Assembly (NCBI RefSeq): GCF_000013385.1
Contig: NC_007760.1
Location: 3,136,001 to 3,200,000, forward strand
Length of the DNA stretch: 64,000 nt
Source: Anaeromyxobacter dehalogenans 2CP-C
GTDB taxonomy: Bacteria; Myxococcota; Myxococcia; Myxococcales; Anaeromyxobacteraceae
Direction of reading: 5' to 3'
Of the stretch, positions 1 to 64,000 are shown piece after piece. A model generated the notes under the pieces. That model was given only the letters and a program-made list of their open reading frames with translations. It made no database searches and was not told where the DNA came from. The translations under genes were made by a program, and so were the position numbers. Each line of letters opens with the position of its first letter. The stretch's first letter is position 1.

Positions 1-136
1 CCGCGCCGGGCGCCAGGGCGGCGCTCGCGGCGCCGAGGGAGCCCGCCGGCTGCTCCCCGCCGCAGGCGGTGGCGAGCAGCACGGCGGCCAGGAGTGCGGC
101 GGCACATCGGGTTCCGGGGACGGCGCGTCTGGGCAT
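1..136 (-). CDS. Lipoprotein, N-terminal part only
   Basis: The reading frame starts at an ATG at 136 and runs off the left edge. The visible 45 residues begin MPRRAVPGTR, followed by a hydrophobic stretch (AAALLAAVLLAT) ending in a lipobox, LATAC, with the lipid-bearing cysteine at about residue 25. A Gly- and Ala-rich linker follows. This shows an exported lipoprotein, but the functional domain lies outside the window. The 425 bp upstream of it holds no other gene I can support. Export is well supported; function is unknown. Confidence 0.6.
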   Translation of the reverse strand, partial: MPRRAVPGTRCAAALLAAVLLATACGGEQPAGSLGAASAALAPGA

Positions 137-500
137 TTTACTCTCAGTGACCAGGGTGGTGCGGCGCCGTCGCCGGGCGGAGCGCGCGCGGGGGTTCGCG
201 CTGGCGGGCGACCGGGCGGGCGCTCGCCAGCGCTCGGAGTGGCTGGGAACGGCCGGACCCCAGTGCGATCCGCGTGCCACCAGGGGCGTTGCGCGCGCGC
301 CCCCCGCGTTTCGCGCGATCGCGATCCAGGCCGATCCGCGGTCGCGGACGGAGCGTGCGCGTCACGATCGCGGAAATTCGCCGCACCTCACGGATCTTCG
401 AGGTGAGCGACGCGGCGCGGATCGCCTACATGCGCCGCGATCGTACGCGCTCAAACGACCTCGCGAGCGCGACCCGCGGACGGCGATCGCCGGACGCGAA

Positions 501-533
501 ACGGGCGGCGCCCCGGGGAGGAGCGCCGCCCGT
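501..533 (-). terminator. Hairpin terminator after the first beta-helix gene
   Basis: An 11-bp perfect inverted repeat (ACGGGCGGCGC at 501-511, its complement at 523-533) encloses an 11-nt loop. On the minus strand it follows the stop codon at 561 and is trailed by TTTCGC. The rest of the 137-560 interval holds nothing else I can support, apart from the expected upstream region of the lipoprotein that starts at 136. Confidence 0.55.
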
Positions 534-560
534 CGCGAGGCGGAGGGCTGCGAGTGCCTG

Positions 561-2636
561 CTACGGCGTGCCGGCGTCGAACCGCGCCTTCGCCGGGAGG
601 ACCGCCACCTTCGTGCTGCCCGCGGGATCCACCCACGGCCACGGGTTCGACCCGAAGAACGCCGGCTTCGCGACCCGGTACAGCGACGCGGGCAGCTCCT
701 CGCCCGGATCGGCGTCGAGCTGGTTCCGGACGTAGTCCCAGTTCCCGGCCCGCAGCATCATCGCCGCGGTGCTGCCAGGGGCCGTCGGGCTCTCGTACGT
801 CGCGATGTCGTCGTACCCGCTCCCCGCCCCGACCCCGTGGCCGAGCCGGAACACCGCCGGCTGCCGCTGGCCGGGCGGGCTGCTGGTCACCTCGTACGCC
901 ATGGGCGTGCCGTTCAGGCCCACCGGGCCGGCGGTGCCGAGCACGTTGCCGACCACGTTCATGTACATGGCCCTCACCTCCATGGCGATGGCGGCGAGCT
1001 GGTACGTCTCGAACGCGTCGGACCGCGCCTGCTTGCCGCTGGCGTAGTTGCGGAACAGCGTCATCCAGCCGGAGTTGCCCCACACGTTCTCGGTGGCGAT
1101 CTGCGGCGAGTAGTTCCCCTCCGCGAGCTCCATGTACGGGAAGGAGGCGTGGCCCAGGTCGAGCGTGGTCTCCTGCATCCCGCGGTCGGCGCTGGTCCAG
1201 GCGTCGTCGATGTAGTTGTAGGCGATCACGTTGCCGCCGCCGCTCGCGCGCAGCGTCACCGGCTTGTTCATGTAGTAGACGATGTTGTTCTCGACGAGCG
1301 TGTCGCTGGTGTGCTCGGACAGCGAGATCCCGTACGCCCCGCCGCCCTGCACCACGCGCGTCGCGTGGTGGAAGTACGAGTCGCGGATCTCGTTCCGGAA
1401 GCTCCGCTCGACGAGCACGTGCGCGCCGCGCATGCCGTTCCCCTGGCCGAGCGTCCCGTCCGACGCCGGGTTCGAGGAGACGGTCCCGTCCGACTCGATC
1501 CCCTTCAGCCAGCAGTACGCCGAGTCCATCATGTGGATCTGGTTGTTCTGGCCGCCGGTGACGTACAGGTCCTCGACGCCGGCGTACTTGACCGTCACCG
1601 GCGCCTTGAACACCTGCGGCGTGAACGCCACGTCGAACCCGAGGTGGATCTGCGGCCGGATGGTGAGCACGTTGCCCACCTTCCCGGTGACCTCCACCGT
1701 CTGCCCCATCGAGCGCGGGCCCGTGGTCGCCGGCCCGTAGCTGGGGCGCTTGAAGTACTGCACGCCGCCGTAGAACAGGTAGGACGGATCGTCGAGCTGG
1801 TCGATCTGGACGATGTCACCCACCGCGAAGCTGCTCGCGTCGGACACCGGGATCGTGGTCGCGCCCTTCGCCACGTCCGCGGTCACGTTCACCGCCGCCG
1901 GCCAGTTCGGCCAGCTGCGCCAGACGTAGATCACGGCGGTGCTGGCCAGGTACGCGCGCAGCCGGGTCTGCGTCTTCCCCGCGCCGCGCAGGGTGATGCC
2001 CTTCATGATCTGGAGGTACGAGTTCAACCGGTACGTGCCCGCCGGCAGGTACACGACCTGCCCCTCCGGACACTCGTTGATGGCCGCCTGGATGGCCGGC
2101 TGCGCGTCGCCGCTGCCGTCCGTCCCGAACGCCGCCAGCCCGCGCGACGACGCCCACGCCGGCGTCACCGTGGCGCAGATCGCGGTCCGCCCGGGCACGC
2201 CGCCGGGGATCCCCGGGGACCAGAGCGTGCGCCGATCCATCGGGATCACGTTGGTCGGCGTGACGTTGCCGACGAACACCGAGGCGGCGCCCTGCAGCGT
2301 CGGATCCGCCGCGCTCGTCGCGACGACGTGGTACGTGCCCGTCTCGCTCGGCGCGGTGTAGTTGCCGGATCCGTCGATCGCGCCGCCGTTCGCCTCCAGG
2401 ACCGACCAGGTGACCGCGGTGTTCGCGGCGCCGGTGATCGCCGCGGCGAACACCGCCGTGTCCCCGGGCTTCAGCTGGACCTCGCCGGGCGTGACCTCGA
2501 CGTTCGGGCGCTGCGCGGCGGATTCGCTGCTCCCGCCTCCGCCACCACCACACGCTGCGAGGACGACGGAGACGGCGATGGCCAGCGAGCGAAGCGCTGG
2601 ATGACGCGGTGCGGTGAGGCGCATGCGGGGGTTCAT
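561..2636 (-). CDS. Secreted lipoprotein with Ig-like domain and right-handed beta-helix (pectate-lyase-like)
   Basis: This 691-residue protein starts with a lipoprotein signal (SVVLAAC, cysteine near residue 29) and a Gly/Ser linker. Residues about 46-120 look like a bacterial Ig-like domain (VEVTPGEVQLKPGDTAVF, then VTWSV and GTYHVVATS). From about 180 onward it resembles the pectate-lyase/beta-helix superfamily: IQAAINECPEG, VVYLPAGTYRL and later repeated rungs such as VENNIVYYMN and GGNVIAYNYI. The protein at 5656-7446 is a clear paralogue without the Ig-like domain. The surrounding polysaccharide genes suggest that it binds or cleaves a surface glycan. The catalytic type cannot be assigned from sequence alone. 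An ATG four codons downstream is an alternative start. Confidence 0.85.
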   Translation of the reverse strand: MNPRMRLTAPRHPALRSLAIAVSVVLAACGGGGGGSSESAAQRPNVEVTPGEVQLKPGDTAVFAAAITGAANTAVTWSVLEANGGAIDGSGNYTAPSETGTYHVVATSAADPTLQGAASVFVGNVTPTNVIPMDRRTLWSPGIPGGVPGRTAICATVTPAWASSRGLAAFGTDGSGDAQPAIQAAINECPEGQVVYLPAGTYRLNSYLQIMKGITLRGAGKTQTRLRAYLASTAVIYVWRSWPNWPAAVNVTADVAKGATTIPVSDASSFAVGDIVQIDQLDDPSYLFYGGVQYFKRPSYGPATTGPRSMGQTVEVTGKVGNVLTIRPQIHLGFDVAFTPQVFKAPVTVKYAGVEDLYVTGGQNNQIHMMDSAYCWLKGIESDGTVSSNPASDGTLGQGNGMRGAHVLVERSFRNEIRDSYFHHATRVVQGGGAYGISLSEHTSDTLVENNIVYYMNKPVTLRASGGGNVIAYNYIDDAWTSADRGMQETTLDLGHASFPYMELAEGNYSPQIATENVWGNSGWMTLFRNYASGKQARSDAFETYQLAAIAMEVRAMYMNVVGNVLGTAGPVGLNGTPMAYEVTSSPPGQRQPAVFRLGHGVGAGSGYDDIATYESPTAPGSTAAMMLRAGNWDYVRNQLDADPGEELPASLYRVAKPAFFGSNPWPWVDPAGSTKVAVLPAKARFDAGTP

Positions 2637-2761
2637 CCGTTCTGCGCGGCCACCGTACCCAAGCCCGGTGACACGCGCTCAAGGGGCGCCGCGCAATCAA
2701 GCACACGCACGATAGGTCGGCTACCCCCCGAACGGAAGAAAATGCGCTTGCTTTCCGATAC

Positions 2762-3760
2762 TTACATCGACGCACGGCTCATGGAGGGAACGACTTCGGG
2801 GGACGCCTCACCCCGTTGCCCTGCCTCCGGGTGCGCCGCTTCCCAGAGGGGGCGTCGCTCCTCCGTGAGCTTCCGGACCGCAGCCGCCTTCCCCATCACG
2901 AGGCTCAGCCGCTGGAACCGGCGCAGGAAGCGCCGGAACTGCGGGTCCTCGTACCGCGGCTCCCGCCGGAACGCGCTCGAGAAGTATCCCCATAGCATGG
3001 CCGCGCTCCCGGTGATCACCGGGCGGGTAGGCAGGCGATAGAGCGCGCTCGCCACGATGAACAGCGGCGAGGTCCCCATCGCGTACTGACCGTACCCGAG
3101 CCGCTTGCGGCCCGTGAGGATCCCCTTGTCGCTCGAGCCCATCGGGCGCAGGTGGAGGAACCGCAGCTCCTCGCGGTCGATGCTCCGCACGGTCCAGCCG
3201 AGCATCCGGGCGCGGTGGCAGTCGATGCCGTCCCACATCACCCGGCGCGCGAACCCACCCACCTCGCGGAAGCAGCCGACCCGGTAGAACTTCGAGGCGC
3301 CGACCGACATCTCGTCGCCCATCGTCTCCGGCGTCAGCACGCCGGTCTCCGGGTGGTGGAACCACGGCTTGCCCGAGGTGGAGCCGAGCCGAGGCTCCGC
3401 CTCCATCTCCGCCATGAGCAGCTCGAAGTAGCGGGGCGGGAGATCGAGATCCATGTCGAGCTTGCAGAGGTAGGCGAACTGGTCGAGGTCCACCGTCTCC
3501 AGCCCGGCGTAGAACGCCTCGATCACGCCCGGCCCCACGCTGCGCCGGCCACGGTCGCGCCGGTGGAGCACGCGCAGGAACGGGAGCCGCCGCGCGTAGT
3601 CGTCCAGGATCTCGCCGGTCTCGTCGGTGGAGCCGTCGTCCACGACCACCCACAGCGCCGGCGGCACCGTCTGCGCGGCCACGCTGTCGAGCGTGCGCCG
3701 GATGAACTTCGCCTCGTCGCGGCACGGCGACACGATCACGTAGCGTCGATCGATGGACAC
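2762..3760 (-). CDS. Family 2 glycosyltransferase
   Basis: The protein (332 residues from the GTG at 3760) has the GT-A fold signature of GT2 enzymes. These are an N-terminal YVIVSPCRDEA strand, the nucleotide-binding VVVDDGSTDETGEI, and a DxD-like site in CKLDMDLDLPPRYF. I chose the GTG because a strong Shine-Dalgarno (GGGGGAGGAA) lies just upstream; an upstream ATG at 3847 would add 29 poorly conserved residues. It probably transfers a sugar from a nucleotide donor to a growing polysaccharide at the inner membrane. It lies 97 bp downstream of the polymerase-like gene on the same strand and is probably co-transcribed. Confidence 0.88.
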   Translation of the reverse strand: MSIDRRYVIVSPCRDEAKFIRRTLDSVAAQTVPPALWVVVDDGSTDETGEILDDYARRLPFLRVLHRRDRGRRSVGPGVIEAFYAGLETVDLDQFAYLCKLDMDLDLPPRYFELLMAEMEAEPRLGSTSGKPWFHHPETGVLTPETMGDEMSVGASKFYRVGCFREVGGFARRVMWDGIDCHRARMLGWTVRSIDREELRFLHLRPMGSSDKGILTGRKRLGYGQYAMGTSPLFIVASALYRLPTRPVITGSAAMLWGYFSSAFRREPRYEDPQFRRFLRRFQRLSLVMGKAAAVRKLTEERRPLWEAAHPEAGQRGEASPEVVPSMSRASM

Positions 3761-3857
3761 TGACTTCCTCCCCCAGGACGACCGAAAGGCTAGTCCCCAG
3801 CGTGCGGCCGATCGACTCCCGCGAGCCGGTGACACGGCGCGGGCCACGCGATCGCGC

Positions 3858-5372
3858 TCACGCGCCGCGCGGCTCCGCGCGCCGCGGCCACGCGCCCGAC
3901 GAGACCGCGACCTTGCCGGCGATCGCGAGCGCCAGCGCCGAGAAGACGCGGTACTGCGGGTGGTAGGCGCCCGTGTCGCTGAACGCGAGCACCGCGCAGG
4001 CGATCACCGCCGCCACGCAGCCGAGCGCGGCGGCGCGCTCGTCGGGCCGCACCGCGACGCGGTAGGCACGGATGGCCAGGAACGCGGTGAACCCGAACAG
4101 CGACCAGATCGCGGTGAACGCGATCGGCCCCGCGAACAGCAGCAGCCCGAGCACGCTGTTGTGCGGCCACGCCCGGAAGTCGGCGAAGATCGAGCTGATG
4201 TCGTCGCCGCGCATGTGCTCGGTGTACTCCCGGCCCAGGCCGATCCCGAGGATGGGCTGCTCCCGGATCGAGACGGCGATGTTCCAGTTCTCGACGTCGC
4301 GCCAGAACGCGGACGAGTCGATGGAGGAGTCGGTCAGCGAGCGGATCGTGTGGACCGGGGCGAAGATCCCGCCCGCGCGTTCCCAGCCGACCGCGACGTA
4401 CAGCACCAGGACCGGTGCGGCGATCAGCACCCCACGCGTCACCGCGCGCTTCCACCGGCGCGGCGGGCTGAGCACGTACGCGGTCACCAGGCCCACCGCG
4501 AGCATCACCCACGCGATGCGCCGGTCGTTCGCGATCACCCCCATCACCAGCAACGGCAGGATGACGCCGATGCGGCGCCAGCGGTGCGGGTGCACGCGCT
4601 CGGTGAAGTCCACCACCACCAGGAAGATGGCGATCGAGAACAGCACCGAGTCGCCGTGGTTGGTCGCGTGCGCGAGCTGGCCGCCGGTGAGGGCCGGCGC
4701 GAACACGTTCTGGACCGCCAGCGCCAGCACCGACTTCACGCAGGCCCCGGCCACCACCACCCGCCCGATCAGGCGAAGGTCGCGCGGCGTGCGGAACGCG
4801 CGGTCGAACAGCAGGAAGAGCAGCGGGATCTCCAGCAGCTGGCGCAGCTTGTACAGGCCGATGCCGGCGCCGCGCACCGCGCCGTTCAGGTCGGCGAACG
4901 CCAGCCCCAGCACGTAGAGCCAGAGGAACTGCGAGATCGCCCCGGCGGCGCGGCCCCGCGCCTCCTGCTCCGCCGCGGCCCGGGTGGCGCCCCGGAGCGC
5001 CCCCACCGCGAGCAGGTAGAGCGCCGCCAGGTCGAGCCCGCTCAGCGGGACCGGCACGCGGATGGCGTGCTGCAGGGTGTTGCTGAGCAGGTCGCCGAGG
5101 ATGGCGACCGGCGTGTTCCAGATCCCCGCCGCGTCACCGGAGCGGTCGAGCGAGAGGACGAGCAGGACCAGCGCGGACACCGAGACCCGCAGCGGCGCCT
5201 TCGCCATCACGTACAGCGCCGTCGCCAGGGCGACCGGCACCACCGCCAGCGCCGGGTTGCCGTTCCCGGCGATCACGGCGACGCAGGTGGCGAGGCCCAC
5301 CGCGCCGAGCACGGCCACCGCGGGGCCGCGGTCGCGCCCCACGCTCGCCCAGCGGACGACGGCGCCGTTCAC
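3858..5372 (-). CDS. O-antigen ligase/polymerase-like membrane protein (Wzy type)
   Basis: The 504 residues are mostly hydrophobic and form roughly ten or more membrane spans with a large outer loop around residues 330-400. The segment WPHNSVLGLLL after that loop matches the conserved H-N-x-(F/V/L) region of the Wzy_C/WaaL family. These proteins join undecaprenyl-linked repeat units or transfer polymer to an acceptor at the outer face of the inner membrane. The neighbouring GT2 gene and the Wzz-like gene further right support a Wzy-dependent pathway. Polymerase and ligase cannot be told apart by sequence here. Confidence 0.82.
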   Translation of the reverse strand: MNGAVVRWASVGRDRGPAVAVLGAVGLATCVAVIAGNGNPALAVVPVALATALYVMAKAPLRVSVSALVLLVLSLDRSGDAAGIWNTPVAILGDLLSNTLQHAIRVPVPLSGLDLAALYLLAVGALRGATRAAAEQEARGRAAGAISQFLWLYVLGLAFADLNGAVRGAGIGLYKLRQLLEIPLLFLLFDRAFRTPRDLRLIGRVVVAGACVKSVLALAVQNVFAPALTGGQLAHATNHGDSVLFSIAIFLVVVDFTERVHPHRWRRIGVILPLLVMGVIANDRRIAWVMLAVGLVTAYVLSPPRRWKRAVTRGVLIAAPVLVLYVAVGWERAGGIFAPVHTIRSLTDSSIDSSAFWRDVENWNIAVSIREQPILGIGLGREYTEHMRGDDISSIFADFRAWPHNSVLGLLLFAGPIAFTAIWSLFGFTAFLAIRAYRVAVRPDERAAALGCVAAVIACAVLAFSDTGAYHPQYRVFSALALAIAGKVAVSSGAWPRRAEPRGA

Positions 5373-5411
5373 GCCCCCTCCGGCCCGCGCGCGCGCGGCC
5401 GGGAGGGCGCG

Positions 5412-5591
5412 TCACCGCACGGGGACGAAGTAGTTCGCATGCACGAGGGTCACGTAGGCGACGTACAGCAGGTTGAACAGGAGCAGCCACAGCACCATGC
5501 GGCGCGCCCCGCGCCGCGGGTGCGGATCGCGGGACGCGATCGCCGGGATCACCAGCAGCGCGACGATGACGGAGACGAGGAGATGCTTCAC
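5412..5591 (-). CDS. Small membrane protein upstream of the Wzy-like gene
   Basis: The frame from a GTG at 5591 gives 59 residues with two hydrophobic segments, HLLVSVIVALLVIPAIA near the N-terminus and MVLWLLLFNLLYVAYVTL later, split by a basic stretch (RDPHPRRGARR). It precedes the Wzy-like gene by 39 bp on the same strand, so the two are likely co-transcribed with the glycosyltransferase. I do not recognise a family. An upstream ATG at 5624 is possible, but the residues it adds look unlike coding sequence. Confidence 0.6.
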   Translation of the reverse strand: MKHLLVSVIVALLVIPAIASRDPHPRRGARRMVLWLLLFNLLYVAYVTLVHANYFVPVR

Positions 5592-5655
5592 CGGAGACCC
5601 CCGCGACGGCGCCGACTGTAGCACGCGGCGCAGCGGGGCCGCCGCGCCGGCTGGC

Positions 5656-7446
5656 TCAGCGCGAGGGCCTCCGCGCCTGCAGGAGGTCGAACCGCTCCTT
5701 GGCCGGCAGCGTCCTCAGCTTGAGCGATCCGTCCGGATCGACCCACGGCCACGGACGCTCGGCGAAGAACGCCGGCTTCTCGGTCAGGTAGAGCGACGGG
5801 GGGAGGCTGCGCGAGGGGATGGCGGGATCCCAGATCGTCCGGTTGGTCACGAAGTCGAAGTTCCCGTGGCGCAGCAGCGTCCGCGCGGTGGTCCCGGGTC
5901 GCTGCGGATCCTCGTAGGCGTTGGAGTCGCCGCCGCCGTTGCCCCCGTTCGCGCGATGGCCGATCCGGTACACGGCGGGCTGCCCCGTCCCGGGCGGGTT
6001 GGAGCGCACCTCGTAGACCAGCCCCTTCTCCGGAACGCCGAGGACGTTGCCGACCACCGTCATGAAGTGCCCCCTGGCCTCCAGGCCGATGGCCGCCACG
6101 TCGAACGTCTCCGGGGCGGTGCCAGACCGCAGCTGCTGGGCGCTCGCGTGGTTCCGGAAGAACGTGAGCCAGCCCGAGTTGCCCCAGACCGCGTCGGTGC
6201 CGATGTGCGCGGCCCAGTTCCCCTCGAACAGCTCCATGTGCGGGAAGGACGCGTGCCCGCCGTCGATGGTGGTCTCCTGCATGGACGGCATGGCGCCGGT
6301 CCAGGCGTCCTCGACGTAGTTGTACGCGACGACGTTCCCGCCCCCGCTCGCGCGCATGACGAGGGGCTTGTTCAGGTTGAAGATGACGTTGTTCTCCACC
6401 AGGCAGTCGGAGCTCTGCGACATCACCGACAGGCCGTAGGCGCCGCCGCCCTGGCGGACCTCCGTCGCGTCGTGCAGGTAGCTGTCGCGCACCACGCAGC
6501 GGAAGCAGCTCTCCAGCGTGACGTGGGCCCCCTTCATGCCCAGCCCGGTGGCGGGGCTGCCGTCGCTCTCCACGTTCGCGATCCACGAGTACGCGGCGTT
6601 CATCATCACGATCATGCCGTTGCGGCCGCCCGTGACGTAGAGATCCTCCACGCCTGCGTACTTCAGCGTCGGACCGGACGGCGTCATGGGCCCGGTCGGC
6701 TTGAAGACCTGGGGCTTCAGCGCCGCCCGGAAGCCGAGGTGGACCGGCGCGGCGAGCCGGAGCGTCTTCCCGGCGACGCCGATCACCTCCACCGTCTGCC
6801 CCTGCGCGCGGTAGCCCTCGGGCGAGGCCGGGCGGCGGTCATCGCCGCGGTTCGGGCCACGCTTCATCCAGCGGCAGCCGCCGTGGTCTACGTAGGCCGG
6901 GTCGTCCAGCTGGTCGATCTGGACGATGTCACCGGGCGCGAAGCCCTTCGTGCTCGCGACCGGGATCGCCATCGCGCCCTTCGGCACGTCCGCGGTCACG
7001 TCCACGGCGGGCTCGTTGTACTCGGGCCAGAGCTTCGCCACGTACACGGCGGCGAGGTCCCTGGGGCTGTCGTACCGGATCCGGGTGGCCGCGGGCCCGG
7101 CGCCGCGCAGGACCACGCCCTTGTCGAGCATGATGCTCGAGGTGATGCGGTAGGTGCCGGCGGGCAGGAAGACCACCGAGCCCTCGGGGCACCGCGCGAT
7201 CGCGGACTGGATCGCGCCGGCCGCATCGGCCCTGCCGTCGCCCAGCGCCGCCGCGTCGAGGGTCGCGCAGATCTTGGTCCGGCGGGGAATCCCGCCCGGG
7301 ATTCCCGGCTGCCAGCGCGTGCACCGCTCCACGGGGATGCCGGCCTCGGCGCAGAGATCGCGGGGCGGCAGGGCCGCGGACGGCGCGGCGCCGCGGGCGC
7401 TGCCCGCGGCGGCGGCGAGGAGCAGGGCGAGGATGGCTGGTCTCAC
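5656..7446 (-). CDS. Secreted right-handed beta-helix protein (pectate-lyase-like), paralogue of 561-2636
   Basis: From the GTG at 7446 the product is 596 residues with a signal peptide (VRPAILALLLAAAAGSARG). It lacks the Ig-like domain of its paralogue. The shared body begins with WQPGIPGGIP and runs through IARCPEGSVVFLPAGTYRI and LYVTGGRNGMIVMMN to PWPWVDPDGS near the end. Both copies keep the closing rule 'lpAKeRFD'. The start follows a GGGGGA ribosome-binding site; the upstream ATG at 7491 would place 15 residues before the signal peptide. It is probably a periplasmic or extracellular polysaccharide-active or glycan-binding protein. No lyase catalytic set could be assigned. Confidence 0.83.
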   Translation of the reverse strand: MRPAILALLLAAAAGSARGAAPSAALPPRDLCAEAGIPVERCTRWQPGIPGGIPRRTKICATLDAAALGDGRADAAGAIQSAIARCPEGSVVFLPAGTYRITSSIMLDKGVVLRGAGPAATRIRYDSPRDLAAVYVAKLWPEYNEPAVDVTADVPKGAMAIPVASTKGFAPGDIVQIDQLDDPAYVDHGGCRWMKRGPNRGDDRRPASPEGYRAQGQTVEVIGVAGKTLRLAAPVHLGFRAALKPQVFKPTGPMTPSGPTLKYAGVEDLYVTGGRNGMIVMMNAAYSWIANVESDGSPATGLGMKGAHVTLESCFRCVVRDSYLHDATEVRQGGGAYGLSVMSQSSDCLVENNVIFNLNKPLVMRASGGGNVVAYNYVEDAWTGAMPSMQETTIDGGHASFPHMELFEGNWAAHIGTDAVWGNSGWLTFFRNHASAQQLRSGTAPETFDVAAIGLEARGHFMTVVGNVLGVPEKGLVYEVRSNPPGTGQPAVYRIGHRANGGNGGGDSNAYEDPQRPGTTARTLLRHGNFDFVTNRTIWDPAIPSRSLPPSLYLTEKPAFFAERPWPWVDPDGSLKLRTLPAKERFDLLQARRPSR

Positions 7447-7556
7447 GGCGGTGTCCCCCGGCGCGGCGCACGTCCGCGCCGCCGCGGGCAATTAGACCCG
7501 AGGCCCCGGCCCTCCGCAACGGCGGCACGCCGGCCTGCGCGTGCTACGCTCGGTGC

Positions 7557-9377
7557 GTGCTCCTCGCCGTCCTCGTCGCGTCACTCGCCTCGGCGACCCC
7601 CGCGCCGGTCGCGAGCGCCGCCCCGGGCCTGGAGCCGCTGCGCCGCGCCTACGGCGCCGCGGTGGGCCGCGTCGCGCTCTGGCGCCGCGCGCGCGAGCGC
7701 GAGGACGCGCCGCCATTCGGCCACCTCGCCACCTCGCAGGTGGGCTACGCCCCACGCATGCAGAAGCGCTTCACCTCGCCGCGCCCGTTCACGTCGTTCG
7801 AGGTGGTGCGCGAATCCGACGGCGCGGTCGCGTTCCGCGGCGGCCCCCCGGTCCGCGCCGTCGGCACCGACCTGCTCGGCGCGACCCGCACCGTCTGGAT
7901 CGGCGACTTCTCGCCGCTCGCCGAGCCCGGGCGCTACCGCGTGGTCCTCGACGGCGGGCTGGCCAGCCATCCGTTCGGCGTCGGCCGCGAGGTGTTCGAT
8001 CCGGCGGTGCGCGCGGTCCAGCGCTGGTTCTACTACCAGCGCGCCTTCACGGCGGTGGAGGCCCCCTGGGCCGAGGGCCCCTGGACGCACCCCAGCGACG
8101 CCGCGAAGGCGCCGCCGGGCGTGCGGAAGGGCTGGCACGACGCGGGCGACTTCTCGATCTACAACGCGCCGCTCGCGACGGCGCTGTTCTGGATGCTGGC
8201 GGCGTACGACGACTTCGCTCCCTCGGACGACGCGACCCACGTCCCGGAGTCCGGCAACGGCGCCCCGGACCTGCTCGACGAGGCGCGCTGGGGGCTGGAG
8301 TGGCTGGTGTCCGTGCAGGACGCGGCGACCGGCGGCTTCGCCTCGACCACCTGCCAGGATCGCTACGCGCGCTACGGCGAGAACACGCACGCCTCGGTGC
8401 CCCCGTACCGCGCCGGCGAGGTCGGGACGCTCGCGACCGCGCGCGCCGTGGGGACGCTCGCGTTCGCGGCGGCGGTGTTCGACCGGCGCGATCCCGGCTT
8501 CGCGGCGCGCTGCCTGGCCGCGGCCCGGCGCGGCTACGCGTACCTGGAGGCCCGCCCGGGCGAGGCGAGCGACGGCCCGTCGTGCCCCGCCTACCGCCGC
8601 GACGGCGACGCGGAGGTGGGGCGGCACGTCCGGATGTACGCGGCGGCGGGGATGCTGCGCGCGACGGGGGAGCGCCGCTTCGCCGCGGACTTCGAGCGCG
8701 CCTCGATCGCGTCCTGGGCCGATCCCGACTACCACCACGTGGCCGCGTTCGCGGCCCGCCTCTACCTGCGGGCGCCGGCCGGGGACCCCGCCCGCAAGCA
8801 GGCGCTGCGCGAGCGCTTCCGCGCGCTCGCCCAGGAGGTGCGCGTCGCGGCGGACGCCCATCCCTTCGAGCTGGCGGCGCGCTACCAGTGGGGCTCCATC
8901 AGCGCCGCGCTGCACCGCGCCGGCGCCTCCAGCGCCTGGGCCTGCGTGGACGCGGGCGGGCGCGGCGAGGACTGCGACCGCGCGCTCGCGCCGATCCACT
9001 ACGCGCTCGGCCGGAACTACCTGCAGCTCTGCTACGTGACCGGGCTGCCGGGGGTCACGCGCGGCGTGCGGCGGGTGTTCCATCACTGGCTCGCGACGCT
9101 GCGCGCCGAGCCCCCCGTGTTCCCCGGGGCGCTGGCGGGGGGCCCGAACCCCCGGCCCGACCCGCGCGACGTCTCGTACCCGCAGGCGCGGCCCAGGCCG
9201 ATCTGGGGCTACTTCGGCGACCCCGCGTTCCCGCGCGACGACGCGACGCCGATCGAGGGCCGCTACACCGAGAACGACAGCTGGTCCACGAACGAGACCG
9301 CCGCCGACTGGCAGGGCGCCGCGCTGTACGGGCTCCACCTCGCGCAGTGGCTCGCGCGACGGGCGGACGCGCCCTGA
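7557..9377 (+). CDS. Secreted glycoside hydrolase family 9 with N-terminal Ig-like domain
   Basis: The 606-residue protein starts at GTG and has a signal peptide (LLAVLVASLASA). Residues about 55-145 match the cellulase N-terminal Ig-like domain (HLATSQVGYAP, RVVLDGGLASHPF). The (alpha/alpha)6 catalytic domain follows. It carries the nucleophile/base motif GWHDAGDFSIYN (Asp195, Asp198), DLLDEARWGLEWL, and the C-terminal ENDSWSTNETAADWQ containing the proposed acid glutamate. GH9 enzymes cleave beta-1,4 glucans. In this neighbourhood it could trim the organism's own exopolysaccharide or degrade plant cellulose. It ends 4 bp from the convergent asparagine-synthase gene. Confidence 0.9.
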   Translation: MLLAVLVASLASATPAPVASAAPGLEPLRRAYGAAVGRVALWRRAREREDAPPFGHLATSQVGYAPRMQKRFTSPRPFTSFEVVRESDGAVAFRGGPPVRAVGTDLLGATRTVWIGDFSPLAEPGRYRVVLDGGLASHPFGVGREVFDPAVRAVQRWFYYQRAFTAVEAPWAEGPWTHPSDAAKAPPGVRKGWHDAGDFSIYNAPLATALFWMLAAYDDFAPSDDATHVPESGNGAPDLLDEARWGLEWLVSVQDAATGGFASTTCQDRYARYGENTHASVPPYRAGEVGTLATARAVGTLAFAAAVFDRRDPGFAARCLAAARRGYAYLEARPGEASDGPSCPAYRRDGDAEVGRHVRMYAAAGMLRATGERRFAADFERASIASWADPDYHHVAAFAARLYLRAPAGDPARKQALRERFRALAQEVRVAADAHPFELAARYQWGSISAALHRAGASSAWACVDAGGRGEDCDRALAPIHYALGRNYLQLCYVTGLPGVTRGVRRVFHHWLATLRAEPPVFPGALAGGPNPRPDPRDVSYPQARPRPIWGYFGDPAFPRDDATPIEGRYTENDSWSTNETAADWQGAALYGLHLAQWLARRADAP

Positions 9378-9381
9378 CCGC

Positions 9382-11322
9382 TCAGGCCAGCACGCGGTGC
9401 CGGTGGCACCAGCGGATCAGGACGTAGACCGACCAGACCCTCGACCAGTAGATCCCGGGAGCGCCGTCCAGGAACGCCCGCCAGAGGCGGCCGACCGCGT
9501 CCGGATCCAGCCCGGCCTGCCGCACCGCCGCCGCGTCCCGCATCGCCTCGTCCATCGCGGTGCGCAGGCCCCGCCGGATCCAGCGGTCGAACGGCAGCAC
9601 GAAGCCGCTCTTCGGCCGGTCGAACAGCGCCGGATCGAGGCCGCGCAGGCCCACGCGGCGCAGCAGGGCCTTCTTGCCGATCGGCGAGTAGCGAAGATCG
9701 TCCGGCAGCGCATCGACGCACTCGAACAGCGCCTGGTCCACCAGCGGCACGCGCTGCTCGAGCGACGCCGCCATGCTCGCGACGTCGTTGTCGCGCAGGA
9801 GCCGCTCGCCCAGGAACAGCCGCTGCTCCAGGACGCTGAGGGCCGACAGCGCCGAGCGGCTCCCGGTCTCCGCGTCGAGGCGGGCCCGCATGGCCGGCGG
9901 CAGGCCGTCGCGGAGCGCCGCCACGGTGCCCTCCCCGACCAGCTCGCGCTGGAAGCCCGGCAGGAACAGCGCGTAGGCCAGCTGGTACAGGCCGGACAGG
10001 TCGGCGCCGCGCCGGACCATCTCCGGGAGCTTCGCCCAGCGCGTCTGCGGCGGCGTCGCCCCGCGCCCGCGCCGGAGCGGCGCCGTCCCCACCGTCGCGG
10101 CCGCGACGCGCAGGCCCAGCGGGACCCAGCCCAGGCGCTGGCTGAGCCGCTGCAGCACCGGCAGGTCGCGGAACGAGGTGTACCCGCCGAACAGCTCGTC
10201 GCCGCCGGTCCCGGCCAGCGCCACCGTGAACCCGGCGGAGCGGATGGCGTGCGAGAGGTAGTAGGAGTTGAGGCCGTCGAACGTCGGCTGGTCCAGGCTG
10301 TCCAGGGCGGCCTCGAGGTGCTCGACGAAGTGCCCCTCGGTGAGGACGACCTCCTGGTGCTGCGTCCCGATGGCCTCGGCGATGCGCCGCGCGATCGGGC
10401 CCTCGTTCAGCTCCTGCTCCTCGAACGCGAGCGTGAAGGTGTGGACGGGGGTGCGCGCCACGCGCTGCGCCAGGTTCGCGACCGCCGACGAGTCGATGCC
10501 CCCGGACAGGAACACCGCGAGCGGGACGTCGCTCGCGAGGTGGAGCTCCACGTCGTGCTCGATCGCCCGGGCCAGGTCGGCCTCGGTGGTGGGGCGCCGC
10601 GCCGGCGCGCCCGGGATGCTCCAGAAGTCCACGGCGCGCCGCTCGGCGCCGTCCGGCCCGAACTCCACGGCGCGCCCCGGCCACAGCAGCTCCACCCCCT
10701 CCACGGCCGTCCCGGGGCCGACCACGAACCCGTTCCACACCACCGAGGCCACCGCGCCCGGATCGAGCCGGGGCGTCCCGAGCAGCCCGGAGGCGAGCAG
10801 GGCCCGCAGCTCGGAGGCGAACGCGATCGACCAGTCGCCGCCGGGCTCCCGGCGGCGCGCCACGTACAGCGGCTTGATCCCCAGCGGATCGCGCGCCAGC
10901 CGCAGCGTGCGGGCGGCCGGGTTCCACAGCGCGAACACGAACATCCCCCGCAGCCAGCCCAGCGCCTCGTCGCCGTGGACCGCGAGCGCGCGGAGCATCA
11001 CGGCGGTGTCCCCGCTGGAGGCGAACGCGTGCCCCTCCGCCTCGAGGCGCCGGCGGAGCTCCGCGTAGTCGTAGATCTCGCCGTTGTACGCGACCACGTG
11101 GCCGGTGACCGGATCCGTCATCGGCTGCGCGCCGGCCGGGGAGAGGTCGAGGATCGCGAGGCGACGGTGCGCCAGCATCGCCCCCCGGCCCTCGGCGTCG
11201 GGCGTGGACTCCCAGGTCCCGTCGGCGTCCGGGCCGCGGTGGACGAGCGCGGCGCTCATGCGCGCCAGCGCCGCCCGGTTCGCGTCGCCCAGCTTGCCGA
11301 GGATGCCCGCGATGCCGCACAT
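9382..11322 (-). CDS. asnB: Glutamine-hydrolysing asparagine synthase (AsnB family)
   Basis: The product (646 residues) starts MCGIAGILG, so after Met removal the catalytic Cys is N-terminal, as in class II glutamine amidotransferases. The glutaminase half also carries LVHRGPDADGTW and YNGEIYDY. The synthetase half has the pyrophosphatase loop VFLSGGIDSSAV and later GTGGDELFGGY. Such enzymes make asparagine. AsnB paralogues inside polysaccharide clusters are thought to amidate sugar acids or other carboxylates, and that is the more likely role here. A second AsnB lies at 22340-24352 and differs substantially. Confidence 0.93.
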   Translation of the reverse strand: MCGIAGILGKLGDANRAALARMSAALVHRGPDADGTWESTPDAEGRGAMLAHRRLAILDLSPAGAQPMTDPVTGHVVAYNGEIYDYAELRRRLEAEGHAFASSGDTAVMLRALAVHGDEALGWLRGMFVFALWNPAARTLRLARDPLGIKPLYVARRREPGGDWSIAFASELRALLASGLLGTPRLDPGAVASVVWNGFVVGPGTAVEGVELLWPGRAVEFGPDGAERRAVDFWSIPGAPARRPTTEADLARAIEHDVELHLASDVPLAVFLSGGIDSSAVANLAQRVARTPVHTFTLAFEEQELNEGPIARRIAEAIGTQHQEVVLTEGHFVEHLEAALDSLDQPTFDGLNSYYLSHAIRSAGFTVALAGTGGDELFGGYTSFRDLPVLQRLSQRLGWVPLGLRVAAATVGTAPLRRGRGATPPQTRWAKLPEMVRRGADLSGLYQLAYALFLPGFQRELVGEGTVAALRDGLPPAMRARLDAETGSRSALSALSVLEQRLFLGERLLRDNDVASMAASLEQRVPLVDQALFECVDALPDDLRYSPIGKKALLRRVGLRGLDPALFDRPKSGFVLPFDRWIRRGLRTAMDEAMRDAAAVRQAGLDPDAVGRLWRAFLDGAPGIYWSRVWSVYVLIRWCHRHRVLA

Positions 11323-11409
11323 GCTCCACCCGTCTCCCGCGCCGGGGTGCGCGGCGCCGAAGGCGTCCGAGGTCCGTCCGCGCCGGTCCCCGCCGGCGCG
11401 CCGAGAGCG

Positions 11410-12579
11410 CTACTCCGCCACGCGCGCCGGGATCATCGCCGCGGCCCGGCGCGGCTCGTCGGCCGGCGCCGCCGCGCCCCGCGGGCCGGCCCACGCCGCC
11501 CGCCCCATCAGCTCGAACAGCGCGTCGGCGATCACCACGTGCGTCGCGGCGTTGTAGTGCATGTCCTGCGAGAACCAGAGCGGCTGCCCCTTCGCGTACT
11601 CGGCCCGCAGCGGCGGGGTGAGGTCCACGAAGCGGACGCCGCTGCGCGCGCTCTGGCGCCGGAGCGCGTCCCGGTAGTGATCGAGCGCGAAGTCGCCGCC
11701 GGCGCGGGGGTCCGCGGCCAGGATCTCGCCGGCGCGCAGGTCGATCGCCGTCGGCAGGTACACGTGCACCGGCGTGGCGCCGAGCGCGCGGATCCCGTCG
11801 TCCAGCTCGCTGATGCGGTCCTCCATGCGGCGCGTCGCCTCCGGCGCCACCGCGGGGAAGCTCCGGGCGTACATGCCGAGCAGCTCCGCTGCGCCACCGC
11901 CGCGGGCGGGCAGGTACCGCGCCTGGAGCTTCCGGAGGCCGTCACGGAAGAAGCAGTACGCGGACGAGGTGTTCCCCAGGGTGACGAGCGCGTACGACGG
12001 GAGCCAGTTGCGGCCCTGGAAGATGTATCCGCTGCGGACGACGAGGTCGTGGTAGCGCTCCTCGAACAGCGCCATCAGCTGCGGCGTGAACACGACCACC
12101 ACGCCCTCGGGCCGGCGCGGGGCCGCGCGCACGAAGTCCCGCAGCAGCTCCTCCTGCTCCTGGATGTGGTGGCCTCCGACCGCCAGGTTCACGACCTCGA
12201 TCCCGGACGGACGCCAGCGGTCGCCCAGCAGCCCGACGAAGGACTGCTCGTACTCCACCCCGTTCGCGAACGTCGCGGAGTCGCCCATCCAGGCGACGTA
12301 CGGGGCCGCCAGCAGGCGCGGGCCGGGCGCGGCGTCGCGCAGGCCGAGCGCGTTCGTGTTGACGGTGCAGGAGTACGACGGCGTGGTGGAGAGCTTGCTC
12401 TGGTTCGGCTTCAGCCGGTACGCCTCGCCGTGCGCGACGAAGATGCCGTCGGTGACGTTGGACGGGAGCCGGCCCCTGGCGCGCAGGCCGACCTCGAGCA
12501 GGACCGCGCAGACGATCAGCGTGGGCAGGACCACGCCGACGGCGGGGCGGAGGAATCGCTGGAGTTGCGCCAGGAACAT
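11410..12579 (-). CDS. Membrane-anchored SGNH-fold protein (acyltransferase/esterase-like)
   Basis: From the ATG at 12579 the protein has 389 residues, with a membrane anchor near the N-terminus (VGVVLPTLIVCAVLLEVGL). A GDS-type block follows (AWMGDSATFANGVEYEQSF), then a late D-x-H pair (FSQDMHYNAATHVVIADAL). This is the layout of SGNH hydrolases and of the AlgJ/AlgX-like partners of MBOAT acyltransferases. An MBOAT gene lies 1.2 kb away, so a role in acetylating a surface polysaccharide outside the membrane is a reasonable inference. Longer starts upstream add basic, non-conserved residues. Confidence 0.75.
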   Translation of the reverse strand: MFLAQLQRFLRPAVGVVLPTLIVCAVLLEVGLRARGRLPSNVTDGIFVAHGEAYRLKPNQSKLSTTPSYSCTVNTNALGLRDAAPGPRLLAAPYVAWMGDSATFANGVEYEQSFVGLLGDRWRPSGIEVVNLAVGGHHIQEQEELLRDFVRAAPRRPEGVVVVFTPQLMALFEERYHDLVVRSGYIFQGRNWLPSYALVTLGNTSSAYCFFRDGLRKLQARYLPARGGGAAELLGMYARSFPAVAPEATRRMEDRISELDDGIRALGATPVHVYLPTAIDLRAGEILAADPRAGGDFALDHYRDALRRQSARSGVRFVDLTPPLRAEYAKGQPLWFSQDMHYNAATHVVIADALFELMGRAAWAGPRGAAAPADEPRRAAAMIPARVAE

Positions 12580-12787
12580 TGACTGGAGGATCCGCTCTGG
12601 GGTTGCTCCGGAGCAATCGCCTGAACCCGGTACGCGTCCCGAGCGCCGGACCGCCCGCACCGCGCCCCTCGAAACGTGTCCTGCGCGCGCGGGAGGCCCG
12701 TGGGGCGGACAACCGGCGCGGATTGGTTAGACTGCCTGGGCGGCGGAAGGCAATCCCCTGCTGCCGTTCGCCCCATCGGGAGGATCC

Positions 12788-13621
12788 ATGCCGTTCACGC
12801 GTCTCGTTCGACTGGGCGGCGCGGCCGCCGTGGCGGTCGCCGCCATCTCGGGCCTCGCCCGCGCCGAGGATCCGGCCCTCCGCAAGGACCTCGAGGCGGT
12901 CTCCCGCCGGACGGTGCTGTTCGGGCACCAGTCGGTCGGCACGAACATCCTCGACGGCGTCCAGGACCTCGCCAGCCGGGAGCACGTGCCGCTCGCGATC
13001 GTGGACGCCGGCGCGGCCCCGGGGGCGCTGCCGAAGGGCATCTCGCACGTGTTCGTCGAGCGCAACGGCGATCCCGGGCTCAAGCTGCAGAGCTTCGATC
13101 GGGCGCTCCAGCGCGGCCCGGGAGAGGTGGACGTCGCCCTGCTCAAGTTCTGCTTCGTGGACCTGTTCGAGCAGGGCGATCCGAAGGCGCTGTTCGACCG
13201 CTACCAGGCCTCGTTCCGCGCGCTCCAGGCCAGGCACCCGCGCACCACGTTCGTGCACGTGACCATGCCGCTCACCACCATCCCGAGCGGCCCGAAGGCG
13301 TTCGTGAAGCGGCTCCTCGGCCGCGAGCGCTCCGAGCACCACAACCAGCGGCGCGAGCAGTTCAACGCGCTGATGCGGGCCGCGTACCAGGGGCGCGAGC
13401 CGCTCTTCGACCTCGCCGGCCTCGAGTCCACCCGGCCGGACGGAACGCGCGAGACCTACCCGCTGGACGGGCAGCCCGTGTCCATGCTGGCGGCGGAGTA
13501 CACGGACGACGGCGGGCACCTGAACGGCGTCGGGCGCCAGCGCGCCGCGCGCGAGCTGCTCCGGATCCTCGCGTCCGTCCCCGCGCGCGCGCCGGCGCCG
13601 GTGACGGGCAGCGCGAGGTGA
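12788..13621 (+). CDS. Secreted SGNH/GDSL-like hydrolase
   Basis: The 277-residue product has a signal peptide (AAAVAVAAISGLARA). Its first block reads LFGHQSVGTNI, which places Ser inside GHQS rather than GDS. A late DDGGHLNGVGRQ supplies the Asp-His of an SGNH triad. The central VHVTMPLTT strand also fits the fold. The start follows a clear GGGAGGATCC ribosome-binding site. It is transcribed away from the membrane SGNH gene and converges on the small membrane gene at 13654. It probably acts on an ester in the periplasm or outside; the substrate is unknown. Confidence 0.75.
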   Translation: MPFTRLVRLGGAAAVAVAAISGLARAEDPALRKDLEAVSRRTVLFGHQSVGTNILDGVQDLASREHVPLAIVDAGAAPGALPKGISHVFVERNGDPGLKLQSFDRALQRGPGEVDVALLKFCFVDLFEQGDPKALFDRYQASFRALQARHPRTTFVHVTMPLTTIPSGPKAFVKRLLGRERSEHHNQRREQFNALMRAAYQGREPLFDLAGLESTRPDGTRETYPLDGQPVSMLAAEYTDDGGHLNGVGRQRAARELLRILASVPARAPAPVTGSAR

Positions 13622-13629
13622 GGGGCGGC

Positions 13630-13652
13630 GCGGGCCCGGCCCGGTGGCCCGC
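13630..13652. terminator. Bidirectional hairpin between convergent genes
   Basis: A 7-bp all-GC inverted repeat (GCGGGCC at 13630-13636, GGCCCGC at 13646-13652) with a 9-nt loop fills the 32 bp between the SGNH gene and the convergent small membrane gene. There is no long T tract on either side. Confidence 0.45.
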
Positions 13653-13653
13653 G

Positions 13654-13797
13654 TCAGAAGTTCACGTACACGAACTGCGTCATCCCGGAGCCGCCCTGCT
13701 CGAGCGCCTCGAGCAAGAAGACCGCGATCCAGAACAGCTCGAACGTCAGGATGACGAGCTTCCGGTTTCGCCGCACGCAGTCGAGCACCCGCTTCAC
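13654..13797 (-). CDS. 47-residue membrane protein next to MBOAT (DUF5989-like)
   Basis: The frame opens at a GTG at 13797 just after a good ribosome-binding site (GGGAGGATC). The 47 residues form a basic N-terminus (VKRVLDCVRRNRK), one membrane span (LVILTFELFWIAVFLLEAL) and a tail ending FVYVNF. The size, single span and aromatic C-terminus recall the small DUF5989 proteins found with polysaccharide genes, though I assign that from memory. It starts 11 bp after the MBOAT stop codon, which points to translation from the same mRNA and a possible partnership. Confidence 0.65.
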   Translation of the reverse strand: MKRVLDCVRRNRKLVILTFELFWIAVFLLEALEQGGSGMTQFVYVNF

Positions 13798-13808
13798 GCG
13801 ATCCTCCC

Positions 13809-15083
13809 TCACCCGACCAGCGCGCGCAGCAGCGCGCGGATCTGGCCCAGGTCGAGCACGAACAGCGCCAGCCCCGCCGCGAAGAAGTTGAACGTGGCGA
13901 ACGTGCCGAGCCAGCGGCTGTAGCGCGACGCGAACCAGCGCTGGATCCGCGGGGCGCGGATGCGCTTCTTCTGGCGCTGGTACACGTTCAGCACCGAGAT
14001 GCCGAGGCCGTGGTAGGCGCCCCACAGGACGAAGTGCGGCGCCTCGCCGTGCCAGATGCCGCAGCTCACGAACGTGACGTTCATCCCGATGACCGACAGC
14101 AGCACGGGGCGCGTGCGCAGGTACTCCAGGTTGCGGAGCGCGCGGACCGTCGGCCAGTAGACGTAGTCCACCAGCCAGCTCGTCAGCGTCATGTGCCAGT
14201 TGGTCCAGAGGTCGCGGATGTTCTTCTGGAAGAACGGCTGGCGGAAGTTCTCCGGGAGCCGGATGCCGATGATGCGCGCCCCGCCGATGGCGAGGTCGGT
14301 GTAGCCGGCGAAGTCGAAGAAGAAGTAGAGCGCGTAGGCGTACAGCCCGGTCGCGACGTCGAGCAGCGTCGCCTGGTCCAGCGGCCGCGCCTGGTTGGTG
14401 AGCAGGTACGGCATCACCAGCGGGACGAGCACCACCTTCTTGAAGAGGCCGTGGACGATCCGCTCGCCGCCGGCGCGCAGGTCCGCCCCGAGCGCCGGCG
14501 AGGCGGAGGCCAGCTGCTCCGAGAAGTCGCCGAACCGGTTGATCGGCCCGCTGATGAACGCGGGGAAGAACGTCATGTAGTTGAGGAACGCCAGCGCCTC
14601 GACCCGGCCGAGGGTGCCCCGGTACGTCTCCACGACCACGTGGATGGCCTTGAAGGAGAAGTAGGAGACGCCGACCAGCACCAGCGGGTTCACCACGCCG
14701 CTCGACGCCCTCGGCGCCAGCACCTGCGCGAACGGCCCGAGCAGCAGGCCCTGCAGGAAGCGGTACTTGAAGAGCGCCAGGAACGCGAGGATGGCGACGA
14801 CGCTCCCCACCACCACCACCCGCCGCGCGCGGCTCGATCCCGGCGCGCTCCGGCTCAGCGTGCGCGCGCTCGCGAGCGCCACCCCGGAGACCGCCCAGAC
14901 CAGCGCGAGATCCGCGGCCGAGAAGCCGGGGATGGCGAGGAGCAGCGCGTTCGAGGTCGCCAGCAGCGCGAGCCCGCGCAGCACGGGCGACCCGCCCGCG
15001 AGCCGGACGACGGCCGCGACGGCGAGGAGCGCCGCCCAGAACGGGAGGCTGTAGAAGTAGTCGAAGCTCCAGGTGTGCGGCAT
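13809..15083 (-). CDS. MBOAT family membrane O-acyltransferase (AlgI-like)
   Basis: From the ATG at 15083 the product is 424 residues with many membrane spans. The MBOAT core is visible: FFPAFISGPINRF, DFAGYTDLAIGGARIIGIRLPENF (here split in the protein around residues 250-280) and the proposed catalytic histidine in SCGIWHGEAPHFVLWG. Such proteins move acetyl or other acyl groups across the membrane onto polysaccharides. The nearby SGNH proteins are the expected periplasmic partners. The ATG at 15083 has GAGAGACGG just upstream; earlier ATGs at 15152 and 15119 are possible but less likely. Confidence 0.88.
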   Translation of the reverse strand: MPHTWSFDYFYSLPFWAALLAVAAVVRLAGGSPVLRGLALLATSNALLLAIPGFSAADLALVWAVSGVALASARTLSRSAPGSSRARRVVVVGSVVAILAFLALFKYRFLQGLLLGPFAQVLAPRASSGVVNPLVLVGVSYFSFKAIHVVVETYRGTLGRVEALAFLNYMTFFPAFISGPINRFGDFSEQLASASPALGADLRAGGERIVHGLFKKVVLVPLVMPYLLTNQARPLDQATLLDVATGLYAYALYFFFDFAGYTDLAIGGARIIGIRLPENFRQPFFQKNIRDLWTNWHMTLTSWLVDYVYWPTVRALRNLEYLRTRPVLLSVIGMNVTFVSCGIWHGEAPHFVLWGAYHGLGISVLNVYQRQKKRIRAPRIQRWFASRYSRWLGTFATFNFFAAGLALFVLDLGQIRALLRALVG

Positions 15084-15249
15084 CCGTCTCTCGGCGCGGT
15101 CCCGACCCGCGGCCCGCATTGTCCGCCGGATCCCCGGCGTGCCGGTAGTCACCTGAACCGCCTACGCGACGGCGGCCGGTGGCCCTGCCCTCGCGTCCGG
15201 GCCCGAGGCCCCCGCGCGGGTCAGTCGAGCGGACGGTGCTCCGCCACGC

Positions 15250-16677
15250 TCACCAGCGCAGGTCGGTGAACACCGTCAGCCCGAGCTGCTGCTCGATCTG
15301 CCAGCGCTCGATGATGCGGCCGGAGAGGACGTCGAGGGAGGCCGACAGGAACAGCGCGAAGGCGATCCCGCCCGCCAGCCCGCCCCCCAGGAACAGGAGG
15401 CCGTACGGCTTCGCCGGCGCGCGCGGCAGCTGCGGCGGCGTCACCACGATGTACCGGTACTTGAACGCCGCCTGCGCGGTGTCGAGCTCGACGCGGGCGG
15501 CGTCGAGGCGCTCGGTGAACTGCTGGTGCTGGCGGAGGAGCATGTCCAGCTGCCGGCGCTCGTACTCGAGCCGCGGGTCGTCGGACTCCAGCCGCATGCG
15601 CGCCGCCGCGGCGAGGTCGTCCAGCCCGCCGCCGCCGGCCGCGGCGAACGCGTCCACGTGCCCCCCGCGCCGCTGCAGCTCGCGCTCCAGCCCGGCGATC
15701 TCCGCGTGCAGCGCGTCGAGCTGCGCCGACGGCCCGGAGGCGTTCTCGATCGCGCGCCGGGTGCTCTGCACGGTGGGGTGCTGGGCCGCGTAGATCCCCA
15801 GCTGCTGCTGGAGCTGGGACTGCAGCTCCACCAGGCGCTGCTGGCGGAACTCCTCCAGCGCCGCGGCGGCCCGCCGGCGCGCGCCGAGCGTGTTCTCGAG
15901 GCGGGTCAGCTCCTCGTCGGGGGCGACCCGCGGACGCGGCGCGGGCCGCGCGGGCGCGTTCCGGATGCGGAGCGCGCGCTCCTTCTGCTCGAGCTGATCC
16001 ACGATGGTCGTGATCTGCTTCTGCACCTCGGCGTCGCGGCCCTCGAGGATCGCGATCGTCTCGCCGACCATCCTCACCTCGGTCGCGTAGCGCCCCTCGA
16101 TGAAGTTCTGGACGGCGGCCTGCACCATCTCGAACGCGATCTCCCGGTCGGACCAGGTGAACGAGATGTTCACCAGCCCCTCGGGCCCGACCCAGACCAC
16201 CAGCCGCTCGTTGAGCGTGTCCGCGAGCGCGTCGAGCAGCTGATCGCGGGTGCGGTGCCGGCCGAGCTTCTCGAAGACCCAGTCCCGCGCCTTCACCGCG
16301 GGCGCCCGGCTGGCGAGGTACTTGTCCACGAAGCCGGTCTGCGTGCAGAGCTCGATCAGGTTCTCGCGCCGCAGGAGCTGCTCGCGGGCCGCGCGCGTGG
16401 GCGCGTCCCACTCGCGGTTCATGGTCGGGTTGGACAGCACGCCCATCACCGGGCTGCGCTGCGCGAGGATCGCGCCGCTGACCGTCCACTTGATCGGCAC
16501 GACGAACCGCGCCAGCACGCCCACGGCGAAGACCGCCAGGAACGCCGCCACCGCGACCTTCTTGTGCCGCAGCGGCGCGGAGACGACGAAGCGCAGCCAG
16601 GAGACGAGGCGCGCGGACTCGAAGACGTCCGACGGATCGTCCTGGGGCTGCCCCGGAGGAGTGCCGGTTGGGCTCAT
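15250..16677 (-). CDS. Wzz-like polysaccharide chain-length determinant
   Basis: The 475-residue protein from the ATG at 16677 has the two-span layout of polysaccharide co-polymerases. The first span (VAVAAFLAVFAVGVLARFVV) comes after about 40 cytoplasmic residues. A long helical periplasmic region with coiled-coil character follows (about 190-400, including EVQKQITTIVDQLEQKERAL). The second span near the C-terminus is LLFLGGGLAGGIAFALFL. No Walker-type tyrosine-kinase domain is present, so it is the kinase-free form. It would set chain length for the Wzy-like polymerase. A divergent region of 222 bp separates it from the ligase gene. Confidence 0.82.
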   Translation of the reverse strand: MSPTGTPPGQPQDDPSDVFESARLVSWLRFVVSAPLRHKKVAVAAFLAVFAVGVLARFVVPIKWTVSGAILAQRSPVMGVLSNPTMNREWDAPTRAAREQLLRRENLIELCTQTGFVDKYLASRAPAVKARDWVFEKLGRHRTRDQLLDALADTLNERLVVWVGPEGLVNISFTWSDREIAFEMVQAAVQNFIEGRYATEVRMVGETIAILEGRDAEVQKQITTIVDQLEQKERALRIRNAPARPAPRPRVAPDEELTRLENTLGARRRAAAALEEFRQQRLVELQSQLQQQLGIYAAQHPTVQSTRRAIENASGPSAQLDALHAEIAGLERELQRRGGHVDAFAAAGGGGLDDLAAAARMRLESDDPRLEYERRQLDMLLRQHQQFTERLDAARVELDTAQAAFKYRYIVVTPPQLPRAPAKPYGLLFLGGGLAGGIAFALFLSASLDVLSGRIIERWQIEQQLGLTVFTDLRW

Positions 16678-16899
16678 GTTCACGAGGGTCACCGCCAGCG
16701 GCTGCTCCCCCGGCCGGAACGCCCCGGGGTGGGCACTGGGCCACCTCGCAGAACTTACCATGCGCGCCCGCCGCGTCACGATACCGCCGCGACGGGACAG
16801 TGGACCGCATGGGACGTGCGACCCGGCGGCGCGCCACCACGCGCGTGCCCGGCGCGCGCGACCTCGCGCCCGCGCAGGCCGGTGCTAGCATGCCCGCCC

Positions 16900-18504
16900 A
16901 TGCACGCCAGGGGACCGTTCATCCACGAGTGGGTCGCGGAGCACGCGGCGCGGCAGCCCGATGCGCCCGCCGTCGACACGCCGGCGCACCGCCTCACGTA
17001 CGGCGCGCTGGGCGAGCGTGTGCGCGCGCTGTCCGCGCAGCTCGCGGCCGCCGGCGTCCGCCGCGGCGACCGGGTCCTGGCGGCGCTGCCCAACGTGCCG
17101 GCGACGGTGGTGGCCAGCCTCGCCGTGCACGCGCTCGGCGCCACGGCCGTCGAGGTGAACCGCGAGTGGGGCCCCGACGTCCAGCTCGGCATCGCGCAGG
17201 AGACGGGGGTCCGCCACGCGTTCGTGTTCGGGCGCGACGCCGTCGCCTGGGGCAAGGTGGCCGCGGCGCACCCGTTCGATCGGCTGTGGGTGGTGCACGG
17301 GGGGCCGCTCCCGGAGCGGCTCCTCTCCGACGTCGGCGGCGCGCCGGCGACGCTGCTGCTGGAGGACGGGCGCGTGGATCCCGCGCTGCCGCCCGCCCCC
17401 GCGCCGCCGCCCGCGGACGTCTCGGCCGACGCGCCCGCGCTGATCCTGTACACGTCCGGCAGCACCGGCCGGCCCCGCGGCGTGGTCCAGACGTTCGGGA
17501 ACGTCGAGGCGAACTCGCGCTCCATCGTCGAGTACCTGGGCCTCACGTCCGCCGACCGCGCGCTGCTCGTGCTGCCGCTCTACTACTGCTACGGGCGCAG
17601 CGTCCTCCAGACGCACCTCCTGGCGGGCGGCTCCCTGTTCCTCGACTCGCGCTTCGCGTTCCCGCGCACCGTGCTCGAGGGCTTCGCGCGCGAGGGGTGC
17701 ACCGGGTTCGCCGGCGTGCCGATGACGTTCGAGATCATCCGGCGCCAGGTGGACGTGCGCTCGCTCTCGTTTCCCAGGCTCCGCTACCTGACGCAGGCCG
17801 GCGGCGCGATGGCGCCGGAGACGATCGACTGGGTGCGCGAGGCGTTCGCGCCGGCGAAGCTGTTCGTCATGTACGGGCAGACCGAGGCGACGGCCCGGCT
17901 CAGCTACCTGCCGCCGGAGCGCGCGCGGGAGAAGCGCGGCGCCATCGGCATCCCCATCCCCGGCGTCGAGCTCCGGGTGGTGGACGAGCACGGGCGCGAG
18001 CTGCCGAGCGGAGAGACCGGGCACCTGGTCGCGCGCGGGAAGAACGTGACGCTCGGCTACTTCCGGGACCCCGAGGCGACCGCCGCCATCCTGCACGACG
18101 GCTGGCTGTGGACCGGCGACCTCGCGGAGCGCGATCCGGACGGCTTCTTCTTCCACCGCGGCCGCTCGAAGGAGATCCTCAAGATCGGCGGCCACAGGGT
18201 GAGCCCGATCCAGATCGAGCACGCCGTGGCCGAGCACCCGGAGGTCGCCGAGGCCGCGGTGATCGGCGCCCCGGACCCGCTGAAGGGCGAGGTACCGGTC
18301 GCGTTCGTGGTGGCGCGGCCCGGCGCCAGCCCGACCGAGGAGTCGTTGCGCGCGTTCTGCCAGGCCCGGATGCCGGCCTACCAGGTGCCGGTGCGGTTCA
18401 CGGTGGTGGCGGCGCTGCCGCGCAACGAGTCCGGAAAGCTGCTGCGCGCGGCGCTGGTGGAGTCGGCCGCGGCGGCCGCGGGCGGCGGCCGCGCGCGCGC
18501 CTGA
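16900..18504 (+). CDS. AMP-forming acyl-CoA/acyl-ACP ligase
   Basis: This 534-residue adenylate-forming enzyme has the P-loop LILYTSGSTGRPRG, the A5 motif YGQTEATARLSYLP and the hinge region WTGDLAERDPDGFFFHRGR. It also has GGHRVSPIQIEHAV and the catalytic lysine in PRNESGKLLRAAL near the C-terminus. It would activate a carboxylic acid as an acyl-adenylate and pass it to CoA or to a carrier protein. The acyl carrier protein at 24372 is the natural acceptor, with an SGNH protein, an NAD-synthase-like enzyme and an AsnB between them. The ATG at 16900 is the first that keeps the family's usual N-terminus (FIHEWVAEHA). Confidence 0.9.
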   Translation: MHARGPFIHEWVAEHAARQPDAPAVDTPAHRLTYGALGERVRALSAQLAAAGVRRGDRVLAALPNVPATVVASLAVHALGATAVEVNREWGPDVQLGIAQETGVRHAFVFGRDAVAWGKVAAAHPFDRLWVVHGGPLPERLLSDVGGAPATLLLEDGRVDPALPPAPAPPPADVSADAPALILYTSGSTGRPRGVVQTFGNVEANSRSIVEYLGLTSADRALLVLPLYYCYGRSVLQTHLLAGGSLFLDSRFAFPRTVLEGFAREGCTGFAGVPMTFEIIRRQVDVRSLSFPRLRYLTQAGGAMAPETIDWVREAFAPAKLFVMYGQTEATARLSYLPPERAREKRGAIGIPIPGVELRVVDEHGRELPSGETGHLVARGKNVTLGYFRDPEATAAILHDGWLWTGDLAERDPDGFFFHRGRSKEILKIGGHRVSPIQIEHAVAEHPEVAEAAVIGAPDPLKGEVPVAFVVARPGASPTEESLRAFCQARMPAYQVPVRFTVVAALPRNESGKLLRAALVESAAAAAGGGRARA

Positions 18505-18518
18505 CGTCCCTCTCGCGC

Positions 18519-18542
18519 CTCTCGCGCGCTCGCGCGCGGGAG
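18519..18542 (+). terminator. Hairpin between ligase and SGNH lipoprotein genes
   Basis: A 10-bp stem (CTCTCGCGCG paired with CGCGCGGGAG, one T-G wobble) closes a CTCG loop 14 bp after the ligase stop. There is no T tract, so it may attenuate rather than fully end transcription into the next gene. Confidence 0.35.
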
Positions 18543-18577
18543 GTCCCCGCGCGCGGCGCGTTCCCAGGAGGCGGATC

Positions 18578-19972
18578 GTGAACAAGACGGCGGCGGTGGT
18601 GCTCCTCGCGGGCACGTCCTGGCTGGGGGTCGCCTGCGGCGGCGGCGCCGGCGGCGGCGCGGGCGGCGGAGGCGAGGAGCCGCCGCCCGTCATCCAGGAG
18701 GTCACCGCCTCGAGCACCGCCGTGCAGGTCGGCGACCACGTGTCGCTCGCGGCGTCCGCCACCGACCCGCGATCGCGCCCCCTCTCGTACGCCTGGAGCG
18801 CGCACCCCGCGGGCTGCGGGAGCTTCTCGGACGCGACCGCCGCCGCGCCGGTGCTGACCGCGCTGTGGCCCGGCACCTGCTCGATCACCGTGACCGTGAG
18901 CGCCGGCGGCGCCTTCGCGACGAGCGCGGCGCTGCACATCGCGATCTCGAGCCGCGCGGCGGGCGGGGTCCCGGCGCCCATGCCGAGGGTCGCGCACGTC
19001 TACGCGTTCATGTACGCCGACGGGGCGACCGCGACCGCCTCGGTCTCCGGGCTCGGGCTGGCGGTGGTGCGCTGGTCGCGCGCGGGCGACACCGCGCCCT
19101 GGGCGTTCTCGGTGAACGACGGCTACGACCTGCGCCTCCGCGACGGCGCGCGCAACGTGCCGGTGGACTACGTCATCGAGGCGAGCGCGGACGGCGGCTC
19201 CACCTGGCCCGCGACGCTGGCGACGGTCACGGGCAACACGTACCTCACGCGCGCGCACGTGGTGGACCTGACCGGCTACGGCGCCGTGCGCATGCGCCTC
19301 ACCTCCGCGCCGCGCAACGGCGGCGTGAGCTTCTACGGGACGGACCTCGACGTCCACGACGCGCGCGCCGGAACCGACGACTGGTGGCTCGCGCTGGGCG
19401 ACTCCCTGACCACCAACGTGTGGCACGTCCACGACTCGGTGAAGTTCGGCACGCGCATCCACGCGCGCGACCCGGGCCGGTTCCCGGTGGCGCACGAGGG
19501 CGGTGTCTCGGGGATCACCATCCCCGCGTTCCTCTCCACCTCGTGGACCGGCTCGGACGGGCGGCCCATCTTCGCGAGGTGGATGGACGACTTCCCGGGC
19601 CGCTACGTGGTCCTGGCGGTGGGCACCAACGACTGCAGCGCCGGCACCCCGATCGACACGATGGAGCAAGGCTTCCGGCAGCTCGTCCAGCTGGTGGTCG
19701 ATGCGGGCAAGGTCCCGGTCGTGCCCACGCTGCGCTGGACGTACATCAACGCCGCCACGCCGGCGCGGATCGAGGCGTGGAACGCCCGGCTGGCTGCGAT
19801 CTGCGCGAGCTTCCCGACCTGCGTTCCCGGGCCCGACACGTTCACCCGCGCGCAGGCGCAGGGCCTCGCCGGGCTGCAGGGGGATCAGACGCACCTGAAC
19901 CAGGCCGGGATCACGCTCACGCACGAGGACTGGGATCTCTGGGCCATGGCGACCGTGTACGCGGCGCCGTAG
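18578..19972 (+). CDS. SGNH/GDSL esterase lipoprotein with PKD/Ig-like N-terminal domain
   Basis: The 464-residue protein has a lipobox (LGVAC, near residue 20) followed by a Gly-rich linker. Residues about 38-120 resemble a PKD/Ig-like domain (VGDHVSLAASATDPRSRPLSYAWSA in two strands). The SGNH core lies in the C-terminal half: block I LALGDSLTTN, block III VLAVGTNDCS, and block V GDQTHLNQAG, supplying Ser, Asn and Asp/His. It therefore has a full catalytic set, unlike many degenerate SGNH proteins. It likely removes or transfers an acyl group on an extracellular substrate. A GGAGG-like site precedes the GTG/ATG start region, and a long hairpin follows the stop. Confidence 0.87.
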   Translation: MNKTAAVVLLAGTSWLGVACGGGAGGGAGGGGEEPPPVIQEVTASSTAVQVGDHVSLAASATDPRSRPLSYAWSAHPAGCGSFSDATAAAPVLTALWPGTCSITVTVSAGGAFATSAALHIAISSRAAGGVPAPMPRVAHVYAFMYADGATATASVSGLGLAVVRWSRAGDTAPWAFSVNDGYDLRLRDGARNVPVDYVIEASADGGSTWPATLATVTGNTYLTRAHVVDLTGYGAVRMRLTSAPRNGGVSFYGTDLDVHDARAGTDDWWLALGDSLTTNVWHVHDSVKFGTRIHARDPGRFPVAHEGGVSGITIPAFLSTSWTGSDGRPIFARWMDDFPGRYVVLAVGTNDCSAGTPIDTMEQGFRQLVQLVVDAGKVPVVPTLRWTYINAATPARIEAWNARLAAICASFPTCVPGPDTFTRAQAQGLAGLQGDQTHLNQAGITLTHEDWDLWAMATVYAAP

Positions 19973-19984
19973 CCGGAGACGGCC

Positions 19985-20017
19985 GCGGCCGCCCCCGCGA
20001 GAGCGGTGGGCGGCCGC
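19985..20017. terminator. Long hairpin with GAGA tetraloop between convergent genes
   Basis: A 10-bp outer stem (GCGGCCGCCC at 19985-19994, GGGCGGCCGC at 20008-20017) continues into CCGC/GCGG closed by a GAGA loop, with one bulged T. It sits 13 bp after the SGNH lipoprotein stop and before the convergent secreted-protein gene. Confidence 0.55.
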
Positions 20018-20078
20018 GTGGTCCCGCGCGGCGGGCCGGGGCGCCTCGCGGCCGCCCCGCCCCTCCGTCGAGGCTGCG

Positions 20079-21077
20079 CTACTGGCAGGCGCCGGCGGTC
20101 TTGACCGTCGGATCCGCGTACGAGCCGGGAGCCGCGCTGCCGTAGAAGTTCTCGCCGGTGTCGCCCGAGTTGTTGAACGCGTCGAGCTGCCCCTGCAGCC
20201 AGTTCATGTTCCCGCAGCTCGTGCCGACGAGCGCGGCGACCGCGTCGCCGATCAGGCTGGCGTCCGCGGGCGAGGAGCCGAACACGCGCCCGTTGCAGAT
20301 CGCGACGAGGAGCTGGCGCGCGAGGAGCACCCGCGCCTGGTCGTAGGCGCTGCGCTTGGTCCCGTCCGCGTACTTGGCCGGGCTGGCGTAGAGCAGCCCG
20401 AGCGCCGTCGCCGACGACGAGACGTTCATGAACCCGAGGTCGATCGCGCCGTGCGACAGGCACGCGTCCACGGCCGCCGGGTGGGTCTTGAAGTAGCCGA
20501 GCGTGCGCGTCTGACCCTGCGGCGGCAGGCACTTCAGCTCGGCCTGGCAGGCGGCGTAGTACGGCGGCACGCCGTCCAGGTTCCAGAAGACCTTGTACTC
20601 GTCGGTGAACGTCACGACGCCGTTCGCGTCGGGAAGCGCGGGCACCGGCAGGCCGCGGGCGCGCGTGGCGCAGTCCGCGTAGCTCGCCACGGTGAAGCTC
20701 ACCGGCGTCGTCACCGACCCGCCGCCGAGCAGGAACGGGAAGGTCTCCGCCCAGGACGGATTGGTGGAGACCCAGGCGATGGGCGCGCCGACGAACGCGG
20801 CGAGCGGCGCGTCGGTCTCGTTCATGACCACCGACGAGCTCTGGCCCTGGCTGCAGCCGAGGTGGCACCAGTGTCCGGCGTCCTGGGTCGCGCACCAGTC
20901 GCACCACGCGTCGTTCACGGTGAGCTCGTAGTCGAGCGACGCAGGGAACTGATCGACGACGGCGGACGGCGCGCCGTTCACGGTGGCGCTGCAGGTGAGG
21001 TAGCTGGCAGAGGCGTTCCCTGCGGCGCCGGCGGCGACGAGGAACGCGAAGACGAACTTCAGATTGAGCACTTTCAT
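20079..21077 (-). CDS. Secreted Cys-rich protein with GYFKTHP motif, function unknown
   Basis: From the ATG at 21077, preceded by GGGGGAG, the product is 332 residues with a signal peptide ending near SASA. The mature part is rich in Cys (for example WCDWCATQDAGHWCHLGC), which suggests disulfides outside the cytoplasm. The central TRTLGYFKTHP resembles the GYWKNHP-type motif seen in many secreted bacterial proteins of unknown role. The C-terminal half (ALGLLYASPAKYADG, ARVLLARQLLVAICNG) is helical. I do not recognise an enzyme family. It is divergent from the NAD-synthase-like gene. Confidence 0.7.
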   Translation of the reverse strand: MKVLNLKFVFAFLVAAGAAGNASASYLTCSATVNGAPSAVVDQFPASLDYELTVNDAWCDWCATQDAGHWCHLGCSQGQSSSVVMNETDAPLAAFVGAPIAWVSTNPSWAETFPFLLGGGSVTTPVSFTVASYADCATRARGLPVPALPDANGVVTFTDEYKVFWNLDGVPPYYAACQAELKCLPPQGQTRTLGYFKTHPAAVDACLSHGAIDLGFMNVSSSATALGLLYASPAKYADGTKRSAYDQARVLLARQLLVAICNGRVFGSSPADASLIGDAVAALVGTSCGNMNWLQGQLDAFNNSGDTGENFYGSAAPGSYADPTVKTAGACQ

Positions 21078-21368
21078 CGAAACTCCCCCGAGCCCCCGGG
21101 GCGGCGCCTCTCGCCGCGCGTGGGAGACCGGCCGCCAAATGACCACAGAGTGCGCTCGACCCACAGTCCCACCATCTCGGGAGCCCCTCACGGACGACGC
21201 CGCCTGCCGCGCTCCGGGGAGCTGCGCCCCGGCGCGCGGTCGCAGGGCCGCCGGACGACGGCGGTTTCGTGGCGCAACGCCCCGAAACCGGCTCCCGGGA
21301 TCAGGGGATCTGCCCGGCCTCCGGTCCGATCCATACTGGGGACCTTCGGCAGGAACGGGGGATCATCC

Positions 21369-22340
21369 ATGGTGTCGCGTGACGTTCTCGGGATCGATGC
21401 GTCCCGGGTGGCGGAGGAGATCGAGCGGGCGGTCCGCGAGCAGGTGCTGGGAACGCTGCGCCGCCGCGGCGCGGTGGTGGGCATGTCGGGCGGGATCGAC
21501 AGCTCCGTCACGGCGGCCCTGTGCGTCCGGGCGCTCGGCAAGGACCGCGTGTTCGGGCTGATGATGCCCGAGCGCGACTCCTCGGGAGACGCGCTCCGGC
21601 TCGGGCGCATGCTGGCGGAGCACCTCGGCATCCGGTTCGCGGTGGAGGACGTCGCGCCGGCGCTGGACGGGCTCGGGTGCTACGCGCGCCAGCTCGAGGC
21701 GATCCGGATGGTGGTGCCGGAGTACGGGCCCGGGTGGAAGTGCAAGCTCACCCTCCCGTCCATCCTGGACGCGGACCGGCTCAACATCACCGCGCTCACG
21801 GTGCAGGATCCGGAGGGGAACCAGCGCACGCAGCGCATGACCGCCGCCGCCTACCTGCAGATGGTGGCCGCGACCAACTTCAAGCAGCGCACGCGGAAGA
21901 TGATGGAGTACTACCACGCGGACCGGCTCAACTACGCGGTGGCCGGGACGCCGAACCTGCTCGAGTACGACCAGGGCTTCTTCGTGAAGCAGGGCGACGG
22001 CGCGGCCGACTTCAAGCCGATCGCGCACCTCTACAAGACCCAGGTCTACGCGCTGGCCGAGCACCTCGGCGTGCCGGAGGAGATCCGCCGGCGCCCGCCC
22101 ACGACCGACACGTTCTCGCTCTCGCAGACGCAGGAGGAGTTCTACTTCGCCCTGCCCTACCGCGACATGGACCTCTGCCTCTGGGGCCTGCGGAACGGCA
22201 AGCCGGCCGCGGAGGTCGCGCCCGCGCTGGGCCTCACCGCCGAGCAGGTGGAGCGCGTCTACCGCGACATCGAGGCGAAGCGGCGGGTGAGCGTGTACCT
22301 GCACCACCCGCCGATGCTGGTGAGCGAGCGGGAGGACTGA
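21369..22340 (+). CDS. NAD-synthase-like ATP pyrophosphatase
   Basis: The 323-residue protein starts at an ATG after GGGGGATC. It carries the PP-loop GMSGGIDSSVTAAL near residue 40, the NadE-type hallmarks GTPNLLEYDQGFFVKQGDG and KTQVYALAEHLGVP, and a C-terminal PTTDTFSLSQTQEEF. The family joins ammonia or another nucleophile to an adenylated carboxylate. The second AsnB begins on its last base (TGATG), so the two are translationally coupled. With the acyl ligase and carrier protein around it, a biosynthetic amide-forming role is at least as likely as NAD synthesis. It has no glutaminase domain of its own, and AsnB could supply ammonia. Confidence 0.82.
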   Translation: MVSRDVLGIDASRVAEEIERAVREQVLGTLRRRGAVVGMSGGIDSSVTAALCVRALGKDRVFGLMMPERDSSGDALRLGRMLAEHLGIRFAVEDVAPALDGLGCYARQLEAIRMVVPEYGPGWKCKLTLPSILDADRLNITALTVQDPEGNQRTQRMTAAAYLQMVAATNFKQRTRKMMEYYHADRLNYAVAGTPNLLEYDQGFFVKQGDGAADFKPIAHLYKTQVYALAEHLGVPEEIRRRPPTTDTFSLSQTQEEFYFALPYRDMDLCLWGLRNGKPAAEVAPALGLTAEQVERVYRDIEAKRRVSVYLHHPPMLVSERED

Positions 22341-24352
22341 TGTGCGGCATCGCCGGCGCCGTCGCCCTCCGCGACGGCGTCCCACCGCTGCCCGCCGCGG
22401 ACCTCGCGGCGATGGTCGGCGCGCTGCGCCATCGCGGCCCGGACGAGTTCGGGACCTACCGCGACCGGCGGGCGGCGCTCGGCCACGCGCGCCTCTCGAT
22501 CATCGACCTCGCGACCGGCCAGCAGCCGCTCTCGAACGAGGACGGCACGCTGTGGGTCGCGTTCAACGGCGAGATCTTCAACTACGTCGAGCTGCGCGCC
22601 GAGCTCGTCGCGCTGGGCCACGCCTTCCGGACCCGCAGCGACACCGAGGTCATCGTCCACGCGTACGAGGCGTGGGGCACCGACGCGTTCGCCCGGTTCA
22701 ACGGCCAGTTCGCGGTCGCGCTCTGGGACTCGGCGCGCGAGGCGCTGGTGCTGGCGCGCGACCGGCTGGGCGTGCGGCCGCTGCACCTGTGCGAGCACGC
22801 CGGGCGGCTGTGGTTCGCGAGCGAGGTCAAGGCGCTGTTCGCCGGCGATCCCACCATGCCGCGGGCGTTCGACCCGGCCGGCCTGGCCGAGACGTTCACC
22901 TTCTGGACCGCCGTCGCTCCGCGCACGCCGTTCCTGGGCGTGACCGAGCTCGAGCCCGGGCACGTGCGGGTGGTCTCGCGCTCCGGCAGCGTGGATCGGG
23001 CGTTCTGGGCGCCGCGCTACCCGCTCGCGGGCGACGGCTCGTTCCAGGGGTCGGTCGCCGAGGCCGCGGAGCGCGTCCGCGCCGCCCTGGAGGAGGCGGT
23101 CCGGCTCCGCATGCTGCGCGCGGACGTGCCGGTGGGGAGCTACCTGTCCGGCGGCCTCGACAGCTCGCTGGTCGCGGCGCTGGGCCGCGAGGTGAAAGGC
23201 GAGCGCTTCCTCACCTTCTCCATCCGCTTCGAGGACGCCGAGTACGACGAGACGGGCTTCCAGCGCGCCGCCGCGGCGCGCATCGGCAGCGACCACCGCG
23301 AGATCGTGGTGCGCCGGCGCGACATCGCGGCCGCGTTCCCGGCGGTGGTGGCCCACGCGGAGCGGCCGCTGCTCCGCACCGCCCCCGCCCCGCTCTACCT
23401 GCTCTCCGGCCTGGTGCGCGACGCCGGCATCAAGGTGGTCCTCACCGGCGAGGGCGCGGACGAGATGTTCGCCGGCTACGATCTCTTCCGCGAGGGCCGC
23501 GTGCGCCGGTTCTGGGGACGCCAGCCCGGCTCGGCGGTGCGCCCGCGGCTGCTGGAGCGCCTCTACCCGTACCTCGCGCGCTCGCCGGTGGCGCAGCAGG
23601 CCATGGCGCGCGAGTTCTTCGGCCGCGGCCGCGAGCGCTGGAGCGCGCCCGGCTTCGCGCACCAGACCCGCTGGCTCGGCACCGCCGCGTTGCAGCGGCT
23701 GTTCCAGCCCGACCTGCGCGCCGCGGTGCGCGACCTCGATCCGGCCGCCCGGCTCCTCGCCGACCTCCCCGCCGGGTTCCCGCGCTGGAACCCGCTCGCC
23801 CAGGACCAGTACCTGGAGACGCGCACGCTGCTCTCCGGCTACCTGCTCTCGTCCCAGGGCGACCGGATGCTGATGGCGCACTCGGTGGAGGGCCGCTTCC
23901 CGTTCCTCGACGCGGAGGTGGTCGAGCTCGCGAACGCGCTCCCCGCCTCGTACAAGCTGCGGGGGCTGGACGAGAAGCACGTGCTGAAGCGCGCCGCGCG
24001 CGGGCTGGTGCCGGAGGAGATCCTGCGCCGGCCCAAGCAGCCGTACCGGGCGCCGGACGCGCTCTCCTTCGTCGGCCCCGACGCGCCGGACTGGGTGCGG
24101 GAGCTGGTCTCGCCGGGCGCGGTGGCGGACGCGGGGGTCTTCGACCCGCGGGCGGTGGAGCGGCTCTGGCGCAAGTGCGAGGCGTCGGGGGGTGGCGAGC
24201 AGTTCTCGAACTCGGACAACATGGCGCTGGTGGGCGTGCTCTCGACCGGGCTGCTCCACCAGGCGCTGATCCGGAGCGTTCCGGCGCGGGAACCCCCGCC
24301 CGCGTTCCGGACGGTGGTGGACAGGACCGCGTCGCACGGAGCGGCGCCGTAA
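22340..24352 (+). CDS. Second AsnB-type glutamine amidotransferase
   Basis: The product (670 residues) starts MCGIAGAVA with catalytic Cys2, followed by LRHRGPDEFGTYR and FNGEIFNYVELR of the glutaminase domain. The synthetase half has SYLSGGLDSSLVAAL and VVLTGEGADEMFAGYD. Its ATG overlaps the TGA of the NAD-synthase-like gene by one base. The downstream carrier-protein gene starts 19 bp after its stop. This position suggests amidation of a pathway intermediate rather than general asparagine supply. The true acceptor is unknown. Confidence 0.9.
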   Translation: MCGIAGAVALRDGVPPLPAADLAAMVGALRHRGPDEFGTYRDRRAALGHARLSIIDLATGQQPLSNEDGTLWVAFNGEIFNYVELRAELVALGHAFRTRSDTEVIVHAYEAWGTDAFARFNGQFAVALWDSAREALVLARDRLGVRPLHLCEHAGRLWFASEVKALFAGDPTMPRAFDPAGLAETFTFWTAVAPRTPFLGVTELEPGHVRVVSRSGSVDRAFWAPRYPLAGDGSFQGSVAEAAERVRAALEEAVRLRMLRADVPVGSYLSGGLDSSLVAALGREVKGERFLTFSIRFEDAEYDETGFQRAAAARIGSDHREIVVRRRDIAAAFPAVVAHAERPLLRTAPAPLYLLSGLVRDAGIKVVLTGEGADEMFAGYDLFREGRVRRFWGRQPGSAVRPRLLERLYPYLARSPVAQQAMAREFFGRGRERWSAPGFAHQTRWLGTAALQRLFQPDLRAAVRDLDPAARLLADLPAGFPRWNPLAQDQYLETRTLLSGYLLSSQGDRMLMAHSVEGRFPFLDAEVVELANALPASYKLRGLDEKHVLKRAARGLVPEEILRRPKQPYRAPDALSFVGPDAPDWVRELVSPGAVADAGVFDPRAVERLWRKCEASGGGEQFSNSDNMALVGVLSTGLLHQALIRSVPAREPPPAFRTVVDRTASHGAAP

Positions 24353-24371
24353 CGCTCTCAGGGGTGAACAC

Positions 24372-24626
24372 ATGGACGTCCAGAAGCGCATCCGGCAGTT
24401 CGTCGTCGAGAACTTCTACATCGCCAACCCGGCGGAGGTGGCGGACGACACGCTGCTGGTGAGCAACGGCTACGTGGACTCGACCGGCATGCTCGAGATC
24501 ATCGCGTTCCTCGAGGCGGAGTTCGGCATCCGCATCTCCGACAGCGAGACCACGCCGGAGAACCTCGAGTCGATCGCGCGCATCGCCGCGTTCGTCGGGC
24601 GCAAGCAGGGCAAGTCGGCGGCCTAG
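24372..24626 (+). CDS. Acyl carrier protein
   Basis: This 84-residue acidic helical protein has the phosphopantetheine site in GYVDSTGMLE, with Ser37 after Asp36. The usual DSL is DST here. The following EIIAFLEAEFGIRISD matches helix II of carrier proteins. It is the last gene of the block that begins with the acyl-AMP ligase and is followed at once by a strong terminator. It probably carries the acyl or aminoacyl group made by that ligase rather than serving general fatty-acid synthesis. Confidence 0.88.
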   Translation: MDVQKRIRQFVVENFYIANPAEVADDTLLVSNGYVDSTGMLEIIAFLEAEFGIRISDSETTPENLESIARIAAFVGRKQGKSAA

Positions 24627-24653
24627 CGCCGCCGCCGCCCGGTCGAGATGGAA

Positions 24654-24681
24654 AGGCCCCGGGGGCGAACCCCCGGGGCCT
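24654..24681. terminator. Strong bidirectional terminator
   Basis: A perfect 12-bp stem (AGGCCCCGGGGG at 24654-24665 and its complement at 24670-24681) closes a CGAA loop. It stands between the carrier-protein gene and the convergent Nfn-rubrerythrin fusion gene and should serve both. Confidence 0.8.
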
Positions 24682-24709
24682 CGTCACGGTCTCCGCCGGC
24701 GCGGAGGGC

Positions 24710-27700
24710 CTACAGCAGTCCGGGCTTGCCCTGCTTCCACCGCTCGTACTCGGTGGTGAGCAGGTCCACGTGCTCGCGCTCCTCGGCGGCGAGCTCCTTG
24801 TACAGCTGCTTCTCCGGCGAGCCCTCGGGGGCGGCGGCGCCGCGCTCGGTGAAGAACTTCACCGCGCGCTGCTCGAAGCCGATCGCGATCCGGAACAGGT
24901 TGCCCGGATCCTCGGGCCGGTGCTCGAGGCCGGCGAACAGCGCCGCGCGCTCGATCTTGAACCCCTCGGTCGGCGACGGGGCCTGGGCGTGGTAGCGGCG
25001 CGTCAGCGTCGCCATGTGCTCCTGCTCCATCCCGGCGAACTTCTCGAACAGCGCCTTCAGCACCGGCTCCTTCGAGTCCTTCGCGGCCTTCGCGTAGAAC
25101 GCCATGCCGCCGAGCTCGATCTCGAACGCGAGCCGGATGGCCTCGAGCGCCTTGGCCTCCTCGACCTTGCGCGGGTCGGTGACCTGGAGCTTCCCGCCGC
25201 AGGCCGGGCACATGCCGTACGGGAACGCGAAGCCCTCGCTCACCTTGCCGCAGTCGTCGCAGCGCCACTGCAGCTGCGCGGTGCCGCAGCAGACGTACTC
25301 CTCGTCGCCCTCGATGGGCCGGCGGCACTTCGGGCAGGTCTTCACCGCGGTCTCCGACCCGGCCGCGACGGCGCCGGCGTGGGTGTGGAGGCCGGCCGGC
25401 GTGGCGCCGGACTGCGCCATGGGCTGGAACGCGGCCACCTCCTCCTGCGTGATCGGCCACTTCTTGCCGTTCGTCAGGTAGGTCGCGATGGAGCGCGCGG
25501 CGCGGCGGCCGGCGCCCATGGCCAGGATCACGGTGGCGCCGCCGGTCACGATGTCACCGCCGGCGAACACGCCCGGGAGCGTGGTGGCCTGGGTGGACTC
25601 GAGCTTCCCGTCGTCCGCCGCGATGTTGCCCCACTTGTTGAGGCCGAGGCCGGGGGTGGACTGCGTGATGATGGGGTTCGCCTTGGTCCCGAGCGCGTAG
25701 ATGACGGTGTCGCACTCGAGGTCCTTGAACCGCCCGGTGGACATGGGCTTGCGGCGGCCCTTGTCGTCGGGCGCGCCCAGCTCCATCTCCTCGACCTTCA
25801 TGCCGCGGACGCTGCCCTCGGCGTCGGTGTAGATCTCCACCGGCGTGTGGAGGAAGAAGAAGTCGATCCCCTCCTCCTTCGCGTGCCGCAGCTCCTCGAT
25901 GCGGGCCGGGGCCTCCGCCTCGCTGCGCCGGTAGACGCAGCGCACCGTCGGCGCGCCGAGCCGCTTGGCGACGCGCAGGCAGTCCATGGCGGTGTTGCCG
26001 GCGCCGATCACCACCACGCTCTTGCCGAGCGAGATGGGGGTGTCGAGGAACGGGAACTTGTCGCCGCCCATCAGGTTCACGCGGGTGAGGAACTCGTTGG
26101 CCGAGTACACCTGGCCCGCGAACTCGCCCGGGATCCCGAGGAACTGCGGCGCGCCGGCGCCGACGCCGAGGAACACGGCGTCGAAGCCCTTCTCGTTCAG
26201 CAGCTGCGGGACGGTGAAGGTCTTGCCGATGACCTTGTTGGTCTCGATCTTCACGCCCATCTCGACCAGCTTGTTCACCTCGCGATCGATGATGTCGCGC
26301 GGGAGGCGGAAGGACGGGATGCCGTAGCGGAGCACGCCACCGACCACGTGGAGCGCCTCGTACACGGTCACGTCGCAGCCGAACTTCACCAGGTCGGCCG
26401 CAGCGGCGAGGCCGGCGGGGCCGGAGCCGCACACCGCCACCTTGCCGAGCTTCTCGTCGAAGCGGGGCGGGACCACCGGCTTCGGCCGGGCGTTGTCACC
26501 GACGAAGCGCTCGAGGCGGCCGATGCCGACCGACTCCATCTTCTTCGCGATGATGCACTGCGCCTCGCACTGCGTCTCCTGCGGGCAGACGCGGCCGCAG
26601 ACGGACGGGAAGATGGAGGCCTCGTTGATCACCTGGAGGGCGCCCTCGAGGTCGCGCACCACCACGTGGCGGATGAAGCGCGGGATGTCGATCTGCACCG
26701 GGCAGCCGGCGATGCAGGTGGGCTTCGCGCACTGGATGCAGCGCTCGGCCTCGCCGAGGGCGTCCTGGAGCGAGTACCCCAGGTTGACCTCCTTGAAGTT
26801 GCGCGCGCGCTCGACGTGGTCGCGCTCCGGCATCTTCGTCTGCGTCGGCACCAGCTCCTTCAGCTTCTTGTAGTTCCGCTTCTCCTCCTCGAAGAGCTGC
26901 TTCTCGAGGTTGCAGACGTGCGCGTAGTCGTCGTTCGCGCGGGTCTCCTGGCTCTTGAAGCGGCGCTGGCGGGCGATGAGCTCCTTGAAGTCCACCTGGT
27001 GGCCGTCGAAGTCCGGGCCGTCCACGCAGGCGAACTTCACGTCCTTGCCGACCGTCACGCGGCAGGACCCGCACATGCCGGTGCCGTCCACCATGATCGC
27101 GTTCAGCGAGACCATGGTCTTCACGCCGAACGGGCGGGTGGTCTCGACGCAGGCGTTCATCATCGGCAGCGGGCCGATGGCGATGGCGAGATCGGGCTTG
27201 TCCTTCTCGCAGACCTCCTTCAGCGCCTGGGTCACGAAGCCGGGCTTCCCGTAGGATCCGTCGTCGGTGCAGACGATGAGGTCGTCGCAGTACTTGCCGA
27301 ACTTCTTCTCCCAGAACACCAGGTCCTTGTTCCGGAAGCCGATGATGCCGGTGGTGCGGCAGCCCGCCTCCTTGAAGGCGCGGAGCTGCGGGTAGACCGG
27401 CGCGACGCCGAGGCCGCCGCCGACGAGCACCACGTGCCCGGCGTTGTCGATGTGCTGGGGCAGGCCGAGCGGGCCGACGAAGTCGTCGAACGTGTCGCCC
27501 GCCTTGTAGTTGGTCATCATCTCGCGCGTCGTCTTCCCGAGCGCCTGGATGACCATCGTGATGGTGCCCTTCTCGCGGTCGAAGTCGGCGACCGTGAGGG
27601 GGATGCGCTCGGAGCCTTCGTGCAGCCGGAGCATGACGAAGTGCCCGGGCTGGGCGGAGGCGGCGACATCGGGGGCGTGGACCTCCCACAGGAAGGTCAC

Positions 27701-27736
27701 GTCGGAGAACGCTTCGCGGCGAAGGATCGAGTACAT
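24710..27736 (-). CDS. NfnA-NfnB-zinc ribbon-rubrerythrin fusion flavoprotein
   Basis: The 1008 residues hold three modules. Residues 1-260 match the small subunit of NADH-dependent ferredoxin:NADP oxidoreductase: FAD site RIPLTVAD, NAD-binding VGGGLGVAPVYPQ, and [2Fe-2S] cysteines 222, 225 and 237 in MCGSC and FAC. Residues 300-770 match the GltD/NfnB subunit: two [4Fe-4S] sets (C333/336/341/345 and C380/384/390/394), FAD site GSGPAG near 437, and NADPH site GAGNTAMD near 578. Residues 800-1008 hold a ribbon with CxxC pairs at 801, 826 and 843, then a four-helix ferritin-like domain with ExxH pairs at 904/907 and near 989. The Nfn part would move electrons between NADH, NADPH and ferredoxin. 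The rubrerythrin part could pass them to peroxide. Confidence 0.92.
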   Translation of the reverse strand: MYSILRREAFSDVTFLWEVHAPDVAASAQPGHFVMLRLHEGSERIPLTVADFDREKGTITMVIQALGKTTREMMTNYKAGDTFDDFVGPLGLPQHIDNAGHVVLVGGGLGVAPVYPQLRAFKEAGCRTTGIIGFRNKDLVFWEKKFGKYCDDLIVCTDDGSYGKPGFVTQALKEVCEKDKPDLAIAIGPLPMMNACVETTRPFGVKTMVSLNAIMVDGTGMCGSCRVTVGKDVKFACVDGPDFDGHQVDFKELIARQRRFKSQETRANDDYAHVCNLEKQLFEEEKRNYKKLKELVPTQTKMPERDHVERARNFKEVNLGYSLQDALGEAERCIQCAKPTCIAGCPVQIDIPRFIRHVVVRDLEGALQVINEASIFPSVCGRVCPQETQCEAQCIIAKKMESVGIGRLERFVGDNARPKPVVPPRFDEKLGKVAVCGSGPAGLAAAADLVKFGCDVTVYEALHVVGGVLRYGIPSFRLPRDIIDREVNKLVEMGVKIETNKVIGKTFTVPQLLNEKGFDAVFLGVGAGAPQFLGIPGEFAGQVYSANEFLTRVNLMGGDKFPFLDTPISLGKSVVVIGAGNTAMDCLRVAKRLGAPTVRCVYRRSEAEAPARIEELRHAKEEGIDFFFLHTPVEIYTDAEGSVRGMKVEEMELGAPDDKGRRKPMSTGRFKDLECDTVIYALGTKANPIITQSTPGLGLNKWGNIAADDGKLESTQATTLPGVFAGGDIVTGGATVILAMGAGRRAARSIATYLTNGKKWPITQEEVAAFQPMAQSGATPAGLHTHAGAVAAGSETAVKTCPKCRRPIEGDEEYVCCGTAQLQWRCDDCGKVSEGFAFPYGMCPACGGKLQVTDPRKVEEAKALEAIRLAFEIELGGMAFYAKAAKDSKEPVLKALFEKFAGMEQEHMATLTRRYHAQAPSPTEGFKIERAALFAGLEHRPEDPGNLFRIAIGFEQRAVKFFTERGAAAPEGSPEKQLYKELAAEEREHVDLLTTEYERWKQGKPGLL

Positions 27737-27796
27737 CGGGAACCAATCCCTCCGTGCAGTTGGAGTGGGGGGAGGTGCGGGTTTCGGCCTGCGCTT

Positions 27797-27824
27797 GGTA
27801 TCAGCCCCCCGTGGAGGGCGTCAA
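27797..27824 (-). promoter_or_regulatory. Candidate sigma-70-type promoter for the Nfn fusion gene
   Basis: Read on the minus strand, TTGACG (27824-27819) and GATACC (27802-27797) are 16 bp apart, with TG before the -10 element. The site lies about 60 bp upstream of the ATG at 27736. The rest of the 27737-28043 divergent interval is extremely GC-rich, and I see nothing else in it. Confidence 0.45.
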
Positions 27825-28043
27825 GGGAGACACCCGCGAAATCTCAAGAGAATTGCCGATTGGATCGGTCCACATTGCGACCTTTCGCCCTGTGAGCCCG
27901 CGCCCGGCGCGCCGCGGACCTGCTGCCGCCCCGGACAGGCGGGCGGGATCGCCGGCCAGCGGCCCCGGCGGGCGGGCCCGCCGGCGGGGAGCCCGTGGAG
28001 AATGCCGCGCCGCCCGCCGCCTCCGGCGGGCCCAGGGGAGCCC

Positions 28044-28535
28044 ATGAACGTCCTTCGCATCGTCGCCGCCGCGGCCCTCGCCGCGGCCCTGCCCGCGCTG
28101 CCGGCCCACGCCGCCGACCGCACCATCCCGGTGTATCCGGGCGCTCGCCTGCTCACGCTGCCGCCGGAGCCGGGCGAGACGCCCGAGTGCTGCACGTTCG
28201 TCACGTCCGATCCCGCCGCCAGGGTGACGGCCTGGTACGCGAAGGCGCTGTCCGTGCCGGCGCTCGACCGCGCCGCGTTCGAGCGCCGCTACCCGGAGAT
28301 GCGCGAGGCGATGGCGCTGATGGCCGAGGCCGCGGAGCACCGCGCGCCGAAGGACATGCGCCTGTTCGTCCTGCGCGAGGAGCCGGTCGGCGGCAAGCGG
28401 ATGCCGACGCTCACGCTCGCCATCCTCGCCACCACGGAGGGCACGGTGTTCGAGATCGGCGAGGAGGAGCTCGGGGCGGAGGGGCCGCGCTGGGCGGAGG
28501 CGATGCGGCGCGCGTCGAGCGCGACGCAGCGCTGA
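28044..28535 (+). CDS. Small periplasmic protein of unknown function
   Basis: This 163-residue product has a signal peptide (VAAAALAAALPALPAHA). The mature part starts TIPVYPGARLLTLPPEPGE, then a CC pair (ECCTFVTSD), and WYAKAL, a pattern common in proteins that describe a pressure- or load-like 'pypga.. WY' fold. No catalytic motif is visible. The start follows AGGGGAGCCC. It stands alone between the divergent Nfn fusion gene and the convergent PilZ gene. I do not assign a role. Confidence 0.65.
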   Translation: MNVLRIVAAAALAAALPALPAHAADRTIPVYPGARLLTLPPEPGETPECCTFVTSDPAARVTAWYAKALSVPALDRAAFERRYPEMREAMALMAEAAEHRAPKDMRLFVLREEPVGGKRMPTLTLAILATTEGTVFEIGEEELGAEGPRWAEAMRRASSATQR

Positions 28536-28590
28536 GCCGGTCCCGGACCGCCTCGACCTCCGGCGCCGGCGCGCGGGAGGCGGGCCGCGC

Positions 28591-29574
28591 TCAGGCGGTG
28601 CGCCGGCCGTCGAACGCGAGGCGGCCGAGCACGCCGGCGATCTCCGGATCGCCGGGCGCGACCGCCAGGGCCCGCCGCAGGAGCGCGATGGCCCCGTGCA
28701 CCCTGCCCTCGGCCAGCTCGCCGCGCGCCCGCTCCAGGCACTCGGACGCCTCGGGCGGGCGCGGCCGCCCGGCGGCGCCGCGCCACCCCACCCCGGCGCC
28801 CACGAAGTCCGGCGTGCGCGCCGGCGGTGCGCCCCACCCTCCGCCGGCGTCGGCCGCGCGCGCCGCGCCCCGCGCCGGGACGGGCACCGCCGCCGGGGCG
28901 GCGGGCGCGGGCTCCGGCGCGGCCGTCGTGGCCTGCACCTCGGGCGTGAGCGCCACCTCCGCCTGCAGCAGGGTCCGCGCCCAGTCCCGCGCGGTCGCCG
29001 CAGCGCCGCGCGCGAACGTGAGGTGCTGGTGCGCGAGCAGCGAGAACAGCGCGCGCCGGGCCCGCGGCCACCGGGGCCCGAGCGCGGCCGCGACGCTGCG
29101 CAGGGAGGCGCCGTCGCCCACCGCGCGCAGGATGGCGATCTCGAGCCGGTCGAGGTCGGCCACGAAGCGCGGCGGCGCGCCCAGCCAGACCGTCGCGTCG
29201 AGCGGGATGGAGTCGGGGAGCCGTCGCCCGGGGCCGATCCCGGAGCTGGACGCGAGGAGCGCCTGGTACCAGCGGCCGGCCCGCTCCAGCTCCGCCGCGT
29301 CGAACGCGACCCCGAGCCTCCACGGCGCCTGCGCGCTCGCCCACGCCACGCGGCCGGCGACCGCGACCGTCGCCGCGAGCAGCGGGTGCGAGAGCTCGAG
29401 CCGCACCGCCTCGCCGCGCGCCACGGCGCCCGCCGCGCGGAGCTGGCAGCCGCTCGGGCCGAGGTCCTCCGTCTCCGCGTCGAGCGCGCCGGCCGGCGCG
29501 GACAGCCTGCAGGCGCAGCGGACGCGGGCGCGGGGAGCGCGGCGTGGGTTGACGATGGTGTCGGCGTCGCTCAT
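28591..29574 (-). CDS. PilZ-domain protein
   Basis: The 327-residue protein begins with the PilZ signature: RRAPRARVRC (the R-x3-R element) and, about 30 residues later, EDLGPSGCQL (the D/N-x-S-x-x-G element). These two elements bind cyclic di-GMP in true PilZ receptors. The DLGPSG form is close to, but not exactly, the canonical DxSxxG. The C-terminal 60 residues look like one or two TPR-type helices (CLERARGELAEGRVHGAIAL). The middle is a low-complexity Ala/Pro stretch. It may link c-di-GMP to a surface or motility function. It is divergent from the rhomboid gene. Confidence 0.78.
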   Translation of the reverse strand: MSDADTIVNPRRAPRARVRCACRLSAPAGALDAETEDLGPSGCQLRAAGAVARGEAVRLELSHPLLAATVAVAGRVAWASAQAPWRLGVAFDAAELERAGRWYQALLASSSGIGPGRRLPDSIPLDATVWLGAPPRFVADLDRLEIAILRAVGDGASLRSVAAALGPRWPRARRALFSLLAHQHLTFARGAAATARDWARTLLQAEVALTPEVQATTAAPEPAPAAPAAVPVPARGAARAADAGGGWGAPPARTPDFVGAGVGWRGAAGRPRPPEASECLERARGELAEGRVHGAIALLRRALAVAPGDPEIAGVLGRLAFDGRRTA

Positions 29575-29641
29575 CGATCCGCACGCTAGCCGAACGCGCG
29601 CGGCCGCACGAACCCGGGGTCACGGTACACTCCCACGCCGC

Positions 29642-30724
29642 ATGCCTCCTGGCGCCCCACGACCTCGGGACGGACTCGCCGCCCGGCTGCGCGCCGCGCC
29701 CGGCACGGCGGCGCTCGCCGCCCTGGATCTCGCCGTCTTCGGGTGGGTGGCGGCCCATGGCTCCACGACCGACCCGGCGCTCCTCGCCCGCATGGGCGCG
29801 CTCGATCATGCGCGCGTGTGGGATGGCGAACCCTGGCGGCTCCTCACCGCCGCGTTCCTGCACGTCGGCCCCGTTCACCTCGTGTGGAACCTGGCGTTCG
29901 GCGTGCCGCTCTGCGCCCTGGTCGAGCGGGCCATCGGCACGCGCCGCTTCCTGGTCGTGTACCTGGCGAGCGCGCTGGGCGGCTCCGCCGCCTCGATGCT
30001 GGCCGCCATGCCGATGTCGGCGGGCGCCTCGGGGGCGCTGTTCGGCGTGGCCGGCGCCATGCTGGCGCTGTACCGCCGCGCGGTGGGCTCCTGGCGCGCC
30101 TTCCTGTCCTCGCGCGACATCATCCTGAACGGGATCATGCTCGTCGCGTTCGCGCTCGCCGGGCTGTTCCTGCCCATCGACGGGTGGGCCCACGCCGGCG
30201 GGCTCGTCACCGGGGCGTGGCTGGGCTGGGTCGCCTCGCGCCCGCCGCCGCGCCGCGCCCGCGCCTGGCTGCCGCCCGCCGCCGCGCTCGGGCTGGCGGT
30301 CGCGCTGGCGCTGCGGCCGGACCCGCGCTGGGCGGCGAACCGCGCCGAGCTGGAGGCGCTGCACGCCGCGCTCCGCGACGGTGACCGGACGCGCGCACGC
30401 GCGGTGCTCGACGCCGCGCGCGCCCGCGGCAACGACGCCGCCGGCCTCCCGTACTACGAGGGCCTGCTGCTCGCGCAGGAGGGCGACCTGGAGGGCGCGC
30501 TGCAGCGGCTCCGGCCGCTCGCGTCCGCGTCGCGGGGGCCGGCGCGCGACGAGGCGCGGAAGGCGCTGGCCGCGGTGTCGAAGCGGCTGGGGGTGCTGCT
30601 CGTGCTCGGGGAAGGACGCCCTGCGGATCCGGAGCGCGGGCGGGCGCTGCTCGACGAGGCCTGCGGCGCCGGGGACGCCGACGCCTGCCGGCTCGCCGCG
30701 GAGGCCGCCGCGCTGCATCGATGA
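29642..30724 (+). CDS. Rhomboid-family intramembrane serine protease with C-terminal repeats
   Basis: The 360-residue protein has about six membrane spans in residues 20-230 and the rhomboid catalytic pair. These are Ser130 in GASGALFGVAGA and His184 in WAHAGGLVTGAWLG; the supporting Asn lies in HLVWNLAFG. The C-terminal 120 residues are soluble and helical with TPR/Sel1-like spacing (YYEGLLLAQEGDLEGAL; GRALLDEACGAGDADACRLA). Such repeats likely bind a substrate or partner in the cytoplasm. The cleaved substrate is unknown. Confidence 0.88.
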   Translation: MPPGAPRPRDGLAARLRAAPGTAALAALDLAVFGWVAAHGSTTDPALLARMGALDHARVWDGEPWRLLTAAFLHVGPVHLVWNLAFGVPLCALVERAIGTRRFLVVYLASALGGSAASMLAAMPMSAGASGALFGVAGAMLALYRRAVGSWRAFLSSRDIILNGIMLVAFALAGLFLPIDGWAHAGGLVTGAWLGWVASRPPPRRARAWLPPAAALGLAVALALRPDPRWAANRAELEALHAALRDGDRTRARAVLDAARARGNDAAGLPYYEGLLLAQEGDLEGALQRLRPLASASRGPARDEARKALAAVSKRLGVLLVLGEGRPADPERGRALLDEACGAGDADACRLAAEAAALHR

Positions 30725-30855
30725 GCCCGCCGAGCGCTCGCGCACACGCCGTGCGCCGCCCGCGCTCACCCTGCGTGCATCCTCGTTGGGGCGGACCGCC
30801 GCGCGCGCGTCGGTTCCGGACGGCGCCGCGGTCCAACGGTCGAGGAGACCTTGCC

Positions 30856-31053
30856 ATGAAGAACACGACGACCTCGAGCCCCGCTCCGCTCACGTTCCAC
30901 GTCCGCTCCCCCCTCGGCCTGCTCTGGGATCTCGCCATGGTGGGCGTCTGGATCGCCCTGCTGTTCGCGTTCGTGGTTCAGGTCTGGAGCGCTCCCACGC
31001 CGGAGGTCCTCCGCACGCTCGGCACCACGAGCATCGCGGCGCACGCTGCCTAG
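30856..31053 (+). CDS. Small single-span membrane protein
   Basis: The frame from the ATG at 30856 encodes 65 residues with one membrane span (LLWDLAMVGVWIALLFAFVVQVW). A polar N-terminus rich in Thr and Ser precedes it, and a short Ala-rich tail follows. A GAGGAGACC ribosome-binding site lies 8 bp upstream. I do not recognise a family. It precedes the sigma-factor-like gene by 93 bp. Confidence 0.6.
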   Translation: MKNTTTSSPAPLTFHVRSPLGLLWDLAMVGVWIALLFAFVVQVWSAPTPEVLRTLGTTSIAAHAA

Positions 31054-31146
31054 CGCCGGCGCGGGGTCGCCCGGTCGGCGCACCGCGCGCGAGGGCCCGG
31101 CCGTCCGGCGCTCGGCGCGGGGGCCCGCGCCGCGGTACACGAGGGC

Positions 31147-31713
31147 GTGGATCTCGACGCGCGAGTCTCCGGGCTGCTGGCGACGGGAGATGCGGCGACG
31201 GCGGCGACCGAGGTGCTGCGCGCGCTCGGTCCCGGCGTGCGGCGCTATCTCGGGTCCGTGCTGCGCGACGGCGACGACGCGGCCGACGCCTACGCCCGCT
31301 TCGAGGAGTCGCTCTGGCGCGCGCTGCCGGCGTTCCGCGGCGAGGCGGCGCTGCGGACGTGGGCGCTGCGGATCGCGTGGAGCGCCGCCCGCCACGTCCG
31401 CGCCGAGGCCTGGAACCGGCACCGCACCCGGCTGCGGACGCACGACGCCTCGGTCCTCCAGCAGCCGCAGGGCGCCTCGGCGGCGCGCGACGAGGACCGG
31501 AGGCACAAGCTCGAGCGGCTTCGCCGGGCGCTCACCGACGAGGAGCAGTCGATGCTGGCGCTGCGGGTGGACCAGGAGCTCCCCTGGTCGGAGATCGCCC
31601 GCGTGCTCTCGCCCGATGGTCGCCCGCTCGACGTGTCAGTCCTGCAGAAGCGCTTCGAGCGCCTGCGCGCCCGCCTCGCCCGGTTGGCCCGCCGGGAGGG
31701 ACTCCTCGACTGA
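31147..31713 (+). CDS. ECF-type RNA polymerase sigma factor-like protein
   Basis: The 188-residue product from a GTG has a region-2-like helix set (YARFEESLWRALPAFRGEAALRTWALRIA) and, after a polar linker, a region-4-like helix-turn-helix (LTDEEQSMLALRVDQELPWSEIARVL). This two-part layout matches ECF sigma factors, though region 2.4 is not a textbook match. The next gene is a Ser/Thr kinase 48 bp away on the same strand. The pair recalls ECF systems controlled by a kinase instead of an anti-sigma factor. Confidence 0.75.
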   Translation: MDLDARVSGLLATGDAATAATEVLRALGPGVRRYLGSVLRDGDDAADAYARFEESLWRALPAFRGEAALRTWALRIAWSAARHVRAEAWNRHRTRLRTHDASVLQQPQGASAARDEDRRHKLERLRRALTDEEQSMLALRVDQELPWSEIARVLSPDGRPLDVSVLQKRFERLRARLARLARREGLLD

Positions 31714-31761
31714 CGGGCCCGGTGCTAGGGTCCTGCACGGCGCGGCACCGGGGGAAGGTCC

Positions 31762-34710
31762 ATGCGCGAGCGAGAGGTACGCGAACGCGCGGCGATCCCG
31801 CCGGGCGCGATCTCGAGACTGCTGGTGGACCTCGCGCGCGAGCCCGCGGCGCCCCGCGCCGGCGCGCTCGACGCGGGCGCCGTGATCGGCCGCTTCGAGA
31901 TCGTCCGGGAGCTCGCGCGCGGCGGCTTCGGGGTGGTGTACGCGGCGCGCGATCGCACCCTCGGGCGCAGCGTGGCGTTCAAGCTCGTGCCGTCCGCAGC
32001 GTCCGGGGCCGCCGACGACCGGGTCCTCCGCGAGGCGGAGGCCGCCGCCCGCCTGACGCACCCGAACATCGTGACGCTGTTCGACGTCGGCCGCTGCGCC
32101 GCGGGCCCGTACCTGGTCCTCGAGCTGCTGCGCGGCGAGACGCTCGCGGCACGCCTGCGGCGCGGGCCGCTGCCGCTGCGCGAGGCGCTGCGCGTCGCCG
32201 AGGCGGTCGCCCGGGGGCTCGCGCACGCGCACGAGGCGGGCGTGTTCCACCGGGACCTGTCCCCCGGGAACGTGTTCCTGTGCGAGGACGGCCAGGTGAA
32301 GGTGCTGGACTTCGGCCTGGCGCACGCGTTCGGCCGCCCGCGCACCGCGGGCGGGACCCCGCAGTACATGGCGCCCGAGCAGCGGCGCGGCGCGCCGGAG
32401 GACGAGCGCACCGACGTGTTCGCGCTCGGCGCGATCCTGTTCGAGATGCTGACCGGGGAGCAGCCCTTCCCCTCCGCGGCGCCGGGCCGGACGCCGCGCC
32501 GCGCGCCCGCGCTCCAGGTGCCGGACCTGCCCGCGCTGGCGGACCTGCTCGGGCGGATGCTGGCGGCGGACCCGGTGCGCCGCCCGCGCGACGGCGGCGC
32601 CGTGGTCGCGGCGCTCGGCGCGCTCGGCGCCGAGCTGGACCGCTCCGGCGTCCGCCCCGCGCGTCGCTCCCGCCGGCGGCGGCCGGTGGCGCAGGTGGCG
32701 CTCGCGCTGCTCGCCGTGGCCGTGCTGGCCGGCGCGGTGGTCGCGGTCGCGCGCCTCCGCCGGGCGCCGGCGGGCGTCGCGCGCGGCGCCGATCGCCAGC
32801 TGGTGGCGGTCGCCGACTTCGTGAACGACACGGGCGACGCCGGGCTCGACGCGCTCTCCGGGCTGCTCGTCACCTCGCTGGAGCAGTCGCAGCGCATCGG
32901 CGTGCTCCCGCGATCGCGCATGCTGGACCTCGCCCGCCAGGGAGGGCGTCGGGGCGCCGGGCGCATCGACGAGGCGACCGGGGCCGACGCGGGGGCGCGC
33001 GGCGGCGTGCGCACGCTGCTCGTCCCGTCGATCCGGCGCGAGGGCGAGCTCTACGTCGCGACGCTGCGGGCGCTGAGCCTCCCCGACCGCGAGCCGGTGT
33101 TCACGGTGGAGGAGCGCGCCCACGGCCTCGCGGCCGTGCCCGCGCTCCTGGATCGACTCGGGGCGCGCGCGCGCCGCGCGCTCCGCGAGGACGACGCCGA
33201 GGTGGAGGCGCACCGGGTGCGCCTGCAGGACGCCGTCACCTCCAGCCTGGAGGCCTACGGCCACTACGTGCGCGGGCTCGAGCTGTCGTACGACGACTTC
33301 GACGCCGCCCGCGCGCTGACCGAGTTCCGCACCGCGCTCGCGCTCGACCCGCGCTTCGCGCTGCCCAGCCTCGAGATCGCGGTCCTCGCCAGCTGGCACG
33401 AGGTGCCGGGCGAGGACGGGGCGGCCCGCATCGCGGCGGCGGCGGCCGAGGCCGATCGGCTCCCGGACAAGGAGCGCCGGACCATCCTCGCGTTCCGGAG
33501 CTTCGTGGACGGCGACCTCGCGGGCGCGGAGGTCCGCTTCCGCGCCCTCGCGAGCGACTACCCGCTCGACAAGGGCATCCTCTACCTCGCCGGCGAGGCG
33601 CTGTGGCACGGCGGCGCCGCCTCGGGGCCTCGCGAGGCTGCCGGGCTGTTTCGCCGCGCGCTCGACCTCGATCCCGCCTTCCTCGTGGCGACCATCCACC
33701 TGTTCCAGTGGACCGACCGCTTCGGCCCGCCGGACGAGGCGACGGCGCGGGCCCGGCGCGCGGTGCAGGCGCGGCCCGGCCCGGCCGCCTTCGCGATGCT
33801 GGCGCGCGCGCTGGCGGCGCGGGGGCACCTCAAGGCCGCGCTGGCGAGCGCGCGGCGGGCCTCGTCGATGGCCAGCGGGGCGAGCTTCGAGGCGTCCTAC
33901 GCGCTCGCCGAGCTCCTGGCGCGAGCCGGCCGCGGCGAGGAGGCGGCGCGCGAGCTGCGGCGGTGGACGGAGCCGGACGCCGAGCCGGGCGACCGGCGCA
34001 TCGCCTCCGAGTTCCTGCCGGTGCTGCTCGCGACCGAGGGGCGCCTGCGGGCCGCGCGCCGCGCCTGGCGGCGCCTGTCGGAGCAGGCCTGCGGCGTGGA
34101 GTGCGCGACGTTCGACGCGGTGCTCGCGGCCCATCTCGCGCTGGCGAGCGACGACCTGCCGGCGGCGCTCGCGGCGCTTCGCGCGGGGACGCCTCGCGCC
34201 GAGGCAGACGGGGATCGCAACGCGTGGCTGTGGGCGCTGCTCGGGGACACGACCACCGCCGCCGCGCGGGCCGCGCGGCTGGCGCCCGGGTCCATCGCCG
34301 AGCGTCGCCACGCCGGCGCGGCCGCGCTCGCGGCCGCGCGCCCGGACGAGGCCGTCGCCATCCTGCGGCCGCTCGCGGCGCAGGATCCCGCCATCCCGAC
34401 CGCCTTCCTGCTGGGGCTCGCGCTCGCCGGGGCGAGGCACGACGCGGAGGCGGTGGATGCGTTCGCGGCGGTCGAGCGCGCCTACCCGCTCTACGCGCCC
34501 GCCTGGTCCGCCAGCCTGCGGCCGCGCGCGGCCTGGGAGTCGGCGCGGGCGCTGATCCGGCTCGGCCGGCGGGACGAGGCCCGCGCCGCGCTCGACGGGC
34601 TCCTCGCCCGCTGGGCCCGCGCCGACCGCGACCTGCCGCTGCTCCGGCGGGCGCGCGCGCTGCGCGCCAGCCTCGACAGCGCGGGGGGCGGCACGCCCGC
34701 CCCGCCCTGA
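31762..34710 (+). CDS. Membrane Ser/Thr protein kinase with C-terminal TPR domain
   Basis: The protein has 982 residues. The kinase domain (about 40-285) has ELARGGFGVVYAAR, the ATP lysine K74 in SVAFKLV, the catalytic loop HRDLSPGNVF (Asp165) and DFGLAHAF. The usual HRDLKPxN lysine is Ser here, a variant common in myxobacterial kinases. A membrane span follows at about 312-335 (VALALLAVAVLAGAVVAVA). The outer part has a TolB-like start (LVAVADFVNDTGDAGLDALS) and then many TPR-type helices to the end. It would phosphorylate Ser or Thr on cytoplasmic targets in response to an external signal. The adjacent sigma-factor-like protein is a plausible target. Confidence 0.9.
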   Translation: MREREVRERAAIPPGAISRLLVDLAREPAAPRAGALDAGAVIGRFEIVRELARGGFGVVYAARDRTLGRSVAFKLVPSAASGAADDRVLREAEAAARLTHPNIVTLFDVGRCAAGPYLVLELLRGETLAARLRRGPLPLREALRVAEAVARGLAHAHEAGVFHRDLSPGNVFLCEDGQVKVLDFGLAHAFGRPRTAGGTPQYMAPEQRRGAPEDERTDVFALGAILFEMLTGEQPFPSAAPGRTPRRAPALQVPDLPALADLLGRMLAADPVRRPRDGGAVVAALGALGAELDRSGVRPARRSRRRRPVAQVALALLAVAVLAGAVVAVARLRRAPAGVARGADRQLVAVADFVNDTGDAGLDALSGLLVTSLEQSQRIGVLPRSRMLDLARQGGRRGAGRIDEATGADAGARGGVRTLLVPSIRREGELYVATLRALSLPDREPVFTVEERAHGLAAVPALLDRLGARARRALREDDAEVEAHRVRLQDAVTSSLEAYGHYVRGLELSYDDFDAARALTEFRTALALDPRFALPSLEIAVLASWHEVPGEDGAARIAAAAAEADRLPDKERRTILAFRSFVDGDLAGAEVRFRALASDYPLDKGILYLAGEALWHGGAASGPREAAGLFRRALDLDPAFLVATIHLFQWTDRFGPPDEATARARRAVQARPGPAAFAMLARALAARGHLKAALASARRASSMASGASFEASYALAELLARAGRGEEAARELRRWTEPDAEPGDRRIASEFLPVLLATEGRLRAARRAWRRLSEQACGVECATFDAVLAAHLALASDDLPAALAALRAGTPRAEADGDRNAWLWALLGDTTTAAARAARLAPGSIAERRHAGAAALAAARPDEAVAILRPLAAQDPAIPTAFLLGLALAGARHDAEAVDAFAAVERAYPLYAPAWSASLRPRAAWESARALIRLGRRDEARAALDGLLARWARADRDLPLLRRARALRASLDSAGGGTPAPP

Positions 34711-34789
34711 GCGACGGGCGGCGGTGCGCGCCCGCGCCCACCCCCGAGTTTCGCGTGCCGCCCGCGCTCCGGCGCGCGAGAACAGGGCC

Positions 34790-35743
34790 ATGCGCGCCAT
34801 CGTCCTCTCCCGCTTCGGCGGCCCCGAGGTCCTCGAGCTCCGCGAGGTCCCCGACCCCTCCCCTGGCCCCGGCGAGCTGCTCGTGCGGGTGATCGCCTCC
34901 GGCACGAACCCGGTGGACGCGAAGCTCCGGCACGACGGGCGCTGGGCCGGGCTCGCGCCGCCGGTGGTCATCGGCTACGACGCGTCCGGCGTGGTGGAGG
35001 CGGTCGGCCCCGGGGTGAAGGGCTTCGCGCCGGGCGACGAGGTGTTCTACACGCCGGAGATCTTCGGCAACGCGCTCGGCAGCTACGCGGAGCGCAACGC
35101 CGTCGCCGCGGCCATCGTGGCGCACAAGCCGGCGCGGCTCACCCACGTGCAGGCCGCCGCCATCCCGCTCGCCGGCGGCACCGCGTACGAGGCGGTCGTG
35201 CGCCGGCTGCAGGTGCGCCCCGGCGAGACGCTGCTCGTCCAGGGCGGCGCGGGCGGCGTCGGCTCGTTCGCGGTCCAGCTCGGCAGGGCGTGCGGCGCGC
35301 GCGTCATCGCCACCGCCGGCAACGCGAACCAGGCCACGCTGCGCGCGCTCGGGGCGGACGTGTGCCTCGACTACGAACGCGACGACCTCGCCGGCGCGGT
35401 CCGCGAGGAGACCGGCGGCGCGGGGGTGGACGCCGTCTTCTCGACCGTCGGCGGCGCACCGCTCCTCGCGGCGCTCCCGCTCACCCGGCCCTTCGGCCGG
35501 CTGGCGACGATCCTCGAGGCGTCGGGCGACCTCACCCCGCTCTACGTCCGCAACCTCACGCTGCACGGCGTGTTCCTGGCGCGCGAGGGCGCGCGGCTGC
35601 GCGAGCTGGCCCGGCTCGTCGAGCAGGGCAAGCTCGAGCCGCTGGTGGACGCGGTGCTCCCGCTCGACCAGGTGGCCGAGGCGCACCGGCGGCTCGACAG
35701 CGGCCACGGGCGCGGGAAGATCGTGCTCGAGGTCGTGCGCTGA
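34790..35743 (+). CDS. Zinc-independent MDR-family quinone oxidoreductase/alcohol dehydrogenase
   Basis: The 317-residue protein has the medium-chain dehydrogenase layout. The N-terminal GroES-like part includes GTNPVDAKLR and VIGYDASGVVEAVG. The NADPH-binding Rossmann motif is VQGGAGGVGSFAVQLGRA. The Cys/His ligands for catalytic zinc are missing, which places it with the quinone reductase (QOR) branch. It would reduce quinones or enones with NADPH. It ends 21 bp from the convergent VOC gene. Confidence 0.88.
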   Translation: MRAIVLSRFGGPEVLELREVPDPSPGPGELLVRVIASGTNPVDAKLRHDGRWAGLAPPVVIGYDASGVVEAVGPGVKGFAPGDEVFYTPEIFGNALGSYAERNAVAAAIVAHKPARLTHVQAAAIPLAGGTAYEAVVRRLQVRPGETLLVQGGAGGVGSFAVQLGRACGARVIATAGNANQATLRALGADVCLDYERDDLAGAVREETGGAGVDAVFSTVGGAPLLAALPLTRPFGRLATILEASGDLTPLYVRNLTLHGVFLAREGARLRELARLVEQGKLEPLVDAVLPLDQVAEAHRRLDSGHGRGKIVLEVVR

Positions 35744-35764
35744 GGGGTCCGCCAGGGCGCGAGG

Positions 35765-36178
35765 TCAGGCCGGGTCGGCGATCTCGTCGTAGCCGCGGCC
35801 GCGGAACTCGAGCAGGCAGATGCCGTGGCCGAACGGATCGGCGAGCCGCGCCATCCGGCCCCACGGGCGCTCCACGATCTCGCCCTCGCGCCGCGCGCCG
35901 GCCGCCTCGGCCCGCGCCAGCGCCGGCTCGAGCGCCGGGACGGCGACGTCGAGGTGCACCGGGGTCCAGTGCCGCCCGTAGTCGCGCGGCGCCGCCGCCC
36001 CCGGATATGGCTCGCTGCCGGCCGGGTTCTCCAGGAGGTAGATGGGCGACGAGGCCCCGAGCAGCTCCGCCGCCGCGCCGCCGAACCTGCGCCCGACCCG
36101 CAGCCCGAGCGCCTGCGTGTAGAACGCCATCGCGCGCGGCAGGTCGTCCACGTCCACGTTCACGAGCAGGTCGATCAC
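35765..36178 (-). CDS. VOC (glyoxalase/dioxygenase-like) protein
   Basis: This 137-residue protein has the two beta-alpha-beta-beta-beta modules of the vicinal oxygen chelate fold. They begin LLVNVDVDDLPRAMAFYTQALGL and, later, PVHLDVAVPALEPALARAEAAGA. The last strand, RMARLADPFGHGICLLEF, carries the typical DPxGH and a terminal Glu. The metal ligands are only partly recognisable. Possible roles include glyoxalase, fosfomycin-type resistance or a binding protein. It is divergent from the selenoprotein gene. Confidence 0.85.
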   Translation of the reverse strand: MIDLLVNVDVDDLPRAMAFYTQALGLRVGRRFGGAAAELLGASSPIYLLENPAGSEPYPGAAAPRDYGRHWTPVHLDVAVPALEPALARAEAAGARREGEIVERPWGRMARLADPFGHGICLLEFRGRGYDEIADPA

Positions 36179-36306
36179 GGTGTCCCCCGGCGCAGCCCGG
36201 ATAACGCCCGGCGCCCCCTGCCGCAGCGCCCCGCTCGCGGTCCGATCGGGCGCCGCGCCCGGCCGAGGAGACCCCCGCGCCGCCGCGCCGGTGGTACGTT
36301 GCCGCC

Positions 36307-36918
36307 GTGAGCGACCCGCTGGTCCTGCGCGCCCCTGGCTACGGTTGAGGTCCCGTCGCGGGCCTCGGTTGAGGCACCGCGCTCGCGCCCGTGCTGGCGC
36401 GACTCGACGCGATCCCCGGCGTGCGCGAGAGCCGCGCGGACGCCTCCGGCCGCCACTTCCTGCTCGAGCTGCGGCCCGGCGCCGATCGCGCCGCGGCCGT
36501 CGAGGCGGCCTGCGCGGCGCTGGGCGCGCGGGCGCGCCCGCTCGAACCCGCGGACGCCGTCGCGCAGCTCGAGGCGCGCGGCCGCGGCGATCCCTGGTAC
36601 GCGGCCGCGGACACGCTCGCGCTCTGCTACCTCGAGGCGCGGGTCCTCGCCGCGAACGCGGGCCCCGCCGCCGCCGGGGCCGCGGGGCTCGATCCTGGCG
36701 CGGCCGACGCGGTCTGCGAGGCCGCCAGGGCCGTCCTGTTCGAGGTGATGGAGCGGGTCCACGGCGAGGGCGGGCGACCGTCGTCCGGCTGGTTCTACGC
36801 GGAATGGCCCGCCATCGCCGCCGCCATCGCCGATCGCGCCGCGCGCCTGCTCCCGGGGCTCGGCGCCGACGCCGCGGCGCGGCTTCGTCACGCCCTGGCC
36901 GCGCTCCACGCGCGCTAG
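36307..36918 (+). CDS. Probable selenoprotein: HMA-like domain with two selenocysteines
   Basis: Reading from the GTG at 36307 and taking TGA at 36346 and 36370 as selenocysteine (U) gives one 203-residue product. It begins VSDPLVLRAPGYGUGPVAGL, then GUGTALAPVL, with U14 and U22. The next part, LDAIPGVRESRADASGRHFL, has the helix, 'GV' turn and strand order of heavy-metal-associated (HMA) domains, in which this loop normally carries CxxC. The GC-rich third positions run unbroken through both TGAs. Both are followed by a hairpin whose apical loop lies 19 nt downstream. The C-terminal 120 residues are helical with Cys and Trp (DPWYAAADTLALCYLE, SSGWFYAEWPAIAAA). It may bind or transport a metal. 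If both TGAs were stops, only a protein from 36391 would be made. Confidence 0.7.
36362..36375 (+). promoter_or_regulatory. Candidate bacterial SECIS hairpin for the first UGA
   Basis: GCCTC and GAGGC form a 5-bp stem closed by a GGTT loop. The loop's first G is the 19th base after the TGA at 36346-36348. The second TGA lies on its 3' side. From memory, the E. coli fdhF SECIS has its GGUC loop at the same distance. Confidence 0.55.
36383..36402 (+). promoter_or_regulatory. Candidate bacterial SECIS hairpin for the second UGA
   Basis: TCGCGCC and GGCGCGA form a perfect 7-bp stem with a CGTGCT loop. The loop G at 36391 is again the 19th base after the TGA at 36370-36372, so both stop codons have an apical G at the same spacing. 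Confidence 0.5.
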
Positions 36919-38504
36919 GGGTGCGCGCCTGCCTCGGCGCCCGGCGCGAGCAGCTCGTCCACCTCGGCGCGCAGCAGCCAGTCCCCCGGGAACGCCGCGG
37001 CCGCCTCGCGGATCGCGAGCAGCCGCTCGCGCGTGGCGCGCCCGGTCTCGCGCAGGCGCCGGACCTCGTCGTACAGCGCCGCGAGCGCCGGCGGGAGCGC
37101 CTTCGCCTTCCGCGCGCGCGCCCGCGCCTCGCCCTCGCCGGCCGTGAACGTGCCGTGCTCGCCGAACCACCGGTCCCAGGCGCCGGGGTCGGCGGGGCCG
37201 CCCGCCACCGAGCGCAGGTCGCGCGAGACGAACAGGAGCGCCCAGGTCGGCAGCTCGAGCGGGCGCCCGTCGCGCGTGGCGCGCAGGTCCACCACCTCCC
37301 CGCCGCCCACCGCGAACCCGCGCAGCGCGAGCCCGCCGGGCAGCGCCAGGTCGAACGGCCCGCGCTCTGGCACCGCCGCGTCGCCGAACGCCACCACCAC
37401 CTCGCCCGGCCACGGCTTCCCCTCCGCGCGCCCGTCGCGCGAGACGAGCACCGGCCCGTCCAGCCGGACCAGCGCGGTCGAGAGGCCCGGCGCGATCTCG
37501 GTCGCCGCCGGGATGCGCTCCGCGACCTTGCCGGTCAGCTCGCGGCCGCCGGAGAGCGCCAGGTGGTTCACGGTCCGTGCGCGGCGCGCCTCCTCCAGGC
37601 CGCGGTCGCCGCCGCGCCGCCAGGAGAGCCCGGCGTCGAACGCGTCCAGCACCTCGAAGAGCTGGTCGAAGTCGCGGGCCACGAACAGCTGCGGCTGCAT
37701 GCGGGTGATGTCGTAGGCGACGTCGGCGCAGCCCGGGTCGAGCGGCAGCTTGCGCACCGCGGGCGTGAGGCAGTGCACGGCCTCGCCGATCGAGGAGAGC
37801 AGGCCCGCGCCGTAGATCCTCGGATCGTCGAGCGTGCCCACCAGGCCGTACTCCGCGGTCCACCAGTAGAGCCGGCTCGCGCGCGTGGACTCCGAGGCGT
37901 AGCGCACGCTCGCCGACGCGGCCCGGAGCCGCGCCTCGGAGAGCGCCACCTCCTCCTCGCTCGCCTCCGGGTCCTCCTTCACCACGGAGAGGTTGCGGAT
38001 GGCCTCGAACACCGCCTGGTCCTCGGCGGACGCGATGGCGCGGAACCCCACCTCGCCGGCCCGCCGCAGGTACTCGGCGTAGGTCGGGTCGGCGATGAAC
38101 GGCGCGTGGCCGGCGCTCTCGTGGATGATGTCGGGCGCGGGCGTGTACTCGATGTGCTCGTGGGTGCGGATGTCGGCGGCGATGGCCAGCACGCGCCGGC
38201 TCTGGAGCTCGGTGAACACCGCGGGCGGGATGAACCCGCGCACCGCCACCGCCGACCACCCCACCCGCGCCAGCTTCCGGTTCATCTCGTCGAGGCTCGG
38301 GATGCGCTCCACCTCGATACCGGTGGCGGCCAGGCCGGCCAGGTAGCGGGGGTGGGCGCGGGTGGCCAGGTGGGCGGTGAGCCGCCGGAGGACGTGGCGC
38401 CAGACCGCGTGGTCGCGCGGCGTGTACGCGGCGTGATCCTGCGCGACCACGAAGCGGCGGAGGTGCGGCGGCAGCTCGGCGATGGCGCGCTCGGTGGGAC
38501 CCAT
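36915..38504 (-). CDS. Aromatic amino acid hydroxylase (phenylalanine 4-monooxygenase family), long form
   Basis: From the ATG at 38504, just after GGAGGCGAG, the product is 529 residues. The iron ligands are clear: His128 and His133 in DIIHESAGHAPF and Glu218 in LYWWTAEYGL. IPSLDEMN and GFIPPAVFTELQSRRV match the pterin-enzyme core. The core ends near residue 300. The remaining 230 residues (from about GGDRGLEEARRARTVNHLAL) are an extra domain not present in the 260-300 residue bacterial enzymes. It would hydroxylate Phe to Tyr with tetrahydrobiopterin and oxygen. Its stop overlaps the convergent selenoprotein stop by a few bases. Confidence 0.9.
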   Translation of the reverse strand: MGPTERAIAELPPHLRRFVVAQDHAAYTPRDHAVWRHVLRRLTAHLATRAHPRYLAGLAATGIEVERIPSLDEMNRKLARVGWSAVAVRGFIPPAVFTELQSRRVLAIAADIRTHEHIEYTPAPDIIHESAGHAPFIADPTYAEYLRRAGEVGFRAIASAEDQAVFEAIRNLSVVKEDPEASEEEVALSEARLRAASASVRYASESTRASRLYWWTAEYGLVGTLDDPRIYGAGLLSSIGEAVHCLTPAVRKLPLDPGCADVAYDITRMQPQLFVARDFDQLFEVLDAFDAGLSWRRGGDRGLEEARRARTVNHLALSGGRELTGKVAERIPAATEIAPGLSTALVRLDGPVLVSRDGRAEGKPWPGEVVVAFGDAAVPERGPFDLALPGGLALRGFAVGGGEVVDLRATRDGRPLELPTWALLFVSRDLRSVAGGPADPGAWDRWFGEHGTFTAGEGEARARARKAKALPPALAALYDEVRRLRETGRATRERLLAIREAAAAFPGDWLLRAEVDELLAPGAEAGAHP

Positions 38505-38648
38505 CTCGCCTCCACGGGAAATCTGCGACGGCGCGCGGCGCCCGGAAGCTCCGGGCCGGCGGCGCCCGCCCGGCGCCCCGCCCCGCGCGGACCTCGGACC
38601 CCGGACGCGCCCGTCCTCTAATCGGCGCAGCCCCGGACGCACCGCCCC

Positions 38649-40139
38649 TCACGCGGCGTCCACCCTCCCCGACGCGATGCGCCAGCGCGACGCGGTGCAG
38701 CGCGCGGCGAGCGCCTCGTCGTGCGTGACCAGCAGGAGCGCGCCCGGGTAGGCCGCCAGCGCCGCCTCGAGCCGCTCCACCGTTGGGAGGTCGAGGTGGT
38801 TGGTGGGCTCGTCCAGCACGAGCGCCCAGGCGTGCCGCCCCATGCCCAGGGCCAGGAACAGCTTCCGGGCCTCGCCCGGCGACGGGGCCGCGGAGGCGAG
38901 CAGGCGCGCCGGGTCGGTGCCGAGCGCGGCGACGAGCGCGAGGACCCGGCCGCGCACCGCGGGCTCCAGCGCGGCCAGCTCGCGCAGCAGCCGGACGCCC
39001 TCGCCCTCCGGCAGCTCCTGCGGGAGGTGCAGGAGGCGGTCCGGCGGCAGCGCCGCGCCGGCGAGCAGCGCCCGGAGCAGCGTGGACTTCCCGGCGCCGT
39101 TCGGCCCGGAGAGCCAGACGCGGTCCTCGCGCCCGAGGCGCAGGTGCACGTCGCGGAGCAGCGGCGTCTCGCCGGCGCGGACCTCGTCCGCGTCGAGCGC
39201 GAGGAGCACCGGCCGCGGCGCCCGCTCGTAGCCCAGGAACACCGACCCGCCCAGCTCCGCGAGCGGCGGCGCGCCGGGCACGTCCTCCCGCGCGCGCTCC
39301 GCCGCGGCCCTGAGCCGCCGCACGTCCGCGCCGAGCCGATCCTCGGCCCAGGCGCGCCGCGTCTTCGCCCCCAGCGTGCGGCCGTCGCTGTCCTTCGGGT
39401 CGCGCTTGCGGCCGCTGCGCGCGCGGTCCGCCGCGTCGCGCGCCCGCCGCGCGTCGGCGAGCGCCCGCTCCACCCGGCGCCCCTCCTCCTGCGCGGCCGC
39501 CCGCGCGTCCCAGGCCGCGCGCGCCTCGCCCTCCCAGGCCGCCCGCGCCGCGCCGTAGGGCAGCGCCCAGGCGCGCGCCGCGCCGCGCCCGAGCCGGACG
39601 GTGCGCGCCGCCAGCGCCTCCAGCAGCGCGCGATCGTGCGAGACGAGCACGCCCGCGCCGCGGAACCGCCGGAGCGCGCCGGCGAGCAGCGCCCGCGCCT
39701 CCGCGTCGGCGTGGTTGGTCGGCTCGTCGAGGAGCAGGACGTCCGGGTCGGCCGCGAGCGCCGCGCCCACCTGCCAGCGCTTGCGCTCGCCCGGCGACAG
39801 CGTCGTCCAGCGCGCGAGCGCCTCCGGGTCCAGCGCGAGCGCGGCGCGCAGCCGGCGCGCCTCGCCGTCGTCGCGGGCGGCGAGCGCCGGCACGTCCGGC
39901 CCGGGCGCGTCCACCGCCTGCCGGCACAGCACCACCCGGGCCCGCTCCGGCTCGAGCCGGACCCGGCCCGCGTCGGGCCGGCGCAGCCCGGCGACGAGCT
40001 CGAGGAGCGTGGTCTTGCCGGCGCCGTTCTCGCCGACGAGCGCGGTCCAGCCGGCGGGGAAGACGAGATCGACGGCGTCGAGGATCGGCGCGGCGTCGGC
40101 GTGCGAGAACGACAGCCGCTCGAGGCGGACGGAAGGCAT
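38649..40139 (-). CDS. ABC-F family ATPase
   Basis: The 496-residue protein has two ATP-binding cassettes and no membrane spans. Cassette 1 has Walker A GENGAGKTT, signature LSPGERKRW and Walker B VLLLDEPTNHAD. Cassette 2 has GPNGAGKST, a weaker signature PSPGEARKL, and LVLDEPTNHLD. The linker between them is long and charged (about 230-300: GRRVERALADARRARDAADRA), which is the part of ABC-F proteins that reaches into the ribosome. Members help stalled ribosomes or give antibiotic resistance. The signature of cassette 2 lacks the usual Ser-Gly-Gly. Confidence 0.9.
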   Translation of the reverse strand: MPSVRLERLSFSHADAAPILDAVDLVFPAGWTALVGENGAGKTTLLELVAGLRRPDAGRVRLEPERARVVLCRQAVDAPGPDVPALAARDDGEARRLRAALALDPEALARWTTLSPGERKRWQVGAALAADPDVLLLDEPTNHADAEARALLAGALRRFRGAGVLVSHDRALLEALAARTVRLGRGAARAWALPYGAARAAWEGEARAAWDARAAAQEEGRRVERALADARRARDAADRARSGRKRDPKDSDGRTLGAKTRRAWAEDRLGADVRRLRAAAERAREDVPGAPPLAELGGSVFLGYERAPRPVLLALDADEVRAGETPLLRDVHLRLGREDRVWLSGPNGAGKSTLLRALLAGAALPPDRLLHLPQELPEGEGVRLLRELAALEPAVRGRVLALVAALGTDPARLLASAAPSPGEARKLFLALGMGRHAWALVLDEPTNHLDLPTVERLEAALAAYPGALLLVTHDEALAARCTASRWRIASGRVDAA

Positions 40140-40235
40140 GGCGATGCTCCTGGGCGAGCGCCCGCGCGCGAGGGCGCGCGCCGGGCGGCGTGGGCGGGTG
40201 AGGCTGCCGGTTCGCTAGGAGATCGTTTCCATCGC

Positions 40236-40255
40236 CGCACCGCGGCTGCGGTGCG
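40236..40255 (-). promoter_or_regulatory. Leader hairpin upstream of the ABC-F gene
   Basis: An 8-bp perfect stem (CGCACCGC and GCGGTGCG) with a 4-nt loop lies about 100 bp upstream of the ATG at 40139 on the minus strand. ABC-F genes are often controlled by attenuating leaders, but I see no leader peptide or T tract here, so this is only a possibility. Confidence 0.3.
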
Positions 40256-40313
40256 CGGCCTGTGTAGCGCGGCGGCGCCGCGGGCGCAACCGGGCCCGAG
40301 CGCGCGGCCCGCC

Positions 40314-40523
40314 TCAGCCCCGCGCCGCGCGCGGGCCGCCGCCGAGGACCCGCGCCGGCAGGAACACGATGGCGCGGAGCAGCGCCAGCACGCCGTCCAC
40401 GGCCACCCCGAGCAGCCGCAACGGCAGCAGGAGCAGCCAGACCACCGGGTACAGCACCAGCGCGAGCAGCGCGAGCGGCCAGCAGACGACCAGCAGGAGC
40501 ACCCACAGCAGGAAGGCGACCAT
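40314..40523 (-). CDS. Small hydrophobic membrane protein
   Basis: The 69-residue product is almost wholly hydrophobic: two long spans (AFLLWVLLLVVCWPLALLALVLY and VVWLLLLPLRLLGVAVDGVLALL) followed by a basic Gly- and Arg-rich tail. It is transcribed toward the ABC-F gene from a separate start and is divergent from the response regulator. I do not recognise a family. Leucine-rich frames of this kind are common in GC-rich DNA, which lowers my confidence. Confidence 0.55.
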   Translation of the reverse strand: MVAFLLWVLLLVVCWPLALLALVLYPVVWLLLLPLRLLGVAVDGVLALLRAIVFLPARVLGGGPRAARG

Positions 40524-40644
40524 GCCCTTCTCTACGCACGACCGGACCGGGTATTTCCGACGGGTCGCCGGGCCGCCGATATCGCTTGGACCGGAGCCCT
40601 TGCCCCGCCGGGGGGCTCCCGCTTAAGAAGCGGTCGAGCGTCCC

Positions 40645-41004
40645 ATGACCGGACCCGGCGTACTCGTGGTGGACGACAACGATGCGCTCCGCGAGAACCT
40701 CGCGGAGTGCCTCGAGGACGAAGGCTACGCCGTGGACCTGGCGGCGAGCGGCGCCGAGGCGCTCGTGCGGCTCGAGCGCGCGCCCCTGCCCGCCGTCGTG
40801 CTCCTCGACCTGATGATGCCGGGCATGGACGGCGGCGCCCTGGCGGCGGCCATCCGGGCGGATCGGCGCTGGGACGGCATCCGCCTCGTGATCACCACCG
40901 GCCATTCGGCGTCCCGGGTGCGCGACCTCCCGGTGGACGCGGTCCTGATGAAGCCCTTCGGGGTGGACGACCTGCTCGCCGTGCTGAAGCGCGTCGGGGC
41001 GTGA
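40645..41004 (+). CDS. Stand-alone response regulator receiver protein
   Basis: The 119-residue protein is a single receiver domain. The acidic pair is in VLVVDDNDALRENL (Asp10, Asp11), the phosphorylated Asp55 in VVLLDLMMPGMDG, the switch Thr in LVITTGHSA and Lys103 in LMKPFGVDDL. It has no output domain. The symporter-kinase fusion beginning 352 bp downstream is the nearest histidine kinase and so the likely phosphate donor. Confidence 0.88.
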   Translation: MTGPGVLVVDDNDALRENLAECLEDEGYAVDLAASGAEALVRLERAPLPAVVLLDLMMPGMDGGALAAAIRADRRWDGIRLVITTGHSASRVRDLPVDAVLMKPFGVDDLLAVLKRVGA

Positions 41005-41117
41005 GCCGCCCTTCGAGCCGACGAGGCGGGGGCCAGCCCTGCGCGGGAGACGAACCGGGCGCGTTGGCAAACGCGCGCGTCCGCGCCACCGTAGCCAGGC
41101 CACCCAGGAGGTGCGCC

Positions 41118-41363
41118 GTGTCGTCGCTGGCCCAGCGCGAGGAGCGCTCGTCCGACGGGCGGGAGCCGGCGCGCGCGTGGGCCGTGACGATCGTGGTCCT
41201 CGGGCTCCTGCTGGTCATCTGGCCGTTCGTCCGCACGCCGCCCCTCCCCATCGCGCCGGCCTACGCCCATCTGCTCGGCGCCTGGCTCGGGGCGGTCGTC
41301 GCGCTCGCGGCCATGGCGCGCGCGCTGCGCCCGCATCGCCGGAGAGGACCGCCCGATGCGTGA
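41118..41363 (+). CDS. Two-span membrane protein overlapping the symporter-kinase gene
   Basis: The frame from the GTG at 41118, behind AGGAGGTGCG, encodes 81 residues. Two hydrophobic segments (AVTIVVLGLLLVIWPFV and AHLLGAWLGAVVALAAMA) are split by a Pro-rich turn. Its last 8 bases overlap the start of the next gene, which implies translational coupling. Small two-span proteins of this size often sit just upstream of sodium:solute symporters as subunits. That parallel is my basis for calling it a likely partner. Confidence 0.68.
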   Translation: MSSLAQREERSSDGREPARAWAVTIVVLGLLLVIWPFVRTPPLPIAPAYAHLLGAWLGAVVALAAMARALRPHRRRGPPDA

Positions 41364-44300
41364 GGTCGCCCTCCCCGCGCTGCTCGTGACCGCGTACGTC
41401 GGCGCGCTGTTCGCGATCGCGGCGTGGGCGGAGCGCCGCGAGTCGCGCGGGCGGTCGGTCGCCTCCAACCGCCTGGTGTACTCGCTCGCGCTCGGCGTCT
41501 ACGCCACCACGTGGACGTTCTACGGCAGCGTGGGCTTCGCCGCGCGGCGGGGGCTGCTGTTCCTGACCGTCTACCTGGGCCCGACGCTCTGCGCGGCGGT
41601 GTGGTGGTGGGTGGTGCGCAAGCTGGTCCGGCTCAAGGACCGCTACCAGGTCACGAGCCTCCCCGACGTGCTGGCGCTCCGCTACGAGCGGTCGCAGGGC
41701 GTGGCGCTGACGGCGACGGGGCTGCTCGTGGTCGGGCTGGTGCCGTACATCGCGCTCCAGCTGAAGACCATGATCGCCACGCTCGGCATGGTCGCCGGAG
41801 GTGGCCCGTCGCTCGCCTATCCGGACGCGGGGAAGCGGCTCGGGCTGCCGCTGCTCGCGTTCCTGCTCGGCTTCACGATCGTGTTCGGCCTGCGCCGGGC
41901 GCGGCCCTCCGAGCGGCACCCCGGCCTGGTGGTGGCGCTGGCGGTGGAGAGCGTGGTGAAGCTCGCGGCGTTCCTGGCGGTCGGCGCCTGGTTCGTGTGG
42001 GGGTTCCGCGACGGCCTGGCGGACGTGTTCGCCGGCGCGCCGCGAGGCGAGCCGGCGCCTGCGCTCCTGGGCGAGGCCGGCCTCGGGACCTGGCTCGCGC
42101 ACCTGCTCGTCTCCGGGATGGCCGCGCTGCTGCTCCCGCGCCAGTTCCACGTGGCGGTGGTCGAGAACGCGAGCGAGGATCACGTCCGCACGGCGATGTG
42201 GCTGTTCCCGGCGTACCTGCTCCTCATCAACGTCTTCGTGCTGCCGCTCGCGCTGGGGGCGCTCGCCGTCGGCCCGCGGCCCGCCGACGCGGACCTGTTC
42301 GTGCTCTCGCTGCCGCTCGACACCGGCCACCCGGCGCTGGGCTGGCTCGTGTTCCTGGGCGGCTTCTCCGCCGGCACCGGCATGGTGATCGTGGAGACCA
42401 CCGCGCTCGCCACCATGCTCTCGAACCACGTGGCCATCCCGGCCGCCGAGGCGTTCGCGCCGCTGCGCTGGCTGCGGCGGCACGTGCTCCACGCGCGCTG
42501 GGCGGCCGCGCTGATCGTCCTGGCGCTCGCGTTCGGCTACGAGCGGGCGTTCGGGCAGCGCTTCGGCCTCGCCTCCACCGGCCTGGTCTCGTTCACCGCC
42601 GTGCTGCAGCTCGCGCCCGCGCTGCTGGGCGGCCTGTTCTGGCGCGGGGCCAGCAAGGCCGGCGCGCTCGCCGGGATCGTCGCCGGCTTCGCGGTGTGGG
42701 CCTACACGCTGGTGGTGCCCGTGCTGGCGCGGAGCGGCTGGCTCCCCGAGTCGCTGCTGGTGCAGGGGCCGCTCGGCATCGAGGCCCTCGTCCCCGAGGG
42801 CCTGTTCGACGTCCACGCCGATCCCGTCACGCACGCCGTGGTGTGGACGCTCCTCGTGAACGGGCTCGCCTTCGTCGTGGCGTCCCTGCTCTTCCCGCCC
42901 GGCGTGGAGGAGTCGGCGCGGGCGGACCGGGTCGTGGGCGCGCTCGCCGCCGGCCCCGCGGGCGCCGCGGCGGTGGACGCCCCGACGCTCGCGACCGTTT
43001 CGGCGAAGCGGCGCGCGGCCGTGCAGCTCCTCGCCACCTACGTGCCCGCGGCCGAGGCGGAGGCCATGGCCGCCGCGTGCCTGGAGCGCTGCGGCGCGCG
43101 GCCGGACCAGGGCCTGACGGCGCTCCAGGTCGCGGAGCTGCAGGCGCAGGTGGAGGTGGCGCTCGCGGCCGCCATCGGCGCGGCGGCCGCGCACGCCGCG
43201 GTGCGCCGCGCAGAGCTGGTGACGCCCGAGGAGGCGCGCGCGATCTCCACCGCGTACGCCGACATCCTCACCGCGCTCCACGTGTCGCCCCACGAGCTGC
43301 GCCGTCGGGTGGACTACCACCGCGCCCGCGAGCGCCTGCTCGCGCGCGACGCCGAGAACCAGCGGTTCCTCGCCGGGGTCAGCGCGCTGCTCGCCGGATC
43401 GCTCGACGCCGAGGCGATCGCGCGCACCGCCGTCCGCCTCCCCGTGCCCCACCTCGCCGACGCGGTGCTGCTCGTGCTGCGGCAGGAGGGCGGCCCGCGC
43501 GTCCAGCTCGCCCACGCCGATCCGCGGCGCGAGGAGGCGGGCCGCGCCGCGCTGGCGAGCCCGGCCCTGACGCTCGACCGCGCCGCGTCGATCACCCGCG
43601 CGCTCGAGACCGGCCGGCCCGTGGTGAGCCGCCCCGCGGCGCAGGCGGGCTGGCCCGAGCCGCTGCGCGCCGCGCTGCCCGGCGAGGTCGAGCTGACGCT
43701 ACCGCTCGCCGGGGTGGGCGAGCCGCTCGGAACGCTGTCGCTGTTCTGCGATCGCGAGGATCGCCTCGCCACGCCGGAGGCGCTGGCGCTCGCCGAGGAG
43801 CTCGCGCGGCGCCTCGCGATCGCGCTCGACAACGCCCGGCTCTACGGCGAGGCCGAGCGGGCCGTGCGCGCGCGCGACGAGTTCCTCGCCATCGCGTCGC
43901 ACGAGCTGAAGGGGCCGCTCGGGCCGCTGCAGCTCCGCATCGCCATGCTCGAGCGGCTCATCGCGCGCGGCGAGCTGCGCGCCATGCCGCAGGAGAAGCT
44001 CGTGCAGATCTTCGGCGGCGCGCGCGGGCAGGTGCACCGGCTGGCCACGCTGGTGGACGACCTGCTCGACGTCACCCGGCTCTCCACCAAGCGGTTCCGG
44101 CTCGACGTCGCGCCCATGGATCTCGCCGCGGCGGTGCGGGAGGCCGTCGAGCAGCACGCCGCCGACGCCGCCGCGGCGGGGGTGACGCTGCGCGTGGACG
44201 CGCCGCGCTCGGTGCTCGGGGCCTGGGACCGCCGCCGCATCGATCAGGTGCTCGAGAACCTCGTCGGCAACGCGCTCAAGTACGCGCCCGGGGCGCCGGT

Positions 44301-44568
44301 GGAGGTCCGCGTCGAGGCCGACGCCGCGTCCGCGCGCATCCGGGTCCACGACGAGGGCCCCGGCATCCCGCCCGCCGATCAGGAGCGCGTCTTCCACGCC
44401 TTCGAGCGCGCCTGCCCTCACCGTGGCGTCGGCGGCCTCGGGGTCGGGCTGTACGTCGTCCGCGAGATCGTCCGCGCGCACGGCGGCTCGGTCTCGGTCG
44501 AGAGCGAGCCGGGCCAGGGGACGACGTTCACCGTCACCCTGCCCCGCGGCGCGCCGGCGACGGCGTGA
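41356..44568 (+). CDS. Sodium:solute symporter-histidine kinase fusion (CbrA-like)
   Basis: The 1070 residues start with about 13 membrane spans of the sodium:solute symporter fold (residues 1-520; YATTWTFYGSVGFAARRG and QVTSLPDVLALRYERS are typical). A GAF-like section follows (about 670-830). Then come a HisKA domain with the phosphorylated His near residue 849 in FLAIASHELKGPLG and an ATPase domain (VLENLVGNALKYAP; VHDEGPGIPPADQE; GLGVGLYVV). The layout matches CbrA, in which transport and sensing are joined. It may sense an amino acid or organic acid and signal to a response regulator such as the one at 40645. Confidence 0.92.
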   Translation: MREVALPALLVTAYVGALFAIAAWAERRESRGRSVASNRLVYSLALGVYATTWTFYGSVGFAARRGLLFLTVYLGPTLCAAVWWWVVRKLVRLKDRYQVTSLPDVLALRYERSQGVALTATGLLVVGLVPYIALQLKTMIATLGMVAGGGPSLAYPDAGKRLGLPLLAFLLGFTIVFGLRRARPSERHPGLVVALAVESVVKLAAFLAVGAWFVWGFRDGLADVFAGAPRGEPAPALLGEAGLGTWLAHLLVSGMAALLLPRQFHVAVVENASEDHVRTAMWLFPAYLLLINVFVLPLALGALAVGPRPADADLFVLSLPLDTGHPALGWLVFLGGFSAGTGMVIVETTALATMLSNHVAIPAAEAFAPLRWLRRHVLHARWAAALIVLALAFGYERAFGQRFGLASTGLVSFTAVLQLAPALLGGLFWRGASKAGALAGIVAGFAVWAYTLVVPVLARSGWLPESLLVQGPLGIEALVPEGLFDVHADPVTHAVVWTLLVNGLAFVVASLLFPPGVEESARADRVVGALAAGPAGAAAVDAPTLATVSAKRRAAVQLLATYVPAAEAEAMAAACLERCGARPDQGLTALQVAELQAQVEVALAAAIGAAAAHAAVRRAELVTPEEARAISTAYADILTALHVSPHELRRRVDYHRARERLLARDAENQRFLAGVSALLAGSLDAEAIARTAVRLPVPHLADAVLLVLRQEGGPRVQLAHADPRREEAGRAALASPALTLDRAASITRALETGRPVVSRPAAQAGWPEPLRAALPGEVELTLPLAGVGEPLGTLSLFCDREDRLATPEALALAEELARRLAIALDNARLYGEAERAVRARDEFLAIASHELKGPLGPLQLRIAMLERLIARGELRAMPQEKLVQIFGGARGQVHRLATLVDDLLDVTRLSTKRFRLDVAPMDLAAAVREAVEQHAADAAAAGVTLRVDAPRSVLGAWDRRRIDQVLENLVGNALKYAPGAPVEVRVEADAASARIRVHDEGPGIPPADQERVFHAFERACPHRGVGGLGVGLYVVREIVRAHGGSVSVESEPGQGTTFTVTLPRGAPATA

Positions 44569-44619
44569 GCGCGGCGGCGCGTGCCGCAAACCGCGCCGAG
44601 ACCCGACGAGGAGCTCGCA

Positions 44620-46368
44620 TCAGCAGGTCGCCGGCGCGGCCCATCCGGGCGTGTCCGCGCCGCGCCGGTGCGGTCCTGCCCAGATCCGTCCGCCCAGCAG
44701 CCACACCAGCTCGCCCGGCGCGCGCCCCAGCACCGAGAGGAAGCCGCCGTGGATGCAGCGAAGGTGGTGGAACGCGCAGAGGCCCACCAGGTTCTCCGGG
44801 TCGTCGCTGCCACCGTGCGAGCGGAAGTCGATGTGGTGCGCGTGCGCCGCGTGCCGGCTGCAGCCCGGCACCTGGCACCAGCCCTGATCCCGCTCCCGGA
44901 TGCGCCGCGAGCGCGTCGGTGACCGCCCCGGCGCGTCGCCCCAGGTCGCGAGGAAGTGGAAGGCGATGACCGCCAGGCAGGTTCCGGTGGAGAGCGCGGG
45001 CCCGTGCCGCTCCCGGACGGACGCGATGGCCGCCGCGAGCAGTACCCCGACCCCGCGCGGCAGGGACGCGACCAGCTTCCCCCGCGCACGCAGCTGCCCC
45101 TCGCGCTCGCCCTCCACCTCGCGGCGGAGCGCGACGCAGGTCGCCTCCAGCGCCCTCGGTATCCACTGACGGATGTCGGACTCCTGCAGCCGCGCCAGGA
45201 CCCGCAGCTTCTCGTAGGAGACGCCCCGACGGCGAGCCTCCTCCAGCGCCGGCGACGCCGCCAGCCGGGCCTCCAGCGCCACTCGCTGCTCGACCGTCCG
45301 TGCCGGCAGCCCCAGCCGCTCCTCCACGTACTCCCGGAAGCTCCCGTAGCCGGCGAGCCGGTGCATCCCGCTCCGCTTCACCGCGTACCCGCACAACCCG
45401 ATGATCCGCTCCCATCCGGCGCGGCACTCCGCCAGCGCGCGCAGGCGCGCGTCGAGCTCCTGCGCCGTCAGGCCGTCATCGAACGAGAGCTCCGGCGCGG
45501 GCACGGGTGGAACGTCCGGCAGCGCCGCCCACCCGTCTGGCCCCAGGCTCGCCGTGGCGGTCCGCCGGGTCGGCTCGGGGCCTCGCGCCCGAAACCCCGG
45601 ACCCAGCGGGCGCGAGTCGTCTGCATCCGGATCGCCCGGATGCTCCGCCAGGTACTCCTGGGCCAGCGCCTCGAGCTGCTCGATGCGGCTCGATCCCGGC
45701 TCCAGCTCCCGGGCGAGGGAGAGCGCTTCGTCCAGCACGCGCCGCTCGTCCGGCGGCAGCTGCGTGCGCAGCTCGACCCACGCCTCGTCATCGTCACCAT
45801 CGAACGCATCGCCCGGCGCGTCGCCCCGCGCCCGCGCCGCGCGGACCGCCGCCTCGAGCGTCCGGACCGTCTCCACGACGGCGCGCTCGACCCACGCCGC
45901 CTCCGCCTCGCCCACCGCGACCGGCAGGATCGTCTCCGCCGCCCGGAGCCGCACCCGCCCCGCGCGCAGCGCCTCGCGGAGCAGCGGCCGCTCGCACAGC
46001 CCCGCGCCCAGCCGCGCCAGGTTCTCGGCCGCGCGCTTGCCCAGGTCGAGCGCCTCGCGGGCGTAGTCGTCGAGGTGGCAGCCCAGCGCCGCCAGCCGGT
46101 CTCCCCGCTTCAGCGCCGCGAGCCCTTCCGCCAGCTCGACGTCGAGGCCTCCCCGCATCCGCGCCGCCCAGACGAGGAGGTGCTCGCCCGCGTCGCCCTC
46201 TAGCTCGCCCCCGCGGAACCAGGTTTCGATCTCGGCGAGCGTGAACGGCGGCAGCTCGACCCGCGGCGGCGCGTGGCGCGCCAGCGCCGCGTCCAGCGCG
46301 GCGGCGTCCAATCCGGCGGTGACGAGCGCGGCGTCCATTGCGCGCATCATTGCGTACGGGTCTGACAC
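44620..46368 (-). CDS. HNH endonuclease-domain protein (DUF222 type)
   Basis: The 582-residue protein has a helical N-terminal half rich in Ala and Arg. Its C-terminal region ends in an HNH nuclease motif: CQVPGCSRHAAHAHHIDF, then GGSDDPENLVGLCAFHHLR, with the zinc Cys pair and the HH-N-H residues. DUF222-HNH proteins are numerous in GC-rich genomes and often lie in mobile or repeated regions. This one forms the left edge of the RHS island. DNA cleavage is a family-level inference. Confidence 0.85.
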   Translation of the reverse strand: MSDPYAMMRAMDAALVTAGLDAAALDAALARHAPPRVELPPFTLAEIETWFRGGELEGDAGEHLLVWAARMRGGLDVELAEGLAALKRGDRLAALGCHLDDYAREALDLGKRAAENLARLGAGLCERPLLREALRAGRVRLRAAETILPVAVGEAEAAWVERAVVETVRTLEAAVRAARARGDAPGDAFDGDDDEAWVELRTQLPPDERRVLDEALSLARELEPGSSRIEQLEALAQEYLAEHPGDPDADDSRPLGPGFRARGPEPTRRTATASLGPDGWAALPDVPPVPAPELSFDDGLTAQELDARLRALAECRAGWERIIGLCGYAVKRSGMHRLAGYGSFREYVEERLGLPARTVEQRVALEARLAASPALEEARRRGVSYEKLRVLARLQESDIRQWIPRALEATCVALRREVEGEREGQLRARGKLVASLPRGVGVLLAAAIASVRERHGPALSTGTCLAVIAFHFLATWGDAPGRSPTRSRRIRERDQGWCQVPGCSRHAAHAHHIDFRSHGGSDDPENLVGLCAFHHLRCIHGGFLSVLGRAPGELVWLLGGRIWAGPHRRGADTPGWAAPATC

Positions 46369-46485
46369 TCTCGGTCACGGCGCCGACCACGCCGGCGGCT
46401 CGGAGTGGGCTACAGGCCTAGCGAGCGCTTCGACCAGACGCTCTTCAGGATGGCGCCGCTCTCTACGGGCACGCGCGCAGCGTGG

Positions 46486-46959
46486 TCATCGTGAACTCGC
46501 CTTCGGCAACTTGAAGCAGGTGCGCGCCACCAGCGTTCCGCCCGAGGGCAGGCGCTTCAATCTCCCTGAGCCGTCGGCCGCCCCGCGGGTACTCCCCCCA
46601 ATCTCCGGTTCCACCCTGTGGAGTTTCCCGTCCTTGAGGGCGAATACCTCGGTCCGTTGCCACTCTCCCAGACGTGGAGCACTGGAAGTTGCGTGCCTCC
46701 ACATCAACTCGCGAGAACCGGCCTCTGGCGTCTGCATCGCAGTGGCGGGCACGACCACAACCTGGAACCCCTGCTCCTCGGGAAGGGTCGGCGCCCCAGG
46801 CACCTCGTATTCGAGTTCGACGCAACCCTGAAACCCATCCGGCAAAATCCATCTTGTTCCAGCAGGCGCCGAATGACAGCCAGACGCAAAGAGAACGGCA
46901 GCGATGTATACCGGCCGGACGTGCCTCGTTTGGCGCCCACTCCCACGATAGAGAGCCAT
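46486..46959 (-). CDS. Small lipoprotein downstream of an RHS tip; candidate immunity protein
   Basis: The 157-residue product starts at an ATG (or the preceding GTG at 46962) after GAGGCGCGAG. It has a lipobox (LFASGC, Cys near residue 27), then WILPDGFQGCVELEYEVP and a compact beta-rich body with GFQVVVVPATA. The 'PDGFQG...EYEVP' stretch recalls the DUF6843 family. Its start lies 10 bp downstream of the stop of the displaced RHS tip A, where toxin systems place their immunity gene. Codon use is less GC-rich than in genes outside the island. Confidence 0.68.
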   Translation of the reverse strand: MALYRGSGRQTRHVRPVYIAAVLFASGCHSAPAGTRWILPDGFQGCVELEYEVPGAPTLPEEQGFQVVVVPATAMQTPEAGSRELMWRHATSSAPRLGEWQRTEVFALKDGKLHRVEPEIGGSTRGAADGSGRLKRLPSGGTLVARTCFKLPKASSR

Positions 46960-46969
46960 CACTCGCGCC

Positions 46970-47293
46970 TCACCGCCATCTCAGCCCATTGCACTGGTTC
47001 ACGCACTGTTCGTAGCTGGACTCCGCCCAATGCTGGCAGTTGGAGGAGAACAAGTTGTACCAACCCCGTTAGACAGGTCATCGAAGGCCCGTTGTAGGCA
47101 CCTCTCGATGCAGCCATTCGTATCGACGAGATCGCAGCGATCGGGATTGAAGAAGTCGCGCGACGGAGCCCCTGGACCTCGCCAGCCACCGCTCGTGCTT
47201 GTCTTACCGCCGCAGACCGGAGCGTCGAGCCTTCCACCGTTATCCACGCATAGATACTCGTGATAAAGCGGATTATTCTCCCAATCGGTCCAC
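46970..47293 (-). pseudogene. Displaced RHS C-terminal tip A, frameshifted
   Basis: Read from the right, the first frame gives WENNPLYHEYLCVDNGG through DRCDLVDTNGCIERCLQRAF. It breaks near a GGGG run at about 47078. The +1 frame then continues as YNLFSSNCQHWAESSYEQC and ends at 46970. The 'F..NC...' pattern and the Cys spacing match the tips at 47906 and 51104. No RHS core precedes it. It looks like a disused C-terminal toxin cassette left by recombination. Confidence 0.6.
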
Positions 47294-47311
47294 CGGCGGG
47301 AGGCGCGGACC

Positions 47312-47383
47312 CGCCTGTCGGAGCAGGTCAACGAGACGAGGGTCGCGGTCTACCTCGCGCACGAGGCGCAGCGCGCCGGATGA
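47312..47383 (+). pseudogene. Orphan 3' end of the gene at 49761 (duplicate)
   Basis: The frame reads RLSEQVNETRVAVYLAHEAQ and stops at TGA. It matches RLAQRVKEARAAVYLAHQAQ at the end of the gene at 49761-50587. The matching DNA goes on past both stops for some 60 bp (shared GCTCCGGTCCTCGAAGTGG). Only this last part of the gene is present, so it is a relic. Confidence 0.75.
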
Positions 47384-47504
47384 CGCCGGAGCCGCTCGTC
47401 CCCGGGCCCGCTCCGGTCCTCGAAGTGGACCGGCAGGACGGTGCCTCGGGCTGGGGCTTCGCACTTCCTCCGCGTTCTCGGCGGGGCTATGACGAACCTT
47501 CAAC

Positions 47505-47894
47505 TCAGTTCGGCCGCACTGGCGTTCGCGTCGATATCCATCTCCCCGCCACCGCACCAGCAGCCGCAAAAGGCGTTATCCAGAAAAGGCCAACAGTCGC
47601 CAGGAACAGCAGTCCCGGAACGCCAGACAAGTCTGTTGGCTGATCAAGAACGTGTGCAAGTTCGTTGAGTGCCGCGAGAGCCACCGCGGCTGGAACGGCC
47701 ATCGCCGTCCCGACCGCGAGTTTGTTCCGCGGCGCAGGTGCGGCTGCCACGTATCCGGCAGCGACCCACGACAGCCACACAAGCGTAGAGGCCACGTACA
47801 AACCACCCCGCGACGATAGCCTCGGAAGCAGGCCCATGAACGTGCCGTTCATGGCCAGCACAATCACAACCCCCCACATCCACGCACGCCGCAT
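47505..47894 (-). CDS. Four-span membrane protein downstream of RHS tip B; candidate immunity protein
   Basis: The 129-residue product has four hydrophobic segments (for example MWGVVIVLAMNGTFMGLL, LYVASTLVWLSWVAAGYVAAA, LLFLATVGLFWITPFAAAGA) and a short basic end. Its ATG is 11 bp downstream of the stop of tip B, the same spacing as in cassette A. A polytopic membrane protein directly after a toxin tip is a common form of immunity protein against membrane- or wall-acting toxins. No family was recognised. Confidence 0.68.
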   Translation of the reverse strand: MRRAWMWGVVIVLAMNGTFMGLLPRLSSRGGLYVASTLVWLSWVAAGYVAAAPAPRNKLAVGTAMAVPAAVALAALNELAHVLDQPTDLSGVPGLLFLATVGLFWITPFAAAGAVAGRWISTRTPVRPN

Positions 47895-47905
47895 CGAGAA
47901 CCGTC

Positions 47906-48036
47906 CTACTTGCCGGGAGAGGAATCCGGCTCCCCCGGCTGAGGGCCGGGGTTAATCGGCCAGTTGGGCCACCAGTCTGGGTTGACCGACAGACCACATG
48001 CGTTCAATGCCTGCTCAACGCAATGACAACAGTTGA
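47906..48036 (-). pseudogene. Displaced RHS C-terminal tip B, fragment
   Basis: The frame reads FNCCHCVEQALNACGLS and then WWPNWPINPGPQPGEP, stopping at TAG (47906). Its FNCCxCVxxA pattern is nearly that of the intact tip C (FNCCDCVDYAIKMC). A TGA lies immediately upstream, so only about 42 residues remain. Its right end joins the truncated gene at 48015, which marks a recombination junction. Confidence 0.6.
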
Positions 48037-48362
48037 AGCGCCGAGTTCACCAGCCGCTCCTCCAGCCGAGAGAGCCGCCCCATCCGCCAGCCGACATCGG
48101 CGACCCGCGCAACGAGGAGCCCCTCACCGGGCGACCGGGGGACGAGGGTCTGGAACCAGCCGGCCAGGTTGTCCTGATACTCCTCCGCACGCTCGGAGGG
48201 GAGCAGGACGCCTCGGGCGGCGAGGCGGTGAGTGGTGCCGTTCGTGGAGCTGGTCGCCTTCCCGGTCGGCGTCAGCGGGCCGGTGCCGGTGGCTCCGTTC
48301 GTCTTCGAGGCGGCGATCTGGGCGGTGGAGCGGAACGTCGTGGCGGGCGTGTCCATGCCCAT
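48015..48362 (-). pseudogene. 3'-truncated gene of a mobile-region protein family
   Basis: An ATG at 48362 behind GGGAGGATCTTG opens a frame with GPLTPTGKATSSTNGTTHRL and then LLVARVADVGWRMGRLSRLEE. This recalls the hypothetical 'TGPrTpeGKarSsrNa..HG' proteins that recur in genomic islands. The normal C-terminal half is missing: the reading frame runs straight into the tip B junction and ends LQLLSLR. No function is known for the family. Confidence 0.55.
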
Positions 48363-48460
48363 CAAGATCCTCCCGGTGATCGACGTGTGGGAAGGACGAA
48401 GGCGGCCCCTGGCATAAGCCCCTGAGCGCGATCCCCACGCTCGTTACCGGGGAGATCGTC

Positions 48461-48782
48461 ATGCACGCCGCCATCTACGTCCGGGTCAGCACCGACCGGC
48501 AGACCGTCCAGAACCAGCTCGCCGACCTCCACCGGCTCGTGGAGGCGCGGGGCTACGAGCCAGTCGTCTCCGAGGAGGTCGAGTCCGCAGCGAAGCACCG
48601 TCCCGTCCTGGATCGGCTCCAGGCCGACGCCCGAGCCGGCAGGGTCAGAGCCGTCGCTGTGTGGGCCCTCGACCGACTCCACCGCTCCATGGTGGGCGCC
48701 ATCCAGACCGGTCCTGGAGCTCGACCGGCTCGGGGTGCGCGTGATGTCCGTCCGGGAGCCCTGGCTGGACACCGACAGCCGC
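48461..48782 (+). pseudogene. Serine recombinase (resolvase) N-terminal fragment, frameshifted
   Basis: The frame begins MHAAIYVRVSTDRQTVQNQL, the resolvase catalytic region with the nucleophile Ser in RVST. It goes on to AVAVWALDRLHRSMVGAI. At about 48712 the frame shifts and continues as VLELDRLGVRVMSVREPWLD, again typical of resolvases. It then stops matching at about 48782, where IS3 transposase sequence takes over. The DNA-binding part is absent, so it is not functional. Confidence 0.75.
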
Positions 48783-48794
48783 GTCTTGCCGCCG

Positions 48795-49303
48795 GCGCCG
48801 ACGCGTCAGCGCGAGCAGTGGACGATGGACTTCACCCAGGACTCGCTCGCGAGCGGGCGCCAGTTCAGGACGCTGAACGTGATCGACACCTTCACGCGCG
48901 AGTGCCTCGTCATCGAGGTCGACCACTCGCTCCCGAGCGCGCGGGTCGTCCGCGTGCTCGAGCGCCTCGTTCAGTTGTACGGCCTGCCCGAGGTGATTCG
49001 GTCGACAACGGCTCTGAGTTCACGAGCCACACCGTGGACGCCTGGGCGTACGAGCGCGGCATCAAGCTCGACTTCATCACCCCGGGCAAGCCGACCGAGA
49101 ACGGTCACATCGAGAGCTTCAACGGAAAGTTCAGGGACGAGTGCCTGAACGAGAACTGGTTCATCAGCCTCGACGACGCGCGCAGGAAATTCGAGGTGTT
49201 CCGAGTCGACTACAACGAAGTCCGGCCGCACAGCTCTCTGGACAATCAGACGCCGAACGGGTTTGCTCGCAGTATCACCGGACTCACGCAGCTAGCCGTC
49301 TAG
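48795..49303 (+). mobile_element. IS3-family transposase OrfB remnant
   Basis: The DDE core is readable: Asp in WTMDFTQDSL, Asp in VDNGSEFTSHT and Glu in ENGHIESFNGK. It ends with RVDYNEVRPHSSL and NQTPNGFA. A frameshift at about 49005 splits the protein between GLPEVIR and VDNGSEF. The N-terminal part of OrfB and the whole OrfA are absent, and I see no matching terminal inverted repeats. It is joined directly to the resolvase fragment. Confidence 0.8.
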
Positions 49304-49317
49304 AGTCGGGGGGCAGG

Positions 49318-49401
49318 TCACGGCCCCTGGAGCCCCACGCTTCCCAGCAGCCGCTCGTCGTACTGCCCCGGCAGCCGCAGGTTCGTCACCTTCTGTCCGC
49401 C
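49318..49401 (-). pseudogene. RHS core fragment
   Basis: The minus-strand frame reads GGQKVTNLRLPGQYDERLL and ends LQGP at a TGA. The intact RHS copy has VTNLRFPGQYDERLF then GGMQGPYYNWNRWY, so this fragment is cut just where the conserved core continues as YYNWNRWY. From 49402 to 49760 (359 bp) I see no gene I can support, only short frames of unclear origin. Confidence 0.7.
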
Positions 49402-49760
49402 CGATGCCAGTTCACCGTAGGAGCACGACGAACCCGAGGGCGTTCGGGAGCTTGAAGCGTCCGAGGAGCCCGACGCGCCCTCCGGCGGCTCGTCGAACCC
49501 CCTGACGCGAGTTCCGGCCGGCGCAGGCGACGATGAGAGCCACTTCCCGGACGGTGCGTGAACCCCACCATCGCCTCGGCTCACGCCTGCGATTGATAGT
49601 GTCGGCGGTCAAACCGGCCGTGGCCGGGTGTCCCAGTAGGAAGCTACCGGACCACCCCCTGCTGCCTCACGCCGTTGTTGGCGTTCTTGGCCTTGCTGGA
49701 GGGGGAGGATTTCGGGACGCCAGCCTGCACCAGCGGACCAGGGTGCTACGCTCGGACACC

Positions 49761-50587
49761 ATGAACACGCCGGCCGAAGCCCTCGCGCTGTCGCACATCG
49801 GCTACGCCGAGGCCCAGGTCGTCGCCCGGTTCATCGACGAGAAGCTCCGGGCAGCCGTCGATGAGCGCACGCCGACGGGGCTCCACGGCATCGCCTTCCA
49901 GGGCCAGCTACTCCGGACCATCGCGTGGCTGAGGAGCCTCGCCAAGCTGGACGACCCCGGCAACGACTTCCAGGCCATCACCTCGGCCGCGCGCTCGGTC
50001 TTCGAGAGCGCGGTGGACGTGACGCTGATGCACTTCGACGGGTCTGCGAACGGGCCAGAGAAGATGGACGCCTGGGAGGACTCCGCCAAGTTGAAGCACT
50101 CCCAGAACGCGACCGAGTACCTCGCCGCCTCGGGGCGGGCACCACCGACGCGGAGCGGACGGTGATGGCCTACGCCAGCCGCGAGAAGGACCGCGTCGAG
50201 AAGCTCCGGCTCCGCTGGTGGCCGAACGAGAACGGGCGGCACCCTCGGAACCGCTGGACAGGCCGCAACCTCGGGACCGACGCCCGGGAGGCCGACAAGC
50301 TCCTCCCCGAGGGCTTCGAGGAGTTCTACCGGATGCGCTACCCGCAACTCTGCTGGAACGTCCACGGGTCCGGGCTGGCCGGTGTCGCGAACGTCGGCCC
50401 CGAGGCGTTCGCCTACATCGGCGGCCAAGCCTACGGCGAGGCCGCCCAGTTCGCGACAGTCGTCGCCAAGGTCGTGGCGCTCCACTTCGGCCGCTGGAAC
50501 GAGGAGGACTTCAACCGCCTCGCTCAGCGGGTCAAGGAGGCAAGGGCCGCCGTTTACCTCGCGCACCAGGCGCAGCGTGGAACGTGA
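49761..50587 (+). pseudogene. DUF5677-like gene with a frameshift
   Basis: The frame starts MNTPAEALALSHIGYAEAQ and reads well to ATEYLAASG near 50133. After a GGGG run the +1 frame continues as TTDAERTVMAYASREKDRVE through WNVHGSGLAGVANVGPEAFA to the stop at 50587. The size and the helical, His/Trp-bearing C-terminal part recall DUF5677 proteins of unknown role; I hold that family only loosely. A second copy of its 3' end lies at 47312. A sequencing error cannot be excluded. Confidence 0.6.
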
Positions 50588-50672
50588 GGCCGGACGAGCC
50601 GCTCGAACTCGGGGCCGCTCCGGTCCTCGAAGTGGACCGGCTGGCAGGACGGTGACCTCGGCCGTCCTCGTT

Positions 50673-51116
50673 CTACATCGGCACGAAGAGCAGCAGCGTC
50701 ATCGTGCATGCCAGCACCGACGGAACGAGAGCAGCCGCCCATCGCAGGCGCCGAGTACCCGGTGCCATGAATCCGAGCCAACCAACGAGAGCAACTAGTG
50801 CGAACTTGTAGGTGGCAACTAGTTGCGCTCCTGGACCTGACTCCGGAGTACCGAGCCACAACAGAAGGGGCAGTATCGAAGCGCACCCAACAAGAGCCGC
50901 TACAGACGCCGACGAGAACGCCCAACAGGCGATAGCGAGGACAACGACATCAAGAACGATGGCGAGCACGGGCCCGAGCGCGCCCGTCCTTGCCATGAAG
51001 CCTTGCACTCCAGAGCCCGCAGGCGAGAACAGGAATATGGCCACAACCCCGATGAGGAGGCGTGCGACCCCAACCTTGGCGGCCTTCGAGATGACCTGCC
51101 GAATCACGGTCCGCAT
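50673..51116 (-). CDS. Membrane protein downstream of RHS tip C; candidate immunity protein
   Basis: From the ATG at 51116 (MRTVIRQVISKAAKVG) the product is 147 residues with four hydrophobic segments (LLIGVVAIFLFSP, VLAIVLDVVVLAIACWAFS, AALVGCASILPLLLWLG, LVPSVLACTMTLLLFVPM). The start lies within the last 13 bases of the RHS gene, so the two are translationally coupled. As in cassettes A and B, a small membrane-bound protein follows the tip. An upstream ATG at 51188 is possible. Confidence 0.65.
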   Translation of the reverse strand: MRTVIRQVISKAAKVGVARLLIGVVAIFLFSPAGSGVQGFMARTGALGPVLAIVLDVVVLAIACWAFSSASVAALVGCASILPLLLWLGTPESGPGAQLVATYKFALVALVGWLGFMAPGTRRLRWAAALVPSVLACTMTLLLFVPM

Positions 51117-52600
51117 TGGCAGCTTCCCAATTGTTCGTAGCCAGGTAGGCGTTGATATCCGGGAGAAAACCCGACGTTGTTTGGCCATGGCCCCGAGTAG
51201 CCTCCGCGGCACATCTTTATCGCGTAGTCGACACAATCGCAGCAGTTGAACGTCCACATGCTGTACCGCCGCTGTTCGCAGTCCTTCATCGTCTGTTCCA
51301 GACAGCGGTCGAACGGCGTCTTGTCTCCGCAGGTAGGCGGGTCATTTGGCGGGTCGATGGGATGGCATTCGGCTGGCCAATCCGGCTGGAGGTCTCCGGT
51401 GACGTGTGGTGTATCGTCGTTGACCCACTCGGCCCAGTAACTGGTGGTGTCTCCGCTCGGGCCTCCCGTGCGCAGATAGCAGTGCTTGGCACCGAAGGTC
51501 CCCAAAGGACCCTTCACTGCGCGGCAGCACACTTCCGCATACAGCCCCGTCGAATCCGTCCACCGCATCGGATTCTGGTTCGCGTACCCGTACCAGTCCG
51601 GTCCGAACTCCCCATTGAGCCCACCCGCCAACGCCAATGGGTCCAACTCCAAGTACCGCCCCACCCCCGGCAGATACCACCTATTCCAGTTGTAGTACGG
51701 CCCCTGCATCCCGCCGATGCCCGCCGCCGCGAACAGCCGCTCGTCGTACTGCCCGGGGAACCGCAGGTTCGTCACGACCACCCTCCCGCTCGCGCTGTCC
51801 GCTTCGACCTGCTCCGTGCCCTCGCCGCTCGGGAGAACGTTCGACTTCCAGACGACCTGTCCGCTCGCGCTCGTCAGCGCTCGCGGGCGATTCAGGTGGT
51901 CCACGTGGAAGAAGTACGGCGCGCCTTCGTTCGGCGTCGGGCCTGGGTACTCCACCTGCACGAGCGGGGCGCCCTCGAGGAACACGTAGTCGCGCGCCGG
52001 CGCCCACGCATCACCGGAGACGACCACCTCCGAGCTGGGATTGCCCTCGAGATCGAACGTGAAGTACGTCCAGCGCCCGTCCGCGTCCCGCCGGCTCACG
52101 CGGCGCCCATGCGCGTCGTAGGTGAACTGCGCGATCACCTCCCGGACGTCCGCTTCGCTCCTGCATGCGAGGACGTCCGGCCCCCCCGTCGCGGGAGCGG
52201 CGAGGCCCGCGAGCACGAGCCGCCCCAGCGCGTCATGCACGAGGCAGAGGGTCGAGGTGAGCGCTGCGCCCGCATCGTCGTAGTGCGAGATCGCGCTGAC
52301 GTTGCTCTGGTCGTCGTAAGCGAAGGCGAGGCCGACCTCGTCGTAGACGTACGACGTCGTCTGGCTTCCATCGGCGATGGAAGTGAGGCGACCGAGCGCA
52401 CCGGCGTCCTCGTCGTATCGCATCACGTACGACACCGCCGGCGCGCCCGCCGAGCTCGTCGCGTCGACGTTCGTGAGCCGGTCGAGACCGTCGTACCGGT
52501 ACACGGTCGAGGTGGTTCCCCAGGCGCGGGCGATGACATTTCCGCGGGCGTCGTATCGAGCGACCTCGTTCACCTCGACCGAGACGTCGGCCGCCGCCGC
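51104..52600 (-). pseudogene. RHS/YD-repeat protein, truncated at its 5' end, with tip C
   Basis: About 490 residues of RHS core remain, with YD repeats (YRYDGLDRLTNV, FTYDAHGRRVSRRDADG). The conserved core end is PYFFHVDHLNRPRALTSASG, NLRFPGQYDERLF and WNRWYLPGVGRYLELDP. After YANQNPMRWTDSTGL the variable tip begins. It has many Cys and ends FNCCDCVDYAIKMC and then a Pro-rich tail. RHS proteins normally carry more than 1000 residues before this point, so the front is lost, and here it is fused to the start of a reductase gene. The protein is probably not exported. Confidence 0.78.
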
Positions 52601-52745
52601 AGACGTGAAGCCCGGTTGCGGCGAGCCGGGCGGCCGACGGCGCATCCTTCGTCGCGCTCCACACGGCGCGGACCGCCGCACGCAGGTGCGCCGCGATGAT
52701 CCCGCCCCGCGCGCCGGCCCCGACGACGAGGATCCTGGCGGACAC
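52599..52745 (-). pseudogene. 2-dehydropantoate-reductase-like gene, cut off after 50 codons
   Basis: The frame from the GTG at 52745, right after GGGGAGG, reads VSARILVVGAGARGGIIAA, a Rossmann NAD(P)-binding start of the ketopantoate reductase type. It continues through AARLAATGLHVCGG and is then replaced by RHS sequence at about 52599. The remaining 250 or so codons are not in the window. It follows the DUF1015 gene by 70 bp and may once have been its operon partner. Confidence 0.6.
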
Positions 52746-52814
52746 CGTCACCTCCCCAATCCGGCGCCGCGGGCGCAGCGCGACGCCACGTCCGGGCGGC
52801 GCGCCGGCCCCTCG

Positions 52815-54029
52815 CTAGAACCCGTGCACGAACAGCCCCGAGCGCAGCTTCGGCTCGAACCAGGTGCTCTTCGGCGGCATGAGCTTGCCGGCGTCGGAGA
52901 CGGCGATGAGCTGCTCGATGCGCGTGGGGAACAGGTGCAGCGCGAGCGACCAGCCCTCCTCGTTCACCCGGCGCTCCAGCTCCTGGTGGCCGCGGATGCC
53001 GCCCACGAAGTCCACGTCCTTCGACGTCCGGGGATCGCGGATGCCGAACAGCGGCTCGAGGAGCTGGTCCTGCGCGATGGAGCAGTCGAGCGCCTTCACC
53101 GGATCCGACGCGTCGAAGCTGCCCTTGCGGACGTGGGCGTGCCACCAGCGGCCGCCGAGGTACACGCCGAACGCGAGCGGGTGATCGGGGCGCGCGTCCT
53201 TCGCGGGCTCGAGGTCGAGCACCTGGCGCAGCGCCTCGAGCAGCGCGTCGGGCGAGCGGCGCTGCGGATCGCGCACCAGCCGGTTGTAGGCGAGGATCTG
53301 CATCTGGTCGTGCGGGAACACCACCGCGAGGAACGCGCCGTGCTCGCCGGGCTGGCCGCGGCGCGCGGCGTGGACGCGGGAGGCGGCGGCGGAGCGGTGG
53401 TGGCCGTCCGCCACGTAGAGCGCGGGGACGCCGCGGAACAGCTGCTCGATGCGCGCGCCGAGCGCGGGCGGGACCACCCAGAGCTGGTGGGCGACGCCGT
53501 CGGGCGTGACGAGGTCGTACTCGGGCGCGGCGCGCTTCACCTCCTCGATCGCCGTGTCGATGTCGGGCACCGCGCGGTAGGTGAGGAACACCGGCTCGTC
53601 GTGCGCCGAGAGCGTGTCGATGTGGCGGACGCGGTCGTCCTCCTTGTCCGCGCGCGTCTTCTCGTGCTTCTTGATGACGTCGCGGTCGTACTCGTCCACC
53701 GACGCGCACGCCACCAGGCCGGTCTGCCGGTGCTCGCCCATGCGCTGCGCGTACACGTACAAGCGCGGCTCGGGGTCGGCGCGCAGCACGCCGCGGCGCA
53801 CCAGCTCGTCCAGGTTCTCGCGCCCCTTCGCGTAGACCGGGTCGGAGTGCTCGTCCACGCCCTCGGGCAGGTCGATCTCCGGCCGCGAGACGCGCAGGAA
53901 GCTGTCGGCGTTCCCGGCGGCGAGCGCGCGCGCCTCCTTCGTGGAGACGACGTCGTACGGCGGGGAGGCGACCTGGGCGGCGAGGGCGGCGGGCGGGCGC
54001 AGGGCGCGGAACGGGCTGAGCGTGGCCAT
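52815..54029 (-). CDS. DUF1015 family protein
   Basis: The 404-residue protein has the features of DUF1015: the N-terminal PFRALRPP and SPPYDVVSTKEA, the central LYVADGHHRSAAA and a C-terminal RIEQLIAVSDAGKLMPPKST. The fold is related to ParB/sulfiredoxin-like ATP-using proteins, and some relatives are free-serine kinases. A kinase role is thus possible but unproven here. The GHHR motif probably forms part of the active site. Confidence 0.88.
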   Translation of the reverse strand: MATLSPFRALRPPAALAAQVASPPYDVVSTKEARALAAGNADSFLRVSRPEIDLPEGVDEHSDPVYAKGRENLDELVRRGVLRADPEPRLYVYAQRMGEHRQTGLVACASVDEYDRDVIKKHEKTRADKEDDRVRHIDTLSAHDEPVFLTYRAVPDIDTAIEEVKRAAPEYDLVTPDGVAHQLWVVPPALGARIEQLFRGVPALYVADGHHRSAAASRVHAARRGQPGEHGAFLAVVFPHDQMQILAYNRLVRDPQRRSPDALLEALRQVLDLEPAKDARPDHPLAFGVYLGGRWWHAHVRKGSFDASDPVKALDCSIAQDQLLEPLFGIRDPRTSKDVDFVGGIRGHQELERRVNEEGWSLALHLFPTRIEQLIAVSDAGKLMPPKSTWFEPKLRSGLFVHGF

Positions 54030-54124
54030 CGATCCTCCGGGCGGCGCGGCGGCCGCCGGCGAGTGGAAGGGGGTCCGGCGCGCGGGGGCGCCGGCGGGCC
54101 ACTCGTCTTAACAGGGGCGCCCGC

Positions 54125-54346
54125 TCAGCCCCACAGCTTCTCGTCGCGGTGCTTCAGCACGTGGCCGCAGACGGCGCAGACCCGGACCGCGCCGCCCACC
54201 CCGGCCGAGCGGCCGTCGGCGTACGTGTGATCGCAGTCCTCGAGCAGCCGGGCCTCGTCGGCGCGGAGCGCGGCGAGCGCCGCCTCGTGCTTCGCGATCT
54301 CCACCCGCAGCTCCGTACGGCGGGCCAGCCTTTCGGACTGTGTCAC
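54125..54346 (-). CDS. Small zinc-ribbon/coiled-coil protein
   Basis: The frame from the GTG at 54346, preceded by GGGGAGGG, encodes 73 residues. The first half is a charged helix (RTELRVEIAKHEAALAALRA). A C/H set follows: EDCDHTYADG and then VCAVCGHVLKHRDEKLWG, with three Cys and two His that could hold one zinc ion. The role is unknown. The 375 bp from 54347 to 54721 hold no gene, only the upstream region of the cytochrome with the element at 54504. Confidence 0.6.
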   Translation of the reverse strand: MTQSERLARRTELRVEIAKHEAALAALRADEARLLEDCDHTYADGRSAGVGGAVRVCAVCGHVLKHRDEKLWG

Positions 54347-54503
54347 GCACGCCCTCCCCGGTTCGTTCCTGGTATCCGCCGAGTGTATCGGGGAAGTTCG
54401 CGCCGCGCGCGCTGGCGACCGCCAACCTCCCGGATCGCGCGCGCTCCGAGGCGCCGGTCCTGCCGGGCCGGGTGCGCAAGGATTGCACCGGTCGGGCGGC
54501 CGC

Positions 54504-54517
54504 CGCGTCCCTTGCGC
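54504..54517 (+). promoter_or_regulatory. 14-bp element shared by the two cytochrome genes (copy 1)
   Basis: CGCGTCCCTTGCGC at this site is identical to 56175-56188. Both copies are preceded, 10-14 bp upstream, by GGTCGGG. It lies 205 bp before the 13-heme gene. It might be a -35 region or an activator site. Confidence 0.35.
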
Positions 54518-54721
54518 GTGGGACACCGCGGGCGCGCACCTTGTCCCACCCATTCGCGTCAGGAGTTCCCGCGGGGTTAGCGCTGGGTACGCGTCTCCGG
54601 CCCTTTCCGGCACGTCCGTTGCTCGACTGGCACCCCCAAACGTGGCGCCACGGCCGCCGCCCGCCCACGATCCGGTGCTCCAGCGCCGGGCCGCTCGCGG
54701 GCCGCCGCCCGGAGACGAACC

Positions 54722-56095
54722 ATGGCCTCGACCCATCGCGCGGTGCTCGCAGCGCTCGCCCTCCTCACCTCCACCGCCGCCTGCGACCGGGCTCGCCCGA
54801 CGCTCGGGGACGCCGGCGCCGACGCGGGCGGCGGCGACTGCACCACCTGCCACGGCGACGCGGCCCGCTCCGAGGGGAACGCGCTGCTCCAGGCGGCCCC
54901 GCCGCTCGACGCGCACGGCAGCGCCAGCGGGCCGGCGGTCGGCGCCCACCAGGTCCACCTGCACGCGACCGCGGTGTCCGGGCCCATCGCCTGCGCCGAG
55001 TGCCACGCCGTGCCCACGCAGCGGCTCCACTCGAACGGCCAGGTGGACCTCGCGTTCGGCGCGCTCGCCCGCGCGAGCGGCGCGTCGCCGGCGTTCGCCG
55101 GCGGAAGCTGCTCCGGCGTGTACTGCCACGGCGCGACGCTCTCGGGCGGGAGCCTCACCGCGCCGGCCTGGGGCGGCGCCGGCCCGCTCGGCTGCGGGAG
55201 CTGCCACGGCGCACCCCCGCCGTCGCACGCCGCCGGCGCGACCGCCTGCGCCAGCTGCCACCCCGGCACGGTCAACACCGACGGCACGCTGAACCTCGCC
55301 GGCGGCCTGCACCTCAACGGCGTCGTGGACGTGAACCGCGCACACGCCGACGGCTGGTCGGACCCGGCGCAGCACGGGCGCGCCGCGAAGCGCGACCTCG
55401 CGAGCTGCACCGCGTGCCACGGCGCCGACTACGCCGGCGGGACCTCCGGCGTCTCCTGCAACGGCTGCCACGGCGGCACCGCCTGGCAGTCGAACTGCAC
55501 CTTCTGCCACGGCACCAAGGTCGCCGCGTACACCGCCGCGGACCTGCCCAGCGCCGCGCCGCCGCTCGGCACGCAGGGCGAGACGGCCACCACCGATCGC
55601 GCCGTCGGCGCGCACCGGGCGCACCTCGACGGCGGGGCGATCGCCGGCGCGGTGGCGTGCGCCGAGTGCCACGCCGTGCCCGCCGACCTCGGCCACCTCG
55701 ACGGCGCCGCGCAGGTGGTCTTCGGCGCCGCCGCCGGCCGCGACGGCGCCGCGCCGGCGTGGAGCGGGACGACCTGCGCGTCCACCTACTGCCACGGCTC
55801 CATCGCAGGTGCCGCCGCGCCGGCGCCGGTGTGGACCTCGACGGCCGGGACCACCTGCGCGTCCTGCCACCTGCCGCAGAACGGCTCCGGAACGTCCGCT
55901 TACTCCGGGCGTCACTACCTGCACGTCTCCAGCCGCGGGATCTCCTGCGCGACCTGCCACGGGACCGGGTACACTGCGAGCGCCGTCGCCCCGGCCACGC
56001 ACGTGGACGGGGCGCGGCAGCTGCAGCCCATCGTCGGCTGGAACGCGGCCTCCCGGAGCTGTGCGCCGGGGTGCCACGGCGGCGAGACCTGGTAG
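54722..56095 (+). CDS. Lipoprotein multiheme cytochrome c-like protein, 13 candidate hemes
   Basis: The 457-residue product has a lipobox (TSTAAC, near residue 21). I count 13 heme sites: ten CX2CH (for example CTTCH, CAECH, CGSCH), two CX4CH (CSGVYCH and CASTYCH) and one CX3CH (CAPGCH). The alternation of CX4CH and CX2CH matches the Geobacter-type CxxxxCH/CxxCH repeat domain. Such proteins sit on the outer membrane or outside the cell and pass electrons to metals or other extracellular acceptors. Whether the CX4CH and CX3CH sites bind heme is not settled for this protein. Confidence 0.88.
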   Translation: MASTHRAVLAALALLTSTAACDRARPTLGDAGADAGGGDCTTCHGDAARSEGNALLQAAPPLDAHGSASGPAVGAHQVHLHATAVSGPIACAECHAVPTQRLHSNGQVDLAFGALARASGASPAFAGGSCSGVYCHGATLSGGSLTAPAWGGAGPLGCGSCHGAPPPSHAAGATACASCHPGTVNTDGTLNLAGGLHLNGVVDVNRAHADGWSDPAQHGRAAKRDLASCTACHGADYAGGTSGVSCNGCHGGTAWQSNCTFCHGTKVAAYTAADLPSAAPPLGTQGETATTDRAVGAHRAHLDGGAIAGAVACAECHAVPADLGHLDGAAQVVFGAAAGRDGAAPAWSGTTCASTYCHGSIAGAAAPAPVWTSTAGTTCASCHLPQNGSGTSAYSGRHYLHVSSRGISCATCHGTGYTASAVAPATHVDGARQLQPIVGWNAASRSCAPGCHGGETW

Positions 56096-56174
56096 CGGAC
56101 CGTCGGTCGGCTGCCGGAACGCGCCGCGCCCGGGGGCACACGTCACGCGATCCGCGCCTCCTGCGGTCGGGTGA

Positions 56175-56188
56175 CGCGTCCCTTGCGC
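56175..56188 (+). promoter_or_regulatory. 14-bp element shared by the two cytochrome genes (copy 2)
   Basis: The second copy of CGCGTCCCTTGCGC lies 90 bp before the 18-heme gene, with GGTCGGG again upstream. A shorter form (TTCCTTGCGC) occurs near 58313, upstream of the NYN gene. Confidence 0.35.
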
Positions 56189-56277
56189 ACGGTCAAGCCA
56201 CCGGCCCGCCGACGAGGGCATTCTGGCCCCGCGCGCCGGCCCATCCGGGCCCGGCGACGGACCGAGGACCCTCCCGA

Positions 56278-58245
56278 ATGCGCTCCGCTCGAATCACCCC
56301 GCTCGTCCTTACCCTCGCCCTGCTCGCCGCCTGCTCGGCCCGCAAGGTGGAGGAGGCCGCCGAGGCGGGCTCCACCTGCACGCGCTGCCACGGCGGCGTG
56401 GACAACCTCACCGGCGCTCCCCCGCGCGACGCCCACGGCAGCCTGACCGGCCCGAAGGTCGGCGCGCACACCGCGCACCTCGGCGCCGGCGTCGCCTGCG
56501 AGACGTGCCACAAGGTGCCGTCCTCGGTGGACGATCCCGACCACATCGGCCCCGACACCATCAAGGTCCGGTTCGGCCAGGCCGCGAAGCTCGGCGGCGC
56601 GAGCCCGACGTACGCCGCCGGCACCGGCACGCTCGGCGGCACCTGCTCGAGCACGTACTGCCACGGCAGCACGCTGTTCGCGGGCGGCACCACCCCGAAC
56701 CCGTCCTGGAACCAGCCGAAGCCCAGCGCGGCGGAGCGCTGCCAGGCCTGCCACGGCAACCCGCCGCCCAGCCACAGCGCGCTCGCGACGAACTGCTTCC
56801 AGTGCCACTCCGACTCGGTGGACGCGAACCAGCAGGTCAAGCCCGGCGGCAAGCACGTGGACGGCCACGTGGACATCGTGGCGCTGACCGCGTGCGCCGG
56901 CTGCCACGGCGACCCGAGCCGCACGCAGGACTCGCCGCTCGTCCGCGCCGCGCCGCCGGTGGACACGCAGGGCAACGTCACCGGCGCGCGCGTCGGCGCG
57001 CACCTCGCCCACCTGCGCGACGGCCCGCTCGCCAAGGCGTTCGCGTGCAGCCAGTGCCACGTCGTCCCGACCGACTCGGCGCACGCCTCGAACGGCGCGC
57101 CGGTGGTCACCTTCGGCCCGCTCGCGTCGCTGAACGCGACCCCGAGCTACGCGAACGGCACCTGCAGCGGCGTCTACTGCCACGGCGGCGGCACCACGCC
57201 CATCGGCGGCGGCGGCCTGAACGTCGCCCCGACCTGGACGCAGGGGAGCGCCGGCGCGACGTGCGGGAGCTGCCACGCGCTCGTCCCGCCCTCGCCGCAC
57301 CCGTCGGTCGATCGGAACGGCGCGCCGCTCGGCTCGCTGCCGCAGTGCTCGCAGTGCCACCCCGGCACCGTGAACCCGGACGGCTCGATGTTCGTCGCGA
57401 ACGGCCTGCACGTGAACGGCGTGGTGGACCAGAACGTCCACCCGGCCGGCTGGCTCGCCCCCGCGGGCGCGCAGCAGCCCCACGGGCTGGCGGCGAACTT
57501 CCACGACGCGGCGTACCCGCGCGGCCTCGACGACTGCCGGAGCTGCCACGGCGCCGACCTGAACGGCGGCCCCGGCGCCGGCGTGTCGTGCAACGCCTGC
57601 CACGCGGCGAACGGCCAGGAGGCCTGGCAGACGAGCTGCACGTTCTGCCACGGCGAGCCGAACCGCGCCCAGTTCGCGGCGGCGCCGCCGGTGGACACGC
57701 AGGGCCACGTGGCGCCGTCGGAGCGCGGCGTCGGCGCGCACCAGACGCACCTGTTCGGCAAGCAGCCCACCGGCGCCATCAGCAACGGCGTCGCCTGCGG
57801 CGCCTGCCACGACGGGCAGCCGTACGCCGACCTCGCGCACGTGAACGGCACCGTCGCGGTGGCGCTCAAGACCCCGGGCGGCGCGGCCGCCGGCACGTTC
57901 GACGCCGGCGCCGGCACCTGCGCGTCCACGTACTGCCACGGCGGGTTCCGCGGCGGGAAGGCGGCCACCCCGGCCTGGATCGCGACCTCGGTGGACTGCG
58001 GCAGCTGCCACGCGTCGCAGACCGGCACCGACTTCAGCGACGCGCACGCGACGCACGTCGGCGCGTTCAAGCTGTCCTGCGGCGTCTGCCACTCCGCCGC
58101 GTACGCGCCCGGCGCCACGCCGCCCGCCGCGGACAAGGCGCTGCACGTGAACGGGCTGGTGGACGTGGCGGCCGCGGTCAACTACGACCGGACCACGCAC
58201 GGCTGCGCCGTCGCCTGCCACGGCCCGGACCGCGCCTGGTACTGA
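56278..58245 (+). CDS. Lipoprotein multiheme cytochrome c-like protein, 18 candidate hemes
   Basis: The 655-residue protein starts with a lipoprotein signal (LALLAAC, near residue 19). I count 18 heme sites: fourteen CX2CH, three CX4CH (CSSTYCH, CSGVYCH, CASTYCH) and one final CX3CH (CAVACH). Repeats such as APPVDTQG and VGAH.AHL recur through it and through its neighbour, so both arose from one repeat unit. Likely role: electron transfer across or beyond the outer membrane. It is followed by a strong terminator. Confidence 0.9.
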   Translation: MRSARITPLVLTLALLAACSARKVEEAAEAGSTCTRCHGGVDNLTGAPPRDAHGSLTGPKVGAHTAHLGAGVACETCHKVPSSVDDPDHIGPDTIKVRFGQAAKLGGASPTYAAGTGTLGGTCSSTYCHGSTLFAGGTTPNPSWNQPKPSAAERCQACHGNPPPSHSALATNCFQCHSDSVDANQQVKPGGKHVDGHVDIVALTACAGCHGDPSRTQDSPLVRAAPPVDTQGNVTGARVGAHLAHLRDGPLAKAFACSQCHVVPTDSAHASNGAPVVTFGPLASLNATPSYANGTCSGVYCHGGGTTPIGGGGLNVAPTWTQGSAGATCGSCHALVPPSPHPSVDRNGAPLGSLPQCSQCHPGTVNPDGSMFVANGLHVNGVVDQNVHPAGWLAPAGAQQPHGLAANFHDAAYPRGLDDCRSCHGADLNGGPGAGVSCNACHAANGQEAWQTSCTFCHGEPNRAQFAAAPPVDTQGHVAPSERGVGAHQTHLFGKQPTGAISNGVACGACHDGQPYADLAHVNGTVAVALKTPGGAAAGTFDAGAGTCASTYCHGGFRGGKAATPAWIATSVDCGSCHASQTGTDFSDAHATHVGAFKLSCGVCHSAAYAPGATPPAADKALHVNGLVDVAAAVNYDRTTHGCAVACHGPDRAWY

Positions 58246-58270
58246 TCCACCACGACGTACCGTGAAGGTC

Positions 58271-58302
58271 CCGAGGCCGGGGGGTCCGCCCCCCGGCCTC
58301 GG
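58271..58302 (+). terminator. Strong terminator after the cytochromes
   Basis: A perfect 14-bp stem (CCGAGGCCGGGGGG and its complement) with a TCCG loop lies 25 bp after the stop codon, followed by GTTTCGGCCCTTTTCC. Confidence 0.8.
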
Positions 58303-58395
58303 CGTTTCGGCCCTTTTCCTTGCGCCCGCGCCCCGCACCTGTCAGGTTCCGGGCGCTGCGGGCCCCTGCCCGGCCTGCCCGGAGGCCCCCTTCCC

Positions 58396-59157
58396 ATGCG
58401 CCGCGAGCACAGCGATCAGCGGATCGCGCTCTTCATCGACTTCGAGAACCTCGTCACCCGCACCGGCCTCTCGGCCGAGACGTTCGACCTCCAGCCAGCG
58501 CTCGACACGCTGCTCGAGAAGGGCAAGGTGGTCTTCCGCCGGGCCTACGCCGACTGGACGCGCTTCTCCGCCGCCACCCCGCGCCTGCACGAGAAGGGCG
58601 TCGAGCTGGTGGACGTGCCGCCCTCGACCCGCGCCGGGAAGAACGGCGCCGACATGCGCCTCGTCATCGACGCGCTCGAGCTCGCCTACCTGCGCGAGCA
58701 CATCGACACGTTCGTGATCGCGTCGGGCGACTCCGACTTCTGCCCCCTCGCCTACAAGCTGCGCGAGAACGACCGGACCGTCATCGGCATGGCCGTGCGG
58801 GAGGCGACCAGCCCCCTGTTCGTGAAGGCCTGCGACGAGTTCATCTACCTGCGCCCCGGCAGCCGCCGCCGCGCCGAGGGCGGCGGCAAGGAGAAGGCCG
58901 AGCGGCCCAAGGAGAAGATCGCCGCCGTGGTCCCCGACGTCGCGCGCGAGGCCACCGCCGCCATCCTGGGGCGCGCCGCCGGCCCGGTGAACCCGTCCGC
59001 CATCAAGGCCGCGATCGTGCGCCGCCAGCCCGACTTCGACGAGCGCGAGCACGGGTTCTCGTCCTTCAACCGGATGCTGGAGGCCATGGAGACCGAGGGC
59101 CTGCTCCGCCGCGAGCAGGGCGCCAAGGGCCAGTGGTACGTGGTCCCCGCGGCCTAG
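58396..59157 (+). CDS. NYN-domain ribonuclease-like protein with C-terminal LOTUS/OST-HTH-like domain
   Basis: The 253-residue protein has a PIN-like NYN domain in residues 8-150. The acidic residues are in IALFIDFENLV, KNGADMRLVIDALE and VIASGDSDFCPLAYKL. After a Lys/Glu-rich linker, residues about 185-250 (NPSAIKAAIVRRQPDFDERE, SSFNRMLEAMETEGLL) form a winged-helix of the OST-HTH/LOTUS type, which binds RNA. The whole protein likely cuts or binds RNA. The cellular target is unknown. Confidence 0.85.
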   Translation: MRREHSDQRIALFIDFENLVTRTGLSAETFDLQPALDTLLEKGKVVFRRAYADWTRFSAATPRLHEKGVELVDVPPSTRAGKNGADMRLVIDALELAYLREHIDTFVIASGDSDFCPLAYKLRENDRTVIGMAVREATSPLFVKACDEFIYLRPGSRRRAEGGGKEKAERPKEKIAAVVPDVAREATAAILGRAAGPVNPSAIKAAIVRRQPDFDEREHGFSSFNRMLEAMETEGLLRREQGAKGQWYVVPAA

Positions 59158-59217
59158 GCTCGCTCCCGTCACCGCGCGCCGGCGCGCTCCGCCCTAGCTT
59201 CTCGGGCAGGAGGCGCC

Positions 59218-60105
59218 ATGGCGAAGGATCGGAACCCCGACCCGCGGCAGGGCGGCGCGAAGCCGCCCTACCCGAAGCAGCAGCAGGAGACGCCCGGCAG
59301 CGAGGCCGGCATGCGCCCGCGGCCGGACTTCGGCGAGCGGACCTATCGCGGGCACGGCCGCCTCCAGGACCGGGTCGCCATCGTCACCGGGGGTGACAGC
59401 GGCATCGGGCGCGCGGTGGCGCTCGCGTTCGCGCGCGAGGGCGCGCACGTCGTGATCTCGTACCTGTCCGAGCACGAGGACGCCGAGGAGACGCGGCGCG
59501 TGGTGGATGCGTCCGGGCGCACCGCCGTGCTGGTGGCCGGCGACCTCTCCGAGGACGCCCAGTGCGCGCGGGTGGTGCAGGCGGCCATCGAGCGCTTCGG
59601 CCGGCTGGACGTGCTCGTGAACAACGCCGCGTTCCAGGGGCGCGCGGTGGAGCGGTTCGAGGACCTCGACGCCGAGCGTGTCGAGTGGACGTTCCGGACG
59701 AACGTGGTGGCCATGTTCAACCTCGTCCGCCACGCCCTCCCCCACCTGAAGCCCGGCGCCGCGATCGTCAACACGACGTCGATCCAGGCGTACCACCCCA
59801 ACCCGCAGATCCTGGACTACGCCGCCACCAAGGGCGCGATCCGGACGTTCACGCAGGGGCTCTCGAAGGAGCTGGCCGCGCGCGGCATCCGCGTGAACGG
59901 CGTCGCGCCCGGCCCGATCTGGACGCCGCTCATCCCGCAGTCCTTCCCGGACGAGAAGGTCGAGAAGCACGGCGAGAGCGCGCCCATGGAGCGCGCCGGC
60001 CAGCCGGCCGAGGTCGCGCCGGTGTTCGTGTTCCTCGCCTCCGACGACGCGCGCTACGTCAGCGGGGAGATCGTGGGCGTGACCGGGGGGTCGCCGCTGG
60101 CGTAG
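59218..60105 (+). CDS. Short-chain dehydrogenase/reductase
   Basis: The 295-residue SDR has an N-terminal polar extension (about 45 residues, with PPYPKQQQETPG) as in the YghA branch. The NADP motif GGDSGIGRAVALAF, NNAA at the strand-4 position and the catalytic Tyr-Lys in LDYAATKGAI follow. The loop KPGAAIVNTTSIQAY supplies the Ser. Relatives of this branch act on small aldehydes or sugars during stress. The AGGAGG site lies 6-8 bp upstream. Confidence 0.9.
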   Translation: MAKDRNPDPRQGGAKPPYPKQQQETPGSEAGMRPRPDFGERTYRGHGRLQDRVAIVTGGDSGIGRAVALAFAREGAHVVISYLSEHEDAEETRRVVDASGRTAVLVAGDLSEDAQCARVVQAAIERFGRLDVLVNNAAFQGRAVERFEDLDAERVEWTFRTNVVAMFNLVRHALPHLKPGAAIVNTTSIQAYHPNPQILDYAATKGAIRTFTQGLSKELAARGIRVNGVAPGPIWTPLIPQSFPDEKVEKHGESAPMERAGQPAEVAPVFVFLASDDARYVSGEIVGVTGGSPLA

Positions 60106-60119
60106 CGGCGTCGCCAGCG

Positions 60120-62384
60120 TCAGCGGGCGGCGTGCACGCCGGCGTCGCCGGCCGCGCCAGCGTCCAGCGCGACCACGACCTCGGCGCCGCCCAGCACGGC
60201 GGCCTCCGGCACCGCCGCGATCCGCGTCCGACCTCCGGAGACCACCTCGAACGCGCCCGCCTCGCTCGAGCCGTTCGCCCCGGTGGCGTACGGGACGCGC
60301 AGCCGCGCCCGGCCGTCGGGGCCCGCGCGCGCCTGCGTGCGCCAGCCGAACGTCCGGCCGGTGTTGCTGCGGACCTCGACCTCGGCGCGGATCTCGTCAC
60401 CGGGGGACGCCCCGGTGACGGCGAGCCAGGCGCCGGGGACGAGGCCGAAGAGGGCGAAGGCGGGGCGCGGCGATGCGGCCGGATCGTCCGGCGCGGTCTC
60501 GCCCACGAGCCGGAACCCGCCCAGCGCCGGGAGCCCGTCGCCGGCGGAGCCGTCGCGCACGTGGAGGCGGTAGCTGACCATCGCACGGTACCGCTCGCCC
60601 TCCACCAGCACCCGGCCGGCGCGCCAGCCCCTGGAGACCGAGGCGACGCGCCGCTCGGGCGGGATCAGGTCCTGCAGGAAGAGCGCATCGCGCCGCGGAT
60701 CCTCCACCAGCCAGACGCCCGCGCCGCGCGCCCGCAGCACCCGCTCCACCTCCTCCGGCTCGGTGGTCAGGTACGTCCGCACCGACTCCTCGAACGCCTC
60801 CGCGCCTCCCTCGACGCCGAACGGGTTCGCGAGCGCGGGACGTCGCGCGAGCGCGCGGACGTGGTGGCCCCAGTCCCACCGCGCGTAGACGGCGCGCTGG
60901 TGCGCCGGCGCGGGCAGTCCACGGAGCGACGCGAGGAGCGGGCCGGGCGTGACCGCCGCCGGCTGCCGCACGAAGCGCACGTACGACGCGAGCGCGTTCG
61001 CGGTGGTCGCCGCCACCCCGACCGCGAGGAACGCCGCGCCCCAGGCGCCGCGCGAGAGCCCGGGCAGCCGGCTCGCCTGGACGTGGCGCAGCCCGAGCCA
61101 GCACCAGACCGCGAGCGGCGCAGCGGCGTAGACGTCGAAGCGGTTGCGCGCCAGGGCGAGGGCGAACGCCAGCCCGCCCCAGGTGGCCAGGAGCAGGACC
61201 TCCGGCCGGCGCTCGGGTGCGGCCCTCCACCGCGCGCGGAGCGCCGCCGCGCCCGCCGCCGCGACCAGCGGCGCGAGCCCGAACCTCCCCACCGCGTCGG
61301 ACAGGTCCGCCGCCAGCGGCCGCCCGCCGGAGAACAGGATCGGCGCGAACTCCGAGATGCTCGCGTACCACGGGCTGCCCCGGAGGAGCCCGGCCAGCCC
61401 GTGCTCCATCCCGCTCCGCAGCGGCGGGAGGGCGACCGCGAGGCAGAGCGGCGCGGCCACCGCGATCGCCACCTCGGCCGTGCGCCTTCCGCGGCCGGCG
61501 TCCGGCCGCAGCCGCCGGCCGAGCCACAGGATCGCGGCGAACAGGGCGGCCCCGGCGGTGACGAGCACGTGCAGCCCGCTCACGCCGCCGATCTCGAGGC
61601 GGAGGAGCGCCTCGCCGGGCGCGAGCGCCGCCACGGAGACCGCGAGCAGCGTCGCGCCGCCGGCGCAGCCCACTGCCATGGACGCGGCCGGCGCCTCGGC
61701 GCGCTCCGACGAGCCGGGCGCGACCACGTGCCACGCGGCGGCGTGCGCGGCCAGGAACACGAGGTCGAGGGTGCTCCCGAGCCAGCCCCACGCCGACGTG
61801 GCGATGGCGGCGCCGAGCGCCACCGAGGCCGCCGCCCGGCCCCGGAACGTGCGCTGCGCGAGGTACCGGGCGTGGGCGAGCAGGACGGCGATGGCGAGGA
61901 GCACCTCGAGGACGTGCTGGTCCGTCCGGCCCAGCGCCGAGTAGACGGCATGGCGAGCCGACAGCGCGAGGAGCAGCGCGACCCCGAGGGCCGCGTCGCC
62001 GCCCGCGAGCGCCGCCGCCAGCCACGCCACCAGCGGCACGGTCGCGACCCCGAGCGCGACCGGCACCCACGCCCCCGCGCGCGCGACCTCCGCCTCACCG
62101 GCGGCGCCGCCGCCGAGCACGAGCGCCGTCGCGGCCACCAGCTCGTCGAAGAGCGGCGGCCAGGGGACGTCGGTGCCCGCCCCGCCGCCGAGCTCGGCGT
62201 CGTGCCAGGGGACCCGCGGGAAGTCCCGGGCGATCTCCTCGGCCCGGAGCAGGTGGTAGAGGCAGTCGCCGTCGAACGGCCACCCGGCAGGATCGCGGCC
62301 GGCCACGCGCTCCCAGGTGGCCAGCCGCACGGCGCACGCGAGCGCGAGCACCGCCCCCCATCGCGCCATCCGGCCCGCCCGCAT
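60120..62384 (-). CDS. STT3/PglB/AglB-like oligosaccharyltransferase
   Basis: The 754-residue protein has about twelve membrane spans and the key STT3 elements. PFDGDCLYHLLRAEEI holds the first acidic motif (Asp38, Asp40). ALGRTDQHVLEVLL matches the second. SISEFAPIL is placed where the external-loop E (SVSE-like) lies. RWDWGHHVRALARRP replaces the WWDYG substrate-binding motif. The soluble C-terminal domain ends beta-rich. It would transfer a lipid-linked glycan to Asn on an exported protein. It follows the TadG-like gene by 16 bp, so pilus or surface proteins are possible acceptors. Confidence 0.75.
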   Translation of the reverse strand: MRAGRMARWGAVLALACAVRLATWERVAGRDPAGWPFDGDCLYHLLRAEEIARDFPRVPWHDAELGGGAGTDVPWPPLFDELVAATALVLGGGAAGEAEVARAGAWVPVALGVATVPLVAWLAAALAGGDAALGVALLLALSARHAVYSALGRTDQHVLEVLLAIAVLLAHARYLAQRTFRGRAAASVALGAAIATSAWGWLGSTLDLVFLAAHAAAWHVVAPGSSERAEAPAASMAVGCAGGATLLAVSVAALAPGEALLRLEIGGVSGLHVLVTAGAALFAAILWLGRRLRPDAGRGRRTAEVAIAVAAPLCLAVALPPLRSGMEHGLAGLLRGSPWYASISEFAPILFSGGRPLAADLSDAVGRFGLAPLVAAAGAAALRARWRAAPERRPEVLLLATWGGLAFALALARNRFDVYAAAPLAVWCWLGLRHVQASRLPGLSRGAWGAAFLAVGVAATTANALASYVRFVRQPAAVTPGPLLASLRGLPAPAHQRAVYARWDWGHHVRALARRPALANPFGVEGGAEAFEESVRTYLTTEPEEVERVLRARGAGVWLVEDPRRDALFLQDLIPPERRVASVSRGWRAGRVLVEGERYRAMVSYRLHVRDGSAGDGLPALGGFRLVGETAPDDPAASPRPAFALFGLVPGAWLAVTGASPGDEIRAEVEVRSNTGRTFGWRTQARAGPDGRARLRVPYATGANGSSEAGAFEVVSGGRTRIAAVPEAAVLGGAEVVVALDAGAAGDAGVHAAR

Positions 62385-62400
62385 CGCCGCCCGCCGACCG

Positions 62401-63486
62401 CTACCGCACGAGCATCGGGCGCAGCGGGCCGGTGCCGAACCAGCCGCAGCCGATCACGCCGGACTCGTCGTCCACCTCGTCGCAGAGGAACTCGACGTCG
62501 ATGTAGGAGTTGCTGGCGCCGCCGCAGACCATGCGCACGAACCGGAACGTCGCGAAGCCGATCACCTGGTGCGTCTGGTTGAAGCGCGGCGGGCACTCGC
62601 CGTCCACCACCGGCGCCCGGATCTCGAGGGGCTGCGTGCAGGTGCCCGTGGCGTCGGCCCGGCAGTAGCGATCGAAGGTCGGCTGGTTGTTCTCGGCGCC
62701 GCACAGCGTGGTCGAGCCCTGCTGGCCGTTGCTGATGTTGACGAGGTCGCCCGCCTGCAGGTTCCGGCACAGCGCCCCGGAGATGATGTTGCGGTACGTC
62801 TGGGTGTTGGCCGAGTCGAGCGACAGCGACGAGAGGCCGGCGGTGTCGGTGCCGTCCGGGCTGAAGTGGATGCGCAGCGTCCGGCCGCAGGCGAGCTGGT
62901 ACGTGTCGGGGTCCTCGATGCCGCAGGCGAAGAACGCGAGCGGCGCGTCCGGGCACGAGTCCTCGCACGGGCCGCCGTTCACGGCGACCGCGTCGGCCCC
63001 CACGTTCATCTGGTCCGTGCTCACGAACCCGGAGAACGCCACCTCGACCGCGTTCGCCCGAGCGGCCTCTCGCCCGGCGCGCACGAGCACGGCGTTCACC
63101 CGGCGCGCGTCCTGCTCGGTCGCGATGGGGCTCACCGGCGTGAACGCCGTGGCGGGATCCGAGGAGAACGGATCCCAGTGCCCCGGGATCACGTCGGTCG
63201 CCGGCGTGATCTCCACCGGCATGGAGCGGTCGGTGATGTGCCGCTCGGTGAACTCGCTCGCCAGCGCGCCCGGCCTCCCCGCGAGCAGCGGGGCGAGGGT
63301 CCCGTCCAGCTCGGCGGCGCCCGCCAGCGCGCCGGCGTCCACCGCGCTCTGCAGCTGGCCGCGCACCGCCCGGCTGTGCCCCACGTTGAGCGCGAGCGCC
63401 AGGAACGCGCCCAGCACCACCACGACGATGGCGACCAGCACCGCCGTGACGCCGCGCTCGCCCCGCCTCGGGTCCGGACGTGCCAT
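62401..63486 (-). CDS. TadG/TadE-like pilus-associated protein
   Basis: The 361-residue product starts with RRGERGVTAVLVAIVVVVLG, a class-III-type (Flp/TadE) signal with a membrane helix. LNVGHSRAVRGQLQSAVDAGALAGAAEL follows in two parts, the classic TadG/TadE start. The rest is Cys-rich and extracellular. A run of N-x-(S/T) sites is present (for example NISNG and NQTH), which is notable given the oligosaccharyltransferase next to it. It probably forms a minor pilin or a pilus-base protein. Confidence 0.82.
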   Translation of the reverse strand: MARPDPRRGERGVTAVLVAIVVVVLGAFLALALNVGHSRAVRGQLQSAVDAGALAGAAELDGTLAPLLAGRPGALASEFTERHITDRSMPVEITPATDVIPGHWDPFSSDPATAFTPVSPIATEQDARRVNAVLVRAGREAARANAVEVAFSGFVSTDQMNVGADAVAVNGGPCEDSCPDAPLAFFACGIEDPDTYQLACGRTLRIHFSPDGTDTAGLSSLSLDSANTQTYRNIISGALCRNLQAGDLVNISNGQQGSTTLCGAENNQPTFDRYCRADATGTCTQPLEIRAPVVDGECPPRFNQTHQVIGFATFRFVRMVCGGASNSYIDVEFLCDEVDDESGVIGCGWFGTGPLRPMLVR

Positions 63487-63495
63487 GCGGCCCTC

Positions 63496-63810
63496 CTAGT
63501 TGCCCGGGACGGACGGCGCCGGCCGCGCCGCCGCGCCGGCCTTCTGCGGGGCGACGATCAGCAGCTGCGGCTCCTGCTCCGGCCGCTCGCCCTTCGGGGA
63601 CAGGCTGTTCCGGTACGACGCCGCGATGATCGCGGCCTCCTGCGAGTCCAGGCCAGGGGCCGGGTCCACCGGTCCGCGCGCGGGCGCGGCCCGCTGCCCG
63701 CCGAAGGCGGCGCGGTACGCGACGCCGTGCGTGGGGGTGATGGTCCTGCGCCCCCCGCACCCGGCCAGCGCGACGGCCAGACAGACCACGGTGATCTTCG
63801 CTGCCCTCAT
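63496..63810 (-). CDS. Small lipoprotein in the Tad-like operon
   Basis: The 104-residue protein has a lipobox (VALAGC, near residue 18). A short, Pro- and Arg-rich mature part follows (RRTITPTHGVAYRAAFGGQ, then PKGERPEQEPQLLIV). It is the second gene of a minus-strand operon, 9 bp ahead of the TadG-like gene. It may be a TadD- or pilotin-associated lipoprotein, but no domain is recognised. Confidence 0.7.
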   Translation of the reverse strand: MRAAKITVVCLAVALAGCGGRRTITPTHGVAYRAAFGGQRAAPARGPVDPAPGLDSQEAAIIAASYRNSLSPKGERPEQEPQLLIVAPQKAGAAARPAPSVPGN

Positions 63811-63811
63811 G

Positions 63812-64000
63812 TCACCCTCCTCCCGCGACCGGCCCGGTCGCCACGTCCGGCGGCAGCTCGCGGCCGAGCGCCCCGGCCACGTCCACCAAGTTCGCCCGGG
63901 CCCGTGCCAGGCCGGGGTCCAGCCGCACCGCCGCGAGGTACGCGTCGTAGGCCGGCGCGAGCAGCCCCGCCGCCTCGTACGCGACCCCGAGGTTGTTGCG
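63812..64000 (-). CDS. TPR protein, C-terminal end only
   Basis: The visible 62 codons (NNLGVAYEAAGLLAPAYDAY, then VRLDPGLARARANLVDVAGA) are one TPR unit and its cap, running in from the right edge. The stop lies 2 bp before the ATG of the lipoprotein. TadD-like TPR proteins occur in Tad operons, which fits the next genes. The N-terminal part is outside the window. Confidence 0.65.
   Translation of the reverse strand, partial: RNNLGVAYEAAGLLAPAYDAYLAAVRLDPGLARARANLVDVAGALGRELPPDVATGPVAGGG

Follow-up and report, generated by a model that had tools for sequence, protein, structure and literature searches.

Selenocysteine (Sec) is already known in proteins of the heavy-metal-associated (HMA) type, and two described families are among those closest to the locus considered here. 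The metal-binding (seleno)protein NF041115, of the UxxU type and listed in the 2026 selenoprotein catalogue (PMC13188914), resembles it in that two Sec are the putative metal ligands of a small HMA-type domain, and NF045683, a MerT/CopZ fusion-like heavy metal transport selenoprotein, in combining Sec with an HMA part. Two further points of comparison are MbdU (NF045648), which likewise has two Sec and is presumed to bind metal and whose motif is given as CU in the same catalogue, and the thiolate proteins MerP (TIGR02052) and NmerA (2kt2), which share the HMA fold, the mercury-operon setting of some copies and a presumed role as two-ligand Hg(II) carriers.

The family described here differs from each of these. 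Its two Sec are spaced U-x7-U, in contrast to the UxxU of NF041115, only the second of them coincides with a ligand position of HMA domains, and a helical domain is added at the C-terminus; neither the window protein (the window being the whole 64,000-nucleotide stretch of DNA that was analysed) nor its relatives matched the NF041115 model. It is without the MerT part of NF045683, whose model was matched by no member, and no NCBIfam match linked it to MbdU. Whereas MerP and NmerA use the thiolates of GMTCxxC, this family has Sec22 together with a loop Sec14, no second Cys and the extra helical domain; measured against MerP (TIGR02052), the window protein has no NCBIfam match, no CxxC, and an N-terminus (MSDPLVLRAP) without signal peptide. 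More generally, it had no match in Pfam, NCBIfam release 20 or PHROGs, a comparison of 24 members with NCBIfam gave only weak matches (including mercury(II) reductase, E 0.00067), and the U-x7-U motif belongs to none of the 119 families that Table 1 of the catalogue lists (PMC13188914). What appears to be new is therefore not Sec in an HMA-type protein, but the Sec spacing, the added domain and the near absence of Cys forms.

The window covers positions 3,136,001-3,200,000 of a one-contig genome of 5,013,479 bp, whose relatives bear the name Anaeromyxobacter. The gene lies at 36307..36918 on the plus strand (as do all features of the window given below), and consists of a GTG start, 203 residues and a TAG stop in a single frame broken only by two TGAs 24 bases apart, at 36346..36348 (UGA 1, Sec14) and 36370..36372 (UGA 2, Sec22). 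Reading TGA as Sec gives a product that begins VSDPLVLRAPGYGUGPVAGLGUGTALAPV..., residues 14 and 22 being U, and the GTG at 36307 aligns with an ATG in the two nearest relatives (L007 and L008). Gly codons flank both TGAs on either side, and the 9-base word CGGTTGAGG at each of them, which the sequence-only reading of this locus had pointed out, occurs exactly twice in the window, both times on the plus strand. The arrangement TGA-N21-TGA is found eight times in the window when both strands are counted, and only after the 36346/36370 pair do more than 120 sense codons follow, so that the length of the frame is by itself weak evidence. The selenoprotein frame is settled instead by conservation: among the 25 full-length sequences (the window's own counted), position 14 is TGA in all, and position 22 in 24, with TGT (Cys) in the remaining one (L120).

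The machinery required for decoding UGA is encoded elsewhere in the genome, the window itself holding none of the Sec genes. SelA, SelB (scoring above its curated cut-off), a tRNA-Sec with TCA anticodon and a Sec-type SelD (also above cut-off) were all found, which excludes one of the two outcomes that the sequence-only reading had named as refuting a selenoprotein; the SelD gene has one in-frame TGA of its own, and thus provides a built-in positive control for UGA decoding in this genome. Overlapping the tRNA-Sec gene (L036:3354-3450, plus strand) is an ORF (L036:3389-4732, minus strand) that resembles a phage-type integrase on inspection by eye, which suggests an element integrated at tRNA-Sec, although the ORF had no Pfam match at E 1e-5.

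Full-length homologues (24) were found in Myxococcota, Planctomycetota and a third phylum-level group. Among 99 genomes searched (the window's included), the protein is present in 16, all of one family, and every copy uncut by contig ends has exactly two TGAs, at the same places and 24 nt apart. Further members came from scanning about 85,000 species genomes with a pattern, and from profile searches in three phylum-level groups (195, 392 and 379 genomes); they comprise one sequence from another family of Myxococcota (L086), five from Planctomycetota (L077, L082, L089, whose start position is uncertain, L114 and L115) and two from the third group (L080 and L120). The degenerate DNA pattern with both TGAs returned 22 matches, three of which (L083, L085 and L092) are chance matches and not family members. 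No family-like protein stood among the ORFs listed at two weak profile matches (L071 and L072). A scan of genome contigs with the profile and tblastn confirmation gave no relatives, probably because of the TGAs; the plasmid search gave no match, and the viral profile scan no confirmed relatives; the pattern had seven candidate matches in viral sequences. A possible Sec-less relative (L116 of genome G399, around 1500-1750) matches only the second, C-terminal half of the protein, and no Sec loop was found upstream of that match.

Conservation is concentrated around the TGAs. Residues 11-33 form the most conserved stretch, with a mean modal identity of 0.87 vs 0.54 and 0.49 downstream, and between the TGAs pN is 0.081 vs a pS of 0.357. 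Had the homologues begun after the second TGA, with residues 1-30 free to vary, the full-length product would have been in serious doubt; this did not occur, and U or Cys was found at positions 14 and 22 in all 25 sequences. Exchange of Sec for Cys was seen once, at position 22 of L120, and no Cys form of position 14 exists in this set. Taken together, the Sec machinery, the conserved TGAs, a SECIS-type hairpin (below) and the single Sec-to-Cys replacement strongly support the proposed two-Sec selenoprotein, and it is near certain, judging from sequence, that the full-length product is a true double selenoprotein.

How are two UGAs so close to each other recoded? A hairpin of the SECIS type (UCGCGCC-CGUGCU-GGCGCGA) occupies 36383..36402, UGA 2 and UGA 1 lying 17 and 41 nt, respectively, ahead of the start of its apical loop. 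Bacterial SECIS elements are described as having a 3-9 nt loop whose first two positions include G, a stem of 4-16 bp, a distance of 16-37 nt from the UGA and an energy of at most -7.5 kcal/mol (PMC13188914, Fig. 2A), and with respect to UGA 2 the present hairpin agrees on all counts (17 nt, 6-nt loop CGUGCU, 7 bp, -12.9 kcal/mol when folded locally, and -9.4 to -14.1 in relatives); the 41 nt from UGA 1 are outside the usual range. When the window sequence is folded over 36 nt, a competing structure comes out lower in energy than this hairpin, and an Rfam search of the locus gave no meaningful match. The hairpin covaries in a manner that is statistically weak, since it hardly varies at all, and the argument for a SECIS consequently rests on synonymous constraint: the segment CGCGCCCGTGnTGGCGCG 3' of UGA 2 is invariant DNA in 22 sequences from Myxococcota, Planctomycetota and the third group, codons 27, 28, 29 and 31 each being represented by one codon with no synonymous change, and codon 30 by CTG or TTG only, apart from one Met. 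The arms are changed and slid by two bases in L115, with pairing kept (GGCGCC-CGTGCTCC-GGCGCC).

Because L120 has UGA 1 alone and yet retains the hairpin, we infer that one SECIS serves both UGAs: SelB bound to the hairpin at 36383-36402 would direct Sec insertion at UGA 2 and probably also, over 41 nt, at UGA 1. A second possible hairpin (GAGGUCC...GGGCCUC, 36347..36366), of uncertain role, lies between the UGAs, and raises the alternative that each UGA has a signal of its own, the inter-UGA hairpin for UGA 1 and the conserved downstream one for UGA 2. The region between the UGAs (36345-36372) does fold, at -13 kcal/mol with a z of -2.3, its stem is paired in 91% of cells across 25 sequences with one double compensation, and codons 19-20, which belong to it, are nearly invariant. 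However, UGA 1 itself reaches into this stem, the loop is too near for the bacterial SECIS model, the stem is interrupted in L120 and L020, and the second hairpin is kept in L120 despite the presence of UGA 1 only. Separate signals are thus a possibility that we consider doubtful, and under the preferred reading, with one SECIS for both UGAs, the inter-UGA hairpin may act as a helper of Sec insertion.

The N-terminal domain holding both Sec (approximately residues 1-80, 36307..36546) was modelled with AF2, with Cys in place of Sec, at a pLDDT of 89.8. The predicted strands (5-8, 39-44 and 50-55) and helices (21-34 and 61-72) follow the beta-alpha-beta-beta-alpha(-beta) order of the ferredoxin-like HMA fold, and the best match found by VIA-align 2 is an HMA7 domain (Z 7.0, rmsd 2.4 over 71 residues). 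Over residues 1-85 the fold matches include the HMA domains of MerP, Ccc2a, HMA7, ATP7B and ZntA; the rows with the best Z are mostly HMA domains (7.0 to 5.5), other ferredoxin-like folds also occurring in that range. Searched against the PDB, the family profile points in the same direction (CopA 1p6t, E 0.0018; NmerA 2kt2, E 0.016; CopZ 6ff2, E 0.23), and it recovers genuine proteins of the GMxCxxC type from other genomes with E down to 7e-7. Pfam HMA (PF00403) did not match the window protein, the best value, for one of 17 members, being E 0.2.

Profile and predicted fold, each modest when taken singly, agree and support an HMA-like N-terminal half, as the earlier reading had supposed. Its further suggestion, that GYGUGPVAGLGUG replaces the CxxC of HMA domains, holds in part: Sec22 aligns with the first Cys of GMTCxxC, but Sec14, eight residues before it in an extended loop, is an additional ligand candidate upstream and no one-for-one replacement. 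The segment reads GLGU22GTA25, and the position of the second Cys is Ala25 here and Ala or another non-Cys residue in the family. With U22 alone at an HMA ligand position and Ala at the second, the domain is best called HMA-like, and not a canonical HMA domain. Residues 90-203 (36574..36915) are predicted to form a four-helix domain of unknown family (separate AF2 model, pLDDT 91.2), for which there was no Pfam match, no PDB fold match below E 1 and no convincing sequence match; copper storage proteins come up among the fold matches at E values above 2 alone, and carry no weight here.

The protein may not work in the same compartment throughout the family. That of the window, which has no signal peptide by eye, is probably cytoplasmic; four members of the planctomycete group (L077, L082, L115 and L139) as well as L120 have N-termini that look, again by eye, like those of lipoproteins, and there the protein is probably outside the cytoplasm. 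One of these, L139 (6607-7614, plus strand), is a three-Sec fusion that has a lipoprotein-like start and joins an N-terminal selenodomain of the DF family (GFTURIYG, with its own TGA) to the U-x7-U HMA-like protein. The DF family (seleno)protein (NF049942) is a separate domain, non-homologous to the window protein, and its in-frame fusion to the N-terminus of the L139 member suggests that it probably works with it.

An all-against-all BLAST of the neighbourhoods gave the impression that conserved context was absent, and the mer, hemerythrin and ars neighbours came to light once genes had been called by coding frame. The window copy is a solitary gene, with a divergently oriented glyoxalase-like gene on one side and a convergent gene for an aromatic amino acid hydroxylase on the other; like most Anaeromyxobacter orthologues, it has no mer neighbours. 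The second copy of A. oryzisoli (L049), for example, is placed otherwise: a merT-merP-copZ-merA cluster diverges from an ntrC-sel pair, with MerT assigned to PF02411 and MerA to TIGR02053 (492.6 bits, cut-off 454.45), and the stop codon of the NtrC-type regulator overlaps the start of the selenoprotein gene. L050 presents the same picture with merT-merP-copZ (MerT again PF02411), and in L138, from another phylum-level group, MerT (PF02411, above cut-off), a MerP-like HMA protein, NtrC and a Sec14/Cys22 form of the protein lie within 3 kb. After merP, the mer cassettes of L049 and L050 both encode a CopZ-type iron-sulfur metallochaperone (NF047645; L049:5452-5943, minus strand; L050:10917-11408, plus strand).

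The NtrC-type (sigma-54) regulators standing beside the mer genes and the selenoprotein gene (L049:6872-7882, plus; L050:8949-10190, minus; L138:1163-2140, plus) are 75-88% identical across two phylum-level groups, that of L138 being 75-78% identical to the other two. The regulators of mer operons are typically of the MerR or ArsR type. The L143 locus has a gene divergent from that of the selenoprotein whose product is MerR-like (134 bits against TIGR02051, short of the 150.85 cut-off); between the two genes is a perfect 22-bp palindrome, GCTCCGTACCTAGGTACGGAGC (L143:1044-1065), which we take to resemble the mer operator dyad, and -35/-10-like boxes separated by 19 bp face the MerR-like regulator. 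The divergent neighbour in L141 is ArsC-like. Hemerythrin-domain genes adjoin the selenoprotein gene in three loci of Anaeromyxobacteraceae (L039:3902-4405, L040:8433-8867, and L046:7943-8458 and 9117-9554), none of them in mer cassettes, and Trx-like genes lie near L142 and L143.

What, then, might such a protein do? The metal or mercury handling foreseen by the sequence-only reading gains from the mer-operon neighbours of L049, L050 and L138 and from the merR- and arsC-like genes of L143 and L141, and receives nothing from the window copy's own neighbours. As read from these sequences, the most plausible function of the double-Sec protein is the handling of a soft metal, most likely Hg(II). 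The probable explanation of the whole is, in our judgement, a double selenoprotein with HMA-like and four-helix domains that acts as a carrier or trap of a soft metal (Hg(II)). In the mechanism we infer, the metal ion, most likely Hg(II), would be held jointly by Sec22, where helix 1 begins, and by Sec14 in the loop before it, and would then be passed on or sequestered, much as happens with two thiolates in MerP or NmerA; metal, ligand geometry and direction of transfer are all put forward on these terms. The stand-alone copy of the window might give general soft-metal protection.

The main rival accepts the double selenoprotein and makes it a redox enzyme, whose Sec14 and Sec22 would be joined in a diselenide or serve to reduce some substrate; the association with mer and ars genes would then reflect protection against metal-induced oxidative stress. 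Uncharacterized selenoproteins are mostly thought to be redox proteins (PMC13188914), the DF-family selenodomain fused in L139 is thioredoxin-like in appearance, and the Trx-like and hemerythrin-like genes mentioned above would fit such a role. The HMA-like fold, a Sec spacing of U-x7-U and not UxxC or CxxU, and the fact that the clearest conserved neighbours are genes of mercury transport and reduction speak against it, and we consider a redox enzyme unlikely. A role in selenium storage or delivery, or in metal sensing with the NtrC-type regulator, instead of metal carriage, could be imagined from the position of the gene directly after this regulator in L049 and L050 (with the start/stop overlap in L049), but most loci have no such regulator adjacent, and where present it sits between the mer genes and the selenoprotein gene and may simply control both, so that this role appears very improbable. 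Finally, a caller that takes TGA as stop would report under table 11 a truncated 175-aa ORF (36391..36918), and that the gene begins at this GTG, with the TGAs upstream as ordinary stops and no selenoprotein at all, is barely credible and already contradicted by conservation, as that GTG is preceded or surrounded by both TGAs and by the residues of highest conservation, the GTG itself would fall within the conserved hairpin, and several homologues have in-frame lipoprotein-like N-termini before the TGAs.

Returning to the soft-metal reading, a more ambitious version of it can be proposed tentatively, as a picture about which we are close to evenly divided and slightly inclined to doubt: a two-Sec, Cys-free soft-metal site would have arisen on an HMA scaffold, a single SECIS would recode UGAs at 17 and 41 nt, mercury-resistance operons of two or more phylum-level groups would carry the protein as an accessory module, and constraint on the hairpin RNA would have frozen the peptide APVLARL.

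The usual support for candidates in selenoprotein surveys comes from Cys-containing homologues, and a family nearly free of Cys forms may have been missed for this reason. It offers a compact natural case for asking whether one SECIS can serve two UGAs. With a small two-Sec candidate in a cultured genus, relatives in mer operons and a natural Sec/Cys variant, the idea of selenolates as mercury ligands becomes directly testable.
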